Below are positions 1-64,000 of a stretch of 64,000 nt of DNA, one piece after another. The position numbers were made by a program, and so were the translations under genes. The notes beneath the pieces were generated by a model. The model was not told the origin of the DNA. It did not search any database and saw only the letters and a list, made by a program, of their open reading frames with translations. Positions within the stretch are counted from its first letter, which is position 1, and each line of letters opens with the position of its first letter. Source of the DNA: Thalassospira australica (lineage in GTDB: Bacteria; Pseudomonadota; Alphaproteobacteria; Rhodospirillales; Thalassospiraceae); the NCBI RefSeq assembly GCF_000763295.1, contig NZ_JRJE01000020.1, forward strand, positions 186,001 through 250,000, read 5' to 3'.

Positions 1-4
1 GAAC

Positions 5-628
5 ATGGGGATCGAAAACCCACTTTTGAAGCGCGCCTATGCCCTGGCGGGGAACCGTGATGACATTCGCGCAGTCTATGCCGATTGGGCCGAAAGCTAT
101 GACGACGACACGCTTGTCGGCATGGGCTACGTCGCCCCGGCGATTGCTGCGGAAACACTGGCGGCTGAAATCACATCATCGGACCGGGTTCTGGATGCTG
201 GATGTGGCACCGGACTTGTCGGCAAGGAACTGCATGACCAATGCGAACTGACGATTGATGGCATCGACCTTAGTACTGACATGCTTAAACAAGCCCGGCA
301 AAAAGGCATTTATGATGCGCTTGAAACCGCCGATCTGACCCAAAAGCTTGATATCGAAGATGACGCCTATGACGGGGTGATCAGTGTTGGCGTGTTCACA
401 AGCGGCCATGTTGGCCCAAGTGCGATGAACGAATTGGTCCGGGTGATCAAACCCGGCGCGCCGGCCGTCATTACCGTGCATGAAAAGGTCTGGGACAAGG
501 ACGGCTATGCTAAACACCTTGATCAGATGGAAGAAGACGGCATCGCCAAAGTCCGCGAAATCCGCGAGGCGCCGTATCACCAAAAAGAAGGCTACACCTG
601 CAAGCTTTGCATTCTTGAAGCGGCCTGA
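5..628 (+). CDS. Class I SAM-dependent methyltransferase
   Basis: A 207-residue protein with a Rossmann-type methyltransferase core. Motif I reads LDAGCGTGLVG at about residues 63-73, followed by an acidic second strand (IDLSTDMLKQAR) that would hold the SAM ribose. It resembles small Methyltransf_25/WBSCR27-type enzymes, and the substrate cannot be told from sequence. The start is the first ATG, only four bases from the window edge, so its ribosome site is not visible and a slightly longer protein is possible. It is convergent with hrpB, with 11 bases between the stop codons. The family call is firm; the role is unknown. Confidence 0.85.
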   Translation: MGIENPLLKRAYALAGNRDDIRAVYADWAESYDDDTLVGMGYVAPAIAAETLAAEITSSDRVLDAGCGTGLVGKELHDQCELTIDGIDLSTDMLKQARQKGIYDALETADLTQKLDIEDDAYDGVISVGVFTSGHVGPSAMNELVRVIKPGAPAVITVHEKVWDKDGYAKHLDQMEEDGIAKVREIREAPYHQKEGYTCKLCILEAA

Positions 629-639
629 GCACGTTCTCC

Positions 640-3147
640 CTACATCCGGCTTTTGACCCTGCGTGTTGGTTCGGCGACCTGCGGATCATCGGGCCAGTAA
701 TGTTTGGGATAGCGCCCCTTCATCTCGGCCTTGACCTGGGCATAGGACCCGTTCCAGAACCCGATCAAATCGCTTGTCACCTGAATGGGGCGTTGCGCCG
801 GGCTAAGCAGATGCAACGTCACCGCGACCTTGCCATTTGCCACCATCGGCGTTTCGGTTGCGCCAAACATTTCCTGCATGCGCACCGGAAGGGCCGGTGT
901 TTCACCGCTATAATCAATGCGGATGTTTGATCCCGTCGGCACCTGCCAATGGGTGGGCGCCAGACGATCCATTTCCTGTCGCTGGCTCCAGTCGATCCCG
1001 GCGAGCAAAGCCTCAGACAGGTTAATTTGTTTTAGCTGGCTGCGTTTGGTAATCCCGATCAGATAGGGTGCCACCCAATCTTCAAGCGATGTCAGCAGGC
1101 CGTCATCAGAAGCATCGGGCCAATGATCGCCATCCACCCGATGCAAGAACGCCAAGCGTTCACGCAGACCGTTCGCGGCCTTGTCCCACGGCAGGCAATG
1201 CAGGCCGAGCTTGCGGATGCCCTCGATCATGGCGGCTGCGATCGCGTCGGGATCGGCTTCGTCATGGGTGGCCTTTTCGTCCAGAACCAATGCGCCAATC
1301 CGGCGTTGCCAGCGGGCGGCCACCGCATCGCTTTGGCTATCCCAGAAAACCTCTGTGCCTTCGGAAATCTGATCGGCAAAATGGGTTTCAAGGGTGGCGC
1401 GCGCCACCGGGGCCGCAAGGTAAATCTTGGCTTCGCGTGCTTGCCCGTCCAGTTCCGCCACCGCGATATAGGGTTCGTTGGCAAGGCTGTCTTCGTTGGG
1501 CAAAACACCCCCGCGCCCACCTGACAGGCGATAACGCGCATCCGCACCTTTTCGCCGCTCGCCAATCCGGTCGGGATAGGCAAAGGCCAACAGCAAGCCG
1601 ACCTCATCAGCGCGATCAACCTGTGCTGGATCAGATTTGCCGAGCCCCGCCTGTTTGGCAACCGTTGCCAGTCGCCGTGACAGTTGCTTGGCCGCAGCAC
1701 CAATCATTTTTGGCGCATGGCCCTTTTGGATGGCGTCAATTCGCAGACGCAAATCCGCCCCACGCCCGCGCATGAAATCCCGGTCAGATAACAGCGCCGC
1801 CAAGGCACAGGCGACCACCTCAAGACCAAGCTGCGCCCCACGCAACATCATATGCGCCAAGCGCGGATGGACCGGCAATCCGGCCATGGCAGTGCCCATC
1901 GGCGTAATGCGGTTATCAGGATCAAGCGCCTCAAGTCCGCGCAGCACATCGCGCGCCTGATCGATCTTGGAGGCGTCCGGCAGATCAAGCCATGGCAGGG
2001 TTTCGGGATCGGTGACACCCCAGCGCGCCAGCTCAAGCGTCAGGGGGGCCAGATCGGCATCAGATATTTCCGGCGCGGTAAACGGCGGACGCGCACGCTG
2101 TTCATTTTCCGACCACAGGCGATAACACACGCCCGGCTCCAGTCGCCCGGCACGGCCGCGACGTTGCTCAGCGCTGGCTTGTGATGATTTCACCGTCACC
2201 AGCCGTGTCATGCCCGATGCCGGATCAAAGCGCGGCAAACGTTGCAAGCCGCTATCGACAACCACCCGGATGCCATCAATGGTCAATGACGTTTCAGCAA
2301 TGGCGGTTGCCAGCACCACCTTGCGCTTGCCTGCGGGGGCGGGCTGGATCGCGATATCCTGTGCCTTGGCATCCATCGCACCATACAGCGGGGCAATGAT
2401 GACATCCCCATCAACAGCCTCTTTTAACGCGCTTTCAACCCGGGTGATTTCGCCCTGCCCCGGCAGGAAGGCCAGGATCGACCCGTCTTCTTCGCGAAGG
2501 GCGGTTTTGATCGCCGCTGTCATCTCGGTATCAATGCGAATATTGCCCCATTTGTCGGGCTTGGGCGGGATGTATTGGGTCTTGACCGGGTACGCCCGGC
2601 CTTCGGATGTGATCAATAGGCAATCGCCCATAAGCGATGCAATCGGCCCGTCATCAAGGGTAGCGGACATCACGACAATGCGCAGGTCATCGCGGAGCGC
2701 CCCTTGGGTTTCAAGCGCAAGTGCCAAGCCCAGATCGGCATCAAGGGACCTTTCATGAAACTCATCAAAGATCACCGCACCGACCCCGGACAATTCAGGG
2801 TCATCCTGAATCATGCGCACCAGAATACCCTCGGTCACGACCTCGATCCTGGTATCAGACGAAACCTTGCTGTCAAACCGCACGCGATAGCCAACACGTG
2901 CGCCAACCGCCTCACCCAAAAGCTGCGCCATACGTCGGGCGGCGGCGCGTGCGGCCAGACGCCGTGGTTCCAGCATAATGATCTTCTGATCGCCCCGCCA
3001 CGCAGCATCCAGCAACGCCAACGGCACCTTGGTCGTCTTGCCCGCGCCTGGCGGCGCTTGCAAAACGGCATTGGTGCCCACATCCAGCGCGGATGTCAGG
3101 TCCGGCAGAACGGCATCAATCGGCAGGGCGGGATAGGCGTTGGGCAT
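640..3147 (-). CDS. hrpB: ATP-dependent helicase HrpB
   Basis: An 835-residue DEAH-box RNA helicase-like ATPase of the HrpB family, close to the usual family length. Visible motifs are Walker A (APPGAGKTT, about 31-39), a DEFH Walker B box at 128-131, SAT at 161-163, and motif VI QRRGRAGR near residue 330. A helicase-associated domain and the long HrpB-specific C-terminal region follow. HrpB is widespread in Proteobacteria, but its cellular substrate is poorly defined. It sits at the edge of the polysaccharide locus with no sign of being part of it. The ATG at 3147 gives the canonical N-terminus just ahead of Walker A. Confidence 0.95.
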   Translation of the reverse strand: MPNAYPALPIDAVLPDLTSALDVGTNAVLQAPPGAGKTTKVPLALLDAAWRGDQKIIMLEPRRLAARAAARRMAQLLGEAVGARVGYRVRFDSKVSSDTRIEVVTEGILVRMIQDDPELSGVGAVIFDEFHERSLDADLGLALALETQGALRDDLRIVVMSATLDDGPIASLMGDCLLITSEGRAYPVKTQYIPPKPDKWGNIRIDTEMTAAIKTALREEDGSILAFLPGQGEITRVESALKEAVDGDVIIAPLYGAMDAKAQDIAIQPAPAGKRKVVLATAIAETSLTIDGIRVVVDSGLQRLPRFDPASGMTRLVTVKSSQASAEQRRGRAGRLEPGVCYRLWSENEQRARPPFTAPEISDADLAPLTLELARWGVTDPETLPWLDLPDASKIDQARDVLRGLEALDPDNRITPMGTAMAGLPVHPRLAHMMLRGAQLGLEVVACALAALLSDRDFMRGRGADLRLRIDAIQKGHAPKMIGAAAKQLSRRLATVAKQAGLGKSDPAQVDRADEVGLLLAFAYPDRIGERRKGADARYRLSGGRGGVLPNEDSLANEPYIAVAELDGQAREAKIYLAAPVARATLETHFADQISEGTEVFWDSQSDAVAARWQRRIGALVLDEKATHDEADPDAIAAAMIEGIRKLGLHCLPWDKAANGLRERLAFLHRVDGDHWPDASDDGLLTSLEDWVAPYLIGITKRSQLKQINLSEALLAGIDWSQRQEMDRLAPTHWQVPTGSNIRIDYSGETPALPVRMQEMFGATETPMVANGKVAVTLHLLSPAQRPIQVTSDLIGFWNGSYAQVKAEMKGRYPKHYWPDDPQVAEPTRRVKSRM

Positions 3148-3222
3148 CGGGGTCTTTCAGCTCGCAAATGATATGCCGGTTATTTCGCAAATCTGGCGAG
3201 GTGGCAAGGTTTGCAAGTTCTG

Positions 3223-4569
3223 CTAGGTCTGCTCCCCGTCAACGGTTGGACGGGGAGCTAAAATCAAACCACGTTCACCTGCAATCCGTTGCAGGGTTTT
3301 CAGCCCGCGCGTCAGATCATAAAGCGCTTCCATCTCACCGCGTGCTTTCATCTCTGCGGCGGCTTTGCGCGTGACGACATAAAGGGCGCGAAAGTCGGTA
3401 TCAGATAATGCACGCAACGCGGCCTCCTTGACATTGCGCTCCGGGTCGGGATGGGCAAAGACAAGGGGCGTATCAGGGGCCAGAACCGGGCTGTTTGGGC
3501 GTTGATCCATCGCCATCGTTTCTATCACGATTGACAGTCCCCAGACCATCCAGGCCTGTGTCCAGCGCATATAGTTTCGCCGATCCGGCCCAAGCCGCCC
3601 GATGCCGGCAAAGAACACATCGCGTTCGGGATCAAACAGATTTTCTGCCGCCCATCGGGCAACCTTGACCGCCCCGTCCATATCGCCAAACCTGCACAGA
3701 CTTGCCATGGCTTGGGCTACCGCATGAGCATCACGGTATCCGTCCTTATCGGCAAAACTGCGCGGCAAACCGTTGTGATCAAAGCAATGGCTGCGATAAA
3801 ATCCCCATCCACACGCAAGGGCATCATCAAGCCCCACCATACCTGACGCCCGAAAGCGCCCCAGAAGATCAAGAATGTAGCCGGTATGAAACCCGTCAAT
3901 GAAACCATGGTGGGCACGCGTGCCATAGGTCCAGCCACCATCGGATCGTTGCGCCCTTAAGACACGTGCCACCGCCTGTTCGGATTTTGCATTTGGCCCG
4001 ATAATGCGCAGCAGGGCAAAACCCGCCCACAGACTGGCATTATGAATTTCAACGTCGGTGTGATCGAAATAGGCAAAGTAACTATCACGCCAAAGCGGAC
4101 CGGCGATAAATTCCGCAGCCCGGATAAGGGCCGGATGATCCGCCAGTACGCCCGTTTCCATCAGCCCATCAACACCAAAGCTTGTGACAATCGCGTTGCT
4201 CTGATGGTGTTTGGCGTAAAACGCCCGTGCCTGCCAGGCAAACGGATAACCCCAACCACCATCCGGGTTTTGCAGCGCCAGCAGATCATCCCTGACATCA
4301 GCAAGCACAACACCCGTGCCCGCACCACTCAAAAGCGCAAGCGTTTTGGGATTTACCATATGCGGAATGCGGGCAGCCTTGCGCAAAACATCAGGCCCAC
4401 GTTTGATCGCCTGCACCCAACACAGTCGCGCCAAGCCAAGCCGCCCAAGCCCGCTTGCCTGAAACAACCGGCTTTCAAGCCCGTCAAATGGGTCCGCCCC
4501 GGCAAAGCCATCGCGGGCCATGCGGGCCAGAACCCGGTCGCGTATGTCGATCAAACCGGCTCTATCCAT
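3223..4569 (-). CDS. Predicted alpha/alpha-toroid protein of the polysaccharide locus
   Basis: I chose the ATG at 4569 (448 residues) because a run of G lies six bases upstream; an in-frame ATG at 4575 and an open frame to 4614 also exist. The protein is helical and carries two repeats resembling the QW motifs of prenyltransferase/squalene-cyclase toroids: QNPDGGWG at about 100-107 and QRSDGGWTYG at about 207-216. There is no signal peptide or membrane segment, so it is probably cytoplasmic. It overlaps the end of the upstream ligase-like gene by 19 bases, which suggests coupled translation. Toroid proteins in sugar loci can be lyases, hydrolases, epimerases or cyclases; I cannot say which, and no catalytic residues are recognisable. 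Real gene: sure. Function: unknown. Confidence 0.75.
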   Translation of the reverse strand: MDRAGLIDIRDRVLARMARDGFAGADPFDGLESRLFQASGLGRLGLARLCWVQAIKRGPDVLRKAARIPHMVNPKTLALLSGAGTGVVLADVRDDLLALQNPDGGWGYPFAWQARAFYAKHHQSNAIVTSFGVDGLMETGVLADHPALIRAAEFIAGPLWRDSYFAYFDHTDVEIHNASLWAGFALLRIIGPNAKSEQAVARVLRAQRSDGGWTYGTRAHHGFIDGFHTGYILDLLGRFRASGMVGLDDALACGWGFYRSHCFDHNGLPRSFADKDGYRDAHAVAQAMASLCRFGDMDGAVKVARWAAENLFDPERDVFFAGIGRLGPDRRNYMRWTQAWMVWGLSIVIETMAMDQRPNSPVLAPDTPLVFAHPDPERNVKEAALRALSDTDFRALYVVTRKAAAEMKARGEMEALYDLTRGLKTLQRIAGERGLILAPRPTVDGEQT

Positions 4570-5642
4570 TTGCATCCCCCCCGGCGCACAGAAATCCCGG
4601 CCGCAATACCACAACAGATCAGATAATGCCCGTACGTCAGCGTATTATCCGTCACCATCGTCAACATAACCGAAAGCAACAGACACACCGAAAGGCGCAC
4701 ATGACGCACGGCCCAAAGCATTACAATCCATCCCAACAACCATAATACGGCCCCGACAATCCCGGTTTCAAACAGGATACGGAAATGGTCGTTATGCAAC
4801 GCTCCGAACGACCCAAAAGATATGTGTGATGATAAAATCGCCTCAACCGCGCCTGCCCCGAAGCCAAACCATTGTTGCGCCATTGATGCCGCGCGCCAGA
4901 GTTCCCAGAACTCCTGCCAGAATGGAAAACGCCCGCTGCCATGAGTCAAAAACAGGCGTGGCAGATGATCAACCGCCGCCCATCCCAAAACGCCCACCGC
5001 ACAAAGTGCAAACAACCATGTCAGCACACGTGAAAACCAAATAGCTCCCATAAGGTTGACCAGCATCGCCAAGACCGCAATCCGCGTCTGACTTAGCAAC
5101 ACGGCAATGCCCGCAGTCCCGCCAAGCCAGCGATGCCCGCGCCATTGCGCCACTGAACATAGCGCAAACAACCCCAGAAACAGGAACGGCTGGTTAAGCC
5201 GCATGCCGTCGTGCGTGACGTAAAAGGAACTCGAAAGAACCAAATAAACCACCAGAACCGGAACAATGATACGCAGGCAATCGCGCCCGATCACACACCC
5301 GGCCAAAAGCCCGACCGGCAACATCAAAAGATTGCCGACAAGGCGAAGCTTCTCGACCCCTACTCCACTGCCAACCACAATCACGGTGATAAGCCCCAGC
5401 AGGATCCCCCCGCCGATAAGCGCAGTTGGCGAAAACCTGAGCCCGCGTAAAAAGCCAAGCACCATGATCCCCCAGAACACAAGCAGGATCAGCTTCGCCA
5501 TCATGCCGCCCGCCGCAATCAGCCAAAGCGAACCGCCCATCACCAGATTGCCCAAAAGAACCAACCAGATTGGAAGCACAATACCGTGCGACGCGGAGTG
5601 GCGGCTGTCAGCTGATATCCCCGCAATTGTTCCCCCTGTCAT
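4551..5642 (-). CDS. O-antigen ligase/polymerase-like membrane protein
   Basis: A 363-residue protein built almost entirely of hydrophobic segments, about ten by eye, with a larger loop in the second half. This layout fits the Wzy/WaaL O-antigen polymerase-ligase superfamily, whose members join undecaprenyl-linked glycans at the outer face of the inner membrane. The family has little sequence conservation, so the call rests on topology and on the setting beside a second ligase-like gene, a Wzc-like gene and glycosyltransferases. It is transcribed away from 5750-7075; the 107 bases between the two starts must hold both promoters. The predicted N-terminus is short and polar before the first helix. 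Confidence 0.7.
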   Translation of the reverse strand: MTGGTIAGISADSRHSASHGIVLPIWLVLLGNLVMGGSLWLIAAGGMMAKLILLVFWGIMVLGFLRGLRFSPTALIGGGILLGLITVIVVGSGVGVEKLRLVGNLLMLPVGLLAGCVIGRDCLRIIVPVLVVYLVLSSSFYVTHDGMRLNQPFLFLGLFALCSVAQWRGHRWLGGTAGIAVLLSQTRIAVLAMLVNLMGAIWFSRVLTWLFALCAVGVLGWAAVDHLPRLFLTHGSGRFPFWQEFWELWRAASMAQQWFGFGAGAVEAILSSHISFGSFGALHNDHFRILFETGIVGAVLWLLGWIVMLWAVRHVRLSVCLLLSVMLTMVTDNTLTYGHYLICCGIAAGISVRRGGCKWIEPV

Positions 5643-5749
5643 CGCGCATCACCCCGGCTGCATCGCGACGAACAGGCACGCATGAGGACATCCCCCATAA
5701 ATTCGGGTATGCTGAAAGTCTTGTTTTCAAAGCAGGTTGATCGTTTCGG

Positions 5750-7075
5750 ATGCTCAAGCTGGCGCAAATTTGTCTGATGGCTCAGATCATTCTGACCCCG
5801 CTGATGTTGGGTGGAGCGCGGCCGTGGGCATTGGCGGTTCTGGCGATGCTGACCGGGACCGGCATCCTTGCCGTTTGCATGCGCCCCGGTCCCGTGCGCG
5901 CAGCAGGTTACCTGCGCCATGCCTGGTTGTTTCTGGGCGCATTGATCGTCTGGTGCCTGATACAAAGCCTGCCGATCTGGCCGATACAATCTGATCCGTT
6001 CAAGGCGCCAATGATCGCGCTGATGCCAGATGGCTGGATGGACACGGCCATCTATCTGGTCTGGCTTGGCGGGCTTGTCACCCTGACGTCGCTGATCGGG
6101 CAAGCGTGCGGTCAGCACCTCGTAAACCTTGCAGCCTGCGCCATCGTGATCAGTTGCGCCCTTCAGGTTGCGCTGGCGGCCACATCCGCGCTGTTTGACT
6201 GGAACACAACATACTGGTTTGCCAAGCAGGCCCATCTGGGGGACTGGACCGGCAGTTTTGCCAACCGCAATGCCTTTGGCGCATTGATGGGGTTTGGCGT
6301 TCTTGCCTGTCTGTTTTTCTATGACCACAGCCCGGCGCAATCGGCTGGAAAGCGCCTTGATCGGTCGGGTGGCTGGTTGGCGCTTGCGATCCTGTTTGCC
6401 GCCGCCCTGATCCAAAGCCATTCGCGTCTGGCCTTTGTCATGATGCTGGTTGGGGGCATGGTCTTTGGCCTGCTGCGCACGGCCCCATACGCAAACTTTT
6501 CCAAACGCATGATCTTTGCCTGCTTGGGGGGACTTTTGGTAATCGGCCTTGCCACCCTGATCTCGCCAGAGCTTTTTGTACGCTTTTCCGATCTTTCGCG
6601 CGCCGATCTGATCCAGCGTGATGATCTTTGGCAGACAGCCCTTCTTGCCATCACAGATCGACCAATCACCGGATTTGGCCCGGATAGCATCACGCTTGCC
6701 CTTGGTCATTTTGCAACCCCGAAGCTGAACACACATGCCAACTGGTTTAGCAGCCATAACCTGTGGCTGGACGGGGCCATCATGTTTGGTGTTCCGATCA
6801 TGCTGGGCATTGGTCTGGCATTAAGTGCGGCCATTAAAATCGTACTCAGAACCTGCCCCCACACCGCAAACCGCGCCCTTCTGATCGCGTTGTTTGCGAT
6901 GACACTTCCTAGCACATTTGGCGACTGGGTCATGATCATTCCTGCCCTTACTCTGCCGGTGGTATTGCTGATGGTGGCAAGCTTTGAAGCCGGGCTTGCA
7001 GGGCAAGCGACAAGGCCCGAATACGGGGATCACGCGGTGCAATCACCCGCGCCTGATCAAGCAACCTTGCACTAG
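5750..7075 (+). CDS. O-antigen ligase family protein (Wzy_C-like)
   Basis: A 441-residue polytopic membrane protein. The central region contains GDWTGSFANRNAFG and, later, a GFGPDS loop followed by HANWFSSHNLWLD. These fit the Wzy_C/O-antigen ligase pattern of a large periplasmic loop with a conserved arginine-asparagine segment and a late histidine. It probably polymerises or transfers the locus glycan in the periplasm. Its last 128 bases are antisense to the end of the small gene at 6948-7361. A second ligase-like protein is encoded divergently at 4551-5642, so one may be a polymerase and the other a ligase; sequence alone does not assign them. Confidence 0.8.
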   Translation: MLKLAQICLMAQIILTPLMLGGARPWALAVLAMLTGTGILAVCMRPGPVRAAGYLRHAWLFLGALIVWCLIQSLPIWPIQSDPFKAPMIALMPDGWMDTAIYLVWLGGLVTLTSLIGQACGQHLVNLAACAIVISCALQVALAATSALFDWNTTYWFAKQAHLGDWTGSFANRNAFGALMGFGVLACLFFYDHSPAQSAGKRLDRSGGWLALAILFAAALIQSHSRLAFVMMLVGGMVFGLLRTAPYANFSKRMIFACLGGLLVIGLATLISPELFVRFSDLSRADLIQRDDLWQTALLAITDRPITGFGPDSITLALGHFATPKLNTHANWFSSHNLWLDGAIMFGVPIMLGIGLALSAAIKIVLRTCPHTANRALLIALFAMTLPSTFGDWVMIIPALTLPVVLLMVASFEAGLAGQATRPEYGDHAVQSPAPDQATLH

Positions 7076-7361
7076 CCGCAAGGTCAGCCTGCGCAAGGTT
7101 GATGGCCTTTAACGTCAATAAAACCGGATCAAACGGATCAGAGACAAGTGCGTCTGCCAGCCCATCACGAACCTGTTGCCCATCACCGGAACCAAGGGCA
7201 CGCACCAACCGTTGCGCACTTAGTTGCGCAGAAAAACCATCGGCATTTTCAAAGGCCGATGGTTTGTCATTGACCTGCGAGAAGGCGCGCACCTCTGAAA
7301 ACAGGGCCACGCCCCCCGCTCCCAGCACCAAGCCCCCAATGACAAGCAGGACATATTTCAT
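6948..7361 (-). CDS. Small membrane-anchored helical protein of the polysaccharide operon
   Basis: A 137-residue protein with an N-terminal signal anchor (MKYVLLVIGGLVLGAGGVAL) and a helical, alanine-rich body that looks like one or two TPR units (DPFDPVLLTLKAINLAQADL and a following helix pair). The start overlaps the wzc-like stop by four bases (ATGA), so it is translated as part of that operon. I do not recognise the family. A periplasmic helical accessory to the Wzc-like protein or to polymerisation is a guess from position. The 3' part overlaps the convergent ligase gene by 128 bases, which is unusual for two real genes. Coding support comes from the operon overlap and the coherent N-terminus. 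Confidence 0.65.
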   Translation of the reverse strand: MKYVLLVIGGLVLGAGGVALFSEVRAFSQVNDKPSAFENADGFSAQLSAQRLVRALGSGDGQQVRDGLADALVSDPFDPVLLTLKAINLAQADLAASARLLDQARVIAPRDPRIRALSLALQARLQSLPPSAIPPAE

Positions 7362-9538
7362 GACACCTGCCCGGTGTTCGCGGTTGGCGATATTCCCTTG
7401 CCATAAGCCACCCGCGGCTGCGCACCGTTTAAAACAATCCCTTCCGGGGCAATGCCCGCTGCACTCAACTGGTCAAGGGCGTGGGCAATATCCCGACGCT
7501 TGCTGTGGCCACACCGCAGGGCAAATAGCCTGACATCCGCCAAACCAAGTGCAACCACCCCATCCGCAACCGACAGGATCGGCGGTGTGTCAATAATCAC
7601 ATGATCAAACCGCGCCCGCAGGTGGGTGACAATTTCTGCCAACCGCCTGTCAATCAGGCCCGTGGCAATATGGCCAGGCACAGCCATGCGCGCCCCAAGG
7701 TAATAATATCCATCTTGCCCCTTTGCTGCGGTCAGAACGTCATCAAGCACCACATCACCTGACATCACTGCACTCAGATCCGGGCGCATTGCATCACCGA
7801 TTTTAACGTGCGCAGGCAAAGCCGGATCATGCAGGTCCGCATCCAATACAATCACAGACGCCCCCAACCCGCCAAGCTTGTCGGCCAATGCGTGGGTGAT
7901 GTGGCTTTTGCCATCTCCTGAAACCGGCGATGCAATTGCAATGACCTGCCCGGTTTGATCATCAGGTCTGTCGCCTTCACCACCTTGCGCCATAATGCGC
8001 ATCAAGACGGCCAAATGCCCGGCTGCCTCCTCAAACGAAGAGGTTGTCTTGTTTGAGCCTGCCCCACCGCGGCGATCGGGGATGCGGGCAAACAACGGAA
8101 CGCCAAGGTGGGGTTGCGGGTCAAAATCGTCATCAACGGTCTGATCAAAATAATGGCGCAATAATGCGGCAACAACTGCGGCAAAAAGCGCAACCATGAT
8201 GGCCAGAACACTCAAGTGACGTTTGCTGGGGAACTCCGCCGCACGCGGCAACATCGCGGCGCGAATGATTTCGGCGTCGCCATGAAATGCGGCCAATGCC
8301 CGGCGCAGCGCCTGAACCCGCTGCCCAAGTTCCTGCAATTCAGTACGGGCCATGGCAACAGATCGCATCAATGCTGCCTGCCCTTGAACGCTTGTCGTGC
8401 GCGCGGCCATCCGATCCTGCCACTGATCACGCTGGGCAATGATCAGGTGTAATCTTTCCTCGGCCTCTTTGAGGGCGATATCCATACTGCCAGAAACGGT
8501 TTCTGCCGCCCGCGCAAGCGCCATGCGCGCATCGTCAAGCTCCTGCTTTTTGCCCTGCATGCGGGGGTGCCTGGGACCATATCGTTGATCAAGAACGGCA
8601 AATTCCTGCTTTTTGTCTTCAAGCTGTTCTGAAAGCTGCTGAACCGTTGGGTGGCCTACGACATCGGGGATCGCCAAAAGATCATCAAGGGTTTCTGCCG
8701 CCCTGCGGTTTTCACGGGCAAGACGCAGGGCCACGACCTCCTGCCCCAGTTTTTCGGCCTGCTCATCCAGGGCATAAATGCGATCAAGCATTCGGTTGCC
8801 CTCATCCGCATCAAGCATTCCGACCCTGCTTTGCGCCCGCGCCAGATCACCTTCAAGTACGGCCAGTTCACTTTGGGCAGCGTCAAACTGTGAAACGGCC
8901 TCCGTCAGTTGACGTCGGAGTGTGCGTTTTTGTTGGTTTTCACGGTGCCATACATAACTTTCGATAACCGCCTGCAACGCCTTTTGCGCTATTTCCGGCT
9001 GAGCCGCGCTAAAGCCAACCTCAATCACCGCTGCATTACCAACCCGGCTTGCATTCAGTCCCCCACGAAGGCGGGTGACCATGTCGGCTTCATCGGCAGG
9101 ACGGTTTTCTTCAAAAGAAGGCTGCTTGAACACCGCCACCAATTGAGCAAACAAGCCGTCATCTGGCACCGACATCAGAGTAATACCTTCGCCGCGCAAG
9201 ACCGATGCTGCTGCCTCAAGCGTCTGCTGGCTTTTAATCGCGGCAATCGCGGTTTCAATCTGTTGCGCGCTCAGAACGCCACGCGAAATTGCCCCATCAT
9301 CAGTCCAGACACGGCCTGCAATTTGCGCGTCCAGCGACAAACCAATTTCCGCCACCGCACGATAGGTCCCCCGCCAATTGGCAACCAGGGCAAAAAGCAA
9401 AACAAGCGTGACAACAAAGCTCAGGATCGCAACACCACGCCGCTGCCAAACAATAATCACCAAATCGCGTAGAGACGGATCAAAACGTTCGGTTGCCTGA
9501 CTGCTGACAGAACCGGTGGGCACATGGTTTTGCATCAT
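7358..9538 (-). CDS. Wzc/GumC-like polysaccharide copolymerase with BY-kinase domain
   Basis: A 726-residue inner-membrane protein of the PCP-2a type. It has a Wzz-type N-terminus with a membrane helix near 36-53, a long periplasmic coiled-coil region (about 190-430), a second membrane helix near 440-465, and a cytoplasmic ATPase domain. Walker A is PVSGDGKS (538-545), Walker A' is VIVLDADLHDP (562-572) and Walker B is VIIDTPP (about 647-653). Such proteins control chain length and export of exopolysaccharide. The C-terminus has only one tyrosine (about 712) rather than the usual cluster, so autophosphorylation control may be reduced or absent. It overlaps both neighbours by ATGA. Confidence 0.88.
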   Translation of the reverse strand: MMQNHVPTGSVSSQATERFDPSLRDLVIIVWQRRGVAILSFVVTLVLLFALVANWRGTYRAVAEIGLSLDAQIAGRVWTDDGAISRGVLSAQQIETAIAAIKSQQTLEAAASVLRGEGITLMSVPDDGLFAQLVAVFKQPSFEENRPADEADMVTRLRGGLNASRVGNAAVIEVGFSAAQPEIAQKALQAVIESYVWHRENQQKRTLRRQLTEAVSQFDAAQSELAVLEGDLARAQSRVGMLDADEGNRMLDRIYALDEQAEKLGQEVVALRLARENRRAAETLDDLLAIPDVVGHPTVQQLSEQLEDKKQEFAVLDQRYGPRHPRMQGKKQELDDARMALARAAETVSGSMDIALKEAEERLHLIIAQRDQWQDRMAARTTSVQGQAALMRSVAMARTELQELGQRVQALRRALAAFHGDAEIIRAAMLPRAAEFPSKRHLSVLAIMVALFAAVVAALLRHYFDQTVDDDFDPQPHLGVPLFARIPDRRGGAGSNKTTSSFEEAAGHLAVLMRIMAQGGEGDRPDDQTGQVIAIASPVSGDGKSHITHALADKLGGLGASVIVLDADLHDPALPAHVKIGDAMRPDLSAVMSGDVVLDDVLTAAKGQDGYYYLGARMAVPGHIATGLIDRRLAEIVTHLRARFDHVIIDTPPILSVADGVVALGLADVRLFALRCGHSKRRDIAHALDQLSAAGIAPEGIVLNGAQPRVAYGKGISPTANTGQVS

Positions 9539-11004
9539 CGCGGGCTTGCATCCTCAAGCTCCAGAATACCTTCAAGCTTTTGATAATCCTGCGCAGCCCA
9601 AAAAATGCTTCCGGTCTGGTTTCTGCGCGGGTCAACATCCAGAAACGAATATAGATTGTCCCATTCTGTTTCGGGTTGGCTGACGGGTTTGACGACCCCG
9701 ACCTTTTCGCTTTGCACCGCACTTTCGGCGGATGTCGGTGTGTCAAAAAGCTCTGCGGGGCGGTTTGATGTCCCGCCAAACAACCGCCCGGCCAAATCGG
9801 GTGCAAAGCCTGCCACCAGACTTTGAAACTGATCGGGCCTTGGATGCATATCGGTTAACCCAAGCACGACACCGCCCAGAACCGTCTCAAGCAAAAAACG
9901 GCTCGCGCCGGTGTTGGCCAAAACCACATCAAACAGTCCCAGCACTATTTCAAGGTTTTCCTCGGTCACTTGCCAGTCGATGGCTGTGGCCTCGGCGTCA
10001 GTCTCCGGCGTGCGCGATAATATCCCCGCAACCAACTGATCAATTATCTGGCTCAGATCATTCGGGTCCTTGAGCTCGGTAATATTGGCTTCCAGCCACG
10101 AAATTGCTGATTGCTGATCCGTCAGTTCAAACCTGTCTGACGTGATCGTTTGTGCCTGCCCCTCCGCCGCGGCCCACATGATCGGCATCAATGCGCCAAC
10201 CACGGCCAGTTTTCGCAGGATGCTGCGTATCCGTGCGCACTGCATCTTTGCAATTGTCGGCAATACCATTCGGGCAAATGCGCTTAGACCATGGGCATAT
10301 CGCGGGATCATGTATCGCGGCTGGCAAGCAATGCGCCACAGGAACTCGATCCCCGTCCGTTGCCATATGATTGGCGCACGCTTTACCTCACCTGCCAGAA
10401 CGTCAAACGCCCCGCCAACCCCCATGGCAAAACGGCATCCGGTTTGGGGAGCAAAGTGATCAACGAATATCTCCTTGCGTGGGGAAGGCAAGGCAACAAA
10501 CAGGGCATCTGCCTTCGCCTGCGCGACACATTTCACAAGTTTTTGGTCATCCATCTCATAACCATGATGGGTCCCGGCAATGATCAGGCCGGGAAAACGC
10601 AGAGGCAATTCCACAGACAACCGATCAAGCACCTCTTGTCGGGCGCCCAGCAAAAAGACACGCACACGGTCATGGGCGAAATGCCCAAGCAGATCGGTCA
10701 TAAGTTCAATGCCGGTCACCCGCTCTGGCACCTTGATCCCCATCATGCGTGCAGCCCAGACAATCCCCATACCATCGGCTGACAAGCAGTCCGCGCGCGC
10801 AAGCGCCCCAAACAAAGCGTCATTGCGCACCGCACCGGGCAGTTTTATGGCGTTTAAGGAATGCTGGCAAAAACAGGTGGGGGATCGGCGATCCGGTGAC
10901 TTTGCAAGTGCGTTTCTGATATCGCTGCAAAGTTCAGGGCGGGTACGAACATCAAGAGACAGGCCAAAAAATTCCGATCTTTCTACTGTCTTGGCATTTC
11001 GCAT
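9535..11004 (-). CDS. WecG/TagA/CpsF glycosyltransferase fused to an exported-looking helical domain
   Basis: The start at 11004 is preferred because a G-rich stretch precedes it; in-frame ATGs at 11016 and 11052 are alternatives. The product is 489 residues. Residues 10 to about 240 are a complete GT26 (WecG/TagA/CpsF) domain: SADGMG with the likely catalytic Asp77, then FLLGARQE, ALPSPRKE and GVGGAFDVLAGEVKRAP. GT26 enzymes add ManNAc or ManNAcA to lipid-linked sugars on the cytoplasmic face. From residue 254 the sequence reads like a fresh signal peptide: basic residues, a hydrophobic stretch, then EGQAQ. About 200 helical residues of unknown family follow. The frame is open throughout. 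An internal ATG at 10245 could also start a separate secreted protein, though its ribosome site is weak. Confidence 0.85.
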   Translation of the reverse strand: MRNAKTVERSEFFGLSLDVRTRPELCSDIRNALAKSPDRRSPTCFCQHSLNAIKLPGAVRNDALFGALARADCLSADGMGIVWAARMMGIKVPERVTGIELMTDLLGHFAHDRVRVFLLGARQEVLDRLSVELPLRFPGLIIAGTHHGYEMDDQKLVKCVAQAKADALFVALPSPRKEIFVDHFAPQTGCRFAMGVGGAFDVLAGEVKRAPIIWQRTGIEFLWRIACQPRYMIPRYAHGLSAFARMVLPTIAKMQCARIRSILRKLAVVGALMPIMWAAAEGQAQTITSDRFELTDQQSAISWLEANITELKDPNDLSQIIDQLVAGILSRTPETDAEATAIDWQVTEENLEIVLGLFDVVLANTGASRFLLETVLGGVVLGLTDMHPRPDQFQSLVAGFAPDLAGRLFGGTSNRPAELFDTPTSAESAVQSEKVGVVKPVSQPETEWDNLYSFLDVDPRRNQTGSIFWAAQDYQKLEGILELEDASPR

Positions 11005-11154
11005 TCCTGCCCCCATCCACGTCAATCTGAATGCCCCATTTAACCATAACACAGACTTTTCTGGATTTTCCCGTTTGTCGTTCGATGCTCAGGATCACAT
11101 CCAGGGTCGATCAACAGGTCTGTATAATTGGTTGAAGGCAATGCTAACTTATGA

Positions 11155-12321
11155 TTGATTTATCGACAACAACAGCATCCCAAGGTGATTGTCGCGGTGA
11201 AGGTGACATTACTGACCAACCTTGTGCCACCCTACCGAACAAATGCCTATGACGCGCTTCATCGCCGCGCTGTTTCGGCAGGTGGCGGCTTGCGGGTTAT
11301 CTGTACCCAACAGGGCGAACCACAGCGAAACTGGCCCGCAACAACGGCGTCTTTCATGCGCGAAAGGCTTCCCGGGCTTCTGCTTCCACTAGGTGAAAAC
11401 CGTACATTATCCATTCCTTTTGGGGTTACCCGCACCCTGCAAAAATCACCACCATCGGTTTTGATCCTTGCCGGGTTTGGTATCGCCCAATGGCAGGGGC
11501 AAAACTGGGCGCGTCAACGCAGGATTCCAACCATCTTGCAATTTGATGGCTGGGCAGGTTCCGATGATGCCTATACCAATCCTGTCAGGTGCAAGCTCCG
11601 TCAACACATGGTTGCCCGCGCTGATGGCTTCATTGCCGCAAGCACGCGCGGTGTGGCCTGGTTTGAACAGCAGGGAATACCAAACCAAAAGGTCGCAATT
11701 GCCCCCATCCCACCATCCTTTGAGGCCCCAGACGAAACCAATCTGAAGGATCGTGAAAACAGGCAATATGATTTGCTTTGGTGTGGGCGAACCACCAATT
11801 CAAAGGGCTTTGATCGCTTTATTGAAATCGTCGACAAACTTTCCAACCAAGGCATTACGGACAAAATCGCGATTGTTGGCAGCACCGACATCACAAACAC
11901 CACACAGCTTGTATCTGCAATTGGGGTATCAGAACGAACCGACGTTTTTGGACAACTGCCCCCAGACCAACTTCCCGCAATCCTGAACAATGCCAAGCTA
12001 TGCCTGTTTCCCAGCCGAAATGATGCATATGGCGTCGGTGTCATTGACGCCATAGCTTGTGGGGCCGTGGTTCTGGCAAGTTCGATGGTTGGCTGTGCAC
12101 CCGATGTTCTGGAAAATTCCGAAATTCTACCGGTCGATAACGACAAGGCCTGGGTCACAGCATGCATCCGTCTGCTTTCTGATCCCGACCATTGGGAACA
12201 AACCCGCGAAATTCAGGCCGGAAAGATCAACTTTAATACGCCCACGCATCACGGGGCGGCAATGTGGGATGCCATCACGCACGCAACATGTGAAGTTTCG
12301 GAAAGCCGCAGATGGAACTGA
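11155..12321 (+). CDS. Glycosyltransferase, GT4 family
   Basis: A 388-residue GT-B glycosyltransferase, first gene of the seven-gene plus-strand sugar operon. The N-domain begins TLLTNLVPPYRTNAYDAL, and the C-domain holds DLLWCGRTTNSKGFDRFIE and a donor-site motif DAYGVGVID, a D-x7-D form of the usual E-x7-E retaining signature. It should use a nucleotide sugar on a lipid-linked acceptor in the cytoplasm. The ATG at 11155 is used, but a GTG at 11197, with AAGGTG upstream, starts just before the first beta strand and may be the true start. The gene overlaps the next one by 10 bases. Confidence 0.85.
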   Translation: MIYRQQQHPKVIVAVKVTLLTNLVPPYRTNAYDALHRRAVSAGGGLRVICTQQGEPQRNWPATTASFMRERLPGLLLPLGENRTLSIPFGVTRTLQKSPPSVLILAGFGIAQWQGQNWARQRRIPTILQFDGWAGSDDAYTNPVRCKLRQHMVARADGFIAASTRGVAWFEQQGIPNQKVAIAPIPPSFEAPDETNLKDRENRQYDLLWCGRTTNSKGFDRFIEIVDKLSNQGITDKIAIVGSTDITNTTQLVSAIGVSERTDVFGQLPPDQLPAILNNAKLCLFPSRNDAYGVGVIDAIACGAVVLASSMVGCAPDVLENSEILPVDNDKAWVTACIRLLSDPDHWEQTREIQAGKINFNTPTHHGAAMWDAITHATCEVSESRRWN

Positions 12322-13523
12322 TCAAACCAAACGCGAGAACATCGACATCAGCACCATCGGTTTGGCTGATCAGCCGTATTGATCAAGCCAAAATACTCGC
12401 CAGTCATTTGAACGATCAACACAGACTGGCACGCTGGGACAGCTTTTGGCGCCATGACGGCACCGGCCCCATTCGCCCCAAATCACGACAGACTGATGCG
12501 CGTTTGTCTGATATTCCCGGTCGCCATCTGCTGCCTGACGTGCTTGGCAAAACAGCACAGAAACTGGGCCTGCTCGCGCCAAACCTTTACTCAGATGTTC
12601 CCTTGTCCATGCTGGCAGCCCTGCGCACACCCAAAGCCGACATTTTGCACGGACAGGGAAATTACAGCCTGCCCGCGATGCGCCGGGCAAAGGCACATGG
12701 CATGGTAACAATCTCAGATGTAACCGGCCAACTGGCAAAAATCCGTTGCCAACAGCTTGCCGCAGAATACGCCTGCCACAACCGGACATATCACGAAATA
12801 TCAGCCTTTCTTGCCCGACGCCGCACACAGGAGGCACAGTTTGCCGATGCGGTATTCGCGCCATCTGACGCGGTGGCCGATGGTTTGCAGCGGTGCGGCG
12901 TCGCACCAGAAAAAATTCATCTTGTACCCTTCATCGCGCCGGGCTGTCAGGCGCTGCTTGATCGGCACCGCACCACGCATAATGACACGATCGTTCGGCT
13001 GTTTTATGTCGGCAACCTGTCACTGGCAAAAGGCATCGCGCATCTTTTGACCGCATGGAAAACCATCCGCGAAAAGTTCGGGTTACGTGTCGTACTGACC
13101 CTTGTTGGCCCGGCAAAATCCTGTGCCCGGGCAATGCTGTCAAACCTGCCGGACGGGGTCACATGGCAGGGGCCTTTGCCCCATCGAAAGGTCGCTGACC
13201 TGATGCTTGGATCGGATGTTTTCGTCTTTCCCAGCCTGAGCGAAGGCGCAAGCCTTGCAACCATGGAAGCCATGGCAGCGGGATGCGCGGTCGTTACCAC
13301 CTTTGATGCCGGAAGCCCGGTAATCAATCACATAAGTGGGCTGATCGTGCCACCGCGTGATCCATCCTCGTTAGCAACCGCTGTCTCGGCCCTGATCGCT
13401 GATCCAACCATGCGCCAAAACATTGCACAAACGGCGCGGGACCAAATCGCCCGCGATCTTTTGCAAGGTTATGGCCAGCGTGTCGATCTGGCCCATGAAG
13501 CTGTTCTGTCGCGCCATGGTTAA
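12312..13523 (+). CDS. Glycosyltransferase, GT4 family
   Basis: A 403-residue retaining GT-B glycosyltransferase. The C-terminal domain is typical: VRLFYVGNLSLAKGIAHLL, VTWQGPLPHRKVADLM, then FPSLSEGASLATMEAMAAG, which carries the E-x7-E donor-site motif. The N-terminal acceptor domain is less conserved, with a stretch around HGQGNYSLPAMRRAKAHG that forms the first Rossmann-like unit. It overlaps the genes on both sides (10 bases upstream, 8 downstream), so expression is tightly coupled. The donor and acceptor sugars cannot be inferred. Confidence 0.87.
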   Translation: MELIKPNARTSTSAPSVWLISRIDQAKILASHLNDQHRLARWDSFWRHDGTGPIRPKSRQTDARLSDIPGRHLLPDVLGKTAQKLGLLAPNLYSDVPLSMLAALRTPKADILHGQGNYSLPAMRRAKAHGMVTISDVTGQLAKIRCQQLAAEYACHNRTYHEISAFLARRRTQEAQFADAVFAPSDAVADGLQRCGVAPEKIHLVPFIAPGCQALLDRHRTTHNDTIVRLFYVGNLSLAKGIAHLLTAWKTIREKFGLRVVLTLVGPAKSCARAMLSNLPDGVTWQGPLPHRKVADLMLGSDVFVFPSLSEGASLATMEAMAAGCAVVTTFDAGSPVINHISGLIVPPRDPSSLATAVSALIADPTMRQNIAQTARDQIARDLLQGYGQRVDLAHEAVLSRHG

Positions 13524-14664
13524 CAAGTTTCAAACCATACGATCTGGCCTCTATCCACTTTGGCTTATCGGTGCAAACCTGTCAGCCCGGCTGGGCGGCA
13601 TGGTGATCCTTCTGATCATCGGGCATTCTTTTGCAGCCGAGGTGCTTGGCGAATACTTTAAGGCACTTGCGCTGATTGGTTTGGCGATCACCGCAACACA
13701 GGCAGGCAGCGGGCCGCTTCTGGTTCGCCTCGCCCAAAGCCGGTCATTTGTCAAAGCCCGTTTTCTTGTGATTTTGCGGCTTGTGATTGCGCTTGTTTCA
13801 ACAGTCCTTGTCATCAAATACGCAGCCCAACCTTTGGGGCAATTCTGGCCCCTGATGCTTATGCCGTTTGCCTGTGCCCTTTCGCCGGACTGGATTGTGG
13901 CCGCCCAAACCAGATTTTCCAGATTGGGCCTGATTGCCGTTCTCGGACAAGTCACCGGTATCATGGTTGCCGTTTGGGCATCTGTCAGCCAATCACCTGA
14001 TGCGCTTTATGGCATTGCACCGGCAATCTCGCTGGCAAGCCTTGTTTTTGCTTGTTTGTTTGCATTCAAGCGCACCGGAAACGATAGCGACCTCACTGTC
14101 CCTGCCCGCCATGGCGAGAACGCCGTTGGCCTTGTCGGGTTCACATTGCTGGCAGGGTTTCTGCCCAACCTTGATTTCGTTTTATTGGGCGCAGGAGACG
14201 ACACATTGTTTCTCGCACAACGCGTTTTTCTACTTTGTGCGGGCCTGACTGCTGCGATTGCATCAACACTGTTTGCCAAACGTCAATCGGGACATTTGCG
14301 TGATTTCTGGCTGCTGATGCCAATGGCCTCGGTGTCCCTGATGCTTTTCTTCTGGCCTGAGGCCCTTGCGACATTGATCTATGGCGCACCATCCGATCTG
14401 CTGATCTCGGTCCTTCAGGCCGGTGCAGCATGGCCGATGCTGTTTGCGCTTTTGACACGGCAAATACTGATCTTGCAGGAAAAAACTGCGTTCAGGTTGG
14501 TCGGCTGGATATGCCTTGCACTGGCAATCATCACCGCATTTTCCATCCCCAACGTCGGCACCGCAACCGATGTCATGGTGCTGATTGAACTTCGCCTGGC
14601 GGTTTTGATGGTCATCCTGTCTGCCTGTCAGCGCTACGTGATCACCCGGCAGGTGACCGCATGA
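13516..14664 (+). CDS. Wzx-like polysaccharide flippase
   Basis: A protein of 382 residues from the ATG at 13516; an in-frame start at 13423 would bury 100 bases in the previous gene and adds a non-membrane leader. About ten to twelve hydrophobic helices run the whole length, beginning LWLIGANLSARLGGMVILL, as in the MOP superfamily of lipid-linked oligosaccharide flippases. It is slightly shorter than common Wzx proteins. The likely role is turning the undecaprenyl-linked repeat unit to the periplasmic side for the ligase-like proteins. It overlaps the next gene by four bases (ATGA). Confidence 0.78.
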   Translation: MVNKFQTIRSGLYPLWLIGANLSARLGGMVILLIIGHSFAAEVLGEYFKALALIGLAITATQAGSGPLLVRLAQSRSFVKARFLVILRLVIALVSTVLVIKYAAQPLGQFWPLMLMPFACALSPDWIVAAQTRFSRLGLIAVLGQVTGIMVAVWASVSQSPDALYGIAPAISLASLVFACLFAFKRTGNDSDLTVPARHGENAVGLVGFTLLAGFLPNLDFVLLGAGDDTLFLAQRVFLLCAGLTAAIASTLFAKRQSGHLRDFWLLMPMASVSLMLFFWPEALATLIYGAPSDLLISVLQAGAAWPMLFALLTRQILILQEKTAFRLVGWICLALAIITAFSIPNVGTATDVMVLIELRLAVLMVILSACQRYVITRQVTA

Positions 14665-15404
14665 ACCAACTGAAAACAACCATCCGCAATAACCAGCTTA
14701 TTCACGGGCAGTTTGGTGACATCACCTTTGGTCCGTGGGGATTGGAATGTTCGGACCGGCATGCGTTTGTCACCCTTACCGATACCCCAAGAAACGTTCA
14801 GCGCAACGAAAATGTCTGGTTGCTTTCCGGCGGTCGGCTGCAAATTGACTACGCCACACAACAATCAGAAACCAACACACTTCATCTTCAGGTTCGCTTT
14901 CACGCCCTTGATGACATCCTGTTGCAAGATGGTGTGCTGCGCATGGTTTTTGACAAAACGGCCATCAAACACGGGGTCATTGACAACAAAACGATCCTTC
15001 ATACCGATAGCGACAAATACCGCCTTCATCAAACCAACACGGTCAGGCTTGTCGGGCAGAACCACGCAACCATCACCGTCACCCTTGATCATGCCGAAGG
15101 TGCAGGGCGGTTTGATCCATATTTGTATCTTCGTGATCGGGCGGACCAGTGGATCATTCATGCACGTTTATTGCCGCGTAACCCGGTTGATCAGGTTTGG
15201 CTGCGCTGGGCCAATCGCTTTTTCACCGTCTCCGCCCCTGATCGCCTTGCCCAGTTATTATGGCGCATCACACCTGCCCAAAAGGCCCTTTGGCGATTGC
15301 GTGAACGCATGGGGCGAAACTGGCCGGAAATACAGGCCGTACCGCTTAACCGTCTTCAGCGTGGTCAATCATTGACGCTGGAGGTGACATGTCGCTTTCA
15401 TTAG
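14661..15404 (+). CDS. Unknown protein of the polysaccharide operon
   Basis: A 247-residue protein I do not recognise. The first 165 residues alternate hydrophobic and polar positions as in a beta sandwich. The last 80 are helical and basic (ITPAQKALWRLRERMGRNW) and then return to strand. No signal peptide or membrane helix is visible. It overlaps the flippase gene by ATGA and the next gene by 16 bases, so it is an integral member of the operon. Carbohydrate binding or modification in the cytoplasm would fit, but this is a guess from fold-like features and setting only. Confidence 0.7.
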   Translation: MNQLKTTIRNNQLIHGQFGDITFGPWGLECSDRHAFVTLTDTPRNVQRNENVWLLSGGRLQIDYATQQSETNTLHLQVRFHALDDILLQDGVLRMVFDKTAIKHGVIDNKTILHTDSDKYRLHQTNTVRLVGQNHATITVTLDHAEGAGRFDPYLYLRDRADQWIIHARLLPRNPVDQVWLRWANRFFTVSAPDRLAQLLWRITPAQKALWRLRERMGRNWPEIQAVPLNRLQRGQSLTLEVTCRFH

Positions 15405-16900
15405 CCCAATATGATCTGACCACCCGTTGTCGTAAAATTTCCTGTCAAATTGCAGATGATTTAACAAGACGACAACAGGCAGACGGGACTTTTGCCCTGC
15501 CGGATTTCTATGCCAAGGCCTTTGCCATCAACCTTTGGACCCAGCTAGATCGAAATCGGTTTCACGCCAATATTGAACGCGCGCTAACCGCATTAAAGAC
15601 GGAACCTCAGGACAGGGGGTATCACCGCGAATTCATTGAATATGCCTTCCGTGAAACGCCCGGACTGTCAGAAGAAACCATTGCAGGCGTTTTACGCAAC
15701 GCACCCTCACAAAGCCCCGATGTTGCCAATTGGCAAATACTTGGTCTGATGAACCGCCAAAAGCGGGACGACGGGCTTGGCACAAAGCTTACCAACCTCG
15801 CGCATTTTGCATTGATCCGCTGTCGGTATTGGCGAAGCCCGCTATTTCTGGACCGTCCAAACTGCTTTTCGGCCCAGTATCATGCCTTTTGCGCTGCACT
15901 TCTGTCCGATAGCCCAAACAAACACCAACAACGCCTGGCCCGCACAGCAACCAAATTGCTTGCAGCCCTGAGTGGTACGCACGGATATGCAAATTTGACC
16001 GGGCGTGGTGCGGGGCAGAGTTTTGGCGCAGTCTGTGCGTTATATGCCCTGATCAAACATGGATATCAGGCCCCGGCAAACGCCATCCTTGATCGGATTG
16101 AAAAGGCCGTTTTCACCGATGCGGGATTACCACTTAATCTGCTGGCGGCAGCCCCACTGCCAGATGCACCCGGCCCGGCAAACCCCGAAACACCGGGATG
16201 GTACAACTACAACCGCCATGATGATTATCTTGCCTTTGCGGGATACTGGCTGTGTAAGGCAGCAAAACTTCCTATGCACGGGAAACATCCGTCCCCCGCA
16301 GGCACAGTTGAAACCACATCACACTTTGCGCATTTCTCATCCCGGCACTATCATGCGCAGATGGCGTTGCGGGGCAAACAGGTGTTTGACGTATCCGGTG
16401 CGCCAGTCATCGTTTCCGGTCAGGGAACTACTGCAAAACTTCTTCTTCCCCCCACGGGCGGAGAACAGGACGTACCAAGTCTCTATGACAAGGAATCGCA
16501 TCCCCTACCCGCCATCGGTACAGATCATTTCGCACGCTTTCTTCGTACCAAACACACGGCCGACAACACGTTTGAAATTGCCTTTGAACTTCGTGGCATT
16601 GCAGGCACGCGAAAGATTGAGTTTCAGGATCATCAGGTCATCATAAGTGATGGCTTTCCCGATACATCAGGCCAATGCGCAGATCTTTTCCGTATCCTGT
16701 TTGATGGCAGAATTGATCTTATCCAAACTGCGGAACGCGTCATCATCTGCCCTGCCCTTGGCATACAGATGCATGCCAACACTGCGCTTCAGATTGATCA
16801 TTCCCCAACCTTTAGCGCCGCGGGACCCGCGATGCGCGTAAGTGCGCCAAATGCCAACAAAGCCAAACTCGTGATCATCTGGGGAAAGCCCAATGCGTAA
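15389..16900 (+). CDS. Predicted toroid plus beta-sandwich protein, polysaccharide-lyase-like layout
   Basis: A 503-residue protein. Residues 1 to about 290 are helical, with aromatic motifs (NCFSAQYHAFCAALL, GRGAGQSFGAVCALYAL, YNYNRHDDYLAFAGYWL). Residues 300-503 are strand-rich. This two-part layout recalls heparinase II/III-like and related lyases, where an alpha/alpha toroid is followed by a beta sandwich, and the Asn, Tyr and His residues in those motifs could be catalytic. There is no signal peptide, which is odd for a lyase, so it may act on lipid-linked intermediates in the cytoplasm or have lost lyase activity. I cannot place it in a named family. It overlaps both neighbours (16 and 8 bases). 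Confidence 0.7.
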   Translation: MSLSLAQYDLTTRCRKISCQIADDLTRRQQADGTFALPDFYAKAFAINLWTQLDRNRFHANIERALTALKTEPQDRGYHREFIEYAFRETPGLSEETIAGVLRNAPSQSPDVANWQILGLMNRQKRDDGLGTKLTNLAHFALIRCRYWRSPLFLDRPNCFSAQYHAFCAALLSDSPNKHQQRLARTATKLLAALSGTHGYANLTGRGAGQSFGAVCALYALIKHGYQAPANAILDRIEKAVFTDAGLPLNLLAAAPLPDAPGPANPETPGWYNYNRHDDYLAFAGYWLCKAAKLPMHGKHPSPAGTVETTSHFAHFSSRHYHAQMALRGKQVFDVSGAPVIVSGQGTTAKLLLPPTGGEQDVPSLYDKESHPLPAIGTDHFARFLRTKHTADNTFEIAFELRGIAGTRKIEFQDHQVIISDGFPDTSGQCADLFRILFDGRIDLIQTAERVIICPALGIQMHANTALQIDHSPTFSAAGPAMRVSAPNANKAKLVIIWGKPNA

Positions 16901-17633
16901 GCCGTTCACGATCATCACAACCGTGCATAATGGCGATGCACATCTGGTTGATTATTTTGATAATCTGGCATCAATCCTTGGCCCAAATGATCATGCAGTG
17001 ATCGTTGATGACGGCTCAGAAAACCCGGTAGCCCTTCCTGATAGATTGCAGGATAAAACCACCATCACAGTGCTTCACCCCGGCAGGATTGGACGCGGTG
17101 CGGCACTTAACCTGGCACTTGAAAACAGCCCGATCGATCTGATCGCCATACAGGATATTGACGATGCGTCCCATCCCGATCGGTTTGATCATCAGGCCAA
17201 ACATCTGACCGATCATCCCGGCGGGCTTGTTTTTGCCACGGCAACCTCTGACCCGTGGCGAGCGCGTTTTGGACATCTCCAGCACATCCCTGCTGCGCGG
17301 CTATATTTTGCCAATCCATTACATCATTCATCCCTTGCCATGCATCGGTCTGTCTGGGAACGCATTGGCGGGTATGACACCGATTTACCATGCTGTATCG
17401 ACCTTGATTTCTATTTACGGGCCGTCACCGTCGGGCAAGCAAGGATTTGGCGTATTGGGACGCCTCTGATCACCCGCACGCTTGATCCGCAAAGCCGATA
17501 TTTCTCCCGGATATCTGCTGATATCTACCAGCAAACACTTGCGATGGTGCTTGATCGCCACCGCATGCACCTGCCCCGATCGATTTGGCCCCTACTTGGC
17601 AAGCTGCGACGATTAAGCAGGGGGACGTTGTGA
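16893..17633 (+). CDS. Glycosyltransferase, GT2 family
   Basis: A 246-residue GT-A fold inverting glycosyltransferase. The N-terminus reads PFTIITTVHNGDAHL, with VDDGS at about 38-42 binding the nucleotide and IQDIDDASHP giving the metal-binding DxD-type motif. It is shorter than many GT2 enzymes and has no membrane segment, so it is a soluble or peripheral enzyme adding one sugar to the repeat unit. It overlaps the previous gene by eight bases and the next by GTGA. Confidence 0.87.
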   Translation: MRKPFTIITTVHNGDAHLVDYFDNLASILGPNDHAVIVDDGSENPVALPDRLQDKTTITVLHPGRIGRGAALNLALENSPIDLIAIQDIDDASHPDRFDHQAKHLTDHPGGLVFATATSDPWRARFGHLQHIPAARLYFANPLHHSSLAMHRSVWERIGGYDTDLPCCIDLDFYLRAVTVGQARIWRIGTPLITRTLDPQSRYFSRISADIYQQTLAMVLDRHRMHLPRSIWPLLGKLRRLSRGTL

Positions 17634-18730
17634 CAAAAAACGCAAAAGTCGTTGCCATGGTTCAGCTCCCACCGCCGATGCATGGTGCCGCAAAAATGAA
17701 CCAGCATGCTGTTGATGCCCTCTCAGCGCAGTTTGATCTTCAGGTGATTGAGATGCGCTTTGCCCGAACAGTGTCAGAGGTAAACCGCTTCTCGCTGCGC
17801 AAGCTTGCATTGGCGGTCTGGCTACTGATGCGGCTGGCCTGGAAGTTGCCACAGGCAAAGTCACTTTACATCTGCTTCGCGCCGTGTGGCTCCGCCTATT
17901 ACCGCGACTGTCTTTATGTTCTGCTGGCAAAGCTTTTTCGCGTGCCGGTGATATTGCATCTTCATGGTCGTGGCCTGCCCAACATGCGAAAATCGCGATG
18001 GCAGAAACAATTCCAGCAACATGTTTTTCACCGACAGACCGTCATCCTGTTAGGCGAAAAATTGCGCCCGGAAGTCACCGAATTGACCTGTACCACCGTG
18101 ATCATTCGCAACTGTCTGGAGGCTGGCTTATTTCTGCCTCAACGCACCGATCCATGGGCACCGCATCAGCCGGTCAGGCTTTTGTGGCTTTCCAATCTGT
18201 TTCGCTCCAAGGGCATCGAAACCCTGATTGCCGCATGTGCACTGCTGCGCGCCGAAGGCACAGATTGTCACCTGACCATTGCCGGTGATCATGGTGATAT
18301 CTCCAAATCCGAACTAGATGCCTTGCTGGAAAGACACCAGATGCATGATGCCGCAAGCTGCATTGGTCCTGTCTCGCCAAATGAAAGGCAGGCTGCGCTT
18401 AAAAACACTGACCTGTTTGTTTTTCCCAGTACCTATGCCAATGAAGCTCAGCCACTTGTCGTGCTTGAAGCCATGGCTGCATCTGTTCCCGTGATCACCA
18501 GCACCATCGCGACACTGCCGGAATTTGTCCGTCCTAGAGAAACCGGCCAATTGTGCCCGCCAGACAACCCGGATTTGCTGGCAACGGCCATCTCAACGGC
18601 CATCAAGGCACCCGAGGAAACAACAATCATGCGGGATCAGGCATACCAAATGTGCCAACATGAGTTCCATCACGAACGTTTTGCCCGCGAACTGACAAAG
18701 CAGGTTTCCGATATCACTGGTCCGCCCTGA
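17630..18730 (+). CDS. Glycosyltransferase, GT4 family
   Basis: I place the start at the GTG at 17630: a five-G ribosome site lies five bases upstream and the GTGA overlaps the previous stop. A frame open from 17585 is less likely. The product is 366 residues. The N-domain starts VVAMVQLPPPMHGAAKMNQH. The C-domain has LLWLSNLFRSKGIETLI and ANEAQPLVVLEAMAAS with the E-x7-E motif. This is the last gene of the operon; the next gene starts 72 bases on and belongs to an unrelated family. Confidence 0.88.
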   Translation: MTKNAKVVAMVQLPPPMHGAAKMNQHAVDALSAQFDLQVIEMRFARTVSEVNRFSLRKLALAVWLLMRLAWKLPQAKSLYICFAPCGSAYYRDCLYVLLAKLFRVPVILHLHGRGLPNMRKSRWQKQFQQHVFHRQTVILLGEKLRPEVTELTCTTVIIRNCLEAGLFLPQRTDPWAPHQPVRLLWLSNLFRSKGIETLIAACALLRAEGTDCHLTIAGDHGDISKSELDALLERHQMHDAASCIGPVSPNERQAALKNTDLFVFPSTYANEAQPLVVLEAMAASVPVITSTIATLPEFVRPRETGQLCPPDNPDLLATAISTAIKAPEETTIMRDQAYQMCQHEFHHERFARELTKQVSDITGPP

Positions 18731-18802
18731 AACACGACTTCACTTTTGTGTTTTTCACACGCAAAATAGCTTTTGCTTGCCATCGCAAACAGGACGACGC
18801 CA

Positions 18803-19171
18803 ATGGACCGCGACGCATTCAATGCCTTCTGCAAGTCCCTGCCCCACACCACCCATGTGGTGCAATGGGGTGGTGCTGATGTCTGGAAAGTGGGTGGTAA
18901 GGTTTTTGCCATTGGCGGCTGGACCAAGAACGAAACACTTGGCATTACCTTCAAGACATCGGAAATCGGCTATGAAGTTCTGAAAGATCAACCGGGTCTG
19001 CGCCCGGCACCCTATCTGGCATCACGCGGTATGAAGTGGATCCAGCATTATGACAAGCCGGGCCTAAGCGATGATGACCTGATGGACCATATCAAAAGCG
19101 CGCACCGCATCGTCGCCAAGGGTTTGACGAAAAAGCTGCAGCGCGCGCTTAATTTGTATCAGGACGAATAA
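18803..19171 (+). CDS. MmcQ/YjbR family protein
   Basis: A 122-residue protein starting at the ATG at 18803, where AGGA lies eight bases upstream; a frame open from 18773 adds ten residues not typical of the family. It has the usual MmcQ/YjbR pattern: FNAFCKSLPHTTHVVQWGG near the N-terminus, FAIGGW, LGITFKTS, then the SRGMKWIQH segment and a C-terminal helix. The family has a CyaY-like fold and is often annotated as DNA-binding, but its function is not settled. It is unlikely to belong to the polysaccharide pathway despite its position. Confidence 0.85.
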   Translation: MDRDAFNAFCKSLPHTTHVVQWGGADVWKVGGKVFAIGGWTKNETLGITFKTSEIGYEVLKDQPGLRPAPYLASRGMKWIQHYDKPGLSDDDLMDHIKSAHRIVAKGLTKKLQRALNLYQDE

Positions 19172-19194
19172 AGGCTTCGCGTAAGGTCAGTGGC

Positions 19195-20484
19195 CTAGAG
19201 CCGCCAGAGATCAATACCCGCCGGAACACTGTCACGCGGTAACACTGCACGCACATCGGCAACAAAGCCCTTGCCGTCCTTAAGAAGACTGCTTACCAGC
19301 GGCCAGCCCTTGGCGACATATTCCTTGTGCGATACTGCCAAAACCAACGCGTCGGCTGGTTTCAGGTCATCATCCCCGCTCAGTTTCAAGCCTGCGAATT
19401 CGTGGGAGACTTCCGTGGCATCGGCATGGGCATCATGCACCTGCACCGTGATTCCGGCATCTTCGAGCGAGCGGATAATGTCAATCACGCGTGTATTGCG
19501 GATATCGGGCACATCTTCCTTGAATGTCAGACCAAGCACGGTGACGGTCGGTTTTTTGGTTGCCCCTTCACGCAGCAGTGCGCGAATAACCTTGTTGGCA
19601 ACCACATCACCCATGCCATCATTCACGCGACGCCCAGCCAGAACCACCTGCGGGTAATAGCCAAGCTCTTCGGATTTATGCGTCAGGTAATAGGGATCAA
19701 CACCAATGCAGTGTCCGCCGACAAGCCCCGGCGTGAATTTCAGGAAGTTCCACTTCGTCCCGGCAGCTTCAAGCACATCACGGGTATCGATACCCGCACG
19801 GTCAAAGATCAGCGACAGCTCGTTCATCAGCGCAATATTCAAATCACGCTGGGTATTTTCAATCACTTTCGCTGCCTCGGCGGCCTTGATGGTCGGCGCT
19901 TTGTGAACGCCTGCGGTAACAACACTTCCATAGACATCGGCAACGATATCAAGGGTCGCTGCGTCCTGCCCCGACACCACCTTGGTGATTGTCGTAAAGC
20001 GATGTTCGCGATCGCCCGGATTGATGCGTTCGGGCGAATATCCGACCGTGAAATCACGTCCGGCCTTCAGGCCTGAAAGCTTTTCAAGGATCGGCACACA
20101 TTCTTCTTCGGTCGCGCCGGGGTAAACCGTGCTTTCGTAAACAACGATGTCGCCTTTTTTAAGGATGGCACCAACGGTTTTCGATGCCGAACGCAGCGGG
20201 GAAAGATCCGGACGGTTGGAGCTGTCAATCGGGGTTGGCACCGTGACGATGTGGAAATCAGCCTCGGCCAAATCCTTGGGATCATCGCTCAGCAAAAGAT
20301 CTGCTGCGGCCAGTTCATGATCATCAACCTCACCGGTGGCATCATGCCCGTCTTTAAGCTGGGCAATCCGTGCGGTGTTGATGTCAAAGGCAACAGTGCG
20401 CCCAGTGGCTGTCCCGAATGCCACGGCAACCGGCAATCCAACATAACCCAACCCGATTACGGAAATCTTGCGTCCGTGGCTCAT
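19195..20484 (-). CDS. UDP-N-acetylhexosamine 6-dehydrogenase (TviB/WbpA/WbpO-like)
   Basis: A 429-residue nucleotide-sugar dehydrogenase. The NAD-binding site is ISVIGLGYVGLPVA at the N-terminus, ESTVYPGATEE spans 117-127, AAEAAK ends in Lys206, and the catalytic cysteine is C259 in GGHCIGVDPYYL. The three-domain UDPG/MNDH layout is complete. The sequence looks closer to enzymes making UDP-GlcNAcA, UDP-GalNAcA or UDP-ManNAcA than to UDP-glucose dehydrogenase. It oxidises C6 by two NAD-dependent steps to give an acidic sugar, a natural supply for the WecG-type transferase at 9535. It lies 135 bases downstream of leuS on the same strand and is convergent with the MmcQ-like gene. Confidence 0.9.
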   Translation of the reverse strand: MSHGRKISVIGLGYVGLPVAVAFGTATGRTVAFDINTARIAQLKDGHDATGEVDDHELAAADLLLSDDPKDLAEADFHIVTVPTPIDSSNRPDLSPLRSASKTVGAILKKGDIVVYESTVYPGATEEECVPILEKLSGLKAGRDFTVGYSPERINPGDREHRFTTITKVVSGQDAATLDIVADVYGSVVTAGVHKAPTIKAAEAAKVIENTQRDLNIALMNELSLIFDRAGIDTRDVLEAAGTKWNFLKFTPGLVGGHCIGVDPYYLTHKSEELGYYPQVVLAGRRVNDGMGDVVANKVIRALLREGATKKPTVTVLGLTFKEDVPDIRNTRVIDIIRSLEDAGITVQVHDAHADATEVSHEFAGLKLSGDDDLKPADALVLAVSHKEYVAKGWPLVSSLLKDGKGFVADVRAVLPRDSVPAGIDLWRL

Positions 20485-20619
20485 TACTCAATCCTACCAA
20501 AGATACACGTTTCTGACTTCTATCCAGCCTGCCAAAAACCGTCAACAAACGAGATCACAAAGAAACAGGGCACCGCATAACGGCAATGGCCTGTCTCTTA
20601 TATCAGTACCCGGCCGGGC

Positions 20620-23600
20620 TTAGCCCTTCACGACGATATTAACCAGTTTCGGGGTCGGCTTGGCGACATAGATCACCTTGACGATCTGCATGCCTTCAAG
20701 GTGACGGGCAACGTTCTCGTCTGCCTTGGCAAGTGCTTCGACCGTTGCCTGATCAGCATCGGCTGCCACCATCACGGTGCCACGCTTTTTGCCATTGACC
20801 TGAACCGGAACTTCAAATTCGTCATCCTTGGCCTTTTCGGCATCGAATTCCGGCCAGTCAAACTTGATCACCGATTTCTTGGCACCGAATTCGTCCGCCG
20901 CCATCCGGCTCATAAGCTCCTCACCCAGATGCGGTGCAAACGGTGCGACCATGAGCGCCAAGGCCTTGGCATGTTCATCATGCACGGCATTTTGTTTGGT
21001 CAGCGCATTGGTCAACTCAATCAGGGCTGCAATCGCCGTATTAAGCCGCAAATCAGCAATATCGCCGGTCACCTTGGCAATTGTCTTGTGCAGAAGCGTT
21101 TCAATCTTGCCGTCCACCACGTCGGTGCGTTCCATCTGGGTCGTGACTTTCCAGACGTTGGACAGGAACCGCATCATGCCGACAATCGCATCGGACTGCC
21201 ACGGTTTGGAGCTATCAAGCGGCCCCATATACATTTCATAGGTGCGGAACGTGTCGATGGTGTATTGATCGCAGATTTCCTCGGGCGGGATACCGTTTTT
21301 ATAACGTTTGCCCATCTTGCCCGGAACAGTAATCAGCTGTTCATCCGTTTTGGCGTTGAACGGTACTTTCTTGCCATCGACATCGCGCATTTCAACATCA
21401 TGGATGTCGACATAAACACCGCGCGCGTCGGTATAGGCATCAGCCGTGATCATGCCCTGGTTAAACAGCTTCTGGAACGGCTCGGGCGTGCTGACATAGC
21501 CAAGGTCAAACAGGACCTTGTGCCAGAACCGCGAATAGAGAAGATGCAGCACCGCGTGCTCCGCACCGCCAACATAAAGGTCAACAGCCCCCGGCTGTGC
21601 CTTGCCGTCCTTATCGGTGCTGTTTGCCCAATAGGCCGCCGCATCGTCTGATGCGAACTTGGCATCATTTTTGGCATCGAAATAACGCAGATAATACCAG
21701 CAGGACCCCGCCCAGTTCGGCATGGAGTTGGCATCACGTTTGAACGCGCGCACGTCATACTCGCCGCCATCATGGGCGTATTTTGATCCGACTTCGGCCT
21801 CCACCGGCAGAACCGAACCATCACCAAGGACAATCCCCGTCACTTCCATCCAGTCCTTGGCACGTGCGAGCGGCGGCTCCGGCTCGGAATTCGGGTCTTC
21901 GTTGGATTTCGGTTTGAAATCGGTCATTTCCGGCAGAACGACCGGAAGGGCGGCCTCGGCAATGCCGTGCACCTGATCGGTCTCAACGTCGAACAGAACC
22001 GGGAACGGCTCCCCCCAATAACGCTGACGCGAAAACAGCCAGTCACGCAGTTTATACTGCACGCGCCCGCGTCCAATGCCCTTGGCTTCCATCCATTCGA
22101 TGATCTTGGCCTTGGCATCCGGGGTCGAAAGCCCGTTCAGCGAGACTTCGTCATTGGCGGAATTGATCGTCTCGCCAACCTCAACCTGGGCCAGCTTGAA
22201 CGCGCCCGGCTCCGCCTCATAACGCGCAAGAAGCGTTGCCGCATCGCCATCAGCCAAATCTGCCGGGGCGTTGTCCTTAAGCCAAGCGTCTGACGGCTTG
22301 GTGGTTGCCTTGATCGGCAGACCGAATTTATGAGCAAATTCAAAGTCGCGCTGGTCGCCGGCGGGTACTGCCATGATCGCACCGGTGCCATAGCCCATCA
22401 GGACATAGTCCGCAATCCAGACCGGGATTTCTTCACCCGTGACCGGGTTGGTCGCATGCGCGCCAATAAACACCCCGGTCTTTTCGCGTTCGGCATCATC
22501 CTTGGCCGATACGGCCTTAAGCTCGGACGCCTCCGCACGATAGGCCGCAACCGCGTCCTTCTTATCATCCGCAAGCAGCTTGTCCACCAGCGGATGTTCC
22601 GGCGCCAGCACCATATAGGTCGCGCCAAAGATCGTATCCGGGCGGGTGGTGTAAACCGCGATTTTTTCGTCCGTACCGTCCACTGTTTTAACCGGGAAAT
22701 TCACCCGCGCACCCACAGAACGGCCAATCCAGCCCTTCTGCATCTCGACGACGCCATTCGGCCAATCAAGCCCTTCAAGGTCGGTGACCAGACGATCGGC
22801 ATAATCGGTAATGCGCAACATCCACTGTTTGAGCGGACGTTTATACACCGGATAATCACCACGTTCGGACTTGCCTTCGTTGGTGACTTCCTCGTTCGAC
22901 AGAACCGTCCCCAGCATCGGGCACCAGTTAACCGGCACTTCATCGACATAGGCCAGACGCCCGCGATCAATCGCGCGATCAATTTCCTTGCCTTCGGCCT
23001 TGGTGCCCTCGCCAATCACGGATTTCGGCTGCGGCACGCCATCTTCATCCAAAAGCCACTCACCACTTTCCAAAAGCGGGCGCAGCTCGGCAATCGGGCG
23101 CGCACGGCCGGTGATGGTCTGATCTTGCGGGCCTTTCCATTCCACGGTCGGATCATAGAAGCTGTTAAACAGCTGCAGGAAAATCCATTGCGTCCATTTG
23201 TAATAATCCACATCGGTCGTGGCGAAACGGCGATGCGGATCATGGCCAAGGCCAATGACCTGAAGCTGACGCAGCATATTTTCGATATTGGCTTCGGTCG
23301 TGATGCGCGGATGCTGACCGGTCTGGATGGCGAACTGTTCGGCCGGCAGACCAAAGGCATCAAAGCCCATGGAATGCAAAACATTGTGGCCACGCATGCG
23401 CTCGAACCGCGCCTTTACATCCGTCGCGATATAGCCCAGCGGGTGCCCGATATGCAGGCCCACCCCGCTTGGATAGGGGAACATGTCCAGAATGACGCTT
23501 TTCTTTTTACTTGCGTCGAAATCCGCATCGCCGGGGTTGGGGGTACGATAGGTATCGTTTTCCCGCCAATAAGCCTGCCAGCGCTTTTCAAATTCCCGCG

Positions 23601-23628
23601 CACTTTCCTGATAGTTCGCCACGCTCAA
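20620..23628 (-). CDS. leuS: Leucyl-tRNA synthetase, long divergent type
   Basis: A 1002-residue class I synthetase that charges tRNA-Leu. HIGH is HIGH itself at 59-62 within YPSGVGLHIGHPLGY. The editing domain has TTRPDTIFGATYM and VPAGDQRDFEFA. The KMSKS loop reads KMGKR at 771-775. A C-terminal anticodon and tRNA-contacting region is present. The length, the KMGKR loop and segments such as GFDAFGLPAEQFAIQTGQHPR and NWCPMLGTVLSNEEVTNEG match what I remember of actinobacterial LeuRS, not the roughly 860-residue proteobacterial type. The editing loop has Gly where His is common (VPGHD-like). Start ATG at 23628. Firm as LeuRS; the origin is an inference. Confidence 0.95.
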   Translation of the reverse strand: MSVANYQESAREFEKRWQAYWRENDTYRTPNPGDADFDASKKKSVILDMFPYPSGVGLHIGHPLGYIATDVKARFERMRGHNVLHSMGFDAFGLPAEQFAIQTGQHPRITTEANIENMLRQLQVIGLGHDPHRRFATTDVDYYKWTQWIFLQLFNSFYDPTVEWKGPQDQTITGRARPIAELRPLLESGEWLLDEDGVPQPKSVIGEGTKAEGKEIDRAIDRGRLAYVDEVPVNWCPMLGTVLSNEEVTNEGKSERGDYPVYKRPLKQWMLRITDYADRLVTDLEGLDWPNGVVEMQKGWIGRSVGARVNFPVKTVDGTDEKIAVYTTRPDTIFGATYMVLAPEHPLVDKLLADDKKDAVAAYRAEASELKAVSAKDDAEREKTGVFIGAHATNPVTGEEIPVWIADYVLMGYGTGAIMAVPAGDQRDFEFAHKFGLPIKATTKPSDAWLKDNAPADLADGDAATLLARYEAEPGAFKLAQVEVGETINSANDEVSLNGLSTPDAKAKIIEWMEAKGIGRGRVQYKLRDWLFSRQRYWGEPFPVLFDVETDQVHGIAEAALPVVLPEMTDFKPKSNEDPNSEPEPPLARAKDWMEVTGIVLGDGSVLPVEAEVGSKYAHDGGEYDVRAFKRDANSMPNWAGSCWYYLRYFDAKNDAKFASDDAAAYWANSTDKDGKAQPGAVDLYVGGAEHAVLHLLYSRFWHKVLFDLGYVSTPEPFQKLFNQGMITADAYTDARGVYVDIHDVEMRDVDGKKVPFNAKTDEQLITVPGKMGKRYKNGIPPEEICDQYTIDTFRTYEMYMGPLDSSKPWQSDAIVGMMRFLSNVWKVTTQMERTDVVDGKIETLLHKTIAKVTGDIADLRLNTAIAALIELTNALTKQNAVHDEHAKALALMVAPFAPHLGEELMSRMAADEFGAKKSVIKFDWPEFDAEKAKDDEFEVPVQVNGKKRGTVMVAADADQATVEALAKADENVARHLEGMQIVKVIYVAKPTPKLVNIVVKG

Positions 23629-24025
23629 TCAACTCCTGCCTGTCGGGCCTTTGTCTGTTGGCATCGGGCGCATGCCATGGCGGCGCGCCTGCCAGATCAG
23701 ATTGCCTGTCACAATAATCCTAAGCAGTGTTCATAAGCGCGCTTTGATCTGCGTGCAACATCAGATCGCGGGTTTTCAGCAGCAATTCCGTCAATTTTCC
23801 AAAGCCATCATGCAAAAAATGCACAGCCCGACCGCACAACAATCACCCCTGAATTGTACGACAACACTGGATTTTTCACCCAGGACATGCCATATTCAGC
23901 ATAGTAATTTACCAAGTATCTGATTGCGCACGATATCCTTGTGCAACTTTGCTTGGCGAAAGTATCTGTTTTGATGATTTGAAACAGATACAGCTCTCAA
24001 AAGCTCTCGTCCAGGGAGGACGACT
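23629..24025. other. Intergenic region between leuS and the coiled-coil protein gene
   Basis: 397 bases between divergent genes with no convincing ORF or RNA. It should hold the leuS promoter and the promoter of the gene at 24026. Just before 24026 there is a strong ribosome site (AGGGAGGA, spacing about six). I see no clear operator or T-box-like structure for leuS. Confidence 0.5.
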
Positions 24026-24700
24026 ATGGATATCACCATTGGTGGCCTTACGTCCCAGCAATCCGGCGCCCAGTCCGGGGGATCCGTGCGCTCGGCGCAA
24101 TCCTATTTACCGGGGCAAAGCGATTCTGAAAAAACCGGAAACAACGGCACGTCCGCCTTTGCGGCTGCGACGTCGGTTTCCCTGTCTTCGGAGTCTGCCA
24201 ACCGCCTTTCAGCCGACAGCATCGTTGCCGCAATCAACGAAAGCCTGCAATCGACCGGCATTTCTGTTGAAAACGTTGATCCGGGCGAATACACGCCCGA
24301 AGCCGTTGCCGACCGCATTCTGGCCCGCGTTGGCGATCTGATCGCCACCAACGCCAGTTCCGAGGCCGAAGCCCGTGAAATCTTTGATCAGGCAAGCGAA
24401 GGCATTCAGGCCGGTCTTGAAGATGCGCGTGAAATCCTCGAAGGTCTTGATGCGCTCAATGACGAAATCAGCGGCAACATCAACGAGACTGAAGAACGCC
24501 TCAATGAAGGCCTTCAAAGCATCGAGCAGCGCCTGACCGAGCTGTTTAACAGCAGCGCATCAGAAGAAGCCACAACGCCGGAACGCGATGAGCAGGTCCT
24601 GCAATCGCAGGTCACCCAGACCGCACAGGCAAGTCAGGCTTATGCCGAAGCTGGCAGCAATGCCCAGCGTAATGCACCACGTTATGGCACGAACGGCTAA
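24026..24700 (+). CDS. Coiled-coil protein, possibly DUF5610-like
   Basis: A 224-residue acidic protein with a Gly/Ser/Gln-rich N-terminus (about 1-50), a conserved-looking segment SVSLSSESANRLSADSIVAA, then YTPEAVADRILARVGDLIA and a long helical region with heptads (about 100-180). The middle part reminds me of DUF5610 proteins, which occur near flagellar genes; I am not certain. No signal peptide. AGGGAGGA upstream marks the ATG. It has its own terminator at 24735 and stands upstream of the hybrid kinase, cyclase and flagellin group, so a motility or surface role is possible. Confidence 0.65.
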   Translation: MDITIGGLTSQQSGAQSGGSVRSAQSYLPGQSDSEKTGNNGTSAFAAATSVSLSSESANRLSADSIVAAINESLQSTGISVENVDPGEYTPEAVADRILARVGDLIATNASSEAEAREIFDQASEGIQAGLEDAREILEGLDALNDEISGNINETEERLNEGLQSIEQRLTELFNSSASEEATTPERDEQVLQSQVTQTAQASQAYAEAGSNAQRNAPRYGTNG

Positions 24701-24734
24701 CACCACAGATATTCTGAAGCATAAATCAGCTTAC

Positions 24735-24765
24735 AAACCGGCAGCTTTGGCTGCCGGTTTTTTTT
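24735..24765 (+). terminator. Rho-independent terminator after the coiled-coil gene
   Basis: A perfect 11-base stem (24735-24745 with 24750-24760) with a four-base loop, followed by a continuous T run. It ends the single-gene transcript from 24026. Confidence 0.92.
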
Positions 24766-25018
24766 AACTGAAAAATTAGCCAATCAACCATCCCGCATCA
24801 GGATAGCCACCCACTTATCTCGTGCCATTCACGAATCTCTTGTGTTAGCATTGCGACTGCGAAGGAACAAAGACAGCCACCGAGTTGAAGTGAAAATTCT
24901 ATTTCCCCCCTTGCGATACCTATCCTTTTGTATATGATGCCCTGCTAACTATGTGACGCAGGTTTGCGTTTCGCCGTCACCACACACCATAAAATACGTC
25001 AAAGCGAGCCCCCGCAAC

Positions 25019-28000
25019 ATGCGTAGACTAAAGCTAATCCTGATTATACTGGTATCGGTCGCGGCGATCCTGACGGCGTTTAACGTTTACGTCCGAACAG
25101 AATTAAACGGAACGGCATCGCAACAAGCCTCCACCCAAGTCAATGCAACCCTGCTTGGCTATGCTGATCAGCTTGAGCAACGCATTGTATTGTCCATCAC
25201 AGTTCTGCAAGGACTGGCGGAAAAACTTGGCAAAGGGGACTATTCGGCTCGCGAAGGACATATCCTTTTAAAGCAGGCCACTGAAAGCCTTGAAATGGCA
25301 CGGGTCATGGCCGTTGCTGACAGCACCGGTCAATTGGTAGTTTCGTCGCGGGGACCAACCCCACCAGACATCAACGTTAAAGACATTCCAAATGTCGCCT
25401 ATTTCCTCAGCGGGGGCGACCGGCCCTGGTATTTCGGCGGTCCTGTTCTCAATAGTATCGACAATCAATGGCAAATTCTGTTTTCCGTCCCGATGCATGA
25501 CGCCGATGGTACTTTGACCGGTGTAATTGCTGCGGTTATTACACCATCAGCGGTGATGGAGCCGTTTGGACGGATCATGTTGCCAGATGATCGACTGATA
25601 CTGGTTAATTCACGCAACCAAACGGTTGGCGAAATTCCGTTTAGTGCCGACGACATCGGCAACAACAGCTCCTATTCGGCCGTACTCGGTCAGGCATTGG
25701 ATACGGATGAAACGGTAACAACCAGAATCGACACAGAACATCAAGGCACCGTCATTGCGTCTGCCAGAACAATCGCGAACGAAACACTCGGGATTATTCT
25801 GACACGTCCGGAAAATGTGGCCTTGCAGGGATGGAAACTTTTCGAAGCTGCGGCACTTGTCGCATCAATCGGGCTTTTTGTTTTGGCCTCGATCTGCTGT
25901 TTGATTTTCTATCGCTACGATTCAATCCAGCGAAAACACATTCGACAGCTTTCGCTCTTAAACGACAAGATCAAAAAAGAATCCATCAAGGTCAATGAAC
26001 TGGCCAAGGTGAAAACCGATTTTCTGGCGAATATGAGCCATGAAATCAGAACACCAATGAATGCGATCATCGGCCTGCTGCATCTACTGGGCTATACCAA
26101 GCTTACGACGGAGCAAAAGGAATATGTCCGCAAGATTTCTGATTCCGGGAAATTTTTGCTGGGCATCATTGATGATATCCTGACCTACTCGAAAATCGAG
26201 GCCGGTAAGGTCAATATCGAGAAAACCATTTTCTCGACCCATGAAATCATGGACTCGCTCTCGACCATCCTGTCGGTAAATTCGACCGGAAAGGATATCG
26301 AAGTTCTGATTTCAGTTGGCGAAAGTGTCCCGAAACATCTGATTGGTGATCCCTTCCGTCTGCAGCAGATTCTGATAAACATTGCCGGGAATGCCATCAA
26401 GTTCACCGAACGCGGCGAGGTACTTGTTGCGGTCGATATGACCCGCAAAAACGACAATAAGGTTGAACTGGAATTCCAGACCCGTGACAGCGGCATTGGC
26501 ATGTCAGCTACGCAGGTCGACAACCTGTTCAAACCGTTCCTCCAGGCCGATACATCCACGACCCGAAAATTCGGCGGCACCGGACTTGGCCTGTCGATCT
26601 GCAAACGCCTGATCGACATCATGGAAGGGGATATTTCCGTCACAAGTACCGTTGGCGAAGGTACGACCTTTACCTTTACCCTGCCGTTTGAATTGCCGCA
26701 AAAAGGGCAGACCGCGGCAACCACGTCCCGCAGCGAAATGCGTGTTCTGGTCGTAGACGACAACACACTGGCCCGCGAGGTTATTGACAAAACCGCCCAG
26801 AATTTGGGCTGGACGACCCTAATTGCCAAATCCGGTGAAGAAGCTCTCGACATCGTCGAACAGAACTCTGCAGAAGGCAAAGCTTTCGACCTTATCCTGA
26901 TGGACTGGAGAATGCCCGGTCTTGATGGCGTCGCCACCAGCGAGAAGATCCGAAACAGGCTTCCAGCCGATGAAATGCCGATTGTCGTCATGGTCACCGC
27001 CGCCGACAAAGACCAGTTGCTGCGTCATTCCTCGATTGAAAATGTCGATGGCATTGTTCTTAAGCCGGTAACGGAATCATCCCTGTTTAATGCCGTGATT
27101 TCGGCAAAAACCCCAGCTTCGTCAACAAACAAAGGTCACGAACTTGTACCGGAAAACGTAAAGCCGGATGGTGAACCCTGCCAATTGACCGGGATCCATA
27201 TTCTTTTGGTTGAAGACAACTATATTAACCAGGATGTCGCAATCCATATCCTGGAAATGGAAGGTGCGTCTGTCACGCTTGCCGAGAATGGCCAAGTCGC
27301 GGTGAACAAGGTCGAAGATGACAGCAACAGTTTCGACGTCATCCTCATGGATCTTCAAATGCCGGTAATGGACGGCCTGACCGCGACATCGGAAATCCGT
27401 AACACATTGGGCAACACTGACATCCCGATCATTGCCCTGACGGCAGGCGTGTTTGATAGTGACCGCGAGAAATGCTTTGCCGCAGGCATGGATGGTTTCA
27501 TCAGCAAACCATTCCGCCCCGCAGATATGGTCCGCCTGATCCTTTCCAAGGTTCCGGAACACGATAGAAAGACCCAAGCCCGCAATTCTGGGGCAAGCGA
27601 CCAGCAGCCGTTCAAACCCACGGCAACCATTGAAAACACCCAAACCGCAAAAGACGATGCGACAATGAAGCCCGGCCCGGCAACCAATGCACCCGCATCA
27701 AGCCGCGGGCTTGTGATTGACCGGAAACAGGCACTCGAAATGCTTGGCGGAAATGAAGAGCTTTTCCAAACGCTGAGTGCGCATTTCATCGCATTGTATC
27801 AAAATGTTTATGATGACTTTGCAGCGGACGTGGAAAATCAGAATATCGAAGAACTCGGAAAACGTGCCCATAGCCTGAAAGGCGCAAGCGCATCAATTGG
27901 CGCGAACGCCCTGCAGTCTGTGTGTAGCGAACTCGAAAAACAGGCACAACTCAATGATCCGGATAATATCGACAGCCTGATGGCCGAACTAAAGACCGAA

Positions 28001-28279
28001 ATTCGATCAGTTCTGCTGGAACTGGGCGGCGAAGATATCAACGCGGCAACAACCAAAGAAAACGCAGGCCCGTCAAGCGCGGCCCCGTCAAGCAACGCAC
28101 TTGAAGAACTTCGGGCCGCGCTTGAAACCAACAACCTTGCAGCATTGCGCATGATTGATGACCATGCCGATGCCCTTATTTCCATAGTCGGCACAGATCA
28201 ATTTGAATTGGCAAAATCACATATCGAAAAACTCGATTTTGCAAATGGATTGAAAATATTGCCTGAAAAAGCGGAATAA
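25019..28279 (+). CDS. Hybrid sensor histidine kinase with two receivers and HPt
   Basis: 1086 residues from the ATG at 25019 (MRRLKLILIILVSVAAIL); a GTG at 24953 would add 22 residues. A membrane helix is at about 5-25, a periplasmic sensor domain of PDC/CACHE character at about 30-270, a second membrane helix near 275-300 and a short coiled coil after it. HisKA has the phospho-acceptor H341 (MSHEIRTPMNA), then HATPase with DSGIGM and GTGLGL. Receiver 1 has Asp629 (LMDWRMPG), receiver 2 has Asp778 (LMDLQMPVMDG), and a C-terminal HPt domain carries His951 (AHSLKGASAS). All relay residues are present. It is followed by a receiver-GGDEF cyclase and a lone receiver, likely partners. Confidence 0.92.
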   Translation: MRRLKLILIILVSVAAILTAFNVYVRTELNGTASQQASTQVNATLLGYADQLEQRIVLSITVLQGLAEKLGKGDYSAREGHILLKQATESLEMARVMAVADSTGQLVVSSRGPTPPDINVKDIPNVAYFLSGGDRPWYFGGPVLNSIDNQWQILFSVPMHDADGTLTGVIAAVITPSAVMEPFGRIMLPDDRLILVNSRNQTVGEIPFSADDIGNNSSYSAVLGQALDTDETVTTRIDTEHQGTVIASARTIANETLGIILTRPENVALQGWKLFEAAALVASIGLFVLASICCLIFYRYDSIQRKHIRQLSLLNDKIKKESIKVNELAKVKTDFLANMSHEIRTPMNAIIGLLHLLGYTKLTTEQKEYVRKISDSGKFLLGIIDDILTYSKIEAGKVNIEKTIFSTHEIMDSLSTILSVNSTGKDIEVLISVGESVPKHLIGDPFRLQQILINIAGNAIKFTERGEVLVAVDMTRKNDNKVELEFQTRDSGIGMSATQVDNLFKPFLQADTSTTRKFGGTGLGLSICKRLIDIMEGDISVTSTVGEGTTFTFTLPFELPQKGQTAATTSRSEMRVLVVDDNTLAREVIDKTAQNLGWTTLIAKSGEEALDIVEQNSAEGKAFDLILMDWRMPGLDGVATSEKIRNRLPADEMPIVVMVTAADKDQLLRHSSIENVDGIVLKPVTESSLFNAVISAKTPASSTNKGHELVPENVKPDGEPCQLTGIHILLVEDNYINQDVAIHILEMEGASVTLAENGQVAVNKVEDDSNSFDVILMDLQMPVMDGLTATSEIRNTLGNTDIPIIALTAGVFDSDREKCFAAGMDGFISKPFRPADMVRLILSKVPEHDRKTQARNSGASDQQPFKPTATIENTQTAKDDATMKPGPATNAPASSRGLVIDRKQALEMLGGNEELFQTLSAHFIALYQNVYDDFAADVENQNIEELGKRAHSLKGASASIGANALQSVCSELEKQAQLNDPDNIDSLMAELKTEIRSVLLELGGEDINAATTKENAGPSSAAPSSNALEELRAALETNNLAALRMIDDHADALISIVGTDQFELAKSHIEKLDFANGLKILPEKAE

Positions 28280-28288
28280 CCCGAAGAC

Positions 28289-29194
28289 ATGAACACACCT
28301 CAGGCAGGTCGCATCCTTATTGTTGACGATGATCCAATCGTGATCCGCGTCCTGGCATCAGCGCTTGGCAACTACGCCACCCTGATGTTTGCAACCTCGG
28401 GCAGCGAAGCGTTGGAGATGATCAAACGTCATGATTTTGACGTCATCCTGCTTGACGCGACCCTGCCCGATCAAAGTGGGTATGATATCTGCAAAAAGAT
28501 CAGTTCCCAGCTTGAAAATGACGGTGTGCAAGTCATCTTTGTCACCGGGCGGACGGAAATTGACGCAGAAACACGGGCGTTAAGCTATGGTGCCGTCGAC
28601 TTCATTCGCAAACCTGTTAGCGTCCCTGTGGTTCAGGCACGGGTCAGAACGCATCTTACGCTGAAACAACGTACCGATCAGCTCAAGCTGCTCTCGCGTA
28701 TCGATGGTCTTACGGGCGTGGCCAACCGTGGCGAATTTGAAGCCGTCTTAAAACGGGAATGGGCAACCGCCCGCCGTCAGCAAACCATGCTTTCATTAGT
28801 GTTTTTTGATATCGATCATTTCAAAAAGCTAAATGATACGCTTGGCCATCAGATCGGTGACGACCGTCTGCGTGCCGTTGCACAGTTACTTGCATCGGCG
28901 ATTAGCCGGGGCAATGATCTTGTTGCACGTTATGGCGGCGAAGAATTTGTCATGCTCTTGCCCGGCGCACCGCTGTCGTGGGCGCAATCAATGGCCGAAA
29001 CACTTGTCGGGAAAATTTACTCGGAAAATCTTCCCCATCCCAAAAGCCCCTTTGAACGCATAACACTAAGTGCCGGTGTCGCATGCGTTATGCCAGAAGA
29101 CGATCAGTATGACTCCCTGATCGAAAAGGCCGATCAAGCCCTGTATAAGGCGAAAACCAAGGGACGCAACACAGTCGTCAGCTACACCCCCTGA
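28289..29194 (+). CDS. Response regulator with GGDEF diguanylate cyclase domain
   Basis: 301 residues. The receiver domain comes first, with DDD at 13-15 and phospho-acceptor Asp56. The GGDEF domain begins near SRIDGLTGVANRGEF, has FFDIDHFKKLND for metal and nucleotide binding, and active-site GGEEF at 216-220. An inhibitory I-site RGND sits five residues upstream (207-210), so c-di-GMP feedback is expected. It should make c-di-GMP when phosphorylated, plausibly by the kinase encoded nine bases upstream. Close to WspR/PleD in architecture, but with one receiver. Output on flagellin-based motility and polysaccharide is an inference. Confidence 0.93.
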   Translation: MNTPQAGRILIVDDDPIVIRVLASALGNYATLMFATSGSEALEMIKRHDFDVILLDATLPDQSGYDICKKISSQLENDGVQVIFVTGRTEIDAETRALSYGAVDFIRKPVSVPVVQARVRTHLTLKQRTDQLKLLSRIDGLTGVANRGEFEAVLKREWATARRQQTMLSLVFFDIDHFKKLNDTLGHQIGDDRLRAVAQLLASAISRGNDLVARYGGEEFVMLLPGAPLSWAQSMAETLVGKIYSENLPHPKSPFERITLSAGVACVMPEDDQYDSLIEKADQALYKAKTKGRNTVVSYTP

Positions 29195-29275
29195 GACAAA
29201 CATCCAAGACCGAAACGTATCATGTTATATGTCGTTTCCTAATCTGATTGCACATACTTGGAGCGGGCAAACAGC

Positions 29276-29647
29276 ATGTCGGAAAAACGCAATATATTGC
29301 TTATTGAGGACGAACTTGTCAGTCAGGCTCTGTTAACAGCAATCCTTCACAAAGAAGGGTATGACGTCTCGTCCGCGACCAATTATGACGATGCGCTCAA
29401 GGCATGGAAGACCACAGCTTTTGATCTGATCATTTCGGATTACTATCTCGAAGGCGAGAAAACCGGCGCCGACGTCATGCGCGATATCCGCACAGAAAAC
29501 ACGACCGTTCCTGCCATCGCACTGAGCCTTGCCGAAGATTCCAGCTCACTGGATGCAATCAATAATGCCGGTTTTAACTTTCACCTCAAGAAGCCGGTGG
29601 ATATGAAGATTTTAACCGCCGCCTTGACGGCCTTGTTAAAAGACTGA
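29276..29647 (+). CDS. Single-domain response regulator
   Basis: 123 residues from the ATG at 29276 (a TTG at 29258 is also in frame). It is a lone receiver: acidic pair ED at 11-12, phospho-acceptor Asp55 in LIISDYYLEG, a conserved Ser/Thr region near ALSLAEDS, and Lys in HLKKPVD. There is no output domain, so it may act as a CheY- or DivK-like relay or a phosphate sink. It lies 81 bases after the cyclase gene in the same direction. Confidence 0.88.
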   Translation: MSEKRNILLIEDELVSQALLTAILHKEGYDVSSATNYDDALKAWKTTAFDLIISDYYLEGEKTGADVMRDIRTENTTVPAIALSLAEDSSSLDAINNAGFNFHLKKPVDMKILTAALTALLKD

Positions 29648-29947
29648 TGTGATTTCCCAAGCCAATACTCACGGCCAAGCCAACCAGCCCTGTTGCTGAT
29701 ATTTGGGGCACATTGCATCAATTCTCCGGTCATCCCCCCTCTATCTCAACACTCGAAACCAACATTTTGCCTGCCTACACTTAAGGTTAGGACAAAATAT
29801 TTCATTTATTTTCAATTGCTTAAATATAAACTATACCTAATATTAGACGTTGCAAATAATCAAAACCTAAAGTAGAGTCCCCTGAACAAAAGCTCATGTA
29901 GAGCTTTGCATAAATTACCGCTTTCTATGTTCAGGCAGGACTGTGAT
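29648..29947. promoter_or_regulatory. AT-rich leader region of the flagellin gene
   Basis: 300 bases without a credible gene. The second half (about 29790-29880) is markedly AT-rich compared with its neighbours and probably contains the flagellin promoter; I cannot assign a sigma-28 or sigma-54 site with confidence. The last 60 bases hold a hairpin and the ribosome site AGGCAGGA ahead of the ATG at 29948. Confidence 0.5.
29889..29907 (+). promoter_or_regulatory. Hairpin in the flagellin 5' leader
   Basis: A perfect seven-base stem (29889-29895 with 29901-29907) with loop ATGTA, ending 40 bases before the flagellin start codon. There is no T run, so it is not a terminator. Leader structures are known to control flagellin mRNA through FlbT in Caulobacter; a similar role here is an inference. 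Confidence 0.5.
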
Positions 29948-31285
29948 ATGGCGATAAACATCATTTCCAACCATGCGGCCAATATGGCCCAACGAAATCT
30001 GGCCGCCTCTCAGGCGGCAGCGACAAGATCGCTTGAAAAGCTTTCGGCTGGCGCACGGGTCTTGTCAGCGCGCGACGATGCCACATCCTATTCAATCGGC
30101 ACACGCCTTAACGCGACACTCGAAAGCCTTAAAACAGCCGGTACCAATGTCGGACAAGCCAATTCGATGTTACAAATTGCCGATGGGGCGCTGGAAACAA
30201 TTGATTCAATTCTGGTGCGTATGAATACGCTGGCATTGAAAGCAACGTCGGAAAATCTTGCACCGTCGCAATATGGCTTGCTCAATGAAGAGTTTACCCA
30301 GCTTCGCGATCAAATCACCCAGATCACCGCTTCAACCAATTTCAATGGCGTCCAGCTATTGGGGGATAACGTTTCCGTATCTTTTGATAAATCAGATCTG
30401 AAGGCGGGTGGTTCTGCCGATGCTTTGGCGATTGGCAACGGTTTCAGCAACATCGAAATAACCGATAACAGTTATTGGGCGACCGATGGCAACGACAACG
30501 GCCTTGGTGACAACCGTCTTTCCATCGATCTTGCGAAAGTTGGCAACAGGATAATGATGGTCAGCACCGCCGAGATTGACGGGGCGGCATCAGATTCAAG
30601 CCAAAGCATTGATGTAACCGACTATATCACCGGTGGTGCCAAGGAACTTGCGACGGGCGAAAGCACAACCCTGAGCTTTGCCGATGTTGGCGTTAAGGTC
30701 AGATTGAATGCGAATATCGCTACAACCATTGCCAACGCCCTTGCACAAGGATCAGATGGCGCTGGCGCAGATGGCAACACGGCCAACCAAATATTTGGCA
30801 GCACGCCGCTTGTTTCTGTTCTGGCAGATCAGGGGGAAAAACTTTCAGACAAGATTTCTTTTCAGATCGGCCCCAATAATGCCATGAGTGATCGCCTTGC
30901 GATTTCACTTGATCGGGTGGACCCGCACGCCCTGGGAACAGGTAGCAACGGGGCGGAAGAAAGCCTTGCTGATCTTGGCGGAAATGCCATTTCATCACCG
31001 GGGAATGCTAAAACCGCTCTCAAGGCGGTTGCACGTGCCATTGATGATTTGCAACGCGCACGATCCAATGTCGGCACCTATCAGAACCGTTTGGACTTTG
31101 CCACCAACTCCCTTTCCGCATCCGAGGAAAATGTGAAAGAGGCGCGCTCCAAACTGCTTGATCTTGATGTCGCCGCCGAAATGACAAACTTCATGTCCCA
31201 TCAGCTTCTGATGGAATCCGGTGTGGCGATGCTCGCCCAAGCCAACCAACGCTCACAAGATTTGTTGCGGTATTTCGAACGCTAA
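29948..31285 (+). CDS. Flagellin
   Basis: 445 residues from the ATG at 29948, with AGGA seven to eight bases upstream; the open frame from 29906 lacks a flagellin-like leader. The N-terminal D0/D1 region is typical (NIISNHAANMAQRNL, LSAGARVLSARDDA, TLNATLESLKTAGTNVGQ-type pattern), and so is the C-terminal helix pair ending in MLAQANQRSQDLLRYF. The middle (about 150-360) is a variable surface domain rich in Asp, Asn and Gly. The 5' leader has a hairpin and the 3' end a terminator, so it is a monocistronic filament gene. No other flagellar gene lies nearby. Confidence 0.95.
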   Translation: MAINIISNHAANMAQRNLAASQAAATRSLEKLSAGARVLSARDDATSYSIGTRLNATLESLKTAGTNVGQANSMLQIADGALETIDSILVRMNTLALKATSENLAPSQYGLLNEEFTQLRDQITQITASTNFNGVQLLGDNVSVSFDKSDLKAGGSADALAIGNGFSNIEITDNSYWATDGNDNGLGDNRLSIDLAKVGNRIMMVSTAEIDGAASDSSQSIDVTDYITGGAKELATGESTTLSFADVGVKVRLNANIATTIANALAQGSDGAGADGNTANQIFGSTPLVSVLADQGEKLSDKISFQIGPNNAMSDRLAISLDRVDPHALGTGSNGAEESLADLGGNAISSPGNAKTALKAVARAIDDLQRARSNVGTYQNRLDFATNSLSASEENVKEARSKLLDLDVAAEMTNFMSHQLLMESGVAMLAQANQRSQDLLRYFER

Positions 31286-31310
31286 CGCGTTTTCATTTGC
31301 GATCCTGCAA

Positions 31311-31345
31311 AAAGCCCCGTGCCTAAGCATGGGGCTTTTGCCTTG
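31311..31345 (+). terminator. Terminator after flagellin
   Basis: AAAAGCCCC (31311-31319) pairs with GGGGCTTTT (31332-31340), with an additional TGC/GCA inner stem, giving a strong hairpin 26 bases after the flagellin stop. The A and T flanks allow termination in either direction. Confidence 0.85.
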
Positions 31346-31420
31346 CGCCCCGCCCCCTTAAAACTTCCCTTAAACAGCAGCGCATTTACCTCTATGGTCA
31401 GGACAACAGCACAAAGAAGA

Positions 31421-31455
31421 ACAGGCTAGAATAGGCTAGAATAGGCTAGAACAGG
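31421..31455. repeat. 10-base tandem repeat upstream of a methyltransferase
   Basis: Three and a half direct copies of a unit close to ATAGGCTAGA (31421-31430, 31431-31440, 31441-31450, then a partial copy), varying only at C/T in the second to third bases. It ends 15 bases before the ATG at 31470 and so lies across the promoter/leader of that gene. Confidence 0.85.
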
Positions 31456-31469
31456 GAAGCACGTTAAAT

Positions 31470-32348
31470 ATGACCACCCCACCCTCAACCACCTGGCACC
31501 ACCTTTCCTCAGACTGGATCAATTGGGCGGATCGCCTTGCCCCCGCAGCCGAAAAAATCAACCGTCATATGCTTGAGGCCACTGACCTTGAAGGTCTGGC
31601 TGCATCCCGCAATGGCGCACCGCTTGACGTTCTTGATCTGGCATCCGGGGTCGGAGAACCGGCCTTTTCCTTTGCCCGCGCACTGGGTGGTAGCAGCCAT
31701 AGTAGCGCTAACATCGCCGGAATTTCAGGCCATGTGACAGCAACCGATATCGTACCGGACATGTGCGATGGTTTGGCCGAACGCGCCGCCGAGGAAGAAA
31801 TAGCCAACATCACCGCCCTTCCGGCCAATATGGAAAAGCTGCCCTTTTCCGATCAATCCTTTGATATTGTGTCGTGCCGGTTTGGTGTGATGTTTTGTGA
31901 TGATCCCGATCTGGCGCTGCGTGAAGCCCATCGGGTTTTACGCCCCGGTGGGCGGGCGGTATTTATGGTGTGGGCGCCCTTGGTGGATAATCCGCTGTTT
32001 GCTGCCATGGATGCAATTCTGGGCAATATTCTTGGCATCGGGTTCGATCAGGCCGGGCTTGATCCGTTTTCGTTTGGCAATGTCGATCAATCCATGAACA
32101 GGCTTGAAGATGCCGGTTTTACCGGTATTGAGGCCACCAGCCACAACCCGGCCGGACGTATCCCCGAAACCGCAGCCTTCTGGAAGCCACAGATGGATAT
32201 GCTGTTTGGCAATATCCTGCGCGATGCATCGGATATGGATATGGGTGCGATTAATGCAGCAATGTTTGAAACACTTTCGCCCTATATCGAGGACGGCCAT
32301 TTTCAGGTTCCGATTTGTTTTCATGTGCTTAGCGCAAAACGCACCTGA
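31470..32348 (+). CDS. SAM-dependent methyltransferase (UbiE/Methyltransf_11 type)
   Basis: A 292-residue class I methyltransferase. Motif I reads LDLASGVGEPAFSFA, motif II region is ATDIVPDMCDGLAERA, and the FDIVSCRFGVMF and HRVLRPGGRAVFMVWAP segments are standard for the UbiE/COQ5-like group. Its substrate is unknown; small molecules or lipids are most likely. It stands alone: a tandem repeat precedes it and a terminator follows. ATG at 31470 has a weak ribosome site (GGGAAGC further upstream). Confidence 0.87.
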   Translation: MTTPPSTTWHHLSSDWINWADRLAPAAEKINRHMLEATDLEGLAASRNGAPLDVLDLASGVGEPAFSFARALGGSSHSSANIAGISGHVTATDIVPDMCDGLAERAAEEEIANITALPANMEKLPFSDQSFDIVSCRFGVMFCDDPDLALREAHRVLRPGGRAVFMVWAPLVDNPLFAAMDAILGNILGIGFDQAGLDPFSFGNVDQSMNRLEDAGFTGIEATSHNPAGRIPETAAFWKPQMDMLFGNILRDASDMDMGAINAAMFETLSPYIEDGHFQVPICFHVLSAKRT

Positions 32349-32390
32349 TCACGGCACTCTGAAAACCTTCTCGCAACGCCAAAACCAAGG

Positions 32391-32432
32391 AAATCCGCCC
32401 GCCTTCGCACAATAGGCTTGCGGATTTTTTCT
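32391..32432 (+). terminator. Terminator between the methyltransferase and queC
   Basis: AAATCCGC (32391-32398) pairs with GCGGATTT (32420-32427) and is followed by more T. It separates the methyltransferase transcript from the riboswitch-led queC transcript. Confidence 0.82.
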
Positions 32433-32485
32433 TGCGTTTTTGCCAATGGCGTGGCAAATGCCCGCCTTGAAGCGATCATCGCTTC

Positions 32486-32523
32486 CCTGTCGTAGCACCA
32501 GGTTAAAAACACGAAAGACTAAA
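32486..32523 (+). promoter_or_regulatory. preQ1-I riboswitch candidate upstream of queC
   Basis: A compact pseudoknot candidate ends about five bases before the queC ATG. P1 is CCTG (32486-32489) with CAGG (32499-32502). The loop is TCGTAGCAC, the A-rich tail begins TTAAAAACAC, and CTA (32519-32521) can pair with TAG (32493-32495) of the loop to make the second helix. Class I preQ1 aptamers have exactly this plan, and the loop and tail closely resemble the Thermoanaerobacter aptamer as I remember it. Because the tail abuts the start codon, ligand binding would hide the translation start. Position before a preQ0 gene supports it; a fold or covariance check was not possible. Confidence 0.78.
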
Positions 32524-32527
32524 CATC

Positions 32528-33259
32528 ATGAAGACGATTGTCGTCTGCTCTGGCGGGCTGGATTCCGTCACGCTGGCCTATAAGGTCGCGCATGAGCACA
32601 GCTTGCATTCCCTGATTTCATTTGATTATGGCCAGCGCCATAAAAAGGAACTCGATTTCGCTGCCCGCACGGCGCGCGATCTTGGGGTCAAACATCACAT
32701 TGTTGACCTGACCCCGGTTGGCGCCCTGTTGGGTGGGTCGTCGCTGACCAGCGATGATATCGACGTACCCGATGGCCATTACGCCGAAGAAACCATGCGC
32801 ATCACTGTCGTCCCCAACCGCAATGCCATCATGCTGGCGGTTGCCTTTGGGGCAGCGGCCAGTGCCGGGGCCGATGCGGTCGCCGCAGCCGTACATGGTG
32901 GGGATCATTTCATCTATCCCGATTGCCGTCCGGATTTCATCAACGCCTTTCAGGCCATGCAGAACCACGCGCTTGAAGGGGTCAAGGACGTATCGCTTTA
33001 TACCCCGTTTGTGAAGGTCTCCAAGGCCGATATCGCCGCCGAGGCAGGCCGACTGGGTGTGCCGATTAACCTGACATGGTCGTGCTATAAGGGAGGGGAT
33101 ACCCATTGCGGGCGCTGCGGCACCTGTGTTGAACGGCGCGAGGCACTTGAACTTGCACGCGTCAAGGACAGCACCGTCTATCAGGATCGCGATTACTGGA
33201 AACAGGCCCGTGCCGACCATATGGCGCGCAAACTAGGCCCCCCTGTCGAGCTCCAATAG
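32528..33259 (+). CDS. queC: 7-cyano-7-deazaguanine synthase QueC
   Basis: A 243-residue protein. QueC converts 7-carboxy-7-deazaguanine and ammonia to preQ0 using ATP, in the queuosine tRNA pathway. The PP-loop SGGLDS is at 8-13. The zinc site is C186, C194, C197 and C200 in SCYKGGDTHCGRCGTC. Length and order are normal for the family. It is followed by queD and queE, so this window encodes three of the enzymes leading from GTP to preQ0; the first step (GTP cyclohydrolase) and the later ones must be elsewhere. A preQ1 riboswitch candidate precedes it. Confidence 0.97.
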   Translation: MKTIVVCSGGLDSVTLAYKVAHEHSLHSLISFDYGQRHKKELDFAARTARDLGVKHHIVDLTPVGALLGGSSLTSDDIDVPDGHYAEETMRITVVPNRNAIMLAVAFGAAASAGADAVAAAVHGGDHFIYPDCRPDFINAFQAMQNHALEGVKDVSLYTPFVKVSKADIAAEAGRLGVPINLTWSCYKGGDTHCGRCGTCVERREALELARVKDSTVYQDRDYWKQARADHMARKLGPPVELQ

Positions 33260-33294
33260 CGCCGTAAAATAATCCTCATACAATTTCATTTGAC

Positions 33295-33390
33295 GCCATG
33301 GATGCCCGCCTGCGCGGGCACGACGGATAAACGGTGAACCCGTGTGGTTTGGCACTGTCACCCGCGCGCAAGCCGGGACCTCCAATCCGC
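33295..33390. repeat. Degenerate extragenic repeats between queC and queD
   Basis: Two pieces resemble repeats scattered between genes in many Alphaproteobacteria. The first (33295-33326) contains the hairpin TGCCCGC-CTGC-GCGGGCA. The second (33355-33390) reads like the common CCGGGA-C-TCCAATCCGC type. Both are outside genes. They may influence queC/queD transcript processing but need not have a function. Confidence 0.6.
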
Positions 33391-33432
33391 ATGTACGGGG
33401 CCGTATAAATGGACAAATTCGAAAGACAACAG

Positions 33433-33789
33433 ATGTTTACCATCACCAAGCAATTTGCCTTTTCCGCCAGCCACCAGTTGGCCGGGCTGGACGATGATCA
33501 CCCGTGCGCGCGGCTGCATGGTCATAACTATATCGTTGAGGTGGAACTAAAAGGCGCCACCCTTGATGAACGCGGTTTTGTGCGCGACTACCGCGAACTT
33601 GGCCCGCTCAAGCGCCTGATTGATGATGAATTTGATCACCGCCACCTTAATGAGGTGCTGGGTCATGACCACCCCACAGCAGAACAGCTTGCGCTGTTTT
33701 TCTATGACTGGGCCCATGACCGCTGGCCCGAAGTCTCGGCCGTGCGTGTGTCGGAAACCCCGAAAACCTGGGCGGAATATCGCCCATGA
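33433..33789 (+). CDS. queD: 6-carboxytetrahydropterin synthase QueD
   Basis: 118 residues from the ATG at 33433 (MFTITKQFAFSASHQL); the open frame from 33409 adds eight atypical residues. Zinc ligands are H14, H29 and H31, and the catalytic cysteine is C25 in CARLHGHNY. The late YRELGPLKRLIDDEFDHRHLNE segment is standard. QueD converts dihydroneopterin triphosphate to 6-carboxytetrahydropterin, the substrate for QueE. The stop overlaps the queE start by four bases (ATGA). Confidence 0.96.
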   Translation: MFTITKQFAFSASHQLAGLDDDHPCARLHGHNYIVEVELKGATLDERGFVRDYRELGPLKRLIDDEFDHRHLNEVLGHDHPTAEQLALFFYDWAHDRWPEVSAVRVSETPKTWAEYRP

Positions 33790-34568
33790 CGCACCACAAC
33801 CCGCAACTGGCGCACAGCAAGGATCCCCGCGACAAAATCCGCATTTCGGAGATCTTTGGCCCGACCGTGCAGGGTGAAGGCACATTGATCGGCATGCCGA
33901 CCGTGTTTGTCCGCACCGGGGGCTGTGATTTTCGCTGTTCCTGGTGTGATACGCTCTATGCGGTTGATCCGGCGTACCGTGCCGACTGGAAACCCATGAG
34001 TGCCGCCGACGTTCTGGCAGAGGTCAAAACACTTTCCGGCGGGAAGCCGATCCTGATCACGCTATCGGGCGGCAATCCGGCGATCCAGCCATTGGGCGAC
34101 CTGATTGCCATGGGCAAGGATCAGGGGTTCACATTTGCGATTGAAACCCAGGGCAGCATTGCAAAGGACTGGTTTGCGGATCTGAACTTCCTGACCATCA
34201 GCCCGAAACCACCAAGCGCCTCGACCGATTTTGATGCAGATGCGCTTGCTGCGTGCATTGATGCCGCACAGGCCAATGGCATGCTTGAAGGTCCGGCGAT
34301 CACACTTAAATTCCCGGTCTGTGATGAAGCCGATCTGATGTTCGCCGATTATGTGAGGAACCTTCACATTGGCATTCCCGTCTGCCTGCAACCGGTCAAC
34401 ACCACGCCTGCCGAACCGCACCCGGACGGGGCGAACGGAGTTGATATCGACGGGCTGACCGAACGGTATCGCTGGCTGGTTGATAGGGTCGCCAAACGCA
34501 AATGGTTTGATGTGCGCGTGCTGCCGCAATGGCATGTGCATGTCTGGGGCAATCTACGCGGGGTGTGA
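33786..34568 (+). CDS. queE: 7-carboxy-7-deazaguanine synthase QueE
   Basis: A 260-residue radical SAM enzyme. The cluster-binding cysteines are C47, C51 and C54 (GGCDFRCSWCDT), in the usual C-x3-C-x2-C spacing. EIFGPTVQGEGTLIGMPTVF is the family N-terminal signature, and TLSGGNPAIQP and ETQGS follow. It rearranges 6-carboxytetrahydropterin to 7-carboxy-7-deazaguanine with SAM and Mg. Start overlaps queD by ATGA, so the two are translated together. Confidence 0.97.
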   Translation: MTHHNPQLAHSKDPRDKIRISEIFGPTVQGEGTLIGMPTVFVRTGGCDFRCSWCDTLYAVDPAYRADWKPMSAADVLAEVKTLSGGKPILITLSGGNPAIQPLGDLIAMGKDQGFTFAIETQGSIAKDWFADLNFLTISPKPPSASTDFDADALAACIDAAQANGMLEGPAITLKFPVCDEADLMFADYVRNLHIGIPVCLQPVNTTPAEPHPDGANGVDIDGLTERYRWLVDRVAKRKWFDVRVLPQWHVHVWGNLRGV

Positions 34569-34735
34569 TTGCACGGCCCGCATGAAAATATATTTTATAC
34601 GAAATAGCTGATCCTTTTCAGAGAGATCGGCATTTCATGGCATGGGCCGCCCACCGCACAGATTGCTTTCCCTGTCGGCGCGCCCCATTTTCATATTGTG
34701 GCGCATTGTGCGCCATCTTATGGAAAGTTCACATC

Positions 34736-34891
34736 ATGTCATTTCGCAGTTTTTCTGAAACGCAAGCGAACTCGGTAAAGAAACCAGACGCCAAACCGGC
34801 AACTGGCGCACCGATTGAGACACCCGCCCCAAAACCAGCGTCCGCAAACCCCGATGCGGCCCCAACCCCGCATCAGGGCGCGAACGACTGA
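34736..34891 (+). CDS. Small Pro/Ala-rich protein, unknown
   Basis: A possible 51-residue protein starting MSFRSFSETQANSVKKPDAK at the ATG at 34736. After the first 20 residues it is low-complexity Pro/Ala/Lys, likely unstructured. GGAAAG lies about nine bases upstream. A longer frame from 34637 adds a cysteine-rich leader that I do not believe. No family is recognised, so coding is only moderately supported. Confidence 0.4.
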   Translation: MSFRSFSETQANSVKKPDAKPATGAPIETPAPKPASANPDAAPTPHQGAND

Positions 34892-34900
34892 TTGTTCGGC

Positions 34901-34922
34901 TCGGAGGGGCACGCCCCTCCGA
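34901..34922. other. Strong extragenic hairpin
   Basis: TCGGAGGGGC (34901-34910) pairs perfectly with GCCCCTCCGA (34913-34922), loop of two bases. There is no T run, so it is not a normal terminator; it could be a transcript end stabiliser after the small gene. Confidence 0.6.
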
Positions 34923-35042
34923 CGCCTTGCGTCAGATACGGGCACACAGATCATTTAACCGATCTTTGCCGGGCCATTGCAGCTTCGCCTGACATGGACA
35001 AAGCTCTTTCCAAACAAATTATAACGGGGGTTACCCTGCGCC

Positions 35043-35324
35043 ATGACCATTTCCCGAATGTCACAGAAAACGGTCACGTTCCAGCATCCGTTTCAGCTTC
35101 ACGGGCGGGGTGAGATTTTCCCTGCCGGAAGCTACGTTGTTGATACGACCGAAGAACTTGTCGAAGGCGTTTCTTTCACCGTTTACCGTCGGGTTGCGAC
35201 CCAGCTTCATATGAAAAGCAGACAGCACGGGATGCTGTATGATCGCCTTTTGGACATCAATCCGATTGATCTTGATTTTGCCCTTGTGCAGGACGCCGAC
35301 CCTGACCGCCCGGCACATCACTGA
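35043..35324 (+). CDS. Small protein, paralogue of 35607-35936
   Basis: A 93-residue protein of unknown function (a start at 35058 is also possible). The N-terminal part SQKTVTFQHPFQLHGRGEIFPAGSYVVDTTEEL matches its neighbour HRTVTFFHPFHLPGHTGLLPAGEYEVDTLEKL in pattern, spacing and length. Both continue with a basic/aromatic middle and an acidic, aspartate-containing tail. No signal peptide or membrane segment. The shared block TVTF-x-HPF-x-L then PAG-x-Y-x-VDT looks like one small beta-strand domain. Its stop codon lies inside a 10-base inverted repeat. Confidence 0.75.
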   Translation: MTISRMSQKTVTFQHPFQLHGRGEIFPAGSYVVDTTEELVEGVSFTVYRRVATQLHMKSRQHGMLYDRLLDINPIDLDFALVQDADPDRPAHH

Positions 35325-35369
35325 TCCCAATAACCAAAAACCAAAAAAGCCGAACAAACTTGGGATCAG
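35321..35369. repeat. 10-base inverted repeat at the end of a small gene
   Basis: CTGATCCCAA (35321-35330) and TTGGGATCAG (35360-35369) are exact complements separated by an A-rich 29-base loop. The left arm contains the stop codon of the preceding gene. No T run follows; it may protect the 3' end of the transcript. Confidence 0.6.
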
Positions 35370-35606
35370 GGCTTCTGGATTCTAGGATTTCAGGGGGGAT
35401 TTGCACTTTTGCGACAACCTGACCATATAAAGGATGAGGCCTGTTTCACGTAAAACTGGCAAAACAGTCCTCATGTTGCTTCAGGGCATCTGCCCGCGAC
35501 CATGACCTGACGCAGCGGGAACACGGGCCCTGTCAAACTGCCGGACCATGACGCGCGCTCCAGATACTGCGCTGAAACGTTCCGGTTGCTCGAAGGAGCC
35601 ACGATT

Positions 35607-35936
35607 ATGAGCATTACCCGAACAACACACCGCACGGTGACGTTCTTTCACCCGTTTCATTTGCCCGGGCATACCGGATTGCTTCCGGCCGGTGAATATG
35701 AAGTCGACACACTGGAAAAACTTGATCCCGACGCCCCCAGCCGGAGCTACATCAAGCTGGAATGTCACGTCCATCTCTGGTCGGTGAAGGAACCATCGGG
35801 CGGCGCAAAAACGCTTAAGGTTGACCCCGGCGCGCTTGAGGCGGCCATTGCACTTGATTCCGATCCCATGCGCGAAGAAGAACGCACCAAAATGATCAAA
35901 TCCTTTGGCGGCACACCAACCGATGATGCCGCCTGA
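35607..35936 (+). CDS. Small protein, paralogue of 35043-35324
   Basis: 109 residues from the ATG at 35607, with AGGAG eight bases upstream. The N-terminal 35 residues follow the same pattern as the gene at 35043 (RTVTFFHPFHL, LLPAGEYEVDTLEKL). The middle (SYIKLECHVHLWSV) looks like strand, and the C-terminus is acidic and helical (DSDPMREEERTKMIKSFGG). It is a soluble protein of unknown function. The pair probably arose by duplication and is specific to this group of bacteria as far as I know. Confidence 0.8.
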   Translation: MSITRTTHRTVTFFHPFHLPGHTGLLPAGEYEVDTLEKLDPDAPSRSYIKLECHVHLWSVKEPSGGAKTLKVDPGALEAAIALDSDPMREEERTKMIKSFGGTPTDDAA

Positions 35937-35975
35937 TCGCCACAACATGATCGCGTCCCAACGATCCAAGGCCGC

Positions 35976-36689
35976 CTATGGCAACCAGATCAGCGGCACA
36001 AGCCACGCCTGATCCTGTAATAGTTTGATGCCTTCAAACACCGGTACCGCCACCAGAAACCAGCAGGCATCGCGAATGGTGGTCAGAAACAAACCAGGCT
36101 TGATCACAAGATCATTCTCATCACGCCACATCATCAGTTTTGGCCCAAACCGCGGCACGGCCTGACAATAGTCGTGAAACGCCGAACCAAACCGATCAGC
36201 CAGCATGGCTTCTTCATGTTCGACCACCATGCGAAACACCAGCCAGCACCCCAAACAAAACAGCCCGGCAATCACAAGGCTTCCTGTCTGCGCCCCGGCC
36301 CCAAATGCGCCCATAAAGCTGAACACATACAGCGGATTTCGACTGATCGAATAGGGCCCGCGTGTCACAAGTGCGGTTTTCTTGCGCCCGCCAATATAAA
36401 GCGCACACCAGCCCCGCCCCAGAATGCAAAGCGCAATGGCGATGATCCCGACCGCCTCGATGGCGTCGTGCCAATCATGGTCGCGATCAAGCCACGCGCG
36501 GGTAAAACAAACCAGACACAGCAAAACCAATACACCGATGCGCAACGTCCGTTTGCGTCGCTGTTGAATGCGTTGCAAATCCTTGCACGCCTTGTGGCTT
36601 TTTGTGACTTGGCTAGAAGCAGTGGCAAATGTCTGATGATGGTCCATAGCGGCCCCCAATGTTGAACTGGGGATAGCATCATCAATCAT
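35976..36689 (-). CDS. Isoprenylcysteine carboxyl methyltransferase-like membrane protein
   Basis: A 237-residue integral membrane protein of the ICMT/PEMT-like methyltransferase group. The signature is RGPYSISRNPLYVFS followed by EHEEAMLADRFG and YCQAVPRFGP, the SAM-binding pattern of the family. Three to five membrane helices surround it, and about 45 residues at the N-terminus are basic. Bacterial members are thought to methylate small lipophilic or lipid substrates; no substrate is evident here. The ATG overlaps the stop of the AraC-type gene by four bases, so the pair is one operon. A later start at residue 15 is possible. Confidence 0.85.
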   Translation of the reverse strand: MIDDAIPSSTLGAAMDHHQTFATASSQVTKSHKACKDLQRIQQRRKRTLRIGVLVLLCLVCFTRAWLDRDHDWHDAIEAVGIIAIALCILGRGWCALYIGGRKKTALVTRGPYSISRNPLYVFSFMGAFGAGAQTGSLVIAGLFCLGCWLVFRMVVEHEEAMLADRFGSAFHDYCQAVPRFGPKLMMWRDENDLVIKPGLFLTTIRDACWFLVAVPVFEGIKLLQDQAWLVPLIWLP

Positions 36690-37966
36690 CCTGCCTTTGG
36701 CGTCCGATACTGTTGATCCGGTCGTGTGATTGGTATTTCGGACGGCTGATCTTGCCCGGTCGTGGCCTGCCTTGCCGCTTCGCGCACGGCACTTGGCGTT
36801 TCGCCGGTGATTTTCTTGAACGCCAGATTAAAGGTCGATTTCGAATTAAACCCAACGCTTAGCGCAATGTCCAAAATGGTCCGTTCGGGTTCCAGCACAA
36901 GAACCGAACGGGCTTCTGCCACCCGGGCAGCATTGACGAAATCAAAGAAGCTTTTACCGACATGATGGTTAAGCACATAGGAAAGCTGATTGGGTGTCAC
37001 CCCGACCGCACGGGCAAGTTTTGGCAATGAGACCAATGGATCAAACAGGATATCACCGCGTGCCTCAATATCGTTAAGCTGTGAAAGCGCCCGTGTGACC
37101 CCGTCTTCATCAAGCAAGGGTCGAATTGGCCCCCCATTGGCAGCGGTTACTTGTCCGTTGGTGTCATTCTTTCCATCGTCAGAAGCCGACGACGCATCAG
37201 ACATTCCACTGGATGTCTGTGCGACATCGTCATCGAAAGGCCAATCGGCCATGACAAACAACGCCGGCTGGGTGGCGATTTCATAGCTCATGGCAAACAG
37301 GATCAGCGCAAAGGCGATTTCTGTACCAAACATTTCGCCACTGTCGTTCTGATAAAGTCCGACAATCTTGCTGACAGCCAGTGTCATGAACATAAATGTC
37401 AAACAGCCAAGGATAACGCCAACCCACCGCTGCATGGCCTTGCGGTCTGCGCCAAGCTGTTCTTCGGTTTTGCGTAAATACCGCGATGCCACGCGCCAGA
37501 CCAATGCCATATAAATGCAGGCTTGGACAAAAATTCCGCCCCAGCAGAAGCCCCCGACCAGATCGCGCACCTGATAGCCATCTACCCATAATACCGAGCG
37601 TCCCCCATCATGGGTAACCACCCAGGCGAGCAGGTTGAACACGACAAGCGGCAGGATGAAATGCCCCCAAGCACGGCCGCATGGATTGCCCGAAATTTCG
37701 CGGAAATAAAGATAAATCGCCGGTGCAATGGCGAAGTTCATCGGCCCAAAGATCAGATCAAGGACACCTCTGAGATCTGCGGCGACAAATTGTTCGAGAA
37801 CGTCTTCGACCAGGTTAAGCGCGATGGCGGCAATAAACAGCATCATCCAGCGGTTGGCCGCAAAGGCACGTGCGCCTTCTGATCGCAGGACCAGACACAG
37901 AAATACCACCTGTACCAACCCGACCGCGGCAACCACGACACTTGCATAATCCATCCAACCGGTCAT
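36686..37966 (-). CDS. AraC-family regulator with N-terminal membrane domain
   Basis: A 426-residue protein. Residues 1 to about 235 contain seven hydrophobic segments. Residues 245-290 are a polar linker. Residues 300-400 form a two-helix-turn-helix AraC/XylS domain (LPKLARAVGVTPNQLSYVLN and ILDIALSVGFNSKSTFNLAFKK, then TGETPSAVR). The membrane part presumably senses a signal directly. It overlaps the methyltransferase-like gene by four bases; that gene is the obvious target or effector. Upstream is the shared region with padR, transcribed divergently. Confidence 0.88.
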   Translation of the reverse strand: MTGWMDYASVVVAAVGLVQVVFLCLVLRSEGARAFAANRWMMLFIAAIALNLVEDVLEQFVAADLRGVLDLIFGPMNFAIAPAIYLYFREISGNPCGRAWGHFILPLVVFNLLAWVVTHDGGRSVLWVDGYQVRDLVGGFCWGGIFVQACIYMALVWRVASRYLRKTEEQLGADRKAMQRWVGVILGCLTFMFMTLAVSKIVGLYQNDSGEMFGTEIAFALILFAMSYEIATQPALFVMADWPFDDDVAQTSSGMSDASSASDDGKNDTNGQVTAANGGPIRPLLDEDGVTRALSQLNDIEARGDILFDPLVSLPKLARAVGVTPNQLSYVLNHHVGKSFFDFVNAARVAEARSVLVLEPERTILDIALSVGFNSKSTFNLAFKKITGETPSAVREAARQATTGQDQPSEIPITRPDQQYRTPKAG

Positions 37967-38238
37967 TCCGGCTTACTCCTGCTTTTATCCAATTATGACT
38001 TGGTCGGGCACAGCAGTGCCGTTCGGACCGCCTATATCGTTTCAATAGACACAATCGGACACAATCGGCGTCCGATTATGCACAGGCGGACGCATTGGCA
38101 CGCTGTTTTTGTCAGCTTTCTCAATAACGAGCCATGGCGCAACGAGATCAGATTTCCTGATCACGATGTAACACAAAGCAACACAGGATCGTCCAAATAG
38201 AAATACCGTCACAAAAATTTCCACCATATTCGATTGAC

Positions 38239-38255
38239 TATATCGAATTGATATA
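38239..38255. promoter_or_regulatory. PadR operator candidate 1
   Basis: TATATC-GAATT-GATATA: perfect six-base arms around a five-base spacer. The same arms occur again 30 bases downstream, on the same helix face. It lies about 100 bases before the padR start in the divergent promoter region. Confidence 0.7.
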
Positions 38256-38268
38256 TGATAGTCCGTCA

Positions 38269-38285
38269 TATATCGGATTGATATA
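38269..38285. promoter_or_regulatory. PadR operator candidate 2
   Basis: TATATC-GGATT-GATATA: identical arms to the site at 38239-38255 with one spacer change. Centres are 30 bases apart, about three helical turns, which favours cooperative dimer binding by one regulator. PadR autorepression from such palindromes is common; assignment to this PadR is an inference. Confidence 0.72.
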
Positions 38286-38356
38286 AACTCTTTGGCACCT
38301 TCCCCCGCCAAGGCGCGATCAATCCGGGGGAAACAAACAAGGATACTGGTCTGAAC

Positions 38357-38941
38357 ATGGATGTACGCACATTATGTCTGGGTGCCCTGATGGGCGGCGA
38401 GGCAACAGGATATGAAATCCGGAAAATGTTTGAGGATGGCACGTTCAGCCATTTTCAGATTGCGTCCCTTGGTTCGATCTATCCGGCCCTGACCAAGCTG
38501 ACTCAGGACGGTCTGGTGACGTTCGTTGAACATGAACAGGAAAACCGGCCTGACAAAAAGATCTATCAACTGACTTCTGAAGGGCGCCGGTCTTTTTTGC
38601 GCACCCTATTGCAGACACGTCCGGGTGAAGACCGGTATCGGTCCGACATTCTGTTTATGCTGACCTTCGCAGAGGAAATGCCGCTTGAACTGACCGAAGC
38701 CCTGATTGACGAATTTGCTGCCCGCCATCAAATGATGAGCCAGCAAATTGACCCCGACAAGGACGACGGCACAGATGCACAGGGGTCGCGATGGCACGAT
38801 GAAGATGGCAATCCGAAACCGGGATGCTGCTTTGTCGCCGGGTTGGGACAGGCAATGTGCGATGCGACGCTGAAGTTTATTCGTGAAAACAAACAGGGTC
38901 TTCTCGACCAATTGAAAAACTACAAAGCCAATAAATCTTGA
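38357..38941 (+). CDS. PadR-family transcriptional regulator
   Basis: A 194-residue regulator. The winged helix is TLCLGALMGGEATGYEIRKMFE through LGSIYPALTKLTQDGLVTF and the wing PDKKIYQLTSEG (about residues 5-80). A helical dimerisation domain follows to about 130 and a further tail (GCCFVAGLGQAMCDATLKFI) to the end. It precedes an RND adaptor and pump on the same strand, 97 bases apart, the classic setting for a PadR repressor of an efflux system. Two matching palindromes lie upstream of its start, so autoregulation is likely. The tail has two adjacent cysteines of unknown relevance. Confidence 0.9.
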   Translation: MDVRTLCLGALMGGEATGYEIRKMFEDGTFSHFQIASLGSIYPALTKLTQDGLVTFVEHEQENRPDKKIYQLTSEGRRSFLRTLLQTRPGEDRYRSDILFMLTFAEEMPLELTEALIDEFAARHQMMSQQIDPDKDDGTDAQGSRWHDEDGNPKPGCCFVAGLGQAMCDATLKFIRENKQGLLDQLKNYKANKS

Positions 38942-39038
38942 TCGGCATGAAAGACAGCATCGCCATAAGAGACGACGCTATGACGTGCCCGGGGTAACAA
39001 ACGCTGTCCGGCAACGGAATATTTGAGGGAACAAGAAA

Positions 39039-40229
39039 ATGAATGCTTCACGCCTGATTGCCATCCTTTTGGTTTTGGGGACCGTTGTATGGATCGGCAG
39101 TGCCTATTTTTCTGATGATGAAGCCACAGAACAGGCAGCGGCATCCGATGCGGAAACCGGTGATGCATCAGCGTCGTCAGAAAATGGCAACACCAAACCA
39201 CATGCCAGCGTGCGCACCATCACCAGCCGGGCCGTTGATCATGTGGACCACCTGCGCATCACTGGACGTACCGAAGCCGTCATTTCCGTTGAAATCCGCG
39301 CCGAGACAGAAGCCCGCGTGATTGAAATCGGCGCGATCAAGGGGCAGGCCGTTCAGAAAGGCGACCTGATCGCACGCCTTGATGTTGGCGACCGGCAGGC
39401 ACGCGTTGCCAAGGCACGCGCCCTTGTCGCGCAGCGTGAACTTGAACATACCGCAGCCGAAAGCCTGGCCGAAAAGAACTACCGCTCCAAAACCGGCGTT
39501 GCCCAGGCGCTTGCCCTTCTTGAAGAAGCCCGTGCCGATCTGACCATTGCACGCACCGAGCTTAACAACACTGAAATCCGCGCCCCGTTTGATGGCATCG
39601 TCGAAGACCGGCCAGCCGAAATCGGTGACCTTCTGTCAATTGGCGATCCGCTGGCGACCCTTATTCAGGCCGACCCGATGCTGGTTGTTGCCCATGTCCC
39701 CGAACATTCCATTCGCGCCATTGATCTTGGTCAGCTTGCCGAAGTGACCCTTTATGACGGCAGCACCCATAGCGGTATCGTGCGCTATACTGCGCGCGTT
39801 TCAGATAACGATACCCGCACGTTCCGGGTCGAAGTCGAAATGGAAAACACCGACCTTCGCATTCCTGATGGCATGACCGCCGAACTTGAAATCCCGATTG
39901 GCACCAAACGCGCCCATCAGGTGATGTCATCGGTACTTACACTCAATGACGAAGGCGAACTTGGGGTTCGTGCGATTGTTGACGACAACAAGGTTGATTT
40001 TCTGCCCGTTGAATTACAGGGCGGAACCCGTGACCATATCTGGATCGGTGGCCTGCCCGAAGAGTTCGAACTGATTGTGGTCGGTCATGACTGGGTCACG
40101 GAAGGTGCGACGGTGGAGGTTGTACACCTTGAAACCGACGAGAACGGTGAGCCGATTTACCGGGATGCAGATCAAAGCGATGATCACAGCACGGACACCA
40201 CCACCCTTTCAGAAAAAACCGCGCAATAA
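39039..40229 (+). CDS. RND efflux periplasmic adaptor (HlyD/MFP family)
   Basis: A 396-residue protein. An N-terminal signal anchor (LIAILLVLGTVVWIGSAYF) is followed by an acidic linker, a lipoyl-like half domain (RAETEARVIEIGAIKGQAV), an alpha-hairpin with coiled coil (about 105-180), the second lipoyl half and beta barrel (LNNTEIRAPFDGIVEDRPAE), then a membrane-proximal domain. No lipobox. It links the inner-membrane RND pump to an outer-membrane channel. A 25-base gap separates it from the pump gene. No TolC-like gene is in the window, so a shared channel elsewhere is assumed. Confidence 0.92.
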   Translation: MNASRLIAILLVLGTVVWIGSAYFSDDEATEQAAASDAETGDASASSENGNTKPHASVRTITSRAVDHVDHLRITGRTEAVISVEIRAETEARVIEIGAIKGQAVQKGDLIARLDVGDRQARVAKARALVAQRELEHTAAESLAEKNYRSKTGVAQALALLEEARADLTIARTELNNTEIRAPFDGIVEDRPAEIGDLLSIGDPLATLIQADPMLVVAHVPEHSIRAIDLGQLAEVTLYDGSTHSGIVRYTARVSDNDTRTFRVEVEMENTDLRIPDGMTAELEIPIGTKRAHQVMSSVLTLNDEGELGVRAIVDDNKVDFLPVELQGGTRDHIWIGGLPEEFELIVVGHDWVTEGATVEVVHLETDENGEPIYRDADQSDDHSTDTTTLSEKTAQ

Positions 40230-40254
40230 GCGCGTGTCATGAGGAGATCAAAAA

Positions 40255-43200
40255 ATGTCCCTGATTGATCACGCGCTGAACCGTTCGCGCACCGTTATAC
40301 TGGTTCTGTTCCTGCTTCTGGTGACCGGCTGGGTTGGCTATAACACCATCCCGAAAGAAGCGGACCCGGATGTCCAGATCCCGGTTCTTTACGTCACCAT
40401 GCATCATGACGGCATTTCACCCGAAGATGCAGAACGTCTGCTGTTGCGCCCGATGGAGCAGGAATTGCGATCCATCGAAGGTGTCAAGGAAATGAGCTCG
40501 CAGTCCTATCAGGACGGGGCATCTGTCACGCTTGAGTTCTATTCCGATGTCGAAATCGACGAAGCACTAGCCGATGTGCGCGAACGCGTCGATATCGCCA
40601 AATCCGAATTACCAGATGACACCGATGATCCCGAGGTTCACGAGGTCAACCTGTCTCTGTTCCCGGTTCTGGTTGTCACCCTTGCTGGTGATGTGCCCGA
40701 ACGCGCATTGCTGCGCATCGCACGTGACCTGAAAGACGCCATCGAAGGGCTGCCTGCCGTCCTCGAAGCCAATCTGGCAGGGGATCGTGAAGAACTGGTC
40801 GAATTCATTATTGATCCGATGAAGATCGAAGCCTATCGCTTAAACGGGATCGATATTGTCACCCTGGTGCGCAATTCAAACTCACTTGTCGCCGCCGGTG
40901 CGGTTGATACAGGTAACGGCCGCTTTAACATCAAGGTCCCCGGCCTGTTTGAAAGTGTAAGCGACATTCTTGACATGCCGCTTCTGGTCGATGGGGATTC
41001 CGTGATCCGGTTCCGTGACATCGGCGATGTGCGCCGGACCTTCAAGGATGCCGAAAGTTTTGCCCGCCTGAACGGGGACCCGGCGATTGCCATCGAGGTT
41101 TCCAAACGTGTTGGCGAAAACATCATCGAAGTCATTGATGCCATCAAGGCCACCACAGCCGAAGCACAACAGGCCTTTCCCTCCAACCTGACGGTCAGCT
41201 ATTCGCAGGACAAGTCATCAGACATCCGCACCATGCTGACCGATCTGCAAAACAGCGTGATCCTTGCGATCCTGCTGGTGATGGTGGTTGTGATCTGGGC
41301 GCTTGGCTGGCGGTCGGGCCTTTTGGTCGGACTTGCCATTCCCGGTTCTTTCCTGACAGCCATTCTTGTCCTTTGGGGATTGGGCATGACGGTTAATATC
41401 GTTGTGTTGTTCAGTCTTATTCTGGCTGTCGGGATGCTGGTTGATGGTGCGATTGTGGTCACGGAATATGCCGACCGCAAAATGATCGATGGCCTGCATC
41501 GCAGCAAGGCCTATCCGCTTGCGGCAAAACGCATGGCATTGCCGATCATTGCATCGACCGCGACCACATTGGCCGCCTTCCTGCCGCTGGCTTTCTGGCC
41601 CGATATCGTCGGCGAATTCATGAAGTTCCTGCCGATCACGGTGCTGTTCACATTAACCGCATCGCTTGCCATGGCCTTGATCTTTGTGCCGACCGTCGGT
41701 GCATGGTTCGGTAAACCGGGCAGTGCCAGCAACGAAAGCCTTCAGGCCATCGCCGCCGATCATGCCGATGACATCGAAAAGGTCAAAGGCGGCACAGGTT
41801 TGTATGTACGCATGCTTAAGGGGGCGTTGCGGTTCTATTGGATTGTCGTGCCTGCGGCCTTTGTCATCCTGATCACGGTTTGGGGAACGTTTGGCCAGCT
41901 CGGCAAAGGGGTGGAATTCTTCCCGTCTGTTGAACCGGAAGTCGCGGTTGTGCAGGTCCGCGCACGCGGGAACCTGTCTTATTATCAGCAAGACGATCTG
42001 CTGCGCGAAGTTGAAAACCGCATTCTGGCCCTTGATACCCATCATGAAGGCGAGAACTGGTTTGATACGGTCTATGCCCGTTCCGGTTCCGGTGCCGGGG
42101 GCAATGAGGCGGCCGAGGACGTTATCGGCGTCATTCAGCTTGAATATGCCGATTGGCAAGCCCGCCCCAAAGCCACCGAAATCGAAAAACGTATTCTGGC
42201 TGAAACCGCCGATCTGGCAGGTATTCGCATTGAAGTACGCGCACAAGAAGCCGGTCCGCCGCAAGGCAAGGACATTCAGATTCAGTTGCGGTCCTTCTAT
42301 CCTGACCTTCTGGATGAAACAGCCACCACATTGGTAAACGGTCTGCAGGATATGGGGGGGCTTTATAACTTCGAAGACGGCAAGTCGCCCCCGGGCATTG
42401 ATTGGGAATATACCGTTGATCGTGCGCAGGCGCTAAAATTCGGGGCCGACATCAACCAGATTGGCAATGTGGTCAAACTGGTGACCAACGGGATCAATTT
42501 TTCGACCTACCGCCCGGATGATTCCACCGAGGAAATCGACATTGTTGGCCGCTATCCGGCGAACTACCGATCCCTTGACGAGTTGCAAAACCTCAAGATC
42601 GTGACCGACAAAGGGCTTGTCCCGCTTGCCAACTTCATCAAACGCACACCGATCCCCAAAACCGGCACGCTGACCCGTGTCGACAGCCGCCGTGCACTGA
42701 CTGTTAAGGCCGATGTGCAGGAAGGTGTTCTGGTGGATACCAAGCTTGGCGAAGTCAAAGAGTGGATGCAAACCCTTGAAATTGATCCGCGTGTATCGGT
42801 TGAATTCAAGGGGCAGGATGAAGAACAGCAAAAATCGGCCGAGTTCCTTCAGAATGCGTTTTCGGTCGCGCTGTTTATCATGTTCATCATTCTGGTCACC
42901 CAGTTTAACAGCATCTCGAGTTCGCTTCTGATCATGATCGCCATCATCATGTCGACTGCTGGCGTGTTCCTTGGTCTGATGATTACGGGGCAGGCCTTCT
43001 CGATTGTCATGAACGGGATCGGGATCGTTGCCTTGGCCGGTATTGTCGTGAACAACAATATCGTTCTGATTGACACGTTTGACCGGCTTAAACACACCGC
43101 CGGCAGTATCGAGGCCGCGATCCTGCAAACCGGCGCACAACGTTTGCGCCCGGTGATGCTGACCACGGTCACCACCATTCTAGGCCTTGTGCCCATGGTG

Positions 43201-43449
43201 CTTCAGATCAACATCGATTTTGCCCATCGCGCGGTAACGGTCGGCGCCCCATCCACACAGTGGTGGGTACAGCTTTCGACCTCGATCGCATTTGGTCTGG
43301 CATTCGCCACGGCCTTGACCCTGATCTTCACGCCTTGTGCCTTGATGATGCGTCACAAGTTAGGGGGCGGGTTGCGCAATCTGCGCCCGAAGATTGCAAA
43401 ATTGTTCAATTCGATGATGTCACGCAACAAGCCACAGGCATCGAACTGA
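40255..43449 (+). CDS. RND efflux permease (AcrB/HAE-like)
   Basis: 1064 residues, standard RND length, with an internal duplication of one helix plus a large periplasmic domain followed by five helices. The N-terminus is VILVLFLLLVTGWVGYNTIPKEADPDVQIP. In helix 4 the proton-relay region reads GMLVDGAIVVTE, keeping the first of the two acidic residues of AcrB, and helix 10 reads GIVVNNNIVLID instead of the Lys motif. This pattern fits RND branches other than AcrB itself. Substrate is unknown; the PadR regulator hints at aromatic or lipophilic compounds. A terminator follows. Confidence 0.92.
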   Translation: MSLIDHALNRSRTVILVLFLLLVTGWVGYNTIPKEADPDVQIPVLYVTMHHDGISPEDAERLLLRPMEQELRSIEGVKEMSSQSYQDGASVTLEFYSDVEIDEALADVRERVDIAKSELPDDTDDPEVHEVNLSLFPVLVVTLAGDVPERALLRIARDLKDAIEGLPAVLEANLAGDREELVEFIIDPMKIEAYRLNGIDIVTLVRNSNSLVAAGAVDTGNGRFNIKVPGLFESVSDILDMPLLVDGDSVIRFRDIGDVRRTFKDAESFARLNGDPAIAIEVSKRVGENIIEVIDAIKATTAEAQQAFPSNLTVSYSQDKSSDIRTMLTDLQNSVILAILLVMVVVIWALGWRSGLLVGLAIPGSFLTAILVLWGLGMTVNIVVLFSLILAVGMLVDGAIVVTEYADRKMIDGLHRSKAYPLAAKRMALPIIASTATTLAAFLPLAFWPDIVGEFMKFLPITVLFTLTASLAMALIFVPTVGAWFGKPGSASNESLQAIAADHADDIEKVKGGTGLYVRMLKGALRFYWIVVPAAFVILITVWGTFGQLGKGVEFFPSVEPEVAVVQVRARGNLSYYQQDDLLREVENRILALDTHHEGENWFDTVYARSGSGAGGNEAAEDVIGVIQLEYADWQARPKATEIEKRILAETADLAGIRIEVRAQEAGPPQGKDIQIQLRSFYPDLLDETATTLVNGLQDMGGLYNFEDGKSPPGIDWEYTVDRAQALKFGADINQIGNVVKLVTNGINFSTYRPDDSTEEIDIVGRYPANYRSLDELQNLKIVTDKGLVPLANFIKRTPIPKTGTLTRVDSRRALTVKADVQEGVLVDTKLGEVKEWMQTLEIDPRVSVEFKGQDEEQQKSAEFLQNAFSVALFIMFIILVTQFNSISSSLLIMIAIIMSTAGVFLGLMITGQAFSIVMNGIGIVALAGIVVNNNIVLIDTFDRLKHTAGSIEAAILQTGAQRLRPVMLTTVTTILGLVPMVLQINIDFAHRAVTVGAPSTQWWVQLSTSIAFGLAFATALTLIFTPCALMMRHKLGGGLRNLRPKIAKLFNSMMSRNKPQASN

Positions 43450-43494
43450 CGAAATAGCCGCGCGACTTTTCCCCCGACCCCGCCGCGCGGTTAT

Positions 43495-43526
43495 GCCGGC
43501 CCCCTTCACCGGGGGCCGGTTTTTTT
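43495..43526 (+). terminator. Terminator after the RND operon
   Basis: CCGGCCCCC (43496-43504) pairs with GGGGGCCGG (43511-43519), loop TTCACC, followed by seven T. It ends the padR-adaptor-pump transcript. Confidence 0.93.
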
Positions 43527-43563
43527 GGCTATGAGTGAATTGGGCCTTAGGCTCAGGACCGGG

Positions 43564-44343
43564 TTAGTTGGACGACACAAAACCACCAATGGCCCAGATA
43601 CGGTCATAGTCACCGCGACGCTTAAGGGCGTCCAGGGCATTGCGCAAACTGCGCACCACGATCTCATCTGTTGTCAGGCTGGCGGCAAGATACAGTTCGG
43701 TTGAAAGTTCAGGAACCTCGGCCACGACTTTCAAACGCATGTCATCAACCGCCAGCGCCTTCGCGCGATAGGGCAGCGACAGGGAGTCCCCCGCCACCAA
43801 CTCGGCACGCCCGGCATACAACATGCGAATGGTCGCCTCTGCCGAGGGGGCCTTGACCACATCAAACCCCGCATTTTCAAGGTATTGCGCTTTTACATCA
43901 CGCATTTGCCCGGCAACATGAAAGGCTTGAAGCCTGCGCCAGCTTTCCACTTCGGGCACATCATATCCATCAAGCGAGAACAATCGAACGTGATACGGGG
44001 CGACCGTCCCGATCCACTGAAACTGTTCTTCGCGGTCCGGACGCCGTGCGATGCTGAAAATCAGGGTATTGGGCATGCGCTTGGCTGTTTCATAGGCGCG
44101 CGCCCATGGCTCAACCCGAAGCAGGCATGTCAGTTCCGCCTCTTCACAAATACGGTGGACAATATCCACAGCAGGGCCGCTCGCCTGATCGGTGTCTTCT
44201 TGATAGACGACATAGGGCGGGAACGGCGTGGTCATGACAGTGATGTCACCAGCGGAACTTACCCCTGGCAAGAACCCTGCAACATATGCAATCAGTCCGG
44301 CAAGAACCGGCCCCAACACCACCTTTGATGGATAGTCCTGCAT
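43564..44343 (-). CDS. Periplasmic solute-binding protein, family 3-like
   Basis: A 259-residue protein with a signal peptide ending near VSSAGD (about residue 30). The mature part starts ITVMTTPFPPYVVYQED, the usual opening of SBP_bac_3 proteins, and has AVDIVHRICEEAELTC, RPDREEQFQWIGTVAPY and a C-terminal LRNALDALKRRGDYDRIW. It should bind an amino acid or similar small ligand, or act as a sensor. No transporter membrane or ATPase genes accompany it. It is divergent from the gene at 44504, which encodes a related fold. Confidence 0.85.
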   Translation of the reverse strand: MQDYPSKVVLGPVLAGLIAYVAGFLPGVSSAGDITVMTTPFPPYVVYQEDTDQASGPAVDIVHRICEEAELTCLLRVEPWARAYETAKRMPNTLIFSIARRPDREEQFQWIGTVAPYHVRLFSLDGYDVPEVESWRRLQAFHVAGQMRDVKAQYLENAGFDVVKAPSAEATIRMLYAGRAELVAGDSLSLPYRAKALAVDDMRLKVVAEVPELSTELYLAASLTTDEIVVRSLRNALDALKRRGDYDRIWAIGGFVSSN

Positions 44344-44503
44344 GTCAGTATCTCAAAAAGACATTATAATCTTCCAAGTATAGATTAAATCAAGTCTGTA
44401 TCACGCGTAAATACACACTTTGCTAAGGGTTTTGGCCATATCGTAACCAAGAGTGCAGACCAAATAGAGAACAAGATCAGAAAACCGGGAATGGGAAAAT
44501 GTA

Positions 44504-45457
44504 ATGGCATGGCATTTACGGGCCGTTGCAAAATCATGGATAGCCGGAGCAATATTTGCTCTGACTTTTCTTGCATCCCTGGAAACAAAAGCTCAGACTT
44601 CCGGTGACAATACCACCATAATCTGGGCCATTCCCCCGCTTGCACCAGCATTCATCTGGCATGACAATACCCTTAAAGGTTACGCCGCAGACACCCAGGA
44701 ATGGTTTACAAGCCGACTTCCAGATTACGCCCACAGCGTCCTTGAAGTGCCGCTTGCGCGGTTGTTGGCAGAAATGAAGAATGGTGCAGAAGGCGAACTA
44801 CGCTGTTCGACAACCCTGATCCCCACAGCAGAACGGCGTGACTACATTGTTTTTGCCAAAACCGTCTTGCTGCATCTGCCAAATGCTGTTGTCATCCGCG
44901 CAGGAGAAGAAGGACGATTTGATCCTTTCCTGACCGTGGAAGGCCATGTCGATCTTGACCGTTTGCTGGCCACAGGTGATCTTCAAAGCGCTGTCCGCAT
45001 CGGGCGGGCCTATGGCACGCGCATTGATACCGCGCTTGCCCGCCACCAGAACGCCGCACAGGTCATGACTGTCGCCGATGACACCAAATTCCTGCGCATG
45101 CTTGAGCTCAACCGGATTGACTGGACGCTCTATTTCCCGTCAGAGGCGGAATATTACCGCCGCGAGCAAACCCCAAACCTTGAAATCAATGCCCTGCCCG
45201 TGGCCGGCAACACCACCTTGCTTGAGGCCACCATTGGGTGCGCCAACACACCGGCCGGACAAAAAGCCATCGCAGAAATAAATGCCATCATCGATCAAAA
45301 CCCGACCATGCCCTGGACGGATTTCTATGCCCGATGGCTTGGCCCGAACGACCGGGACTGGTTCTTTGCCGCACGCGATCAGTATATTAATTCCGATCAT
45401 TTCGAAACGCGCCTTGAATATAATCCCGCGACAACCGGCACATCACAAAAGCAATAA
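44504..45457 (+). CDS. Periplasmic binding-protein-like protein (TIGR02285-like), copy 1
   Basis: A 317-residue protein with a signal peptide (cleavage near ETKAQTS, about residue 30). The pattern IWAIPPLAPAFIWHDNTLKGYAADTQEWF, then TPTAERRDYIVFAK-like and LNRIDWTLYFPSEAEYYRR resembles TIGR02285, a solute-binding-like family of unknown function. It is clearly homologous to the next gene (DWTLY-x-P-x-EAEYYRR in both). No transporter is adjacent, so these may be sensors or orphan binding proteins. GGGAAAATGTA precedes the ATG. Confidence 0.8.
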   Translation: MAWHLRAVAKSWIAGAIFALTFLASLETKAQTSGDNTTIIWAIPPLAPAFIWHDNTLKGYAADTQEWFTSRLPDYAHSVLEVPLARLLAEMKNGAEGELRCSTTLIPTAERRDYIVFAKTVLLHLPNAVVIRAGEEGRFDPFLTVEGHVDLDRLLATGDLQSAVRIGRAYGTRIDTALARHQNAAQVMTVADDTKFLRMLELNRIDWTLYFPSEAEYYRREQTPNLEINALPVAGNTTLLEATIGCANTPAGQKAIAEINAIIDQNPTMPWTDFYARWLGPNDRDWFFAARDQYINSDHFETRLEYNPATTGTSQKQ

Positions 45458-45480
45458 GTATTTGCAATGCAACAAAACAA

Positions 45481-45515
45481 TCCCCTTATAAGTAGTTGTA
45501 ACACTAATTAGGGGA
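45481..45515 (+). promoter_or_regulatory. Hairpin covering the ribosome site of copy 2
   Basis: TCCCCT (45481-45486) can pair with AGGGGA (45510-45515). The right arm lies two bases ahead of the GGAG that serves the ATG at 45530. Only six base pairs with a 23-base loop, so it may be accidental; it could also act as a weak intergenic structure after copy 1. Confidence 0.35.
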
Positions 45516-45529
45516 TGGAGATTGCCGGA

Positions 45530-46447
45530 ATGCTTCCGACAGGATTGCATCAAATACGCACGTTGGTCCGATACATATGCACATATGTGTTCGGGGCGAT
45601 TGTGGGCATTGCAACGCTTGTGAACGCAACGGCACAAGGCGCAGAGCAACCTGAAGTCACATGGGCCGTGACACCTTTGCCACCTGCCATGCTTGAACGT
45701 GATGACGATATTGTCGGCTATGGCATTGATATCCTCGACTGGTTTTCTGACAGGCTGCCGGACTATCACCAGACCAAGGAAATTATCCCCCTGGCCCGGT
45801 TGCTAAAGACGCTGAGCGGACCGGGTACTTTTTGCGCGTTTGGCATGAACGCAACCCCCGAACGTCAGCAGTTCCTGCATTTCACCGATGTTGTCCAACC
45901 CCATTTGCCTGTCAGCCTGATTTTAGATGCATCGCGTTCAGATCAACTCAAAAACTATTTGAACACCGATGGGGATGTGGACCTTGAAAAACTGATCATC
46001 CACAGCAAGCTAAATGGCGTCTTGCGATCACAGCGTTCCTATGGCCCGGAAATTGATGCGATCCTGCGCCGGCATGTCGAAAATCCGCGGATCACCCATA
46101 TCGGCAATGATGCCAATTTTTTGCAATTGATTGCACTTGGTCGAATGGACTGGACGCTGTATCTCCCGGCGGAAGCCGAATATTACCGCCGCACGAAAGT
46201 ACCCGAAGGCGCGTTTTCAAGCTGGAACATTGCGGGGAATGATCAACTCATGCCCGCATCAATCGCATGCAGCAAAACACAAACCGGCAAAAACATTGTC
46301 GATGCGATTAATCTTCTGATGCAAAACCATCCGGAAATGCCGTGGACGGAATTCTATTCGTCCTCATTGTCGGCATCTGACCAGATCCGTTATCGAAAAG
46401 CGCTTAAGGACTATACCAATACACGCACCCCGGTTGCCCCGAACTAA
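45530..46447 (+). CDS. Periplasmic binding-protein-like protein (TIGR02285-like), copy 2
   Basis: 305 residues from the ATG at 45530, which has GGAG nine bases upstream; the ATG at 45515 would use that same GGAG as codons. Signal peptide ends near ATAQGAEQP. The mature protein runs VTWAVTPLPPAMLERDDDIVGYGIDILDWF, then MDWTLYLPAEAEYYRR and MPWTEFYSSSLSASDQ, matching copy 1 throughout. A terminator follows. Tandem duplication of the pair is clear; ligand and partner are unknown. Confidence 0.8.
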   Translation: MLPTGLHQIRTLVRYICTYVFGAIVGIATLVNATAQGAEQPEVTWAVTPLPPAMLERDDDIVGYGIDILDWFSDRLPDYHQTKEIIPLARLLKTLSGPGTFCAFGMNATPERQQFLHFTDVVQPHLPVSLILDASRSDQLKNYLNTDGDVDLEKLIIHSKLNGVLRSQRSYGPEIDAILRRHVENPRITHIGNDANFLQLIALGRMDWTLYLPAEAEYYRRTKVPEGAFSSWNIAGNDQLMPASIACSKTQTGKNIVDAINLLMQNHPEMPWTEFYSSSLSASDQIRYRKALKDYTNTRTPVAPN

Positions 46448-46473
46448 CTTCAACAGGTCGATGACATGGACAC

Positions 46474-46503
46474 AAAAAAGGCCGGCATCACTGCCGACCT
46501 TTT
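46474..46503. terminator. Bidirectional terminator between copy 2 and pssA
   Basis: AAAAGGCCGGCA pairs with TGCCGACCTTTT apart from one C-A mismatch, loop TCAC. A runs and T runs flank both sides, so it can stop both the rightward gene and the leftward pssA operon. Confidence 0.88.
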
Positions 46504-46520
46504 GAAATGCTTGTCTTGCA

Positions 46521-47381
46521 TCAGTTCTGATGGACGCGGTTCAATCCTTCGTGAGGATCGTCATCCGGTTCGCCGTCATCATCTTCTTCGTCAGCCTTGT
46601 CTTGATCCTGCTGGTTTTCAACCCCCATCCGGCGGTACGACCGATAGGACAGCGGCATGGTGATGAAATAGATCGCGGCAATCGCCGAAAGGGTCAGCCA
46701 CGGCGATGACACCAGAAACGCAACCGACGCCCCGAATGCCAGCATCAGCGGCAGAACCCAGGCGCGCGGCACCTTGACCTTCTTGAAACTAAAGGTTGGC
46801 AGACGCGACACCATCAAGCACGCGATCAGAACACCATAAGGTGCGACGATATAGGGGCTGTCAAAGATACCTTCGCCAAACTGGAAGGTCAGAACAATCG
46901 GCCACATCGACAGGGCCGCTGCCGCCGGGGCCGGAACCCCGGTAAAGAAGCGATAGGCCCATGTCGGCAGTTCCGGCTCACCCAGCATCTGCGTGTTGAA
47001 ACGTGCCAGACGCAACATCATGCAAACCGCAAACAGCAATGACAATGCCCAGCCGATCGAACCAAATTCATGCAGCGACCAGAAATACAGCATCATCGCC
47101 GGGGCAACGCCAAAGCAAACAAAATCCGAAAGGCTGTCAAGTTCAGCGCCAAAACGACTGGACGCATTAAGCATCCGGGCCAGTCGGCCATCAAGGCCAT
47201 CAATAATCCCGGCAATCAGAATGGCGGCAACGGCGGCCTCCCAACGATCCTGCATCGCAAAGCGGATCGAGGTCAGACCGGCACACATCCCCATCATCGT
47301 CGCCACATTGGGCACCAGCCGTGTTAACGACAGTGCCTTGAAGCGACGGGGACGACGGGTTGGTTCGATGCCGCCTGCCAT
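46521..47381 (-). CDS. pssA: CDP-diacylglycerol-serine O-phosphatidyltransferase
   Basis: A 286-residue membrane enzyme making phosphatidylserine from CDP-diacylglycerol and serine. The CDP-alcohol phosphatidyltransferase signature DGLDGRLAR, then LDSLSD, spans residues 61-86, and several membrane helices follow. The C-terminus is a very acidic tail (about 255-280) with DPHEGLNRVH at the end. The start overlaps the psd stop by one base (TAATG) and GGAG lies eight bases upstream, so psd and pssA are co-translated. Together they give phosphatidylethanolamine. Confidence 0.94.
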   Translation of the reverse strand: MAGGIEPTRRPRRFKALSLTRLVPNVATMMGMCAGLTSIRFAMQDRWEAAVAAILIAGIIDGLDGRLARMLNASSRFGAELDSLSDFVCFGVAPAMMLYFWSLHEFGSIGWALSLLFAVCMMLRLARFNTQMLGEPELPTWAYRFFTGVPAPAAAALSMWPIVLTFQFGEGIFDSPYIVAPYGVLIACLMVSRLPTFSFKKVKVPRAWVLPLMLAFGASVAFLVSSPWLTLSAIAAIYFITMPLSYRSYRRMGVENQQDQDKADEEDDDGEPDDDPHEGLNRVHQN

Positions 47382-48070
47382 TATCGGATCTCCCCGACTG
47401 CGGCGTCCTTGTCCTTGACCGAAACATCGGCCAGCACGGTTTCACCAGCAATCGTGGTTTGCCCGACAATCACGTTGGGCGACACACCTTCGGGCAGATA
47501 CACATCAACGCGTGAGCCGAACCGAATAAGACCAAAACGCTCACCTGCCTTAAGCAGGGAACCGGTGCCGACATCACACAGGATGCGTCGTGCCACAAGA
47601 CCTGCAATCTGGACCACACCAAACTCGCGGCCTTCCTTGTCACGCACCAGAAGGATCTGGCGTTCGTTATTGTCGGACGCCTTATCAAGTTCTGCGTTAA
47701 CGAATTTGCCCGGCACGTAAGCCTCGCCGACAATCTCGCCATTGACCGGGCAGCGGTTCACATGGACGTTAAACACGTTCATGAAAATCGATACGCGGGT
47801 GCGCGGGGTTTTGTCGTCAAGCTCAAGTTCCTTGGGCAGTGGCGCCTGCGAAATCATGCAAACACGGCCATCGGCCGGTGAAATCACCAGATTTTCATCG
47901 GTGGGCGTAATACGATCCGGGTCGCGGAAGAAATACGCGCACCAAAGTGTCAGGATCACGCCGATCCAGCCCAGCGGTTCCGCAATCAGGAACAAGCCCA
48001 CAGTGACCGCCGCAAAGATTGCAACGAATTTCCAGCCTTCCGGGTTGATCGGCACAAGAACGGATTTCAA
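47381..48070 (-). CDS. psd: Phosphatidylserine decarboxylase, short form
   Basis: A 229-residue pro-enzyme of the short PSD family common in Alphaproteobacteria. Membrane helices lie near the N-terminus ([15 protein letters not shown]). The body has [24 protein letters not shown] and the pyruvoyl-forming site in [11 protein letters not shown], where cleavage is expected between G185 and S186. It converts phosphatidylserine to phosphatidylethanolamine. It is the first gene of a psd-pssA operon, with pssA starting on the psd stop codon. Confidence 0.95.
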
Positions 48071-48213
48071 AGTCTTTTTTCCCTGGTTGCCATGGTTGGG
48101 CGCATCAATTTGGTAACATGTCTATTGTGCGGGCGCGTTCTTAGCATCTGGTTGATATAAATGCCAACGCAACCCTCGATAAACTGTTTGCCCCAAACAT
48201 AGGTCCCAATCCT

Positions 48214-48254
48214 AAAAAAAGGGGCAGACCACGTTTAACACGTGAACTGCCCCC
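48214..48254 (-). terminator. Terminator of the LysM protein gene
   Basis: On the minus strand GGGGCAG pairs with CTGCCCC, with an inner ACGTG/CACGT-type extension, followed by seven T. It lies just after the LysM gene stop at 48273. Confidence 0.9.
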
Positions 48255-48272
48255 GGAAAAGAAAAGTGATGT

Positions 48273-49454
48273 TTACTGAGGGGTTTCCTCGTTGGGCAGA
48301 GCAAATATCTGCCCCGGATAAATCAGATCAGGATCGCGAATCTGATTGCGATTCTGATGATAGATCACCCAATACTTCAGGCCTTCGCCGTAGGTGCGCC
48401 GTGCAATCCGCCACAGGCTGTTGCCCGGCTGAACGACATAGCGTGACCCAGGCTCAAGAATTTCATCCGGATTTGCCCGTTCGAACGGAATTTCAACACG
48501 TGCGGTCACGGTGCCCGTTTCATCAATCTGGTCGGCGCGCATGGTGTAATTGCCCGGCTCGATCGGTTCACCAATCGTAAGCGACCAGTTGCCGTTTTGA
48601 TCGGCAGGCGCGGACCCAACCGGTTTGTTATCAAGATAAATCTGAACCGTGTGATCCATGTCGGCCTTGCCAGACATCGCAACGCGACCCTCGGTGTCAT
48701 AATCGACAATATCAATCGACAAACGCGGCAGTTGGGCTGCGGGTTCGGCTTCTGCCGTGCCCTGCTGCTCGGTCACTGTGGCCATTTCCGGCGCGGTTTC
48801 CGGGGCAACCTTCGGAGCAGGCCCCTGCATGACAGTCGCGGCACCATTGCCTTCGGACGGTACCTTAAGCGCTATGATCGGCTGCTTTTCGGTTTTTGGT
48901 TCTGGCGATGCTTCGTCTGCCGGATCAGCAGAAGATGCGGTTTCATCCTTGGCGATGACTTCTGATGACGCGCCGTTTTCGGCAACCGACGGGGTTGCTT
49001 CTTCTTCAGGGATCAGCACAACAACCTTGTCATCGGCCTTGGCGACCTTGCCGGTCTCGTCTTCGGACTCAAGGGACAGTTCGCGATCACCGCTTGCCAG
49101 TGGTTTGTTGGGCAAGACCACCCATTCACCACGTTCGTCCGCCGTTGCCTCGCCGATGACCTCTTCCCCATCGGTGATACGCACCGTGCTGTTGGGTTCG
49201 GCACGCCCTGCGATCACCGCGTTGCCATCCGGGCCAATGCGCACAACGTCAAACGTTGGGTTGGTGATTTTCGGCGCGGCGGATTCCGGCTCCGGGGCCG
49301 GTTCGGTTGGCGTGGTTTCAGTGGTGGCCGCAGGCGTCTGAGTTGCCACCGGTGCGGTTTCTTCGTCCGCACTTTTGGTCAGCATGTAATTCAGCGCAAT
49401 CGCGGCAATAATAAGTACAACGCCGACAATGACGAGGATATAGGGTCGCTTCAC
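48273..49454 (-). CDS. Membrane-anchored LysM protein with Ig-like domains
   Basis: A 393-residue protein. An N-terminal anchor (YILVIVGVVLIIAAIALNYML) is followed by a Thr/Pro/Glu-rich spacer. One Ig-like domain lies at about 60-150 (PTFDVVRIGPDGNAVIAGRAE) and a second at about 245-330 (GRVAMSGKADMDHTVQIY), separated by an Ala/Glu/Pro-rich low-complexity stretch. The C-terminal LysM domain runs from about 335 (RYVVQPGNSLWRIARRTYGEG to PGQIFALP). It probably binds peptidoglycan from the inner membrane. This domain order is frequent in Alphaproteobacteria. It stands as a single transcription unit. Confidence 0.9.
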   Translation of the reverse strand: MKRPYILVIVGVVLIIAAIALNYMLTKSADEETAPVATQTPAATTETTPTEPAPEPESAAPKITNPTFDVVRIGPDGNAVIAGRAEPNSTVRITDGEEVIGEATADERGEWVVLPNKPLASGDRELSLESEDETGKVAKADDKVVVLIPEEEATPSVAENGASSEVIAKDETASSADPADEASPEPKTEKQPIIALKVPSEGNGAATVMQGPAPKVAPETAPEMATVTEQQGTAEAEPAAQLPRLSIDIVDYDTEGRVAMSGKADMDHTVQIYLDNKPVGSAPADQNGNWSLTIGEPIEPGNYTMRADQIDETGTVTARVEIPFERANPDEILEPGSRYVVQPGNSLWRIARRTYGEGLKYWVIYHQNRNQIRDPDLIYPGQIFALPNEETPQ

Positions 49455-49687
49455 CGGAAATACCCTTTAACGATGTTTATGTTTTTAGGGGCAGCCCCTA
49501 ACGATCACACTCAAAGCACGGAAATTGCTTGCCAAATTCCCCTCAAACAATCCGCCCGAGCACGTTAATTAGAAACTTGTACTACTTTCAGCTTACAGTT
49601 TCCATAACGTAACGAACAAACGATACCGCGCAACCGTTAGGTAAAGATGAAGAGAATCAGGCGACAAGCCGGAAGTCAACCTTCGCG

Positions 49688-50713
49688 CTAGGCGCGGGCG
49701 GCCATTTCCGCCCCGACATAGGCAACCAGGGCCGCCATGATCAGCGGCAGGGCCAAAACCCCGACCCTGATGGCACTGCCCAACAAAGCCGCCTGTGGCA
49801 GGTTATCGGTTGGCAAATGCGCTGAAAGTCTGGTCGCAGCGGGCCTGCCAGACACCACAAAAAGCAATACCGCATAGGCAACGCAAGAAGCCGGATTCAT
49901 GATCATTGCACTTGCTGCGGCGGCCATCAAGGCACCGACACCCCCCAACCAAACCGTCGCGCGATATTGCGGTGCCGCCTTTTCTGAGACCAGCGCAACA
50001 ATCAGCGCACTCCAAAGTGCTGCCAAAAACACAACATGGTCCGTCAGGCCAAACATATGCCCGACAATCCCCTGCCCCAAGGCAAGTGTCATTAGCACGG
50101 CAACCGGGCCGGGCTTTGCAAGGTCGCCCGGCTCAAGGGCAGCGGGTTTTGCTGATTTCGCTTTGGCGGTTTTTGGCTTTTTGCCCTTGGTTGGCTTGGC
50201 CAAGGCGTCCTCGTCTTCGGAAAAATTCGGGCGCGTTACCCACAGGAAGCAGCCCCCAACAACCAGGAATGCTACCCATGCGATGATCTGGATCATACCG
50301 GGGTGATAGGAAAGCCCCGTGATCGGCGCTGCCAGAACCAGCCACGCGCCAAGAACCAATAATACTGCCGCGACGCTCATGCAAACACGCGCCGACAGCC
50401 GGGAAAAATCCAAAATCGCCCCGCATACGCCCCCCAGCACAAGCATCAAAAGCGGCGAACCAACGCCGCCGCGTGCTGTTTCGGGCAATCCGATGGCCGC
50501 CGGGACAGCAACCGCAACCGCCGGGATCACGGCCCCAAGAACCAGCCGGCGTGCAACCGCACGATCCAGACCAAGCCAAAGTGCCAACATCAGAACACCG
50601 GCAATAATGCCCGAGATCAAAATGGCGAGAATAAACGGACTGTCGACAAACACGTTGGGCGATCCTGCCTTCTTTTTATTTCCAAAATGCGCAGCAAACC
50701 GCGCCGGGTACAA
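49688..50713 (-). CDS. Polytopic membrane protein of unknown function
   Basis: A 341-residue protein with about nine hydrophobic segments and one long cytoplasmic or periplasmic Lys/Ala-rich loop (KPTKGKKPKTAKAKSAKPAA, about 180-200). The N-terminus (MYPARFAAHFGNKKKAGSPN) is basic, and the first helix starts at FILAILISG. A later start could remove the basic leader. No family is recognised. Between the LysM gene and this one are 233 bases with no gene, where the LysM promoter must lie. Confidence 0.7.
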   Translation of the reverse strand: MYPARFAAHFGNKKKAGSPNVFVDSPFILAILISGIIAGVLMLALWLGLDRAVARRLVLGAVIPAVAVAVPAAIGLPETARGGVGSPLLMLVLGGVCGAILDFSRLSARVCMSVAAVLLVLGAWLVLAAPITGLSYHPGMIQIIAWVAFLVVGGCFLWVTRPNFSEDEDALAKPTKGKKPKTAKAKSAKPAALEPGDLAKPGPVAVLMTLALGQGIVGHMFGLTDHVVFLAALWSALIVALVSEKAAPQYRATVWLGGVGALMAAAASAMIMNPASCVAYAVLLFVVSGRPAATRLSAHLPTDNLPQAALLGSAIRVGVLALPLIMAALVAYVGAEMAARA

Positions 50714-51023
50714 ATAGGTTCTGCCCTTACCCTTCCCACAATCAGGTTCAGAACTTGTTAACCCTCCGGGTTTTTGGCCGGGTTTTTGGGCGGGTTTTAA
50801 ACGGGAGCAACTCTTAATATCCCTGTGTTACACAGGCGATTGGCAATATTGCGGCCAAATTCGAACAGAATACGGCGATGTGTCACGGAAATTTAAATGC
50901 TGCCTTGCGGAAAAGACTGCCCTGCGAAGGGTTTGTTCGGCTATGGTCAGTTCCAGTACGGGTGTGCTGTTTGCAAAACAGTGCCCCGCTACCTGCGCAA
51001 CAACAAAGAAAAGGCAGGTCGCC
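50714..51023. other. Intergenic region between the membrane protein and the LOG gene
   Basis: 310 bases between divergent genes. It contains two exact 12-base direct copies of CCGGGTTTTTGG at 50766-50777 and 50778-50789, with a degenerate third to 50801. The rest shows no gene; an open frame from 50880 continues into the LOG gene but its leader is not family-like. Confidence 0.7.
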
Positions 51024-51608
51024 ATGACAAATGTAAAATCTATCTGTGTCTTCTGCGGTGCGTCTGACGGCAAAAACCCGCAACACATGGAAAACGCCAT
51101 CGCCTTTGGCAAGATGATGGCAGAACGCGACATCACCCTGATCTATGGCGGTGGCCGTATTGGTCTGATGGGGGCAGTTGCTAATGGCGCCATGCAAAAC
51201 GGCGGCACGGTCGTCGGCATTATTCCGGCCCACCTTGATGACATCGAAGTTGGTCATACCGGCTTGTCCGAACTGATCGTGTGCAAATCCATGCATGAAC
51301 GCAAAGTCGAGATGTTCAAACGGTCCGATGCCTTTGTCACCCTTGCCGGCGGCCTTGGCAGCCTTGATGAAGCCTTTGAGGCCATGACGTTGCGCCAGCT
51401 TGGCATTCATGACAAACCGATGGTGTTTCTTAATGCGCTTGGCTATTGGGACAAGTGCTTTGACATGATTGATAGCATCATTGACGAAGGGTTCGCCCGC
51501 GAAAGCCACAAGAACCTTTATACGGTTGCCGATACGCTTGAGCAGGTTTTTGAACAGCTTGCCGCCGAACCGGCGCCGAAATTCGACCCACGCGAAAAGC
51601 TTTTCTGA
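51024..51608 (+). CDS. LOG-family protein (TIGR00730)
   Basis: 194 residues from the ATG at 51024 (MTNVKSICVFCGASDG), the normal length and start for the family. The Rossmann-type nucleotide-binding motif is YGGGRIGLMG. The family active-site motif PGGxGTxxE appears as AGGLGSLDE (108-116), with Pro to Ala and Thr to Ser. Related enzymes cleave nucleoside 5'-monophosphates, including cytokinin precursors, to the free base; old databases call them lysine decarboxylases. A terminator follows. Confidence 0.9.
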   Translation: MTNVKSICVFCGASDGKNPQHMENAIAFGKMMAERDITLIYGGGRIGLMGAVANGAMQNGGTVVGIIPAHLDDIEVGHTGLSELIVCKSMHERKVEMFKRSDAFVTLAGGLGSLDEAFEAMTLRQLGIHDKPMVFLNALGYWDKCFDMIDSIIDEGFARESHKNLYTVADTLEQVFEQLAAEPAPKFDPREKLF

Positions 51609-51630
51609 TCCAAGCACGATCAAAGAACTA

Positions 51631-51668
51631 AATCCCGGCCAGACTGATCTGGTCGGGATTTTTTTTAT
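51631..51668 (+). terminator. Terminator after the LOG gene
   Basis: AATCCCGGCCAGA (51631-51643) pairs with TCTGGTCGGGATT (51648-51660) with one G-T wobble, loop CTGA, followed by a T run. Confidence 0.92.
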
Positions 51669-51717
51669 GCCTGTCGTACGCAGGGCAAACCATACGCGTC
51701 GATCTGAATGAAATTTG

Positions 51718-52173
51718 TCAGACGAGTTCGCAGGTCGGTTTGGTTGTGATTTTTGCCATGCGTTGATCAAACTCATCGGCCAGATCGGCAAGCGTCACAG
51801 ATGCAAATTTATCAATCAGCAACTGTTCGGCGGCATCAAACGCACTACCAAGCGCAGAATTAACCGCCTGTTCGACCAGACATTCGGGATGGTCCACGGC
51901 AACACTGATGGCAAAAAGTTCCGGATTGCCAAGGGCACGATGGATATCAAGCATGGTAATTTCCGACAAGGGCCGCGTCAGCACCCATCCGCCGCCATGC
52001 CCCTTTTCCGAATGCACATATCCGCCGTCGCGAAGCCCTGCCATGGTCCGACGCACCACCACCGGGTTTGTGCCGAGCATCTGGGCAATCCGATCAGATG
52101 TCGCAGCACCATCGATCCGGTCCATGTGAATAAGAACGTGCAACATGCGCGAAAGCCGACTGTCACGGCGCAT
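51718..52173 (-). CDS. Rrf2-family transcriptional regulator
   Basis: 151 residues from the ATG at 52173: GGGAG lies six bases upstream, and the start gives the usual MRRDSRLSRMLHVLIHM opening. The winged helix is TSDRIAQMLGTNPVVVRRTMAGLR followed by GGGWVLTRPLSEITMLDI. The three-cysteine Fe-S ligand set of IscR/NsrR is absent; only two cysteines are present, at about 99 (HPECLV) and near the C-terminus. This suggests a thiol-based or YwnA-like sensor. It is divergent from the flavoprotein gene, its likely target. Confidence 0.88.
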   Translation of the reverse strand: MRRDSRLSRMLHVLIHMDRIDGAATSDRIAQMLGTNPVVVRRTMAGLRDGGYVHSEKGHGGGWVLTRPLSEITMLDIHRALGNPELFAISVAVDHPECLVEQAVNSALGSAFDAAEQLLIDKFASVTLADLADEFDQRMAKITTKPTCELV

Positions 52174-52322
52174 TTCAAACTCCCGGTGCGGATGTGATTT
52201 CCTGCCATACGTACCATCTGGCACATCTCGCAACAACAAAAGTTTCGAAATCCTTTGACGCAGCGATATCATGATACTTATAAAGTTACATGAAACTATT
52301 TATTCGCCGATGAGGAACGAAC

Positions 52323-53285
52323 ATGTCAGAAAATCTGCCTTCTGCCGCCACACCGCCTGCAACCGGCAAACACAAATATGATGTCGCCATTATCGGGGCG
52401 GGCTTTGCCGGTCTTTCGGCGGCCATGCAGCTTGCACGGGCGCGGCGCAATATATGTGTGATTGATGCCGGAGAACCGCGTAACCGGTTTGCCACCACCG
52501 CCCACGGATTTTTAGGGCACGATGGCAAAACACCAGACGAAATCCGCAGCACGGCCATTGATCAGTTGTGTCGCTATGACACGGTTGATTTTCGCAACGG
52601 GCTGGTTACCCAGGCCATGGCCTGCACCCTGCGCGATGCATCCGATCCGCTATTTGGCCTGAAACTGGCCGATGGCAGTGCACTTGAAGCAAGGCGCATC
52701 ATTCTGGCCACAGGTGTTCGCGATCAATTACCTGAAATTCCCGGCCTTGCCGAACGTTGGGGCGAAACGGTTTTGCATTGTCCTTATTGTCACGGCTATG
52801 AGATCCGCGATAGCCAGATCGGCGTCCTTGCGACCACGCCCGCATCCAGCCATCAGGCCATGATGCTGCCCGATTGGGGACCGACCACCTATTTCAGCCA
52901 ATCCGAACATATCCCCGATGATGATATGCTTTTGGCCATGCGGGCACGCGGCATTACCATCGAAGATAGCCCGGTTGTTGAAGTTCTGGGCACGGCACCG
53001 GCTATTGATGGTGTCAGGCTGGCCGATGGGCGCACCCTGCCCATTCAAACCATTTTCGCCGGCCCCAGCGTTTCGATGCCAACCCCTGTTGCCGACATGT
53101 TGGAATGTCAGTTTGACGAAGGACCGCAGGGGTCCTTCATTACCGTTAGTCCCACACAGGAAACCAGTGTGCCCGGCGTATTTGCCGCCGGGGATGCGGC
53201 CACTGCACGCCATAATGCAACACTGGCATCGGCCGCAGGGGTCATGGCCGGATTTGGCGCCCACCAATCGCTTGTTTTTCGGTAA
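52323..53285 (+). CDS. Thioredoxin-reductase-like FAD oxidoreductase
   Basis: A 320-residue protein of the class II pyridine-nucleotide disulfide oxidoreductase fold. The FAD-binding motif is IIGAGFAGLSAA (23-34) and the redox pair is CPYC (153-156) in LHCPYCHGYE. The NADPH-binding motif of true TrxB is poorly matched: the segment after CPYC reads IGVLATTPASSH, without a clean GxGxxA. The C-terminal FAD motif is GVFAAGDAATARHNA. It may be a ferredoxin- or other-donor reductase, or use another thiol partner. Likely controlled by the divergent Rrf2 protein. Confidence 0.87.
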   Translation: MSENLPSAATPPATGKHKYDVAIIGAGFAGLSAAMQLARARRNICVIDAGEPRNRFATTAHGFLGHDGKTPDEIRSTAIDQLCRYDTVDFRNGLVTQAMACTLRDASDPLFGLKLADGSALEARRIILATGVRDQLPEIPGLAERWGETVLHCPYCHGYEIRDSQIGVLATTPASSHQAMMLPDWGPTTYFSQSEHIPDDDMLLAMRARGITIEDSPVVEVLGTAPAIDGVRLADGRTLPIQTIFAGPSVSMPTPVADMLECQFDEGPQGSFITVSPTQETSVPGVFAAGDAATARHNATLASAAGVMAGFGAHQSLVFR

Positions 53286-53522
53286 CGCGACGCTGGCAAT
53301 CGGCATGGCCGCAAATGTATGGATTCGCCGACAAAGCCCCAAAAATCCGGGCAAGACCCCCGAATTCATAGACAACCCATCAGGTTGTCCACATCCCGAC
53401 AGGTACCGCGACACGTTATGTGCGCGGTGCTTTTGTTACAGCCTCATGCAAATCGCGATGTTCAAACGCACATTTCAGTGCCGAACAGATGGTAACCCCT
53501 TGTATTTCGCCACTTTTGGTAC

Positions 53523-53545
53523 TGTTCGAACATTCATATGAATGT
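53523..53545. promoter_or_regulatory. Overlapping palindromes upstream of the DeoR gene
   Basis: TGTTCGAACA (53523-53532) and ACATTCATATGAATGT (53530-53545) are both perfect palindromes and share three bases. They lie about 80 bases ahead of the DeoR-type gene in an otherwise gene-free 337-base stretch (53286-53622). GlpR-like regulators recognise similar TTCG/CGAA half sites; autoregulation is an inference. Confidence 0.6.
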
Positions 53546-53622
53546 AATGCAGCTGCAACTTTAATGACAACGAATGCTCGTATGATCGTTTTCATGTTCA
53601 AAGCAACAAATTGAACGATCAA

Positions 53623-54408
53623 ATGAATATTTCGACACGACAACGCGACATCATCGACATTCTGCGCCGCGACAGCTTTGTTTCCATCGACAAACTGGCG
53701 GAGCATTTTGACGTCACCCCGCAAACCGTCCGACGTGACGTCAATATGCTGAGCGACGCCAACCTTGTGCGCCGTCGCCATGGCGGAGTTGAATATGCCG
53801 GTGAACCGGGCATGAACCTGTCTTATGACAGCCGTCAGGTCACCAACATTGCCGCCAAACATGCCATATCGCTTCATGTCGCCAGCCTGATCCCTGATGG
53901 GGCGTCGATCCTGATCGGCATTGGCAGCACGCTTGAACTGGTCGCGCTTAATCTGGTCGATCACCGCAACCTGACAGTAATTACCAACAATATGAATGCC
54001 GCCATGGCGCTGGGCAACAATACCGGCAACCGTATTGTCATTCCCGGCGGCACATTGCGCCTGCCTGATCGGGACGTCATCAGCCCGGAAGCCGAGGCAA
54101 TGTTTAACAACTACAAGGTCGATTACGGCCTGTTTGGCGTTGGCGGGATCGAACCGGACGGCACCCTGACCGATTTTGATCATCGCGAAGTATCGCTCCG
54201 TCAGGCCATCGCAAACAATTGTCGCAATTCCATCCTTGTCGCCGACCAATCCAAGTTCGGCCGTCCCGCCCCCGCCAAGGGCGGTCACATCACCGACCCG
54301 GACATGATCGTTGTTGATGGCGCACCCGGCAGGGCTTTTGACCCGCTGTTTGATCGCCATGACGTTCGCGCGCGCCTGCAAATTGTAAAAAGCGAAAACA
54401 TCGAATGA
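53623..54408 (+). CDS. DeoR/GlpR-family regulator
   Basis: 261 residues from the ATG at 53623; a TTG at 53611 is also in frame, and neither has a strong ribosome site. The N-terminal helix-turn-helix is RRDSFVSIDKLAEHFDVTPQTVRRDVNML. The sugar-phosphate-binding domain has IPDGASILIGIGSTLE, NNMNAA, IVIPGGTLR and VADQSKFGR. It is closest to GlpR-like repressors responding to a phosphorylated ligand. It overlaps the ABC ATPase gene by ATGA, so regulator and importer share a transcript. Confidence 0.92.
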   Translation: MNISTRQRDIIDILRRDSFVSIDKLAEHFDVTPQTVRRDVNMLSDANLVRRRHGGVEYAGEPGMNLSYDSRQVTNIAAKHAISLHVASLIPDGASILIGIGSTLELVALNLVDHRNLTVITNNMNAAMALGNNTGNRIVIPGGTLRLPDRDVISPEAEAMFNNYKVDYGLFGVGGIEPDGTLTDFDHREVSLRQAIANNCRNSILVADQSKFGRPAPAKGGHITDPDMIVVDGAPGRAFDPLFDRHDVRARLQIVKSENIE

Positions 54409-55553
54409 CTGCCCAGATGACAGACACGTCACCCTTTATTCAAATCAATGCCGTTTCGCGCGTTTTTAACGGTGGCAGCGGCGTTCACGACCTGTCGCTT
54501 GATATTCCGCGCGGCAGCTTCGTTGTTCTGCTGGGCCCGTCAGGCTGCGGCAAATCCACGACCCTGCGCCTGATCGCCGGTTTGGAAACAGCCGATCAGG
54601 GCCGCATCATCATTGATGGCAAGGATGTCACCAACACCCCGCCGTCCAAACGTGGTCTGTCGATGGTGTTTCAATCCTATGCCCTGTTTCCGCATCTGAG
54701 CGTTGCGGAAAACATCGTCTTTGGTCTGAAGGTGCGCAAAACCCAAAAGGCGGAAATCGCATCGCGCCTGACCGAGGCGCTTCGTGTCACCGGCCTAGAA
54801 GGGTTTGAAGACCGCAAACCGGCCCAATTGTCAGGCGGACAACGTCAGCGCGTTGCACTCGCACGTGCAATTGTTGCCGGTCATCCGCTGTGCCTGATGG
54901 ATGAGCCGTTATCAAACCTTGATGCCAAACTGCGCCATGCGGTGCGCAAGGACATCCGTGATCTGCAACAACGTCTTGACATCACGGTGGTTTATGTCAC
55001 CCACGATCAGACCGAAGCCATGAGCATGGCCGATATCGTGATCCTGATGAAGGATGGCCGGATCGAACAGGTCGGCAATCCCGCCGACCTTTATCTGAAA
55101 CCTGCCACCGCCTTTGCCGCCGGTTTTGTCGGAAGCCCGCCCATGACGCTTTTGCCGGCAACCGCCTTGCCGCAGGACGTTATCCCCAAGGAACTGGATG
55201 CATCACGCCTGACCTTCGGCATACGCCCCGAAGACTTGATGCTCAGCACCAAGCCCGATGCGCAGCCATGGGGCATGCGCGCCACGGTCACAGGCAGTGA
55301 ATTTTTGGGCGCAGAAACATTTGTCTTTGTCGCGATCCCGGGAAAACACGGCGAAACAGGCGATGCTACCGCCCGCCTTTCCGGACGCGTAGAAATTTCG
55401 CCCGGGACGGAAGTCTCGCTCAGTTGGTCTGGCGCTGCGGCCCACTGGTTTGACGGCGAAGACGGTCATCGTCTGACAGTGACGGGACCCGATATCGCGG
55501 CGCGCGAAACCACAACCACCATCGCAACAGACACTGCATTTTCGACACTTTAA
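54405..55553 (+). CDS. ABC importer ATP-binding protein (UgpC/MalK-like)
   Basis: 382 residues. Walker A GPSGCGKST (44-52), Q-loop VFQSYALFPHLS, signature LSGGQRQRVALARA, Walker B CLMDEPLSNLDAKLR and the H-loop VTHDQTEAMS are all present. A TOBE/OB-fold domain follows from about 240 (FGIRPEDLML), typical of MalK/UgpC. It powers the CUT1 permeases encoded downstream. Start overlaps the DeoR stop by four bases. Confidence 0.94.
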   Translation: MTAQMTDTSPFIQINAVSRVFNGGSGVHDLSLDIPRGSFVVLLGPSGCGKSTTLRLIAGLETADQGRIIIDGKDVTNTPPSKRGLSMVFQSYALFPHLSVAENIVFGLKVRKTQKAEIASRLTEALRVTGLEGFEDRKPAQLSGGQRQRVALARAIVAGHPLCLMDEPLSNLDAKLRHAVRKDIRDLQQRLDITVVYVTHDQTEAMSMADIVILMKDGRIEQVGNPADLYLKPATAFAAGFVGSPPMTLLPATALPQDVIPKELDASRLTFGIRPEDLMLSTKPDAQPWGMRATVTGSEFLGAETFVFVAIPGKHGETGDATARLSGRVEISPGTEVSLSWSGAAAHWFDGEDGHRLTVTGPDIAARETTTTIATDTAFSTL

Positions 55554-55569
55554 CAGGGAACTTTTGTCC

Positions 55570-56835
55570 ATGCGTAACATCGTAACCAGTGCCGCTTTTG
55601 CGGCCGGATTGATGGCAACGGCGGGAAACCCGGCCTTTGCTGCTACTGAGCTGACCATGTATTACCCGATCGCTGTTGGCGGCCCGCTGACCAACGTGAT
55701 TGACGGCATGATCGACGGGTTCGAAGCAGAAAACCCGGATGTCAAAGTCAATGCCATCTATGCCGGTAACTATGACGACACCCGCCTGCGCGCTGTTTCC
55801 GCAATCAAAAGCGGCGACCCGGCACAGCTTTCGGTGATGTTCTCGATCGATGTTTACGACCTGATCGAACAGGACCTGATTGTTCCGTTTGATGATGTGG
55901 TCGAAACCGCAGAAGACAAGGAATGGCTGAAAGGCTTCTACCCGGCGCTGATGGCCAATGGTGATGTGGATGGCAAGACCTGGGGCATCCCGTTCCAGCG
56001 TTCGACCATTGTCATGTACTACAACAAGGACATGTTCCGCGAAGCCGGTCTTGATCCGGAAATGCCGCCGCAGACCTGGGAAGAACTGGTTTCGACCGGC
56101 AAGGCGCTGTCAAAAGACGGCAAATGGGGCCTGATGGTTCCGTCGACCGGTTATCCGTACTGGATGTTCCAGTGCTTTGCCATTCAGAACGGCAAGGAAC
56201 TGATGAGCGGCGATGGTACCGAAACCTATTTCGATGATCCTGCCGTTGTCGAGGCACTCGAATTCTGGCGCGGTCTTGCGACCGAAGAAAAAATCATGCC
56301 CGAAGGCACGATTGAATGGGGCACGCTCCGTCAGGCCTTTGTTCAGGGACAGACCGCAATGATGTGGCATTCGACCGGCAACCTGTCGGCGGTCAAGCGC
56401 GAAGCCAAATTTGACTTCGGCGTTGCCATGCTGCCCAAACACAAACAGCCCGGCTCGCCGACCGGTGGTGGCAACTTCTATCTGTTCAAGGATTCAACCG
56501 ACGAACAGAAAGAAGCATCCCTTGCGCTAATCAAATACATGACCGCACCGGAACGTGCTGCAGAATGGTCGATTGCAACCGGTTATGTTGGTGTGACGCC
56601 AGATGCCTATGAAACCGATGCGCTGAAATCCTACGTCGCGGACTTCCCGCCAGCACTCGTCGCGCGTGATCAGCTTGAAGTTTCCGTTGCGGAATTCTCG
56701 ACCTATGACACAGCACGCGTCCGCGAAGGTCTGAACAATGCCATTCAGGCGGCCCTGACCGGTGAAAAGACGCCTAAAGAGGCCCTTGGCGATGCACAGG
56801 CCGAAGCCAACCGTCTTCTTCGGGCCTTCCACTAA
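55570..56835 (+). CDS. ABC importer substrate-binding protein (UgpB-like)
   Basis: 421 residues from the ATG at 55570, with AGGGAA upstream. The signal peptide ends after NPAFA, and the mature protein starts ATELTMYYPIAVGGPLTN. The family features ERSTIVMYYNKDMFREAGLDPE-like (QRSTIVMYYNKD), PQTWEELV and the late AAEWSIATGYVGV are present, as in sugar and glycerol-3-phosphate binding proteins. The exact ligand is unknown. A strong hairpin follows the gene, which often raises the binding protein level above the permeases. Confidence 0.92.
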   Translation: MRNIVTSAAFAAGLMATAGNPAFAATELTMYYPIAVGGPLTNVIDGMIDGFEAENPDVKVNAIYAGNYDDTRLRAVSAIKSGDPAQLSVMFSIDVYDLIEQDLIVPFDDVVETAEDKEWLKGFYPALMANGDVDGKTWGIPFQRSTIVMYYNKDMFREAGLDPEMPPQTWEELVSTGKALSKDGKWGLMVPSTGYPYWMFQCFAIQNGKELMSGDGTETYFDDPAVVEALEFWRGLATEEKIMPEGTIEWGTLRQAFVQGQTAMMWHSTGNLSAVKREAKFDFGVAMLPKHKQPGSPTGGGNFYLFKDSTDEQKEASLALIKYMTAPERAAEWSIATGYVGVTPDAYETDALKSYVADFPPALVARDQLEVSVAEFSTYDTARVREGLNNAIQAALTGEKTPKEALGDAQAEANRLLRAFH

Positions 56836-56852
56836 GGGTACCCGATCTGCAC

Positions 56853-56880
56853 GCCGAAGCGGGATTATCCCCGCTTCGGC
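56853..56880 (+). promoter_or_regulatory. Intercistronic hairpin after the binding-protein gene
   Basis: An exact 11-base stem (56853-56863 with 56870-56880) and six-base loop between the binding-protein and first permease genes. No T run follows. Such hairpins commonly stabilise the upstream mRNA in ABC importer operons. Confidence 0.8.
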
Positions 56881-56932
56881 ACCTTTCTGTTTGTGACTTT
56901 CATTGATGCCTTTACCTCAGGACGTGCCGACC

Positions 56933-57826
56933 ATGAACGAAATGGCCCGACTTCAAAAACGCAAGCTGGCACTTTATGGCTGGATGTTGGCGGCACCGGC
57001 ATTGGCGCTGATGAGTTTGTTTGCCTTTTACCCGGCCATCGCGACCTTTTGGCACAGCCTGTTTACCCGTGGCACGTCGCGCCGCCCGTCGGTCTTTGCC
57101 GGGTTTGAAAATTATGGCGATCTGTTTGCCGATCCGACCTTTTGGACGGTGGCGACCAACAACCTGATTTATGCCGGTGTCACCATCCCGGTTTCGATCA
57201 TCTTTGCGCTGATCATGGCGCTTTGGGCCAATGCGCATATCCCGGCCCGGTCGTTTGTTCGTAGTGCCTATTTCACACCGACCATCCTGCCGATGATTGC
57301 CGCGGCCAATTTGTGGCTGTTTTTCTATACCCCGGACCTTGGCGTGATCGATCAGATTACCGGCTTTTTCGGGGCCTCACCGACCAACTGGCTGGGGCAG
57401 CCCGAAACGGCATTGGCATCAGTGATCATTGTGACGATCTGGAAAGAAGCCGGGTTCTTCATGATCTTCTACCTCGCAGCCCTTCAGACCATCCCGCCGG
57501 ATTTGCGCGAAGCCGCCCGGATTGAGGGGGCCGGTCGCTGGACCTATACGCGGCGCGTGTTGTTGCCGCTTTTGATGCCGACCACGATCTTTGTCTTTGT
57601 TAACGCGATGATCAATTCGGTCAAGCTGATCGACCATCTGTTCATCCTGACCAAGGGCGGGCCGAACAATGCCTCCAAACTGATCCTGTACTGGATCTGG
57701 GAAATGGCATTTGCCTATTTCGACAGCCCGCATGCCGCTGCCATGACCATTCTTGTCCTGCTGGTGCTTGGCCTTGTTGCCGTCGCGCAGTTCCGACTGG
57801 TTGAAAAACGGACCCATTACCGATGA
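56933..57826 (+). CDS. ABC importer permease (UgpA-like)
   Basis: 297 residues from the ATG at 56933, with AGGA about ten bases upstream; a TTG/ATG at 56903-56906 is less likely. Six membrane helices start at LYGWMLAAPALALMSLF. The cytoplasmic coupling motif EAARIEGAGRWTYTRRVLLPLL is typical of the CUT1 group. It pairs with the UgpE-like permease, whose start overlaps its stop by ATGA. Confidence 0.92.
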   Translation: MNEMARLQKRKLALYGWMLAAPALALMSLFAFYPAIATFWHSLFTRGTSRRPSVFAGFENYGDLFADPTFWTVATNNLIYAGVTIPVSIIFALIMALWANAHIPARSFVRSAYFTPTILPMIAAANLWLFFYTPDLGVIDQITGFFGASPTNWLGQPETALASVIIVTIWKEAGFFMIFYLAALQTIPPDLREAARIEGAGRWTYTRRVLLPLLMPTTIFVFVNAMINSVKLIDHLFILTKGGPNNASKLILYWIWEMAFAYFDSPHAAAMTILVLLVLGLVAVAQFRLVEKRTHYR

Positions 57827-58671
57827 ATAGCGCCATGACCGCCGTTTCAAACAAACGCACCCTGCCCGACCTCGACAAGGTGCTTGATACCATCGGGGCC
57901 TGGACGCTTGCGATTGTCTGGATTTCGCCGCTGCTGTTTGCCGCATGGGCGGCGTTGCAACCATCGGGCACGGCCCTTGGTCTGGATTTTTCCAACCCGT
58001 TGACGTTCGAGAACTTTACCTATGTCTGGGGGGCGGTGACATGGGGCGAATATTTCACCAACACGGTTATTCTCGTCACCCTTATCCTTGCCGGGCAGCT
58101 GGTGCTGTGCACATTGGCCGGGTTTGCCTTTGCCCGGTTTGAATTCAAAGGCCGCAATACGGTCTTTATCCTCGTGCTGTTGCAGCTTTTCATCCTGCCC
58201 GAAGTTCTGATCGTCGAAAACTATGCCATCGTTTCCAAGCTTGGCCTGTTTGACACCGCCCTTGGCATTGGTCTGCCTTACATGGCCAGTGCGTTTGGCA
58301 TTTTCCTGTTAAGGCAGGCGTTCAAATCGGTACCCGTCGAGCTTGAAGAAGCTGCACGGATTGAGGGATGTGGCTGGATGGGTGTTTTGTGGAAGGTTTA
58401 TGTGCCTGCGGCCAAGCCGGTTTATCTGGCCTATGCGCTGGTGTCGGTTGCCACCCACTGGAACAATTTCCTCTGGCCGTTAATTGTCACCAATTCACCG
58501 GAAACACGGCCACTTACAGTCGGCTTGTCACTGTTTGGCGCGCCGGAAACCGGGGTGGATATTTCGGTCATCAGTGCGGCCACCATCATGACCATCGCCC
58601 CGCTTTTGATCGCGTTTCTGATTTTCCAGCGCCAGTTCATTCAGGCTTTCTTGCGTGCCGGTATCCGCTAA
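57823..58671 (+). CDS. ABC importer permease (UgpE-like)
   Basis: 282 residues with six membrane helices and the coupling motif EEAARIEGCGWMGVLWKVYVPA. The segment ILPEVLIVENYAIVSKLGL and HWNNFLWPLIVTNSPETRPL are typical of the second CUT1 permease. Completes a DeoR-ATPase-binding protein-permease-permease operon. Its stop lies 16 bases from the convergent LysR stop. Confidence 0.92.
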   Translation: MNSAMTAVSNKRTLPDLDKVLDTIGAWTLAIVWISPLLFAAWAALQPSGTALGLDFSNPLTFENFTYVWGAVTWGEYFTNTVILVTLILAGQLVLCTLAGFAFARFEFKGRNTVFILVLLQLFILPEVLIVENYAIVSKLGLFDTALGIGLPYMASAFGIFLLRQAFKSVPVELEEAARIEGCGWMGVLWKVYVPAAKPVYLAYALVSVATHWNNFLWPLIVTNSPETRPLTVGLSLFGAPETGVDISVISAATIMTIAPLLIAFLIFQRQFIQAFLRAGIR

Positions 58672-58687
58672 ACCCGAAATTCCGGTG

Positions 58688-59599
58688 TTACCAGGTTGTG
58701 TCCAGCACATCGAAAAGCGCCGATATCGTTGGCGTTTCCTTGCGCCGCTCGGTTGTGATCAGGCTAAGACAGGCCGGGATAGAAACTGAATTGCACACGC
58801 CAAGACCAAAGGTCTGCTTTTCATGCAGGGCAATTGAATCACGACACAGGCTAAGCCCCACGCCAGAACGCACCATTTCAAGCATCGAGGCTTCCTGATC
58901 AACCAAGGCCACTGAATTTTGCGTACAGTTGAACTGATCAAAAATGCGTTTAAGCAGCCGGGAATGCACCGATGCCTCTGTCGTGCCAATCCATGGTAGT
59001 TTGGCCAAGGTTGTCCAATCAGCATTTTCAACCCGGCTTTCCCATCCCACCGGGGCAATCACCCGATAGTTAAAATCGGCAAGCTTTACGGCGTGAATGG
59101 GGTCAGATGTTTCCGCCGAAATGTCACCGGCGATATCAGGCCCGCTTAGATAAAACCCGGCGTCGATCTGATTGCGCCGCACCCCGATCAGCATATCGCC
59201 ACTAACACCGTGAACCAGTTCTGTCTCGATATCGGGAAAATCTGTGCGCAACTGGCTTAGCATCCGGCCAAGACGGATGAATTCCGGATCAACGATTGTG
59301 CCAATGCGAAGCTTCCCGCTGACACTGCCGGCACGCTGGCGGGCACTGCGGCGAAAGTCATCCATGGCGTCAAGAACCTGTTCGGCCTTTGTCAGCAATG
59401 CCTGACCGTCCAGCGTGATTTGCAAGCCGGTCGAGGTGCGCTTGAACAGGGTGATTTCCGTTTCTTCGCCAAGACGCTTGATCTGATGACTGATGGCCGG
59501 TTGCGTCAGATTAAGCACCGAGGCTGCACGCGAAACGCTGCCCTCCCGTGCAACGGTGACAAAAGCCAGCAGCATGTTGATGTTCGAAAAACGGGTCAT
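58688..59599 (-). CDS. LysR-family regulator (candidate DddZ/DddR type)
   Basis: A 303-residue LysR protein. The DNA-binding domain is SRAASVLNLTQPAISHQIKRLGEETEITLFKR (about 18-50), with a periplasmic-binding-like effector domain after residue 90. It is divergent from the GMC oxidoreductase gene and shares its 213-base promoter region. LysR regulators are associated with known ddd loci. Effector unknown; DMSP, acrylate or 3-hydroxypropionate would fit if the pathway call is right. Confidence 0.9.
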   Translation of the reverse strand: MTRFSNINMLLAFVTVAREGSVSRAASVLNLTQPAISHQIKRLGEETEITLFKRTSTGLQITLDGQALLTKAEQVLDAMDDFRRSARQRAGSVSGKLRIGTIVDPEFIRLGRMLSQLRTDFPDIETELVHGVSGDMLIGVRRNQIDAGFYLSGPDIAGDISAETSDPIHAVKLADFNYRVIAPVGWESRVENADWTTLAKLPWIGTTEASVHSRLLKRIFDQFNCTQNSVALVDQEASMLEMVRSGVGLSLCRDSIALHEKQTFGLGVCNSVSIPACLSLITTERRKETPTISALFDVLDTTW

Positions 59600-59605
59600 A
59601 TAAAT

Positions 59606-59629
59606 AATACTAATATTGCTATTCGTATT
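59606..59629. promoter_or_regulatory. LysR-site candidate in the divergent promoter
   Basis: AATAC (59606-59610) and GTATT (59625-59629) form an interrupted inverted repeat seven bases from the LysR start codon, inside a short AT-rich tract. It resembles a LysR recognition site, but AT-richness alone could give such a match. Confidence 0.4.
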
Positions 59630-59812
59630 TTGTCATTAGATTTGTGCGCCCGTTCAACCTTTAATGAAAACTCGGTGTCGGCATTGAATGAAGCCCGCTT
59701 GAAACACGACAGATCAAGCGATCATCAGAACCGCATATGCAGGCCTTCAATGTAACTGCCCGTTTGGGCCAACCACCAAACCAATAAAAGGGATGAAGGG
59801 AAGCGCATCACC

Positions 59813-61480
59813 ATGACCACAAACATTGAAAAATTCGATTATGTCGTCATCGGGGCCGGTACGGCGGGCAGTCTGCTTGCCAACCGACTAAGCGCGAACG
59901 TCAATAACAATGTGCTTTTGCTTGAGGCCGGCAAGGCAGACAATTATCCCTGGATCCATATTCCGGTCGGCTATCTTTATTGCATTGGCAATCCGCGTAC
60001 AGACTGGATGTATGAAACCGAACCTGACAAGGGCTTAAACGAGCGCGTCTTGCGCTATCCACGTGGCAAGGCGCTTGGCGGATGTTCGTCAATCAATGGC
60101 ATGATCTATATGCGCGGCCAGGCCCGCGACTATGACAATTGGGCCAAATTGACCGGTGAAGACGGCTGGAACTGGGAACATTCCCTGGCCGATTTCAAAC
60201 GCCATGAAAATCACTATAAACTTGATAATGGTAGCAACCCGGCAACACGCACCGGAAAACCGTTTGCTGACATCCACGGACATGGCGGTGAATGGCGGGT
60301 TGAAAAGCAACGCCTGCGCTGGGACGTCCTCGACAGCTTTATCGAGGCGGCCGGTGAAAATGGTATCGAACCGACCGATGATTTCAATGAAGGTGACAAC
60401 AGCGGCATTGGCTATTTTGAAGTCAATCAGAAATCCGGATGGCGCTGGAACACCTCAAAAGCCTTTATCCGCCCTGCCAAAACACGCCAGAACCTGACGG
60501 TCTGGACGGAATCACAGGTCGAAAAGCTGACGTTTACGACCAATGCAGATGGTCAGACGGTTTGTAGCGGCGCCATCGTCAACAAGGGTGGTACTTCGCA
60601 AACGGTCACGGCCAACAAGGAAGTCATCCTGTCTGCGGGTGCCGTCAATTCGCCGCAAATCCTGCAATTGTCGGGCATCGGTCCGGCTGATCTTTTGAAA
60701 CAGCATGGCATTGACGTCGTACTGGACGCGCCTGGTGTCGGGGAAAACCTGCAGGACCATCTGCAAATTCGCGCTGTTTACAAGGTAAAGGGTGCGAAGA
60801 CGCTTAACACCCTTGCCAACAGCCTGATCGGCAAGGCACAGATTGGCCTGCAATATCTGTTTTCGCGTTCCGGTCCCATGAGCATGGCCCCCAGTCAGCT
60901 TGGCGCCTTTACCCGATCCGATCCCGACCGCGAATATTCAAATCTTGAATATCATGTGCAACCGCTCAGCCTTGAGGCCTTTGGCGGTGATTTGCATGAC
61001 TTCCCGGCGATCACGGTATCGGTTTGCAACCTTAACCCGACCAGTCGCGGCACGGTTCAGATCAAATCCGGCGACTTTCGCGCCCCGCCCCGGATCGCGC
61101 CCAATTATCTTGATACCGATGAAGACCGCAAAGTTGCGGCCGACAGCCTGCGTCAGGTCCGCGACATCATGGCACAACCGGCCATGACAAAATATCAGCC
61201 CGAAGAATTCAAACCGGGCGTGCAATATCAAACCGATGAAGAGCTTGCAAAGCTTGCCGGCGACATCGCCACAACCATTTTCCATCCGGCGGGAACCGTC
61301 AAGATGGGCCGCAAGGACGACACATCAGCCGTACTTGACCCGCATCTTCGTTTGAAAGGTGTGCATGGCTTGCGCGTTGTTGATGCCTCTGTGATGCCGG
61401 AAATCACAAGCGGCAACACCAATTCCCCCACGCTGATGATCGCCGAAAAAGCCGCTGCCTGGATTTTGTCCGGCCAGTAA
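59813..61480 (+). CDS. GMC-family FAD oxidoreductase (candidate DddA)
   Basis: A 555-residue protein of the choline-dehydrogenase-like GMC family. FAD binding is VIGAGTAGSLLANRLS (about 12-27). The GMC signature is RGKALGGCSSINGMIYMRG. The C-terminal catalytic histidine is H491 in FHPAGTVKMG, with a second conserved Asn in SGNTNSPT. In Halomonas the GMC enzyme DddA oxidises 3-hydroxypropionate to malonate semialdehyde during DMSP use. Adjacency to a DddD-like gene and a LysR gene suggests the same here. Choline dehydrogenase is an alternative, but no betaine aldehyde dehydrogenase or BetI lies nearby. Start has AAGGGAAGC upstream. Confidence 0.85.
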   Translation: MTTNIEKFDYVVIGAGTAGSLLANRLSANVNNNVLLLEAGKADNYPWIHIPVGYLYCIGNPRTDWMYETEPDKGLNERVLRYPRGKALGGCSSINGMIYMRGQARDYDNWAKLTGEDGWNWEHSLADFKRHENHYKLDNGSNPATRTGKPFADIHGHGGEWRVEKQRLRWDVLDSFIEAAGENGIEPTDDFNEGDNSGIGYFEVNQKSGWRWNTSKAFIRPAKTRQNLTVWTESQVEKLTFTTNADGQTVCSGAIVNKGGTSQTVTANKEVILSAGAVNSPQILQLSGIGPADLLKQHGIDVVLDAPGVGENLQDHLQIRAVYKVKGAKTLNTLANSLIGKAQIGLQYLFSRSGPMSMAPSQLGAFTRSDPDREYSNLEYHVQPLSLEAFGGDLHDFPAITVSVCNLNPTSRGTVQIKSGDFRAPPRIAPNYLDTDEDRKVAADSLRQVRDIMAQPAMTKYQPEEFKPGVQYQTDEELAKLAGDIATTIFHPAGTVKMGRKDDTSAVLDPHLRLKGVHGLRVVDASVMPEITSGNTNSPTLMIAEKAAAWILSGQ

Positions 61481-61531
61481 CCGCCACCTGCTGCTTTCGA
61501 CTGCAAACACATGCAGATTTCGGAGGAAAAA

Positions 61532-64000
61532 ATGTATACCCAATTTTCCAAACTCCCACTAACCGGCGTCAAAGTTATTGATTTCGGGCAATATATTGCA
61601 GGCCCGGCCGTTGCTATGTTGCTGGGCGATCTTGGCGCGACAGTCGTTCACATTGATCCCCCCGGCGGCCCGATGTGGGATAGCCCGGCAAATGCGACGC
61701 TTAATCGCAACAAGGTCATTGTCAATCTGGACCTGAAATCCGAAGAAGGCCGCGCACAGGCGCGTGCCCTCTGCGCCGAAGCCGATATCATCATCGAAAA
61801 TTTCCGCCCGGGAAAATTTGCCAAGCTGGGCTTTGATTTTGCCGAAATGCGCAAGGAACGACCGGAACTGATTACACTTTCCGTCCCCGGATTTGCATCC
61901 AACGATGCAGAGCGCCGCGAGCAGCGCGCCTTTGAAAGCATTGTCGCGGCAAGTTCCGGCGTGTTCACCGATATGGGGCTAAACCGTGTATTGATGGGGT
62001 TAAACCCATCATTTTCTCCCTTGCCGCTTTCCTCGGCCTATGCATCGCAAATCGCGGCATCGTCGGTTGTTCTGGCGTTGCAATCGCGCCAGATAACCGG
62101 ATTGGGCGATCAGATCGAAGTGCCGCTGGCCGCAGCCATTATGGAGGGGCTTTGCTATAATTCGATCAAGATATCGGATGTTCCAAGACGTTATCTGACC
62201 CAGCGCGAACTTGAAATCGAACGCAGACGTATCGAAGGTCTGCCGATGAATGTCAGCTACGAGGAACTCCAAGAACTCCTTGATCCATTCTTCAGAAGCT
62301 ACATGTGCAAGGATGGCCGGATGTTCTATGTGGTCTGTCCAAGCCACAAGCATCACGCCAAGCGCTGCCTCGAAGTTCTGGGGATCTATGAGGAACTGGT
62401 CGAGGAAGGCCTGACGTCCGAAGACGACACCTATAAGCCGCAAAGCGAATGGGAGTCCGAAACATCCCTTGGCGTCTATCCGATGCCAAAGGACTGGGCC
62501 GACAAGATTGCCGCGCGCATGAAGGAAGTCTTCATGACCCGGACATCGCATGAATGGAAAAAGATGTTTGGCCGTGGCGGCATTCCCGGCGCGCCGCAGC
62601 GCTGGCTTCAGGAATGGATCCATGACGAATATGCCGAAGGGTCCGGCCTGATGATTGATGTCTGGGACCCCGAATATGGCGAAATGACCACACCGGGGCC
62701 TGTCGTCTGGATGGAAGAAAGCGGTGAAGAGGCCTTAAAACCCGAACCGCGCCGCTGGGTGGATTTTGATGAAGCGCTTAAAATCCTTAAAAAGCATCGA
62801 ACCGAAATCCCCGACCCGGCCGAAGCCCCCGAACAGGAAGGGTGGCTGTCGGGTGTGAAGATTCTTGATCTGTGCAATGTGATTGCCGGGCCGCATGCGG
62901 CCAGCTACCTCGCCCGGTTTGGCGCCGAAGTCATCAAGCTTGAACCATCGGTGCCCCTTTATGACAGTTGGAACACAGTCATTTACGGCATGTCACAAAT
63001 GCGCGGCAAAAAGTCGATCCTTGCCGATATGAAATCCGAACACGGTCGCAAGGTGTTCGAAGATCTGGTGAAATCGGTTGATGTCATCATCTGGAATGCG
63101 CCCGATAGCCAAATCAAGCGTATGGGGCTTGATGCGGAGAACCTGCGCAAGCTCAATCCCAATGCGCTTTTCTGCAAGCTTGATTGCTTTAGCGGCGTGA
63201 ACCGTGGTGTGCGCACCGACTATATTGGTTATGACGATCTGGTTCAGGCAGCAACGGGCATTATGTTACGCTTTGGCGGGGCGATGGATCGCCCCGAAGA
63301 ACATGCCCATGTTGGCACGATTGACGTCATGTGCGGCTTTGGCGGCGCACTTTCGGTAGCCGCCGCCCTTTATCAGAAATACCGGTTCGGGCGGATCGGG
63401 CGTGGCAGAACGTCACTTACCGCCAATAGTGGCCTTTTGCAGATCCCGTTTGCCTATGATTATCGCGGCCGCGGCCTGTTTGACGAGCCATCCGGACCCG
63501 ATATGAACGGCAATGATGACCTGAACCGCTTCTACAGCACTGCATCGGGGACCTATGTGTTGCTGAGTGCATATGAAGACGATTTGCCCCGCTTCCGCGA
63601 GGTCGAAGGCCTTGAAGAACTCCCCGACGTTCCGGCGGAAGAACGTGCGATCTATCTGGCAACCGCGTTCCAGACCATTCCCGCCACCGAATGGATCGAA
63701 CGCCTGCACGCCGCGGATATCGGGGCGGCCATCTGCGACAATATTGATGCGCTTCGCGCAGAAAACACACGCATTGCCGATGGCACAGCGGGCACCGAAA
63801 ATGGAAGCTATTCCTTCTCGGCCTATCCGGATCATCCAAGCGGCCATGAAGTGGTTCAGCTTGATCCCTATGCGGTGCGGACAACCCGTTCAAAAGTGTT
63901 TGCACTGTCACCGGCAGAAAAGTTTGGCGCATCGACACGCACCATCCTTAGCGAACTGGGTTATGCCGATCAGGCAATAGAAGCGATGCTGAAATCCGGT
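61532..64000 (+). CDS. dddD: Double-domain CaiB/BaiF CoA-transferase, DddD-like (cut by window edge)
   Basis: Open from the ATG at 61532 (GGAGG five bases upstream) to the window end: 823 codons and no stop. Two class III CoA-transferase domains are fused. Domain 1 starts GVKVIDFGQYIAGPAVAMLL, domain 2 near residue 450 with GVKILDLCNVIAGPHAASYL. Domain 1 lacks the catalytic aspartate (SSAYASQIAASS in its place). Domain 2 keeps it, D598 in VGTIDVMCGFGG. From memory, DddD, the DMSP CoA-transferase/lyase, is about 835 residues, has this double layout and uses Asp602 of its second domain. DddD turns DMSP into dimethyl sulfide and a 3-hydroxypropionyl product. The neighbours support it; a fused transferase of another pathway is the alternative. 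Confidence 0.8.
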   Translation, partial: MYTQFSKLPLTGVKVIDFGQYIAGPAVAMLLGDLGATVVHIDPPGGPMWDSPANATLNRNKVIVNLDLKSEEGRAQARALCAEADIIIENFRPGKFAKLGFDFAEMRKERPELITLSVPGFASNDAERREQRAFESIVAASSGVFTDMGLNRVLMGLNPSFSPLPLSSAYASQIAASSVVLALQSRQITGLGDQIEVPLAAAIMEGLCYNSIKISDVPRRYLTQRELEIERRRIEGLPMNVSYEELQELLDPFFRSYMCKDGRMFYVVCPSHKHHAKRCLEVLGIYEELVEEGLTSEDDTYKPQSEWESETSLGVYPMPKDWADKIAARMKEVFMTRTSHEWKKMFGRGGIPGAPQRWLQEWIHDEYAEGSGLMIDVWDPEYGEMTTPGPVVWMEESGEEALKPEPRRWVDFDEALKILKKHRTEIPDPAEAPEQEGWLSGVKILDLCNVIAGPHAASYLARFGAEVIKLEPSVPLYDSWNTVIYGMSQMRGKKSILADMKSEHGRKVFEDLVKSVDVIIWNAPDSQIKRMGLDAENLRKLNPNALFCKLDCFSGVNRGVRTDYIGYDDLVQAATGIMLRFGGAMDRPEEHAHVGTIDVMCGFGGALSVAAALYQKYRFGRIGRGRTSLTANSGLLQIPFAYDYRGRGLFDEPSGPDMNGNDDLNRFYSTASGTYVLLSAYEDDLPRFREVEGLEELPDVPAEERAIYLATAFQTIPATEWIERLHAADIGAAICDNIDALRAENTRIADGTAGTENGSYSFSAYPDHPSGHEVVQLDPYAVRTTRSKVFALSPAEKFGASTRTILSELGYADQAIEAMLKSG

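Follow-up and report, generated by a model that had tools for sequence, protein, structure and literature searches.

A WecG/TagA/CpsF glycosyltransferase continued in frame by an export-type segment and a conserved tail, upstream of a Wzc-like gene in Thalassospira

The window that we analyzed is a 64,000-nucleotide stretch of the Thalassospira australica genome. It carries a polysaccharide locus in which a glycosyltransferase (GT) of the WecG/TagA/CpsF type (GT26) continues without interruption into a signal-peptide-like segment and a further 205 residues, hereafter the tail (table 1). The ORF starts at the ATG at 11004 and stops at 9537-9535. The earlier note had located it correctly, and the coding strand is the minus strand, the plus strand of the same interval containing several stops in the frame shown. 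The methionine encoded at 10245 is residue 254 and is followed by MQCARIRSILRKLAVVGALMPIMWAAAEGQA and then Q, which is the basic and hydrophobic stretch with an AxA-like end that had been described from residue 254 onward. The next gene encodes a Wzc-like protein. Farther downstream lies a gene for a small protein, found in 20 of 23 loci, for which no credible family match was obtained, and a Wzy-type polymerase gene is convergent with it.

Table 1. Features of the locus (positions in the window; residues numbered along the fusion protein)
Feature	Position	Strand	Residues or length	Remark
Wzy-type polymerase, convergent	5750..7075	+		PF04932
Small protein downstream of wzc	6948..7361	-		N-terminal hydrophobic segment and TPR-like sequence (our reading)
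Wzc-like chain-length/kinase protein	7358..9538	-	726 aa	Divergence correlated with that of the tail
Start codon (ATG) of the Wzc-like gene, overlapped by the fusion's TGA stop as ATGA	9536..9538	-		Such an overlap in 23/29 genomes
Whole fusion ORF (GT26 enzyme followed by a signal-like segment and a secreted-type tail)	9535..11004	-	489 aa	
Predicted disordered arm with near-invariant C-terminal S-P-R	9538..9777	-	410-489	
Predicted six-helix tail domain	9778..10116	-	297-409	AlphaFold2
Basic, hydrophobic, AxA-Q signal-peptide-like segment	10153..10245	-	254-284	End set by eye
Equivalent of the TagA C-terminal appendage	10255..10392	-	~205-250	Alignments; limits approximate
WecG/TagA/CpsF domain (PF03808)	10297..10794	-	71-236	E 4.9e-51

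The N-terminal half contains, as had been noted, a complete WecG/TagA/CpsF domain, whose PF03808 match scores 173.3 bits against a curated cut-off of 27.4. A model of the GT part adopts the TagA fold (Foldseek against TagA 7n41, E 5.0e-13, TMt 0.91), and D77, aligned with the catalytic residue of T. italicus TagA (D65), is invariant across a 26-row alignment. In TagA, the C-terminal appendage is membrane-associating, and enzymes of this type bind the membrane by C-terminal helices (passages of PMC6493773). R214 of this appendage aligns with R224 of the fusion, which is also invariant in the 26-row alignment; the equivalents of TagA R221 and R224 are ambiguous, as they fall at a gap and at the alignment end. 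By analogy with its family, the GT26 domain would transfer a sugar to an undecaprenyl-linked acceptor on the cytoplasmic side of the membrane. Its appendage would lie on the membrane and run on into a signal-peptide-like segment oriented N-in/C-out.

The fusion is confirmed in Thalassospira. Each of the 29 genomes examined from this genus, that of T. australica included, possesses one WecG frame of 484-595 codons, and no stop separates GT domain from tail in any of them. One genome (G012) has a single TAA within the GT domain, which implies either an error in the assembly or that this genome can do without the GT half. A profile built from the 29 tails recovers all 29. For 13 chosen pairs, dN/dS is 0.08-0.34 in the tail and 0.12-0.30 in the GT part and, judged from these ratios, the tail codons are under purifying selection.

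Two explanations put forward in the earlier note can be set aside, since the fusion is found in every Thalassospira genome examined and the tail profile finds nothing clear outside the genus. A sequencing error involving two separate genes is ruled out by the single frame in 29/29 genomes. A known GT26 extension is likewise ruled out, as only 8-69 residues follow the domain match in 58 WecG loci from other taxa (those outside the Thalassospira group among the best 80 of 108 relatives in a GTDB scan, with a further partial match, on the opposite strand of L111, not counted separately). Among order-level genomes, 11-43 residues follow the GT match in 14 of 16 loci outside the genus, the other two (L165 and L166) being fusions with a PF02397 domain; this set comprises 14 of the 15 non-genus matches with frames of at least 430 codons and two shorter ones, G088, a weak partial match, being excluded. 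At the class level, the corresponding length is 14-48 residues in 11 loci, which are all 10 above-cut-off matches with frames of at least 400 codons and one of 375, not counting three weak, partial hits whose frames were long. The tail profile gave two marginal matches outside the genus in 297 order-level genomes (G283 and G231, E 0.006-0.007), which we judged to be due to chance, and none in 385 class-level genomes. As the profile searches scored few first-look candidates in each genome (no more than 10 for the tail profile in the order-level genomes and no more than 7 in another search), distant relatives of the tail may have been missed. In a plasmid collection, 221 records match the fusion query but none reaches 80% query coverage; among the matches listed (40 of 221), all stop at or before query residue 285. 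An open-access literature search found no paper on this fusion protein, an absence that is not proof.

As the earlier note had proposed, the tail belongs to no recognizable family. The C-terminal 245 residues of the fusion protein, which include the segment, match no Pfam or NCBIfam family at E <= 1. Across the genus, the 29 mature tails gave no Pfam match at E <= 0.01, PF02397, Wzz, and GNVR included, and PHROGs gave none for the tail. Profile searches of solved structures yielded a single hit, at E 1.1, and nothing at E <= 1. The helical domain that had been suspected is predicted by AlphaFold2 as six helices with ten-residue block means of 66-92, in a tail model of mean pLDDT 66.9 and pTM 0.54. 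This fold has no clear relative: the best Foldseek E is 0.24, and VIA Z reaches 9.5 with unrelated helical proteins, below the value of about 13 advised for helical models. The near-invariant terminal SPR is retained through four different Arg codons. It does not represent a general sorting tag, as none of 648 six-frame stop-to-stop frames of at least 120 codons from the same genome ends in SPR and one ends in SPK (frames unvetted as genes and drawn from 16 loci, the window excluded).

The internal segment has the n-region charge, hydrophobic core, and small -3/-1 residues of a type I signal peptide. Net charge ahead of the core is +2 to +7 in 29/29 genomes, and the charge after the putative cleavage site is neutral or negative in 27/29. 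With the site placed by eye, a small residue occupies -1 in 29/29 and Q occupies +1 in 25/29; the exceptions are a P at -3 in G008 and the absence of Q at +1 in G006, G014, G001, and G018. An automatic AxA-Q test was passed by 21/29 internal segments, compared with 15/52 N-terminal and 33/528 other hydrophobic segments in a 0.32 Mb genome sample and 4/20 first Wzc membrane segments. Without the Q, the looser AxA test fails to discriminate, accepting 27/28 internal segments but also 41/52 N-terminal, 301/528 other, and 19/20 Wzc membrane segments.

The earlier note had also considered that the tail might be made separately from the ATG at 10245. In this strain, Met254 would indeed yield a signal-peptide-like N-terminus. 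However, this ATG lacks a Shine-Dalgarno-like match of at least 3 bases, an ATG lies within one codon of its position in only 3/29 genomes, and in 18/29 there is none in the interval from codon -36 to codon -20 relative to the putative cleavage site, where GTG and TTG are scattered and few have a Shine-Dalgarno-like match above 4 bases. Together with the stop-free passage from GT domain to tail throughout the genus, these observations make a separately translated tail extremely unlikely.

The divergence of the tail among 23 loci is correlated with that of Wzc, given GT (r 0.69). With GT and kinase held constant, the association persists for the Wzc periplasmic part (r 0.46; permutation p 0.0002, an optimistic value because the loci are related), the kinase part adding nothing once the periplasmic part and GT are given (r 0.02). 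Given the periplasmic part, the tail follows its own GT with r 0.14 (p 0.07). Given GT alone, r is 0.61 for the kinase part and 0.37 for wzy. In one close pair of loci, L092 and L096, identity is about 0.9 up to residue 249, drops there to 0.5-0.73, and rises again within wzy, with dS of 0.24 in GT, 1.73 in the tail, 1.03 in wzc (values above 1 being near saturation), and 0.16 and 0.20 in the flanking genes. On this identity profile, the replaced block starts at the GT/signal junction and spans the tail and Wzc. An excess of tail-plus-wzc dS is also seen in a second lineage pair (L098/L099 vs. L100), and the block pattern is limited to these two. Among the other pairs whose GT dS is near 1, most have a wzc dS close to the GT value and a higher tail dS; the tail therefore often diverges on its own.

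As the tail and Wzc genes are adjacent, shared recombination tracts could produce their co-divergence without contact between the products. The tail would then have no job with Wzc, and linkage with a shared recombination edge at the junction would account for the correlation, as the gene order GT-tail-Wzc, the contiguous block replaced in L092/L096, and the excess divergence of the tail over wzc would allow. Yet the tail has its own GT as an equally close neighbor and follows Wzc more closely, the kinase part contributes nothing beyond the periplasmic part, and the tail-plus-wzc excess recurs in a second pair. We therefore consider linkage alone unlikely.

Cysteine content differs between the parts of these proteins. 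It amounts to 2/4,901 residues in the tails and 148/5,244 in the GT parts (23 loci). For Wzc, the counts are 0/7,400 in the periplasmic part, taken from 20 of these 23 loci, and 34/5,290 in the kinase part. The near-absence of cysteine, the charge orientation, the signal-peptide-type motif, and a divergence that follows the Wzc periplasmic part and not the tail's own GT together suggest that the tail is periplasmic. Moderately hydrophobic 12-mers also occur within the tail helices. A cytoplasmic tail that regulates the GT from inside, the hydrophobic helix being merely an extra membrane-bound helix, would have precedents in the membrane binding of TagA-type enzymes by C-terminal helices (passages of PMC6493773) and in the inhibition of the Caulobacter GT26 enzyme HfsJ by a separate partner, HfiA (passages of PMC3900383). 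It is very unlikely in view of the cysteine depletion, the AxA-Q motif, and a co-divergence that is stronger with the periplasmic than with the kinase part of Wzc.

We therefore regard as fairly probable a two-compartment protein, with a GT26 enzyme at the inner face and an exported tail, possibly cut by signal peptidase, acting with the periplasmic domain of Wzc. The link between such a protein and the Wzc-like gene, as advanced in the earlier note, is supported at the sequence level by charge, motif, cysteine content, and co-divergence. The signal-peptide-like segment would export the 205-residue tail, a helical domain followed by a flexible arm ending in SPR, and the tail would in turn contact the periplasmic domain of the Wzc-like protein, whose gene comes next and usually overlaps.

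The same topology, supported by identical evidence, would result if the segment were an uncleaved signal anchor, GT and periplasmic tail then remaining a single bitopic protein by which chain initiation is tethered to Wzc. A single helix predicted from residue 229 to 281, extending from the GT appendage, and hydrophobic stretches of up to 21 residues in some members are compatible with an anchor, and motif-based calls cannot separate a cleaved signal from a short anchor. However, an AxA-Q-like end is retained in most members despite the fast divergence of the segment, and the hydrophobic stretch (median 18, range 12-21, in 28 segments, two of them mispicked by the script) is mostly shorter than the Wzc membrane anchor of the same strains (20-24). 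From these features, cleavage by signal peptidase I appears more likely than retention, and the anchor form itself is rather doubtful. Cleavage would yield two products, a membrane-bound GT and a free periplasmic partner of Wzc, though not through the internal start considered in the earlier note. More tentatively, the fusion could be a polyprotein from which signal peptidase I frees a genus-specific periplasmic protein that sets the chain-length or export activity of Wzc; initiation and export would then be fixed at 1:1 by the translation of a single ORF.

With the tail as a partner of the product of the next, usually overlapping, gene, the start of a chain and the control of its length and export would be encoded by one message, and our data suggest that the initiation of a sugar chain is linked to its export. 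To our knowledge, how cytoplasmic chain assembly is coupled to periplasmic polymerization and export in Wzx/Wzy pathways is an open question. The tail would offer a separable handle on this coupling, as it could be deleted, released, or swapped with the enzyme kept. If cleaved, it would also be a bacterial case of a signal peptide placed internally, after a soluble enzyme domain.

Several known systems resemble parts of this protein. Caulobacter HfsJ, involved in holdfast synthesis, is also an alphaproteobacterial WecG/TagA enzyme that serves a surface polysaccharide pathway and has its own dedicated partner; HfiA is, however, a separate inhibitor, and the relevant passages of PMC3900383 mention no periplasmic tail (the likeness is one of description). 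The PF03808-PF02397 fusions L165 and L166 similarly add about 250 C-terminal residues to a GT26 enzyme, but their extension is an initiating sugar transferase domain, whereas the Thalassospira tail lacks PF02397 and looks secreted. Chain-length proteins of the Wzc/Wzz type enter as the neighboring gene product and proposed partner of a tail that itself has no Wzz or GNVR match. The TagA/TarA enzymes (T. italicus TagA, 7mpk, 7n41, 5wb4, and 5wfg; Bacillus subtilis TagA) share the fold, the catalytic Asp, and, from passages of PMC6493773, the C-terminal membrane-associating appendage. TagA ends after this appendage, the solved chains comprising 195-244 residues, whereas the Thalassospira protein continues for about 240 further residues that include an export-type segment.

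The fusion of the glycosyltransferase (GT) with its C-terminal tail is real and conserved. The ORF does contain the complete WecG/TagA/CpsF domain claimed in the earlier note, as PF03808 (GT26) matches residues 71–236 with an E value of 4.9e-51. A structure model of this part matches the TagA crystal structures, residue D77 aligns with the TagA catalytic aspartate D65, and a counterpart of the TagA C-terminal appendage, the membrane-associating part of that enzyme, is present. Behind it come a basic-hydrophobic segment at residues 254–284, ending in AAAEGQA/Q (slash, putative cut), and the 205-residue tail. The TagA appendage is described as both required for activity and tethering the enzyme to the membrane (PMC6493773), so that a membrane-entering helix right behind it would be physically plausible.

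A PF03808 search identified one long WecG frame of 484–595 codons in each of the 29 genus genomes examined, own genome included. Ordinary WecG frames (276–291 codons) occur additionally in genomes G019, G021, and G015, three in total. In the Thalassospira-group genome G012 (locus L008, minus-strand frame), an in-frame TAA lies inside the GT domain, and the junction and tail are open. The tail profile recovers 29/29 genus genomes, the same sequences from which it was made. With a limited number of candidates scored per genome, it gave two marginal matches among 268 other genomes of the order, and its sole matches in 385 class-level genomes were two, both from the same genus. The tail codons are under purifying selection (dN/dS 0.08–0.34 in 13 pairs), although divergence is quicker in the tail (mean distance 0.74) than in the GT part (0.38).

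That the tail is the usual GT26 extension is ruled out by its length: 239–303 residues follow the end of the GT-profile match in all 22 Thalassospira-group loci (L083–L104), against 8–69 in 58/58 WecG loci from outside this group that the same scan retained. Of the additional long WecG frames retrieved at order and class level, two prove to be fusions with a bacterial sugar transferase; the remainder have 11–48 residues past the match, and their extra length therefore sits before it. The two fusions, in two genomes of the same order (L165, 701–2401, minus strand; L166, 1161–2789, plus strand), carry a C-terminal PF02397 domain behind the PF03808 domain and join usually consecutive pathway steps.

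None of the family libraries searched explains the tail, and no publication describing the fusion protein was found in the open-access literature searched. AlphaFold2 (23 sequences) predicts six helices over model residues 12–124, with block means of 66–92, followed by disorder (mean pLDDT 66.9, pTM 0.54). Fold searches with this model returned generic helical matches only, under the tools' own significance advice. At the C-terminus, S-P is invariant and R is found in 28/29 members. The terminal arginine codons vary (AGA, CGA, CGT, or CGG), and among the six genomes lacking the ATGA overlap of the stop with wzc, five retain SPR and the sixth ends in SPY. The terminal SPR thus looks conserved by selection on the protein.

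A positive stretch (+2 to +7) precedes the hydrophobic core of the internal segment in 29/29 members. By eye, the site at the core end is of the small-x-small/Q type, with A, G, or S before the putative cut in 29/29 and Q right after it in 25/29. An automatic test, which missed G012 and mispicked G015 and G005, detected this pattern in 21/29 internal segments. The same test scored 33/528 other and 15/52 N-terminal hydrophobic segments of a 0.32-Mb genome sample and 4/20 first membrane segments of Wzc (3/23 loci yielded no segment), all counts coming from related sequences and hence not independent events. Dropping the Q makes the pattern so common that it is uninformative (27/28 internal, 301/528 other, 41/52 N-terminal, and 19/20 Wzc membrane segments). 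We lean toward a segment that would be cleaved rather than anchoring. Cysteine content is a second sign of where the tail goes: 2/4,901 tail residues vs. 148/5,244 GT-part residues (23 loci), mirroring Wzc, with 0/7,400 in the periplasmic part (20 loci) vs. 34/5,290 in the kinase part (23 loci).

Across 23 loci, tail divergence tracks Wzc more closely than its own GT. With GT controlled for, the tail shows partial correlations of 0.69 for whole Wzc, 0.69 for its periplasmic part, and 0.61 for its kinase part, and 0.37 for Wzy, 0.09 for the second Wzy-like gene, and 0.08 for the upstream GT4. Controlling for both GT and the kinase part leaves a correlation of r = 0.46 (permutation p = 0.0002) for the periplasmic part. 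Once GT and the periplasmic part are controlled for, the kinase part contributes nothing further (r = 0.02), and with the periplasmic part controlled for, the tail's own GT contributes little (r = 0.14, p = 0.07). Linkage between neighbors may explain part of this co-divergence. Between Thalassospira lucentensis DSM 14000 and T. lohafexi, DNA identity stays at about 0.9 until residue 249, which lies past the last residue of the GT match (238) and ahead of the hydrophobic core (254). It then falls to 0.5–0.73 across the tail, wzc, the region behind wzc, and part of wzy, and returns to about 0.9. Their dS values are 0.24 for GT, 1.73 for the tail, and 1.03 for wzc, with 0.16 for the upstream GT4 and 0.20 for the second Wzy-like gene. 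These patterns indicate that, in at least one pair, a module boundary runs within the fusion ORF. Tail and wzc dS values are likewise raised in a second lineage pair (L098/L099 vs. L100), where they approach or exceed saturation. In most of the remaining pairs whose GT dS is near 1, wzc has a value similar to that of GT, and only the tail is higher. A tail that simply evolves faster may be another partial explanation. The simplest reading of the ORF, with its function inferred from sequence, is a GT26 enzyme joined to an exported partner of Wzc.

Features of the polysaccharide locus
Feature	Window position	Strand
Protein with weak squalene/oxidosqualene cyclase model match (E 3.1e-7, far below cut-off)	3223-4614	minus
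Wzy_C-like protein, score below Pfam cut-off	4551-5642	minus
Wzy_C-like protein	5750-7075	plus
Small protein behind wzc, N-terminal hydrophobic segment and TPR-like sequence (our reading)	6948-7361	minus
Fusion ORF, 489 residues	11004 to 9535	minus

The locus holds two Wzy_C-like proteins. The protein with the cyclase model match has no Pfam match at E 0.001, and the small protein behind wzc has no phmmer match in loci L101, L102, and L103. On another contig (C31; L193, 8027–10539), apart from the GT/Wzc/Wzy locus, an initiating sugar transferase, a BBP2_2 beta-barrel, and a short 184-aa Wza-type export protein lie together. Searches of the own genome found one WecG, one initiating sugar transferase, and one Wza-type export protein, which suggests that the fused GT is probably the second-sugar enzyme of the genome's Wzy-type polysaccharide. 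In this role it would resemble Caulobacter HfsJ, the proposed second-sugar enzyme for the holdfast (PMC3900383).
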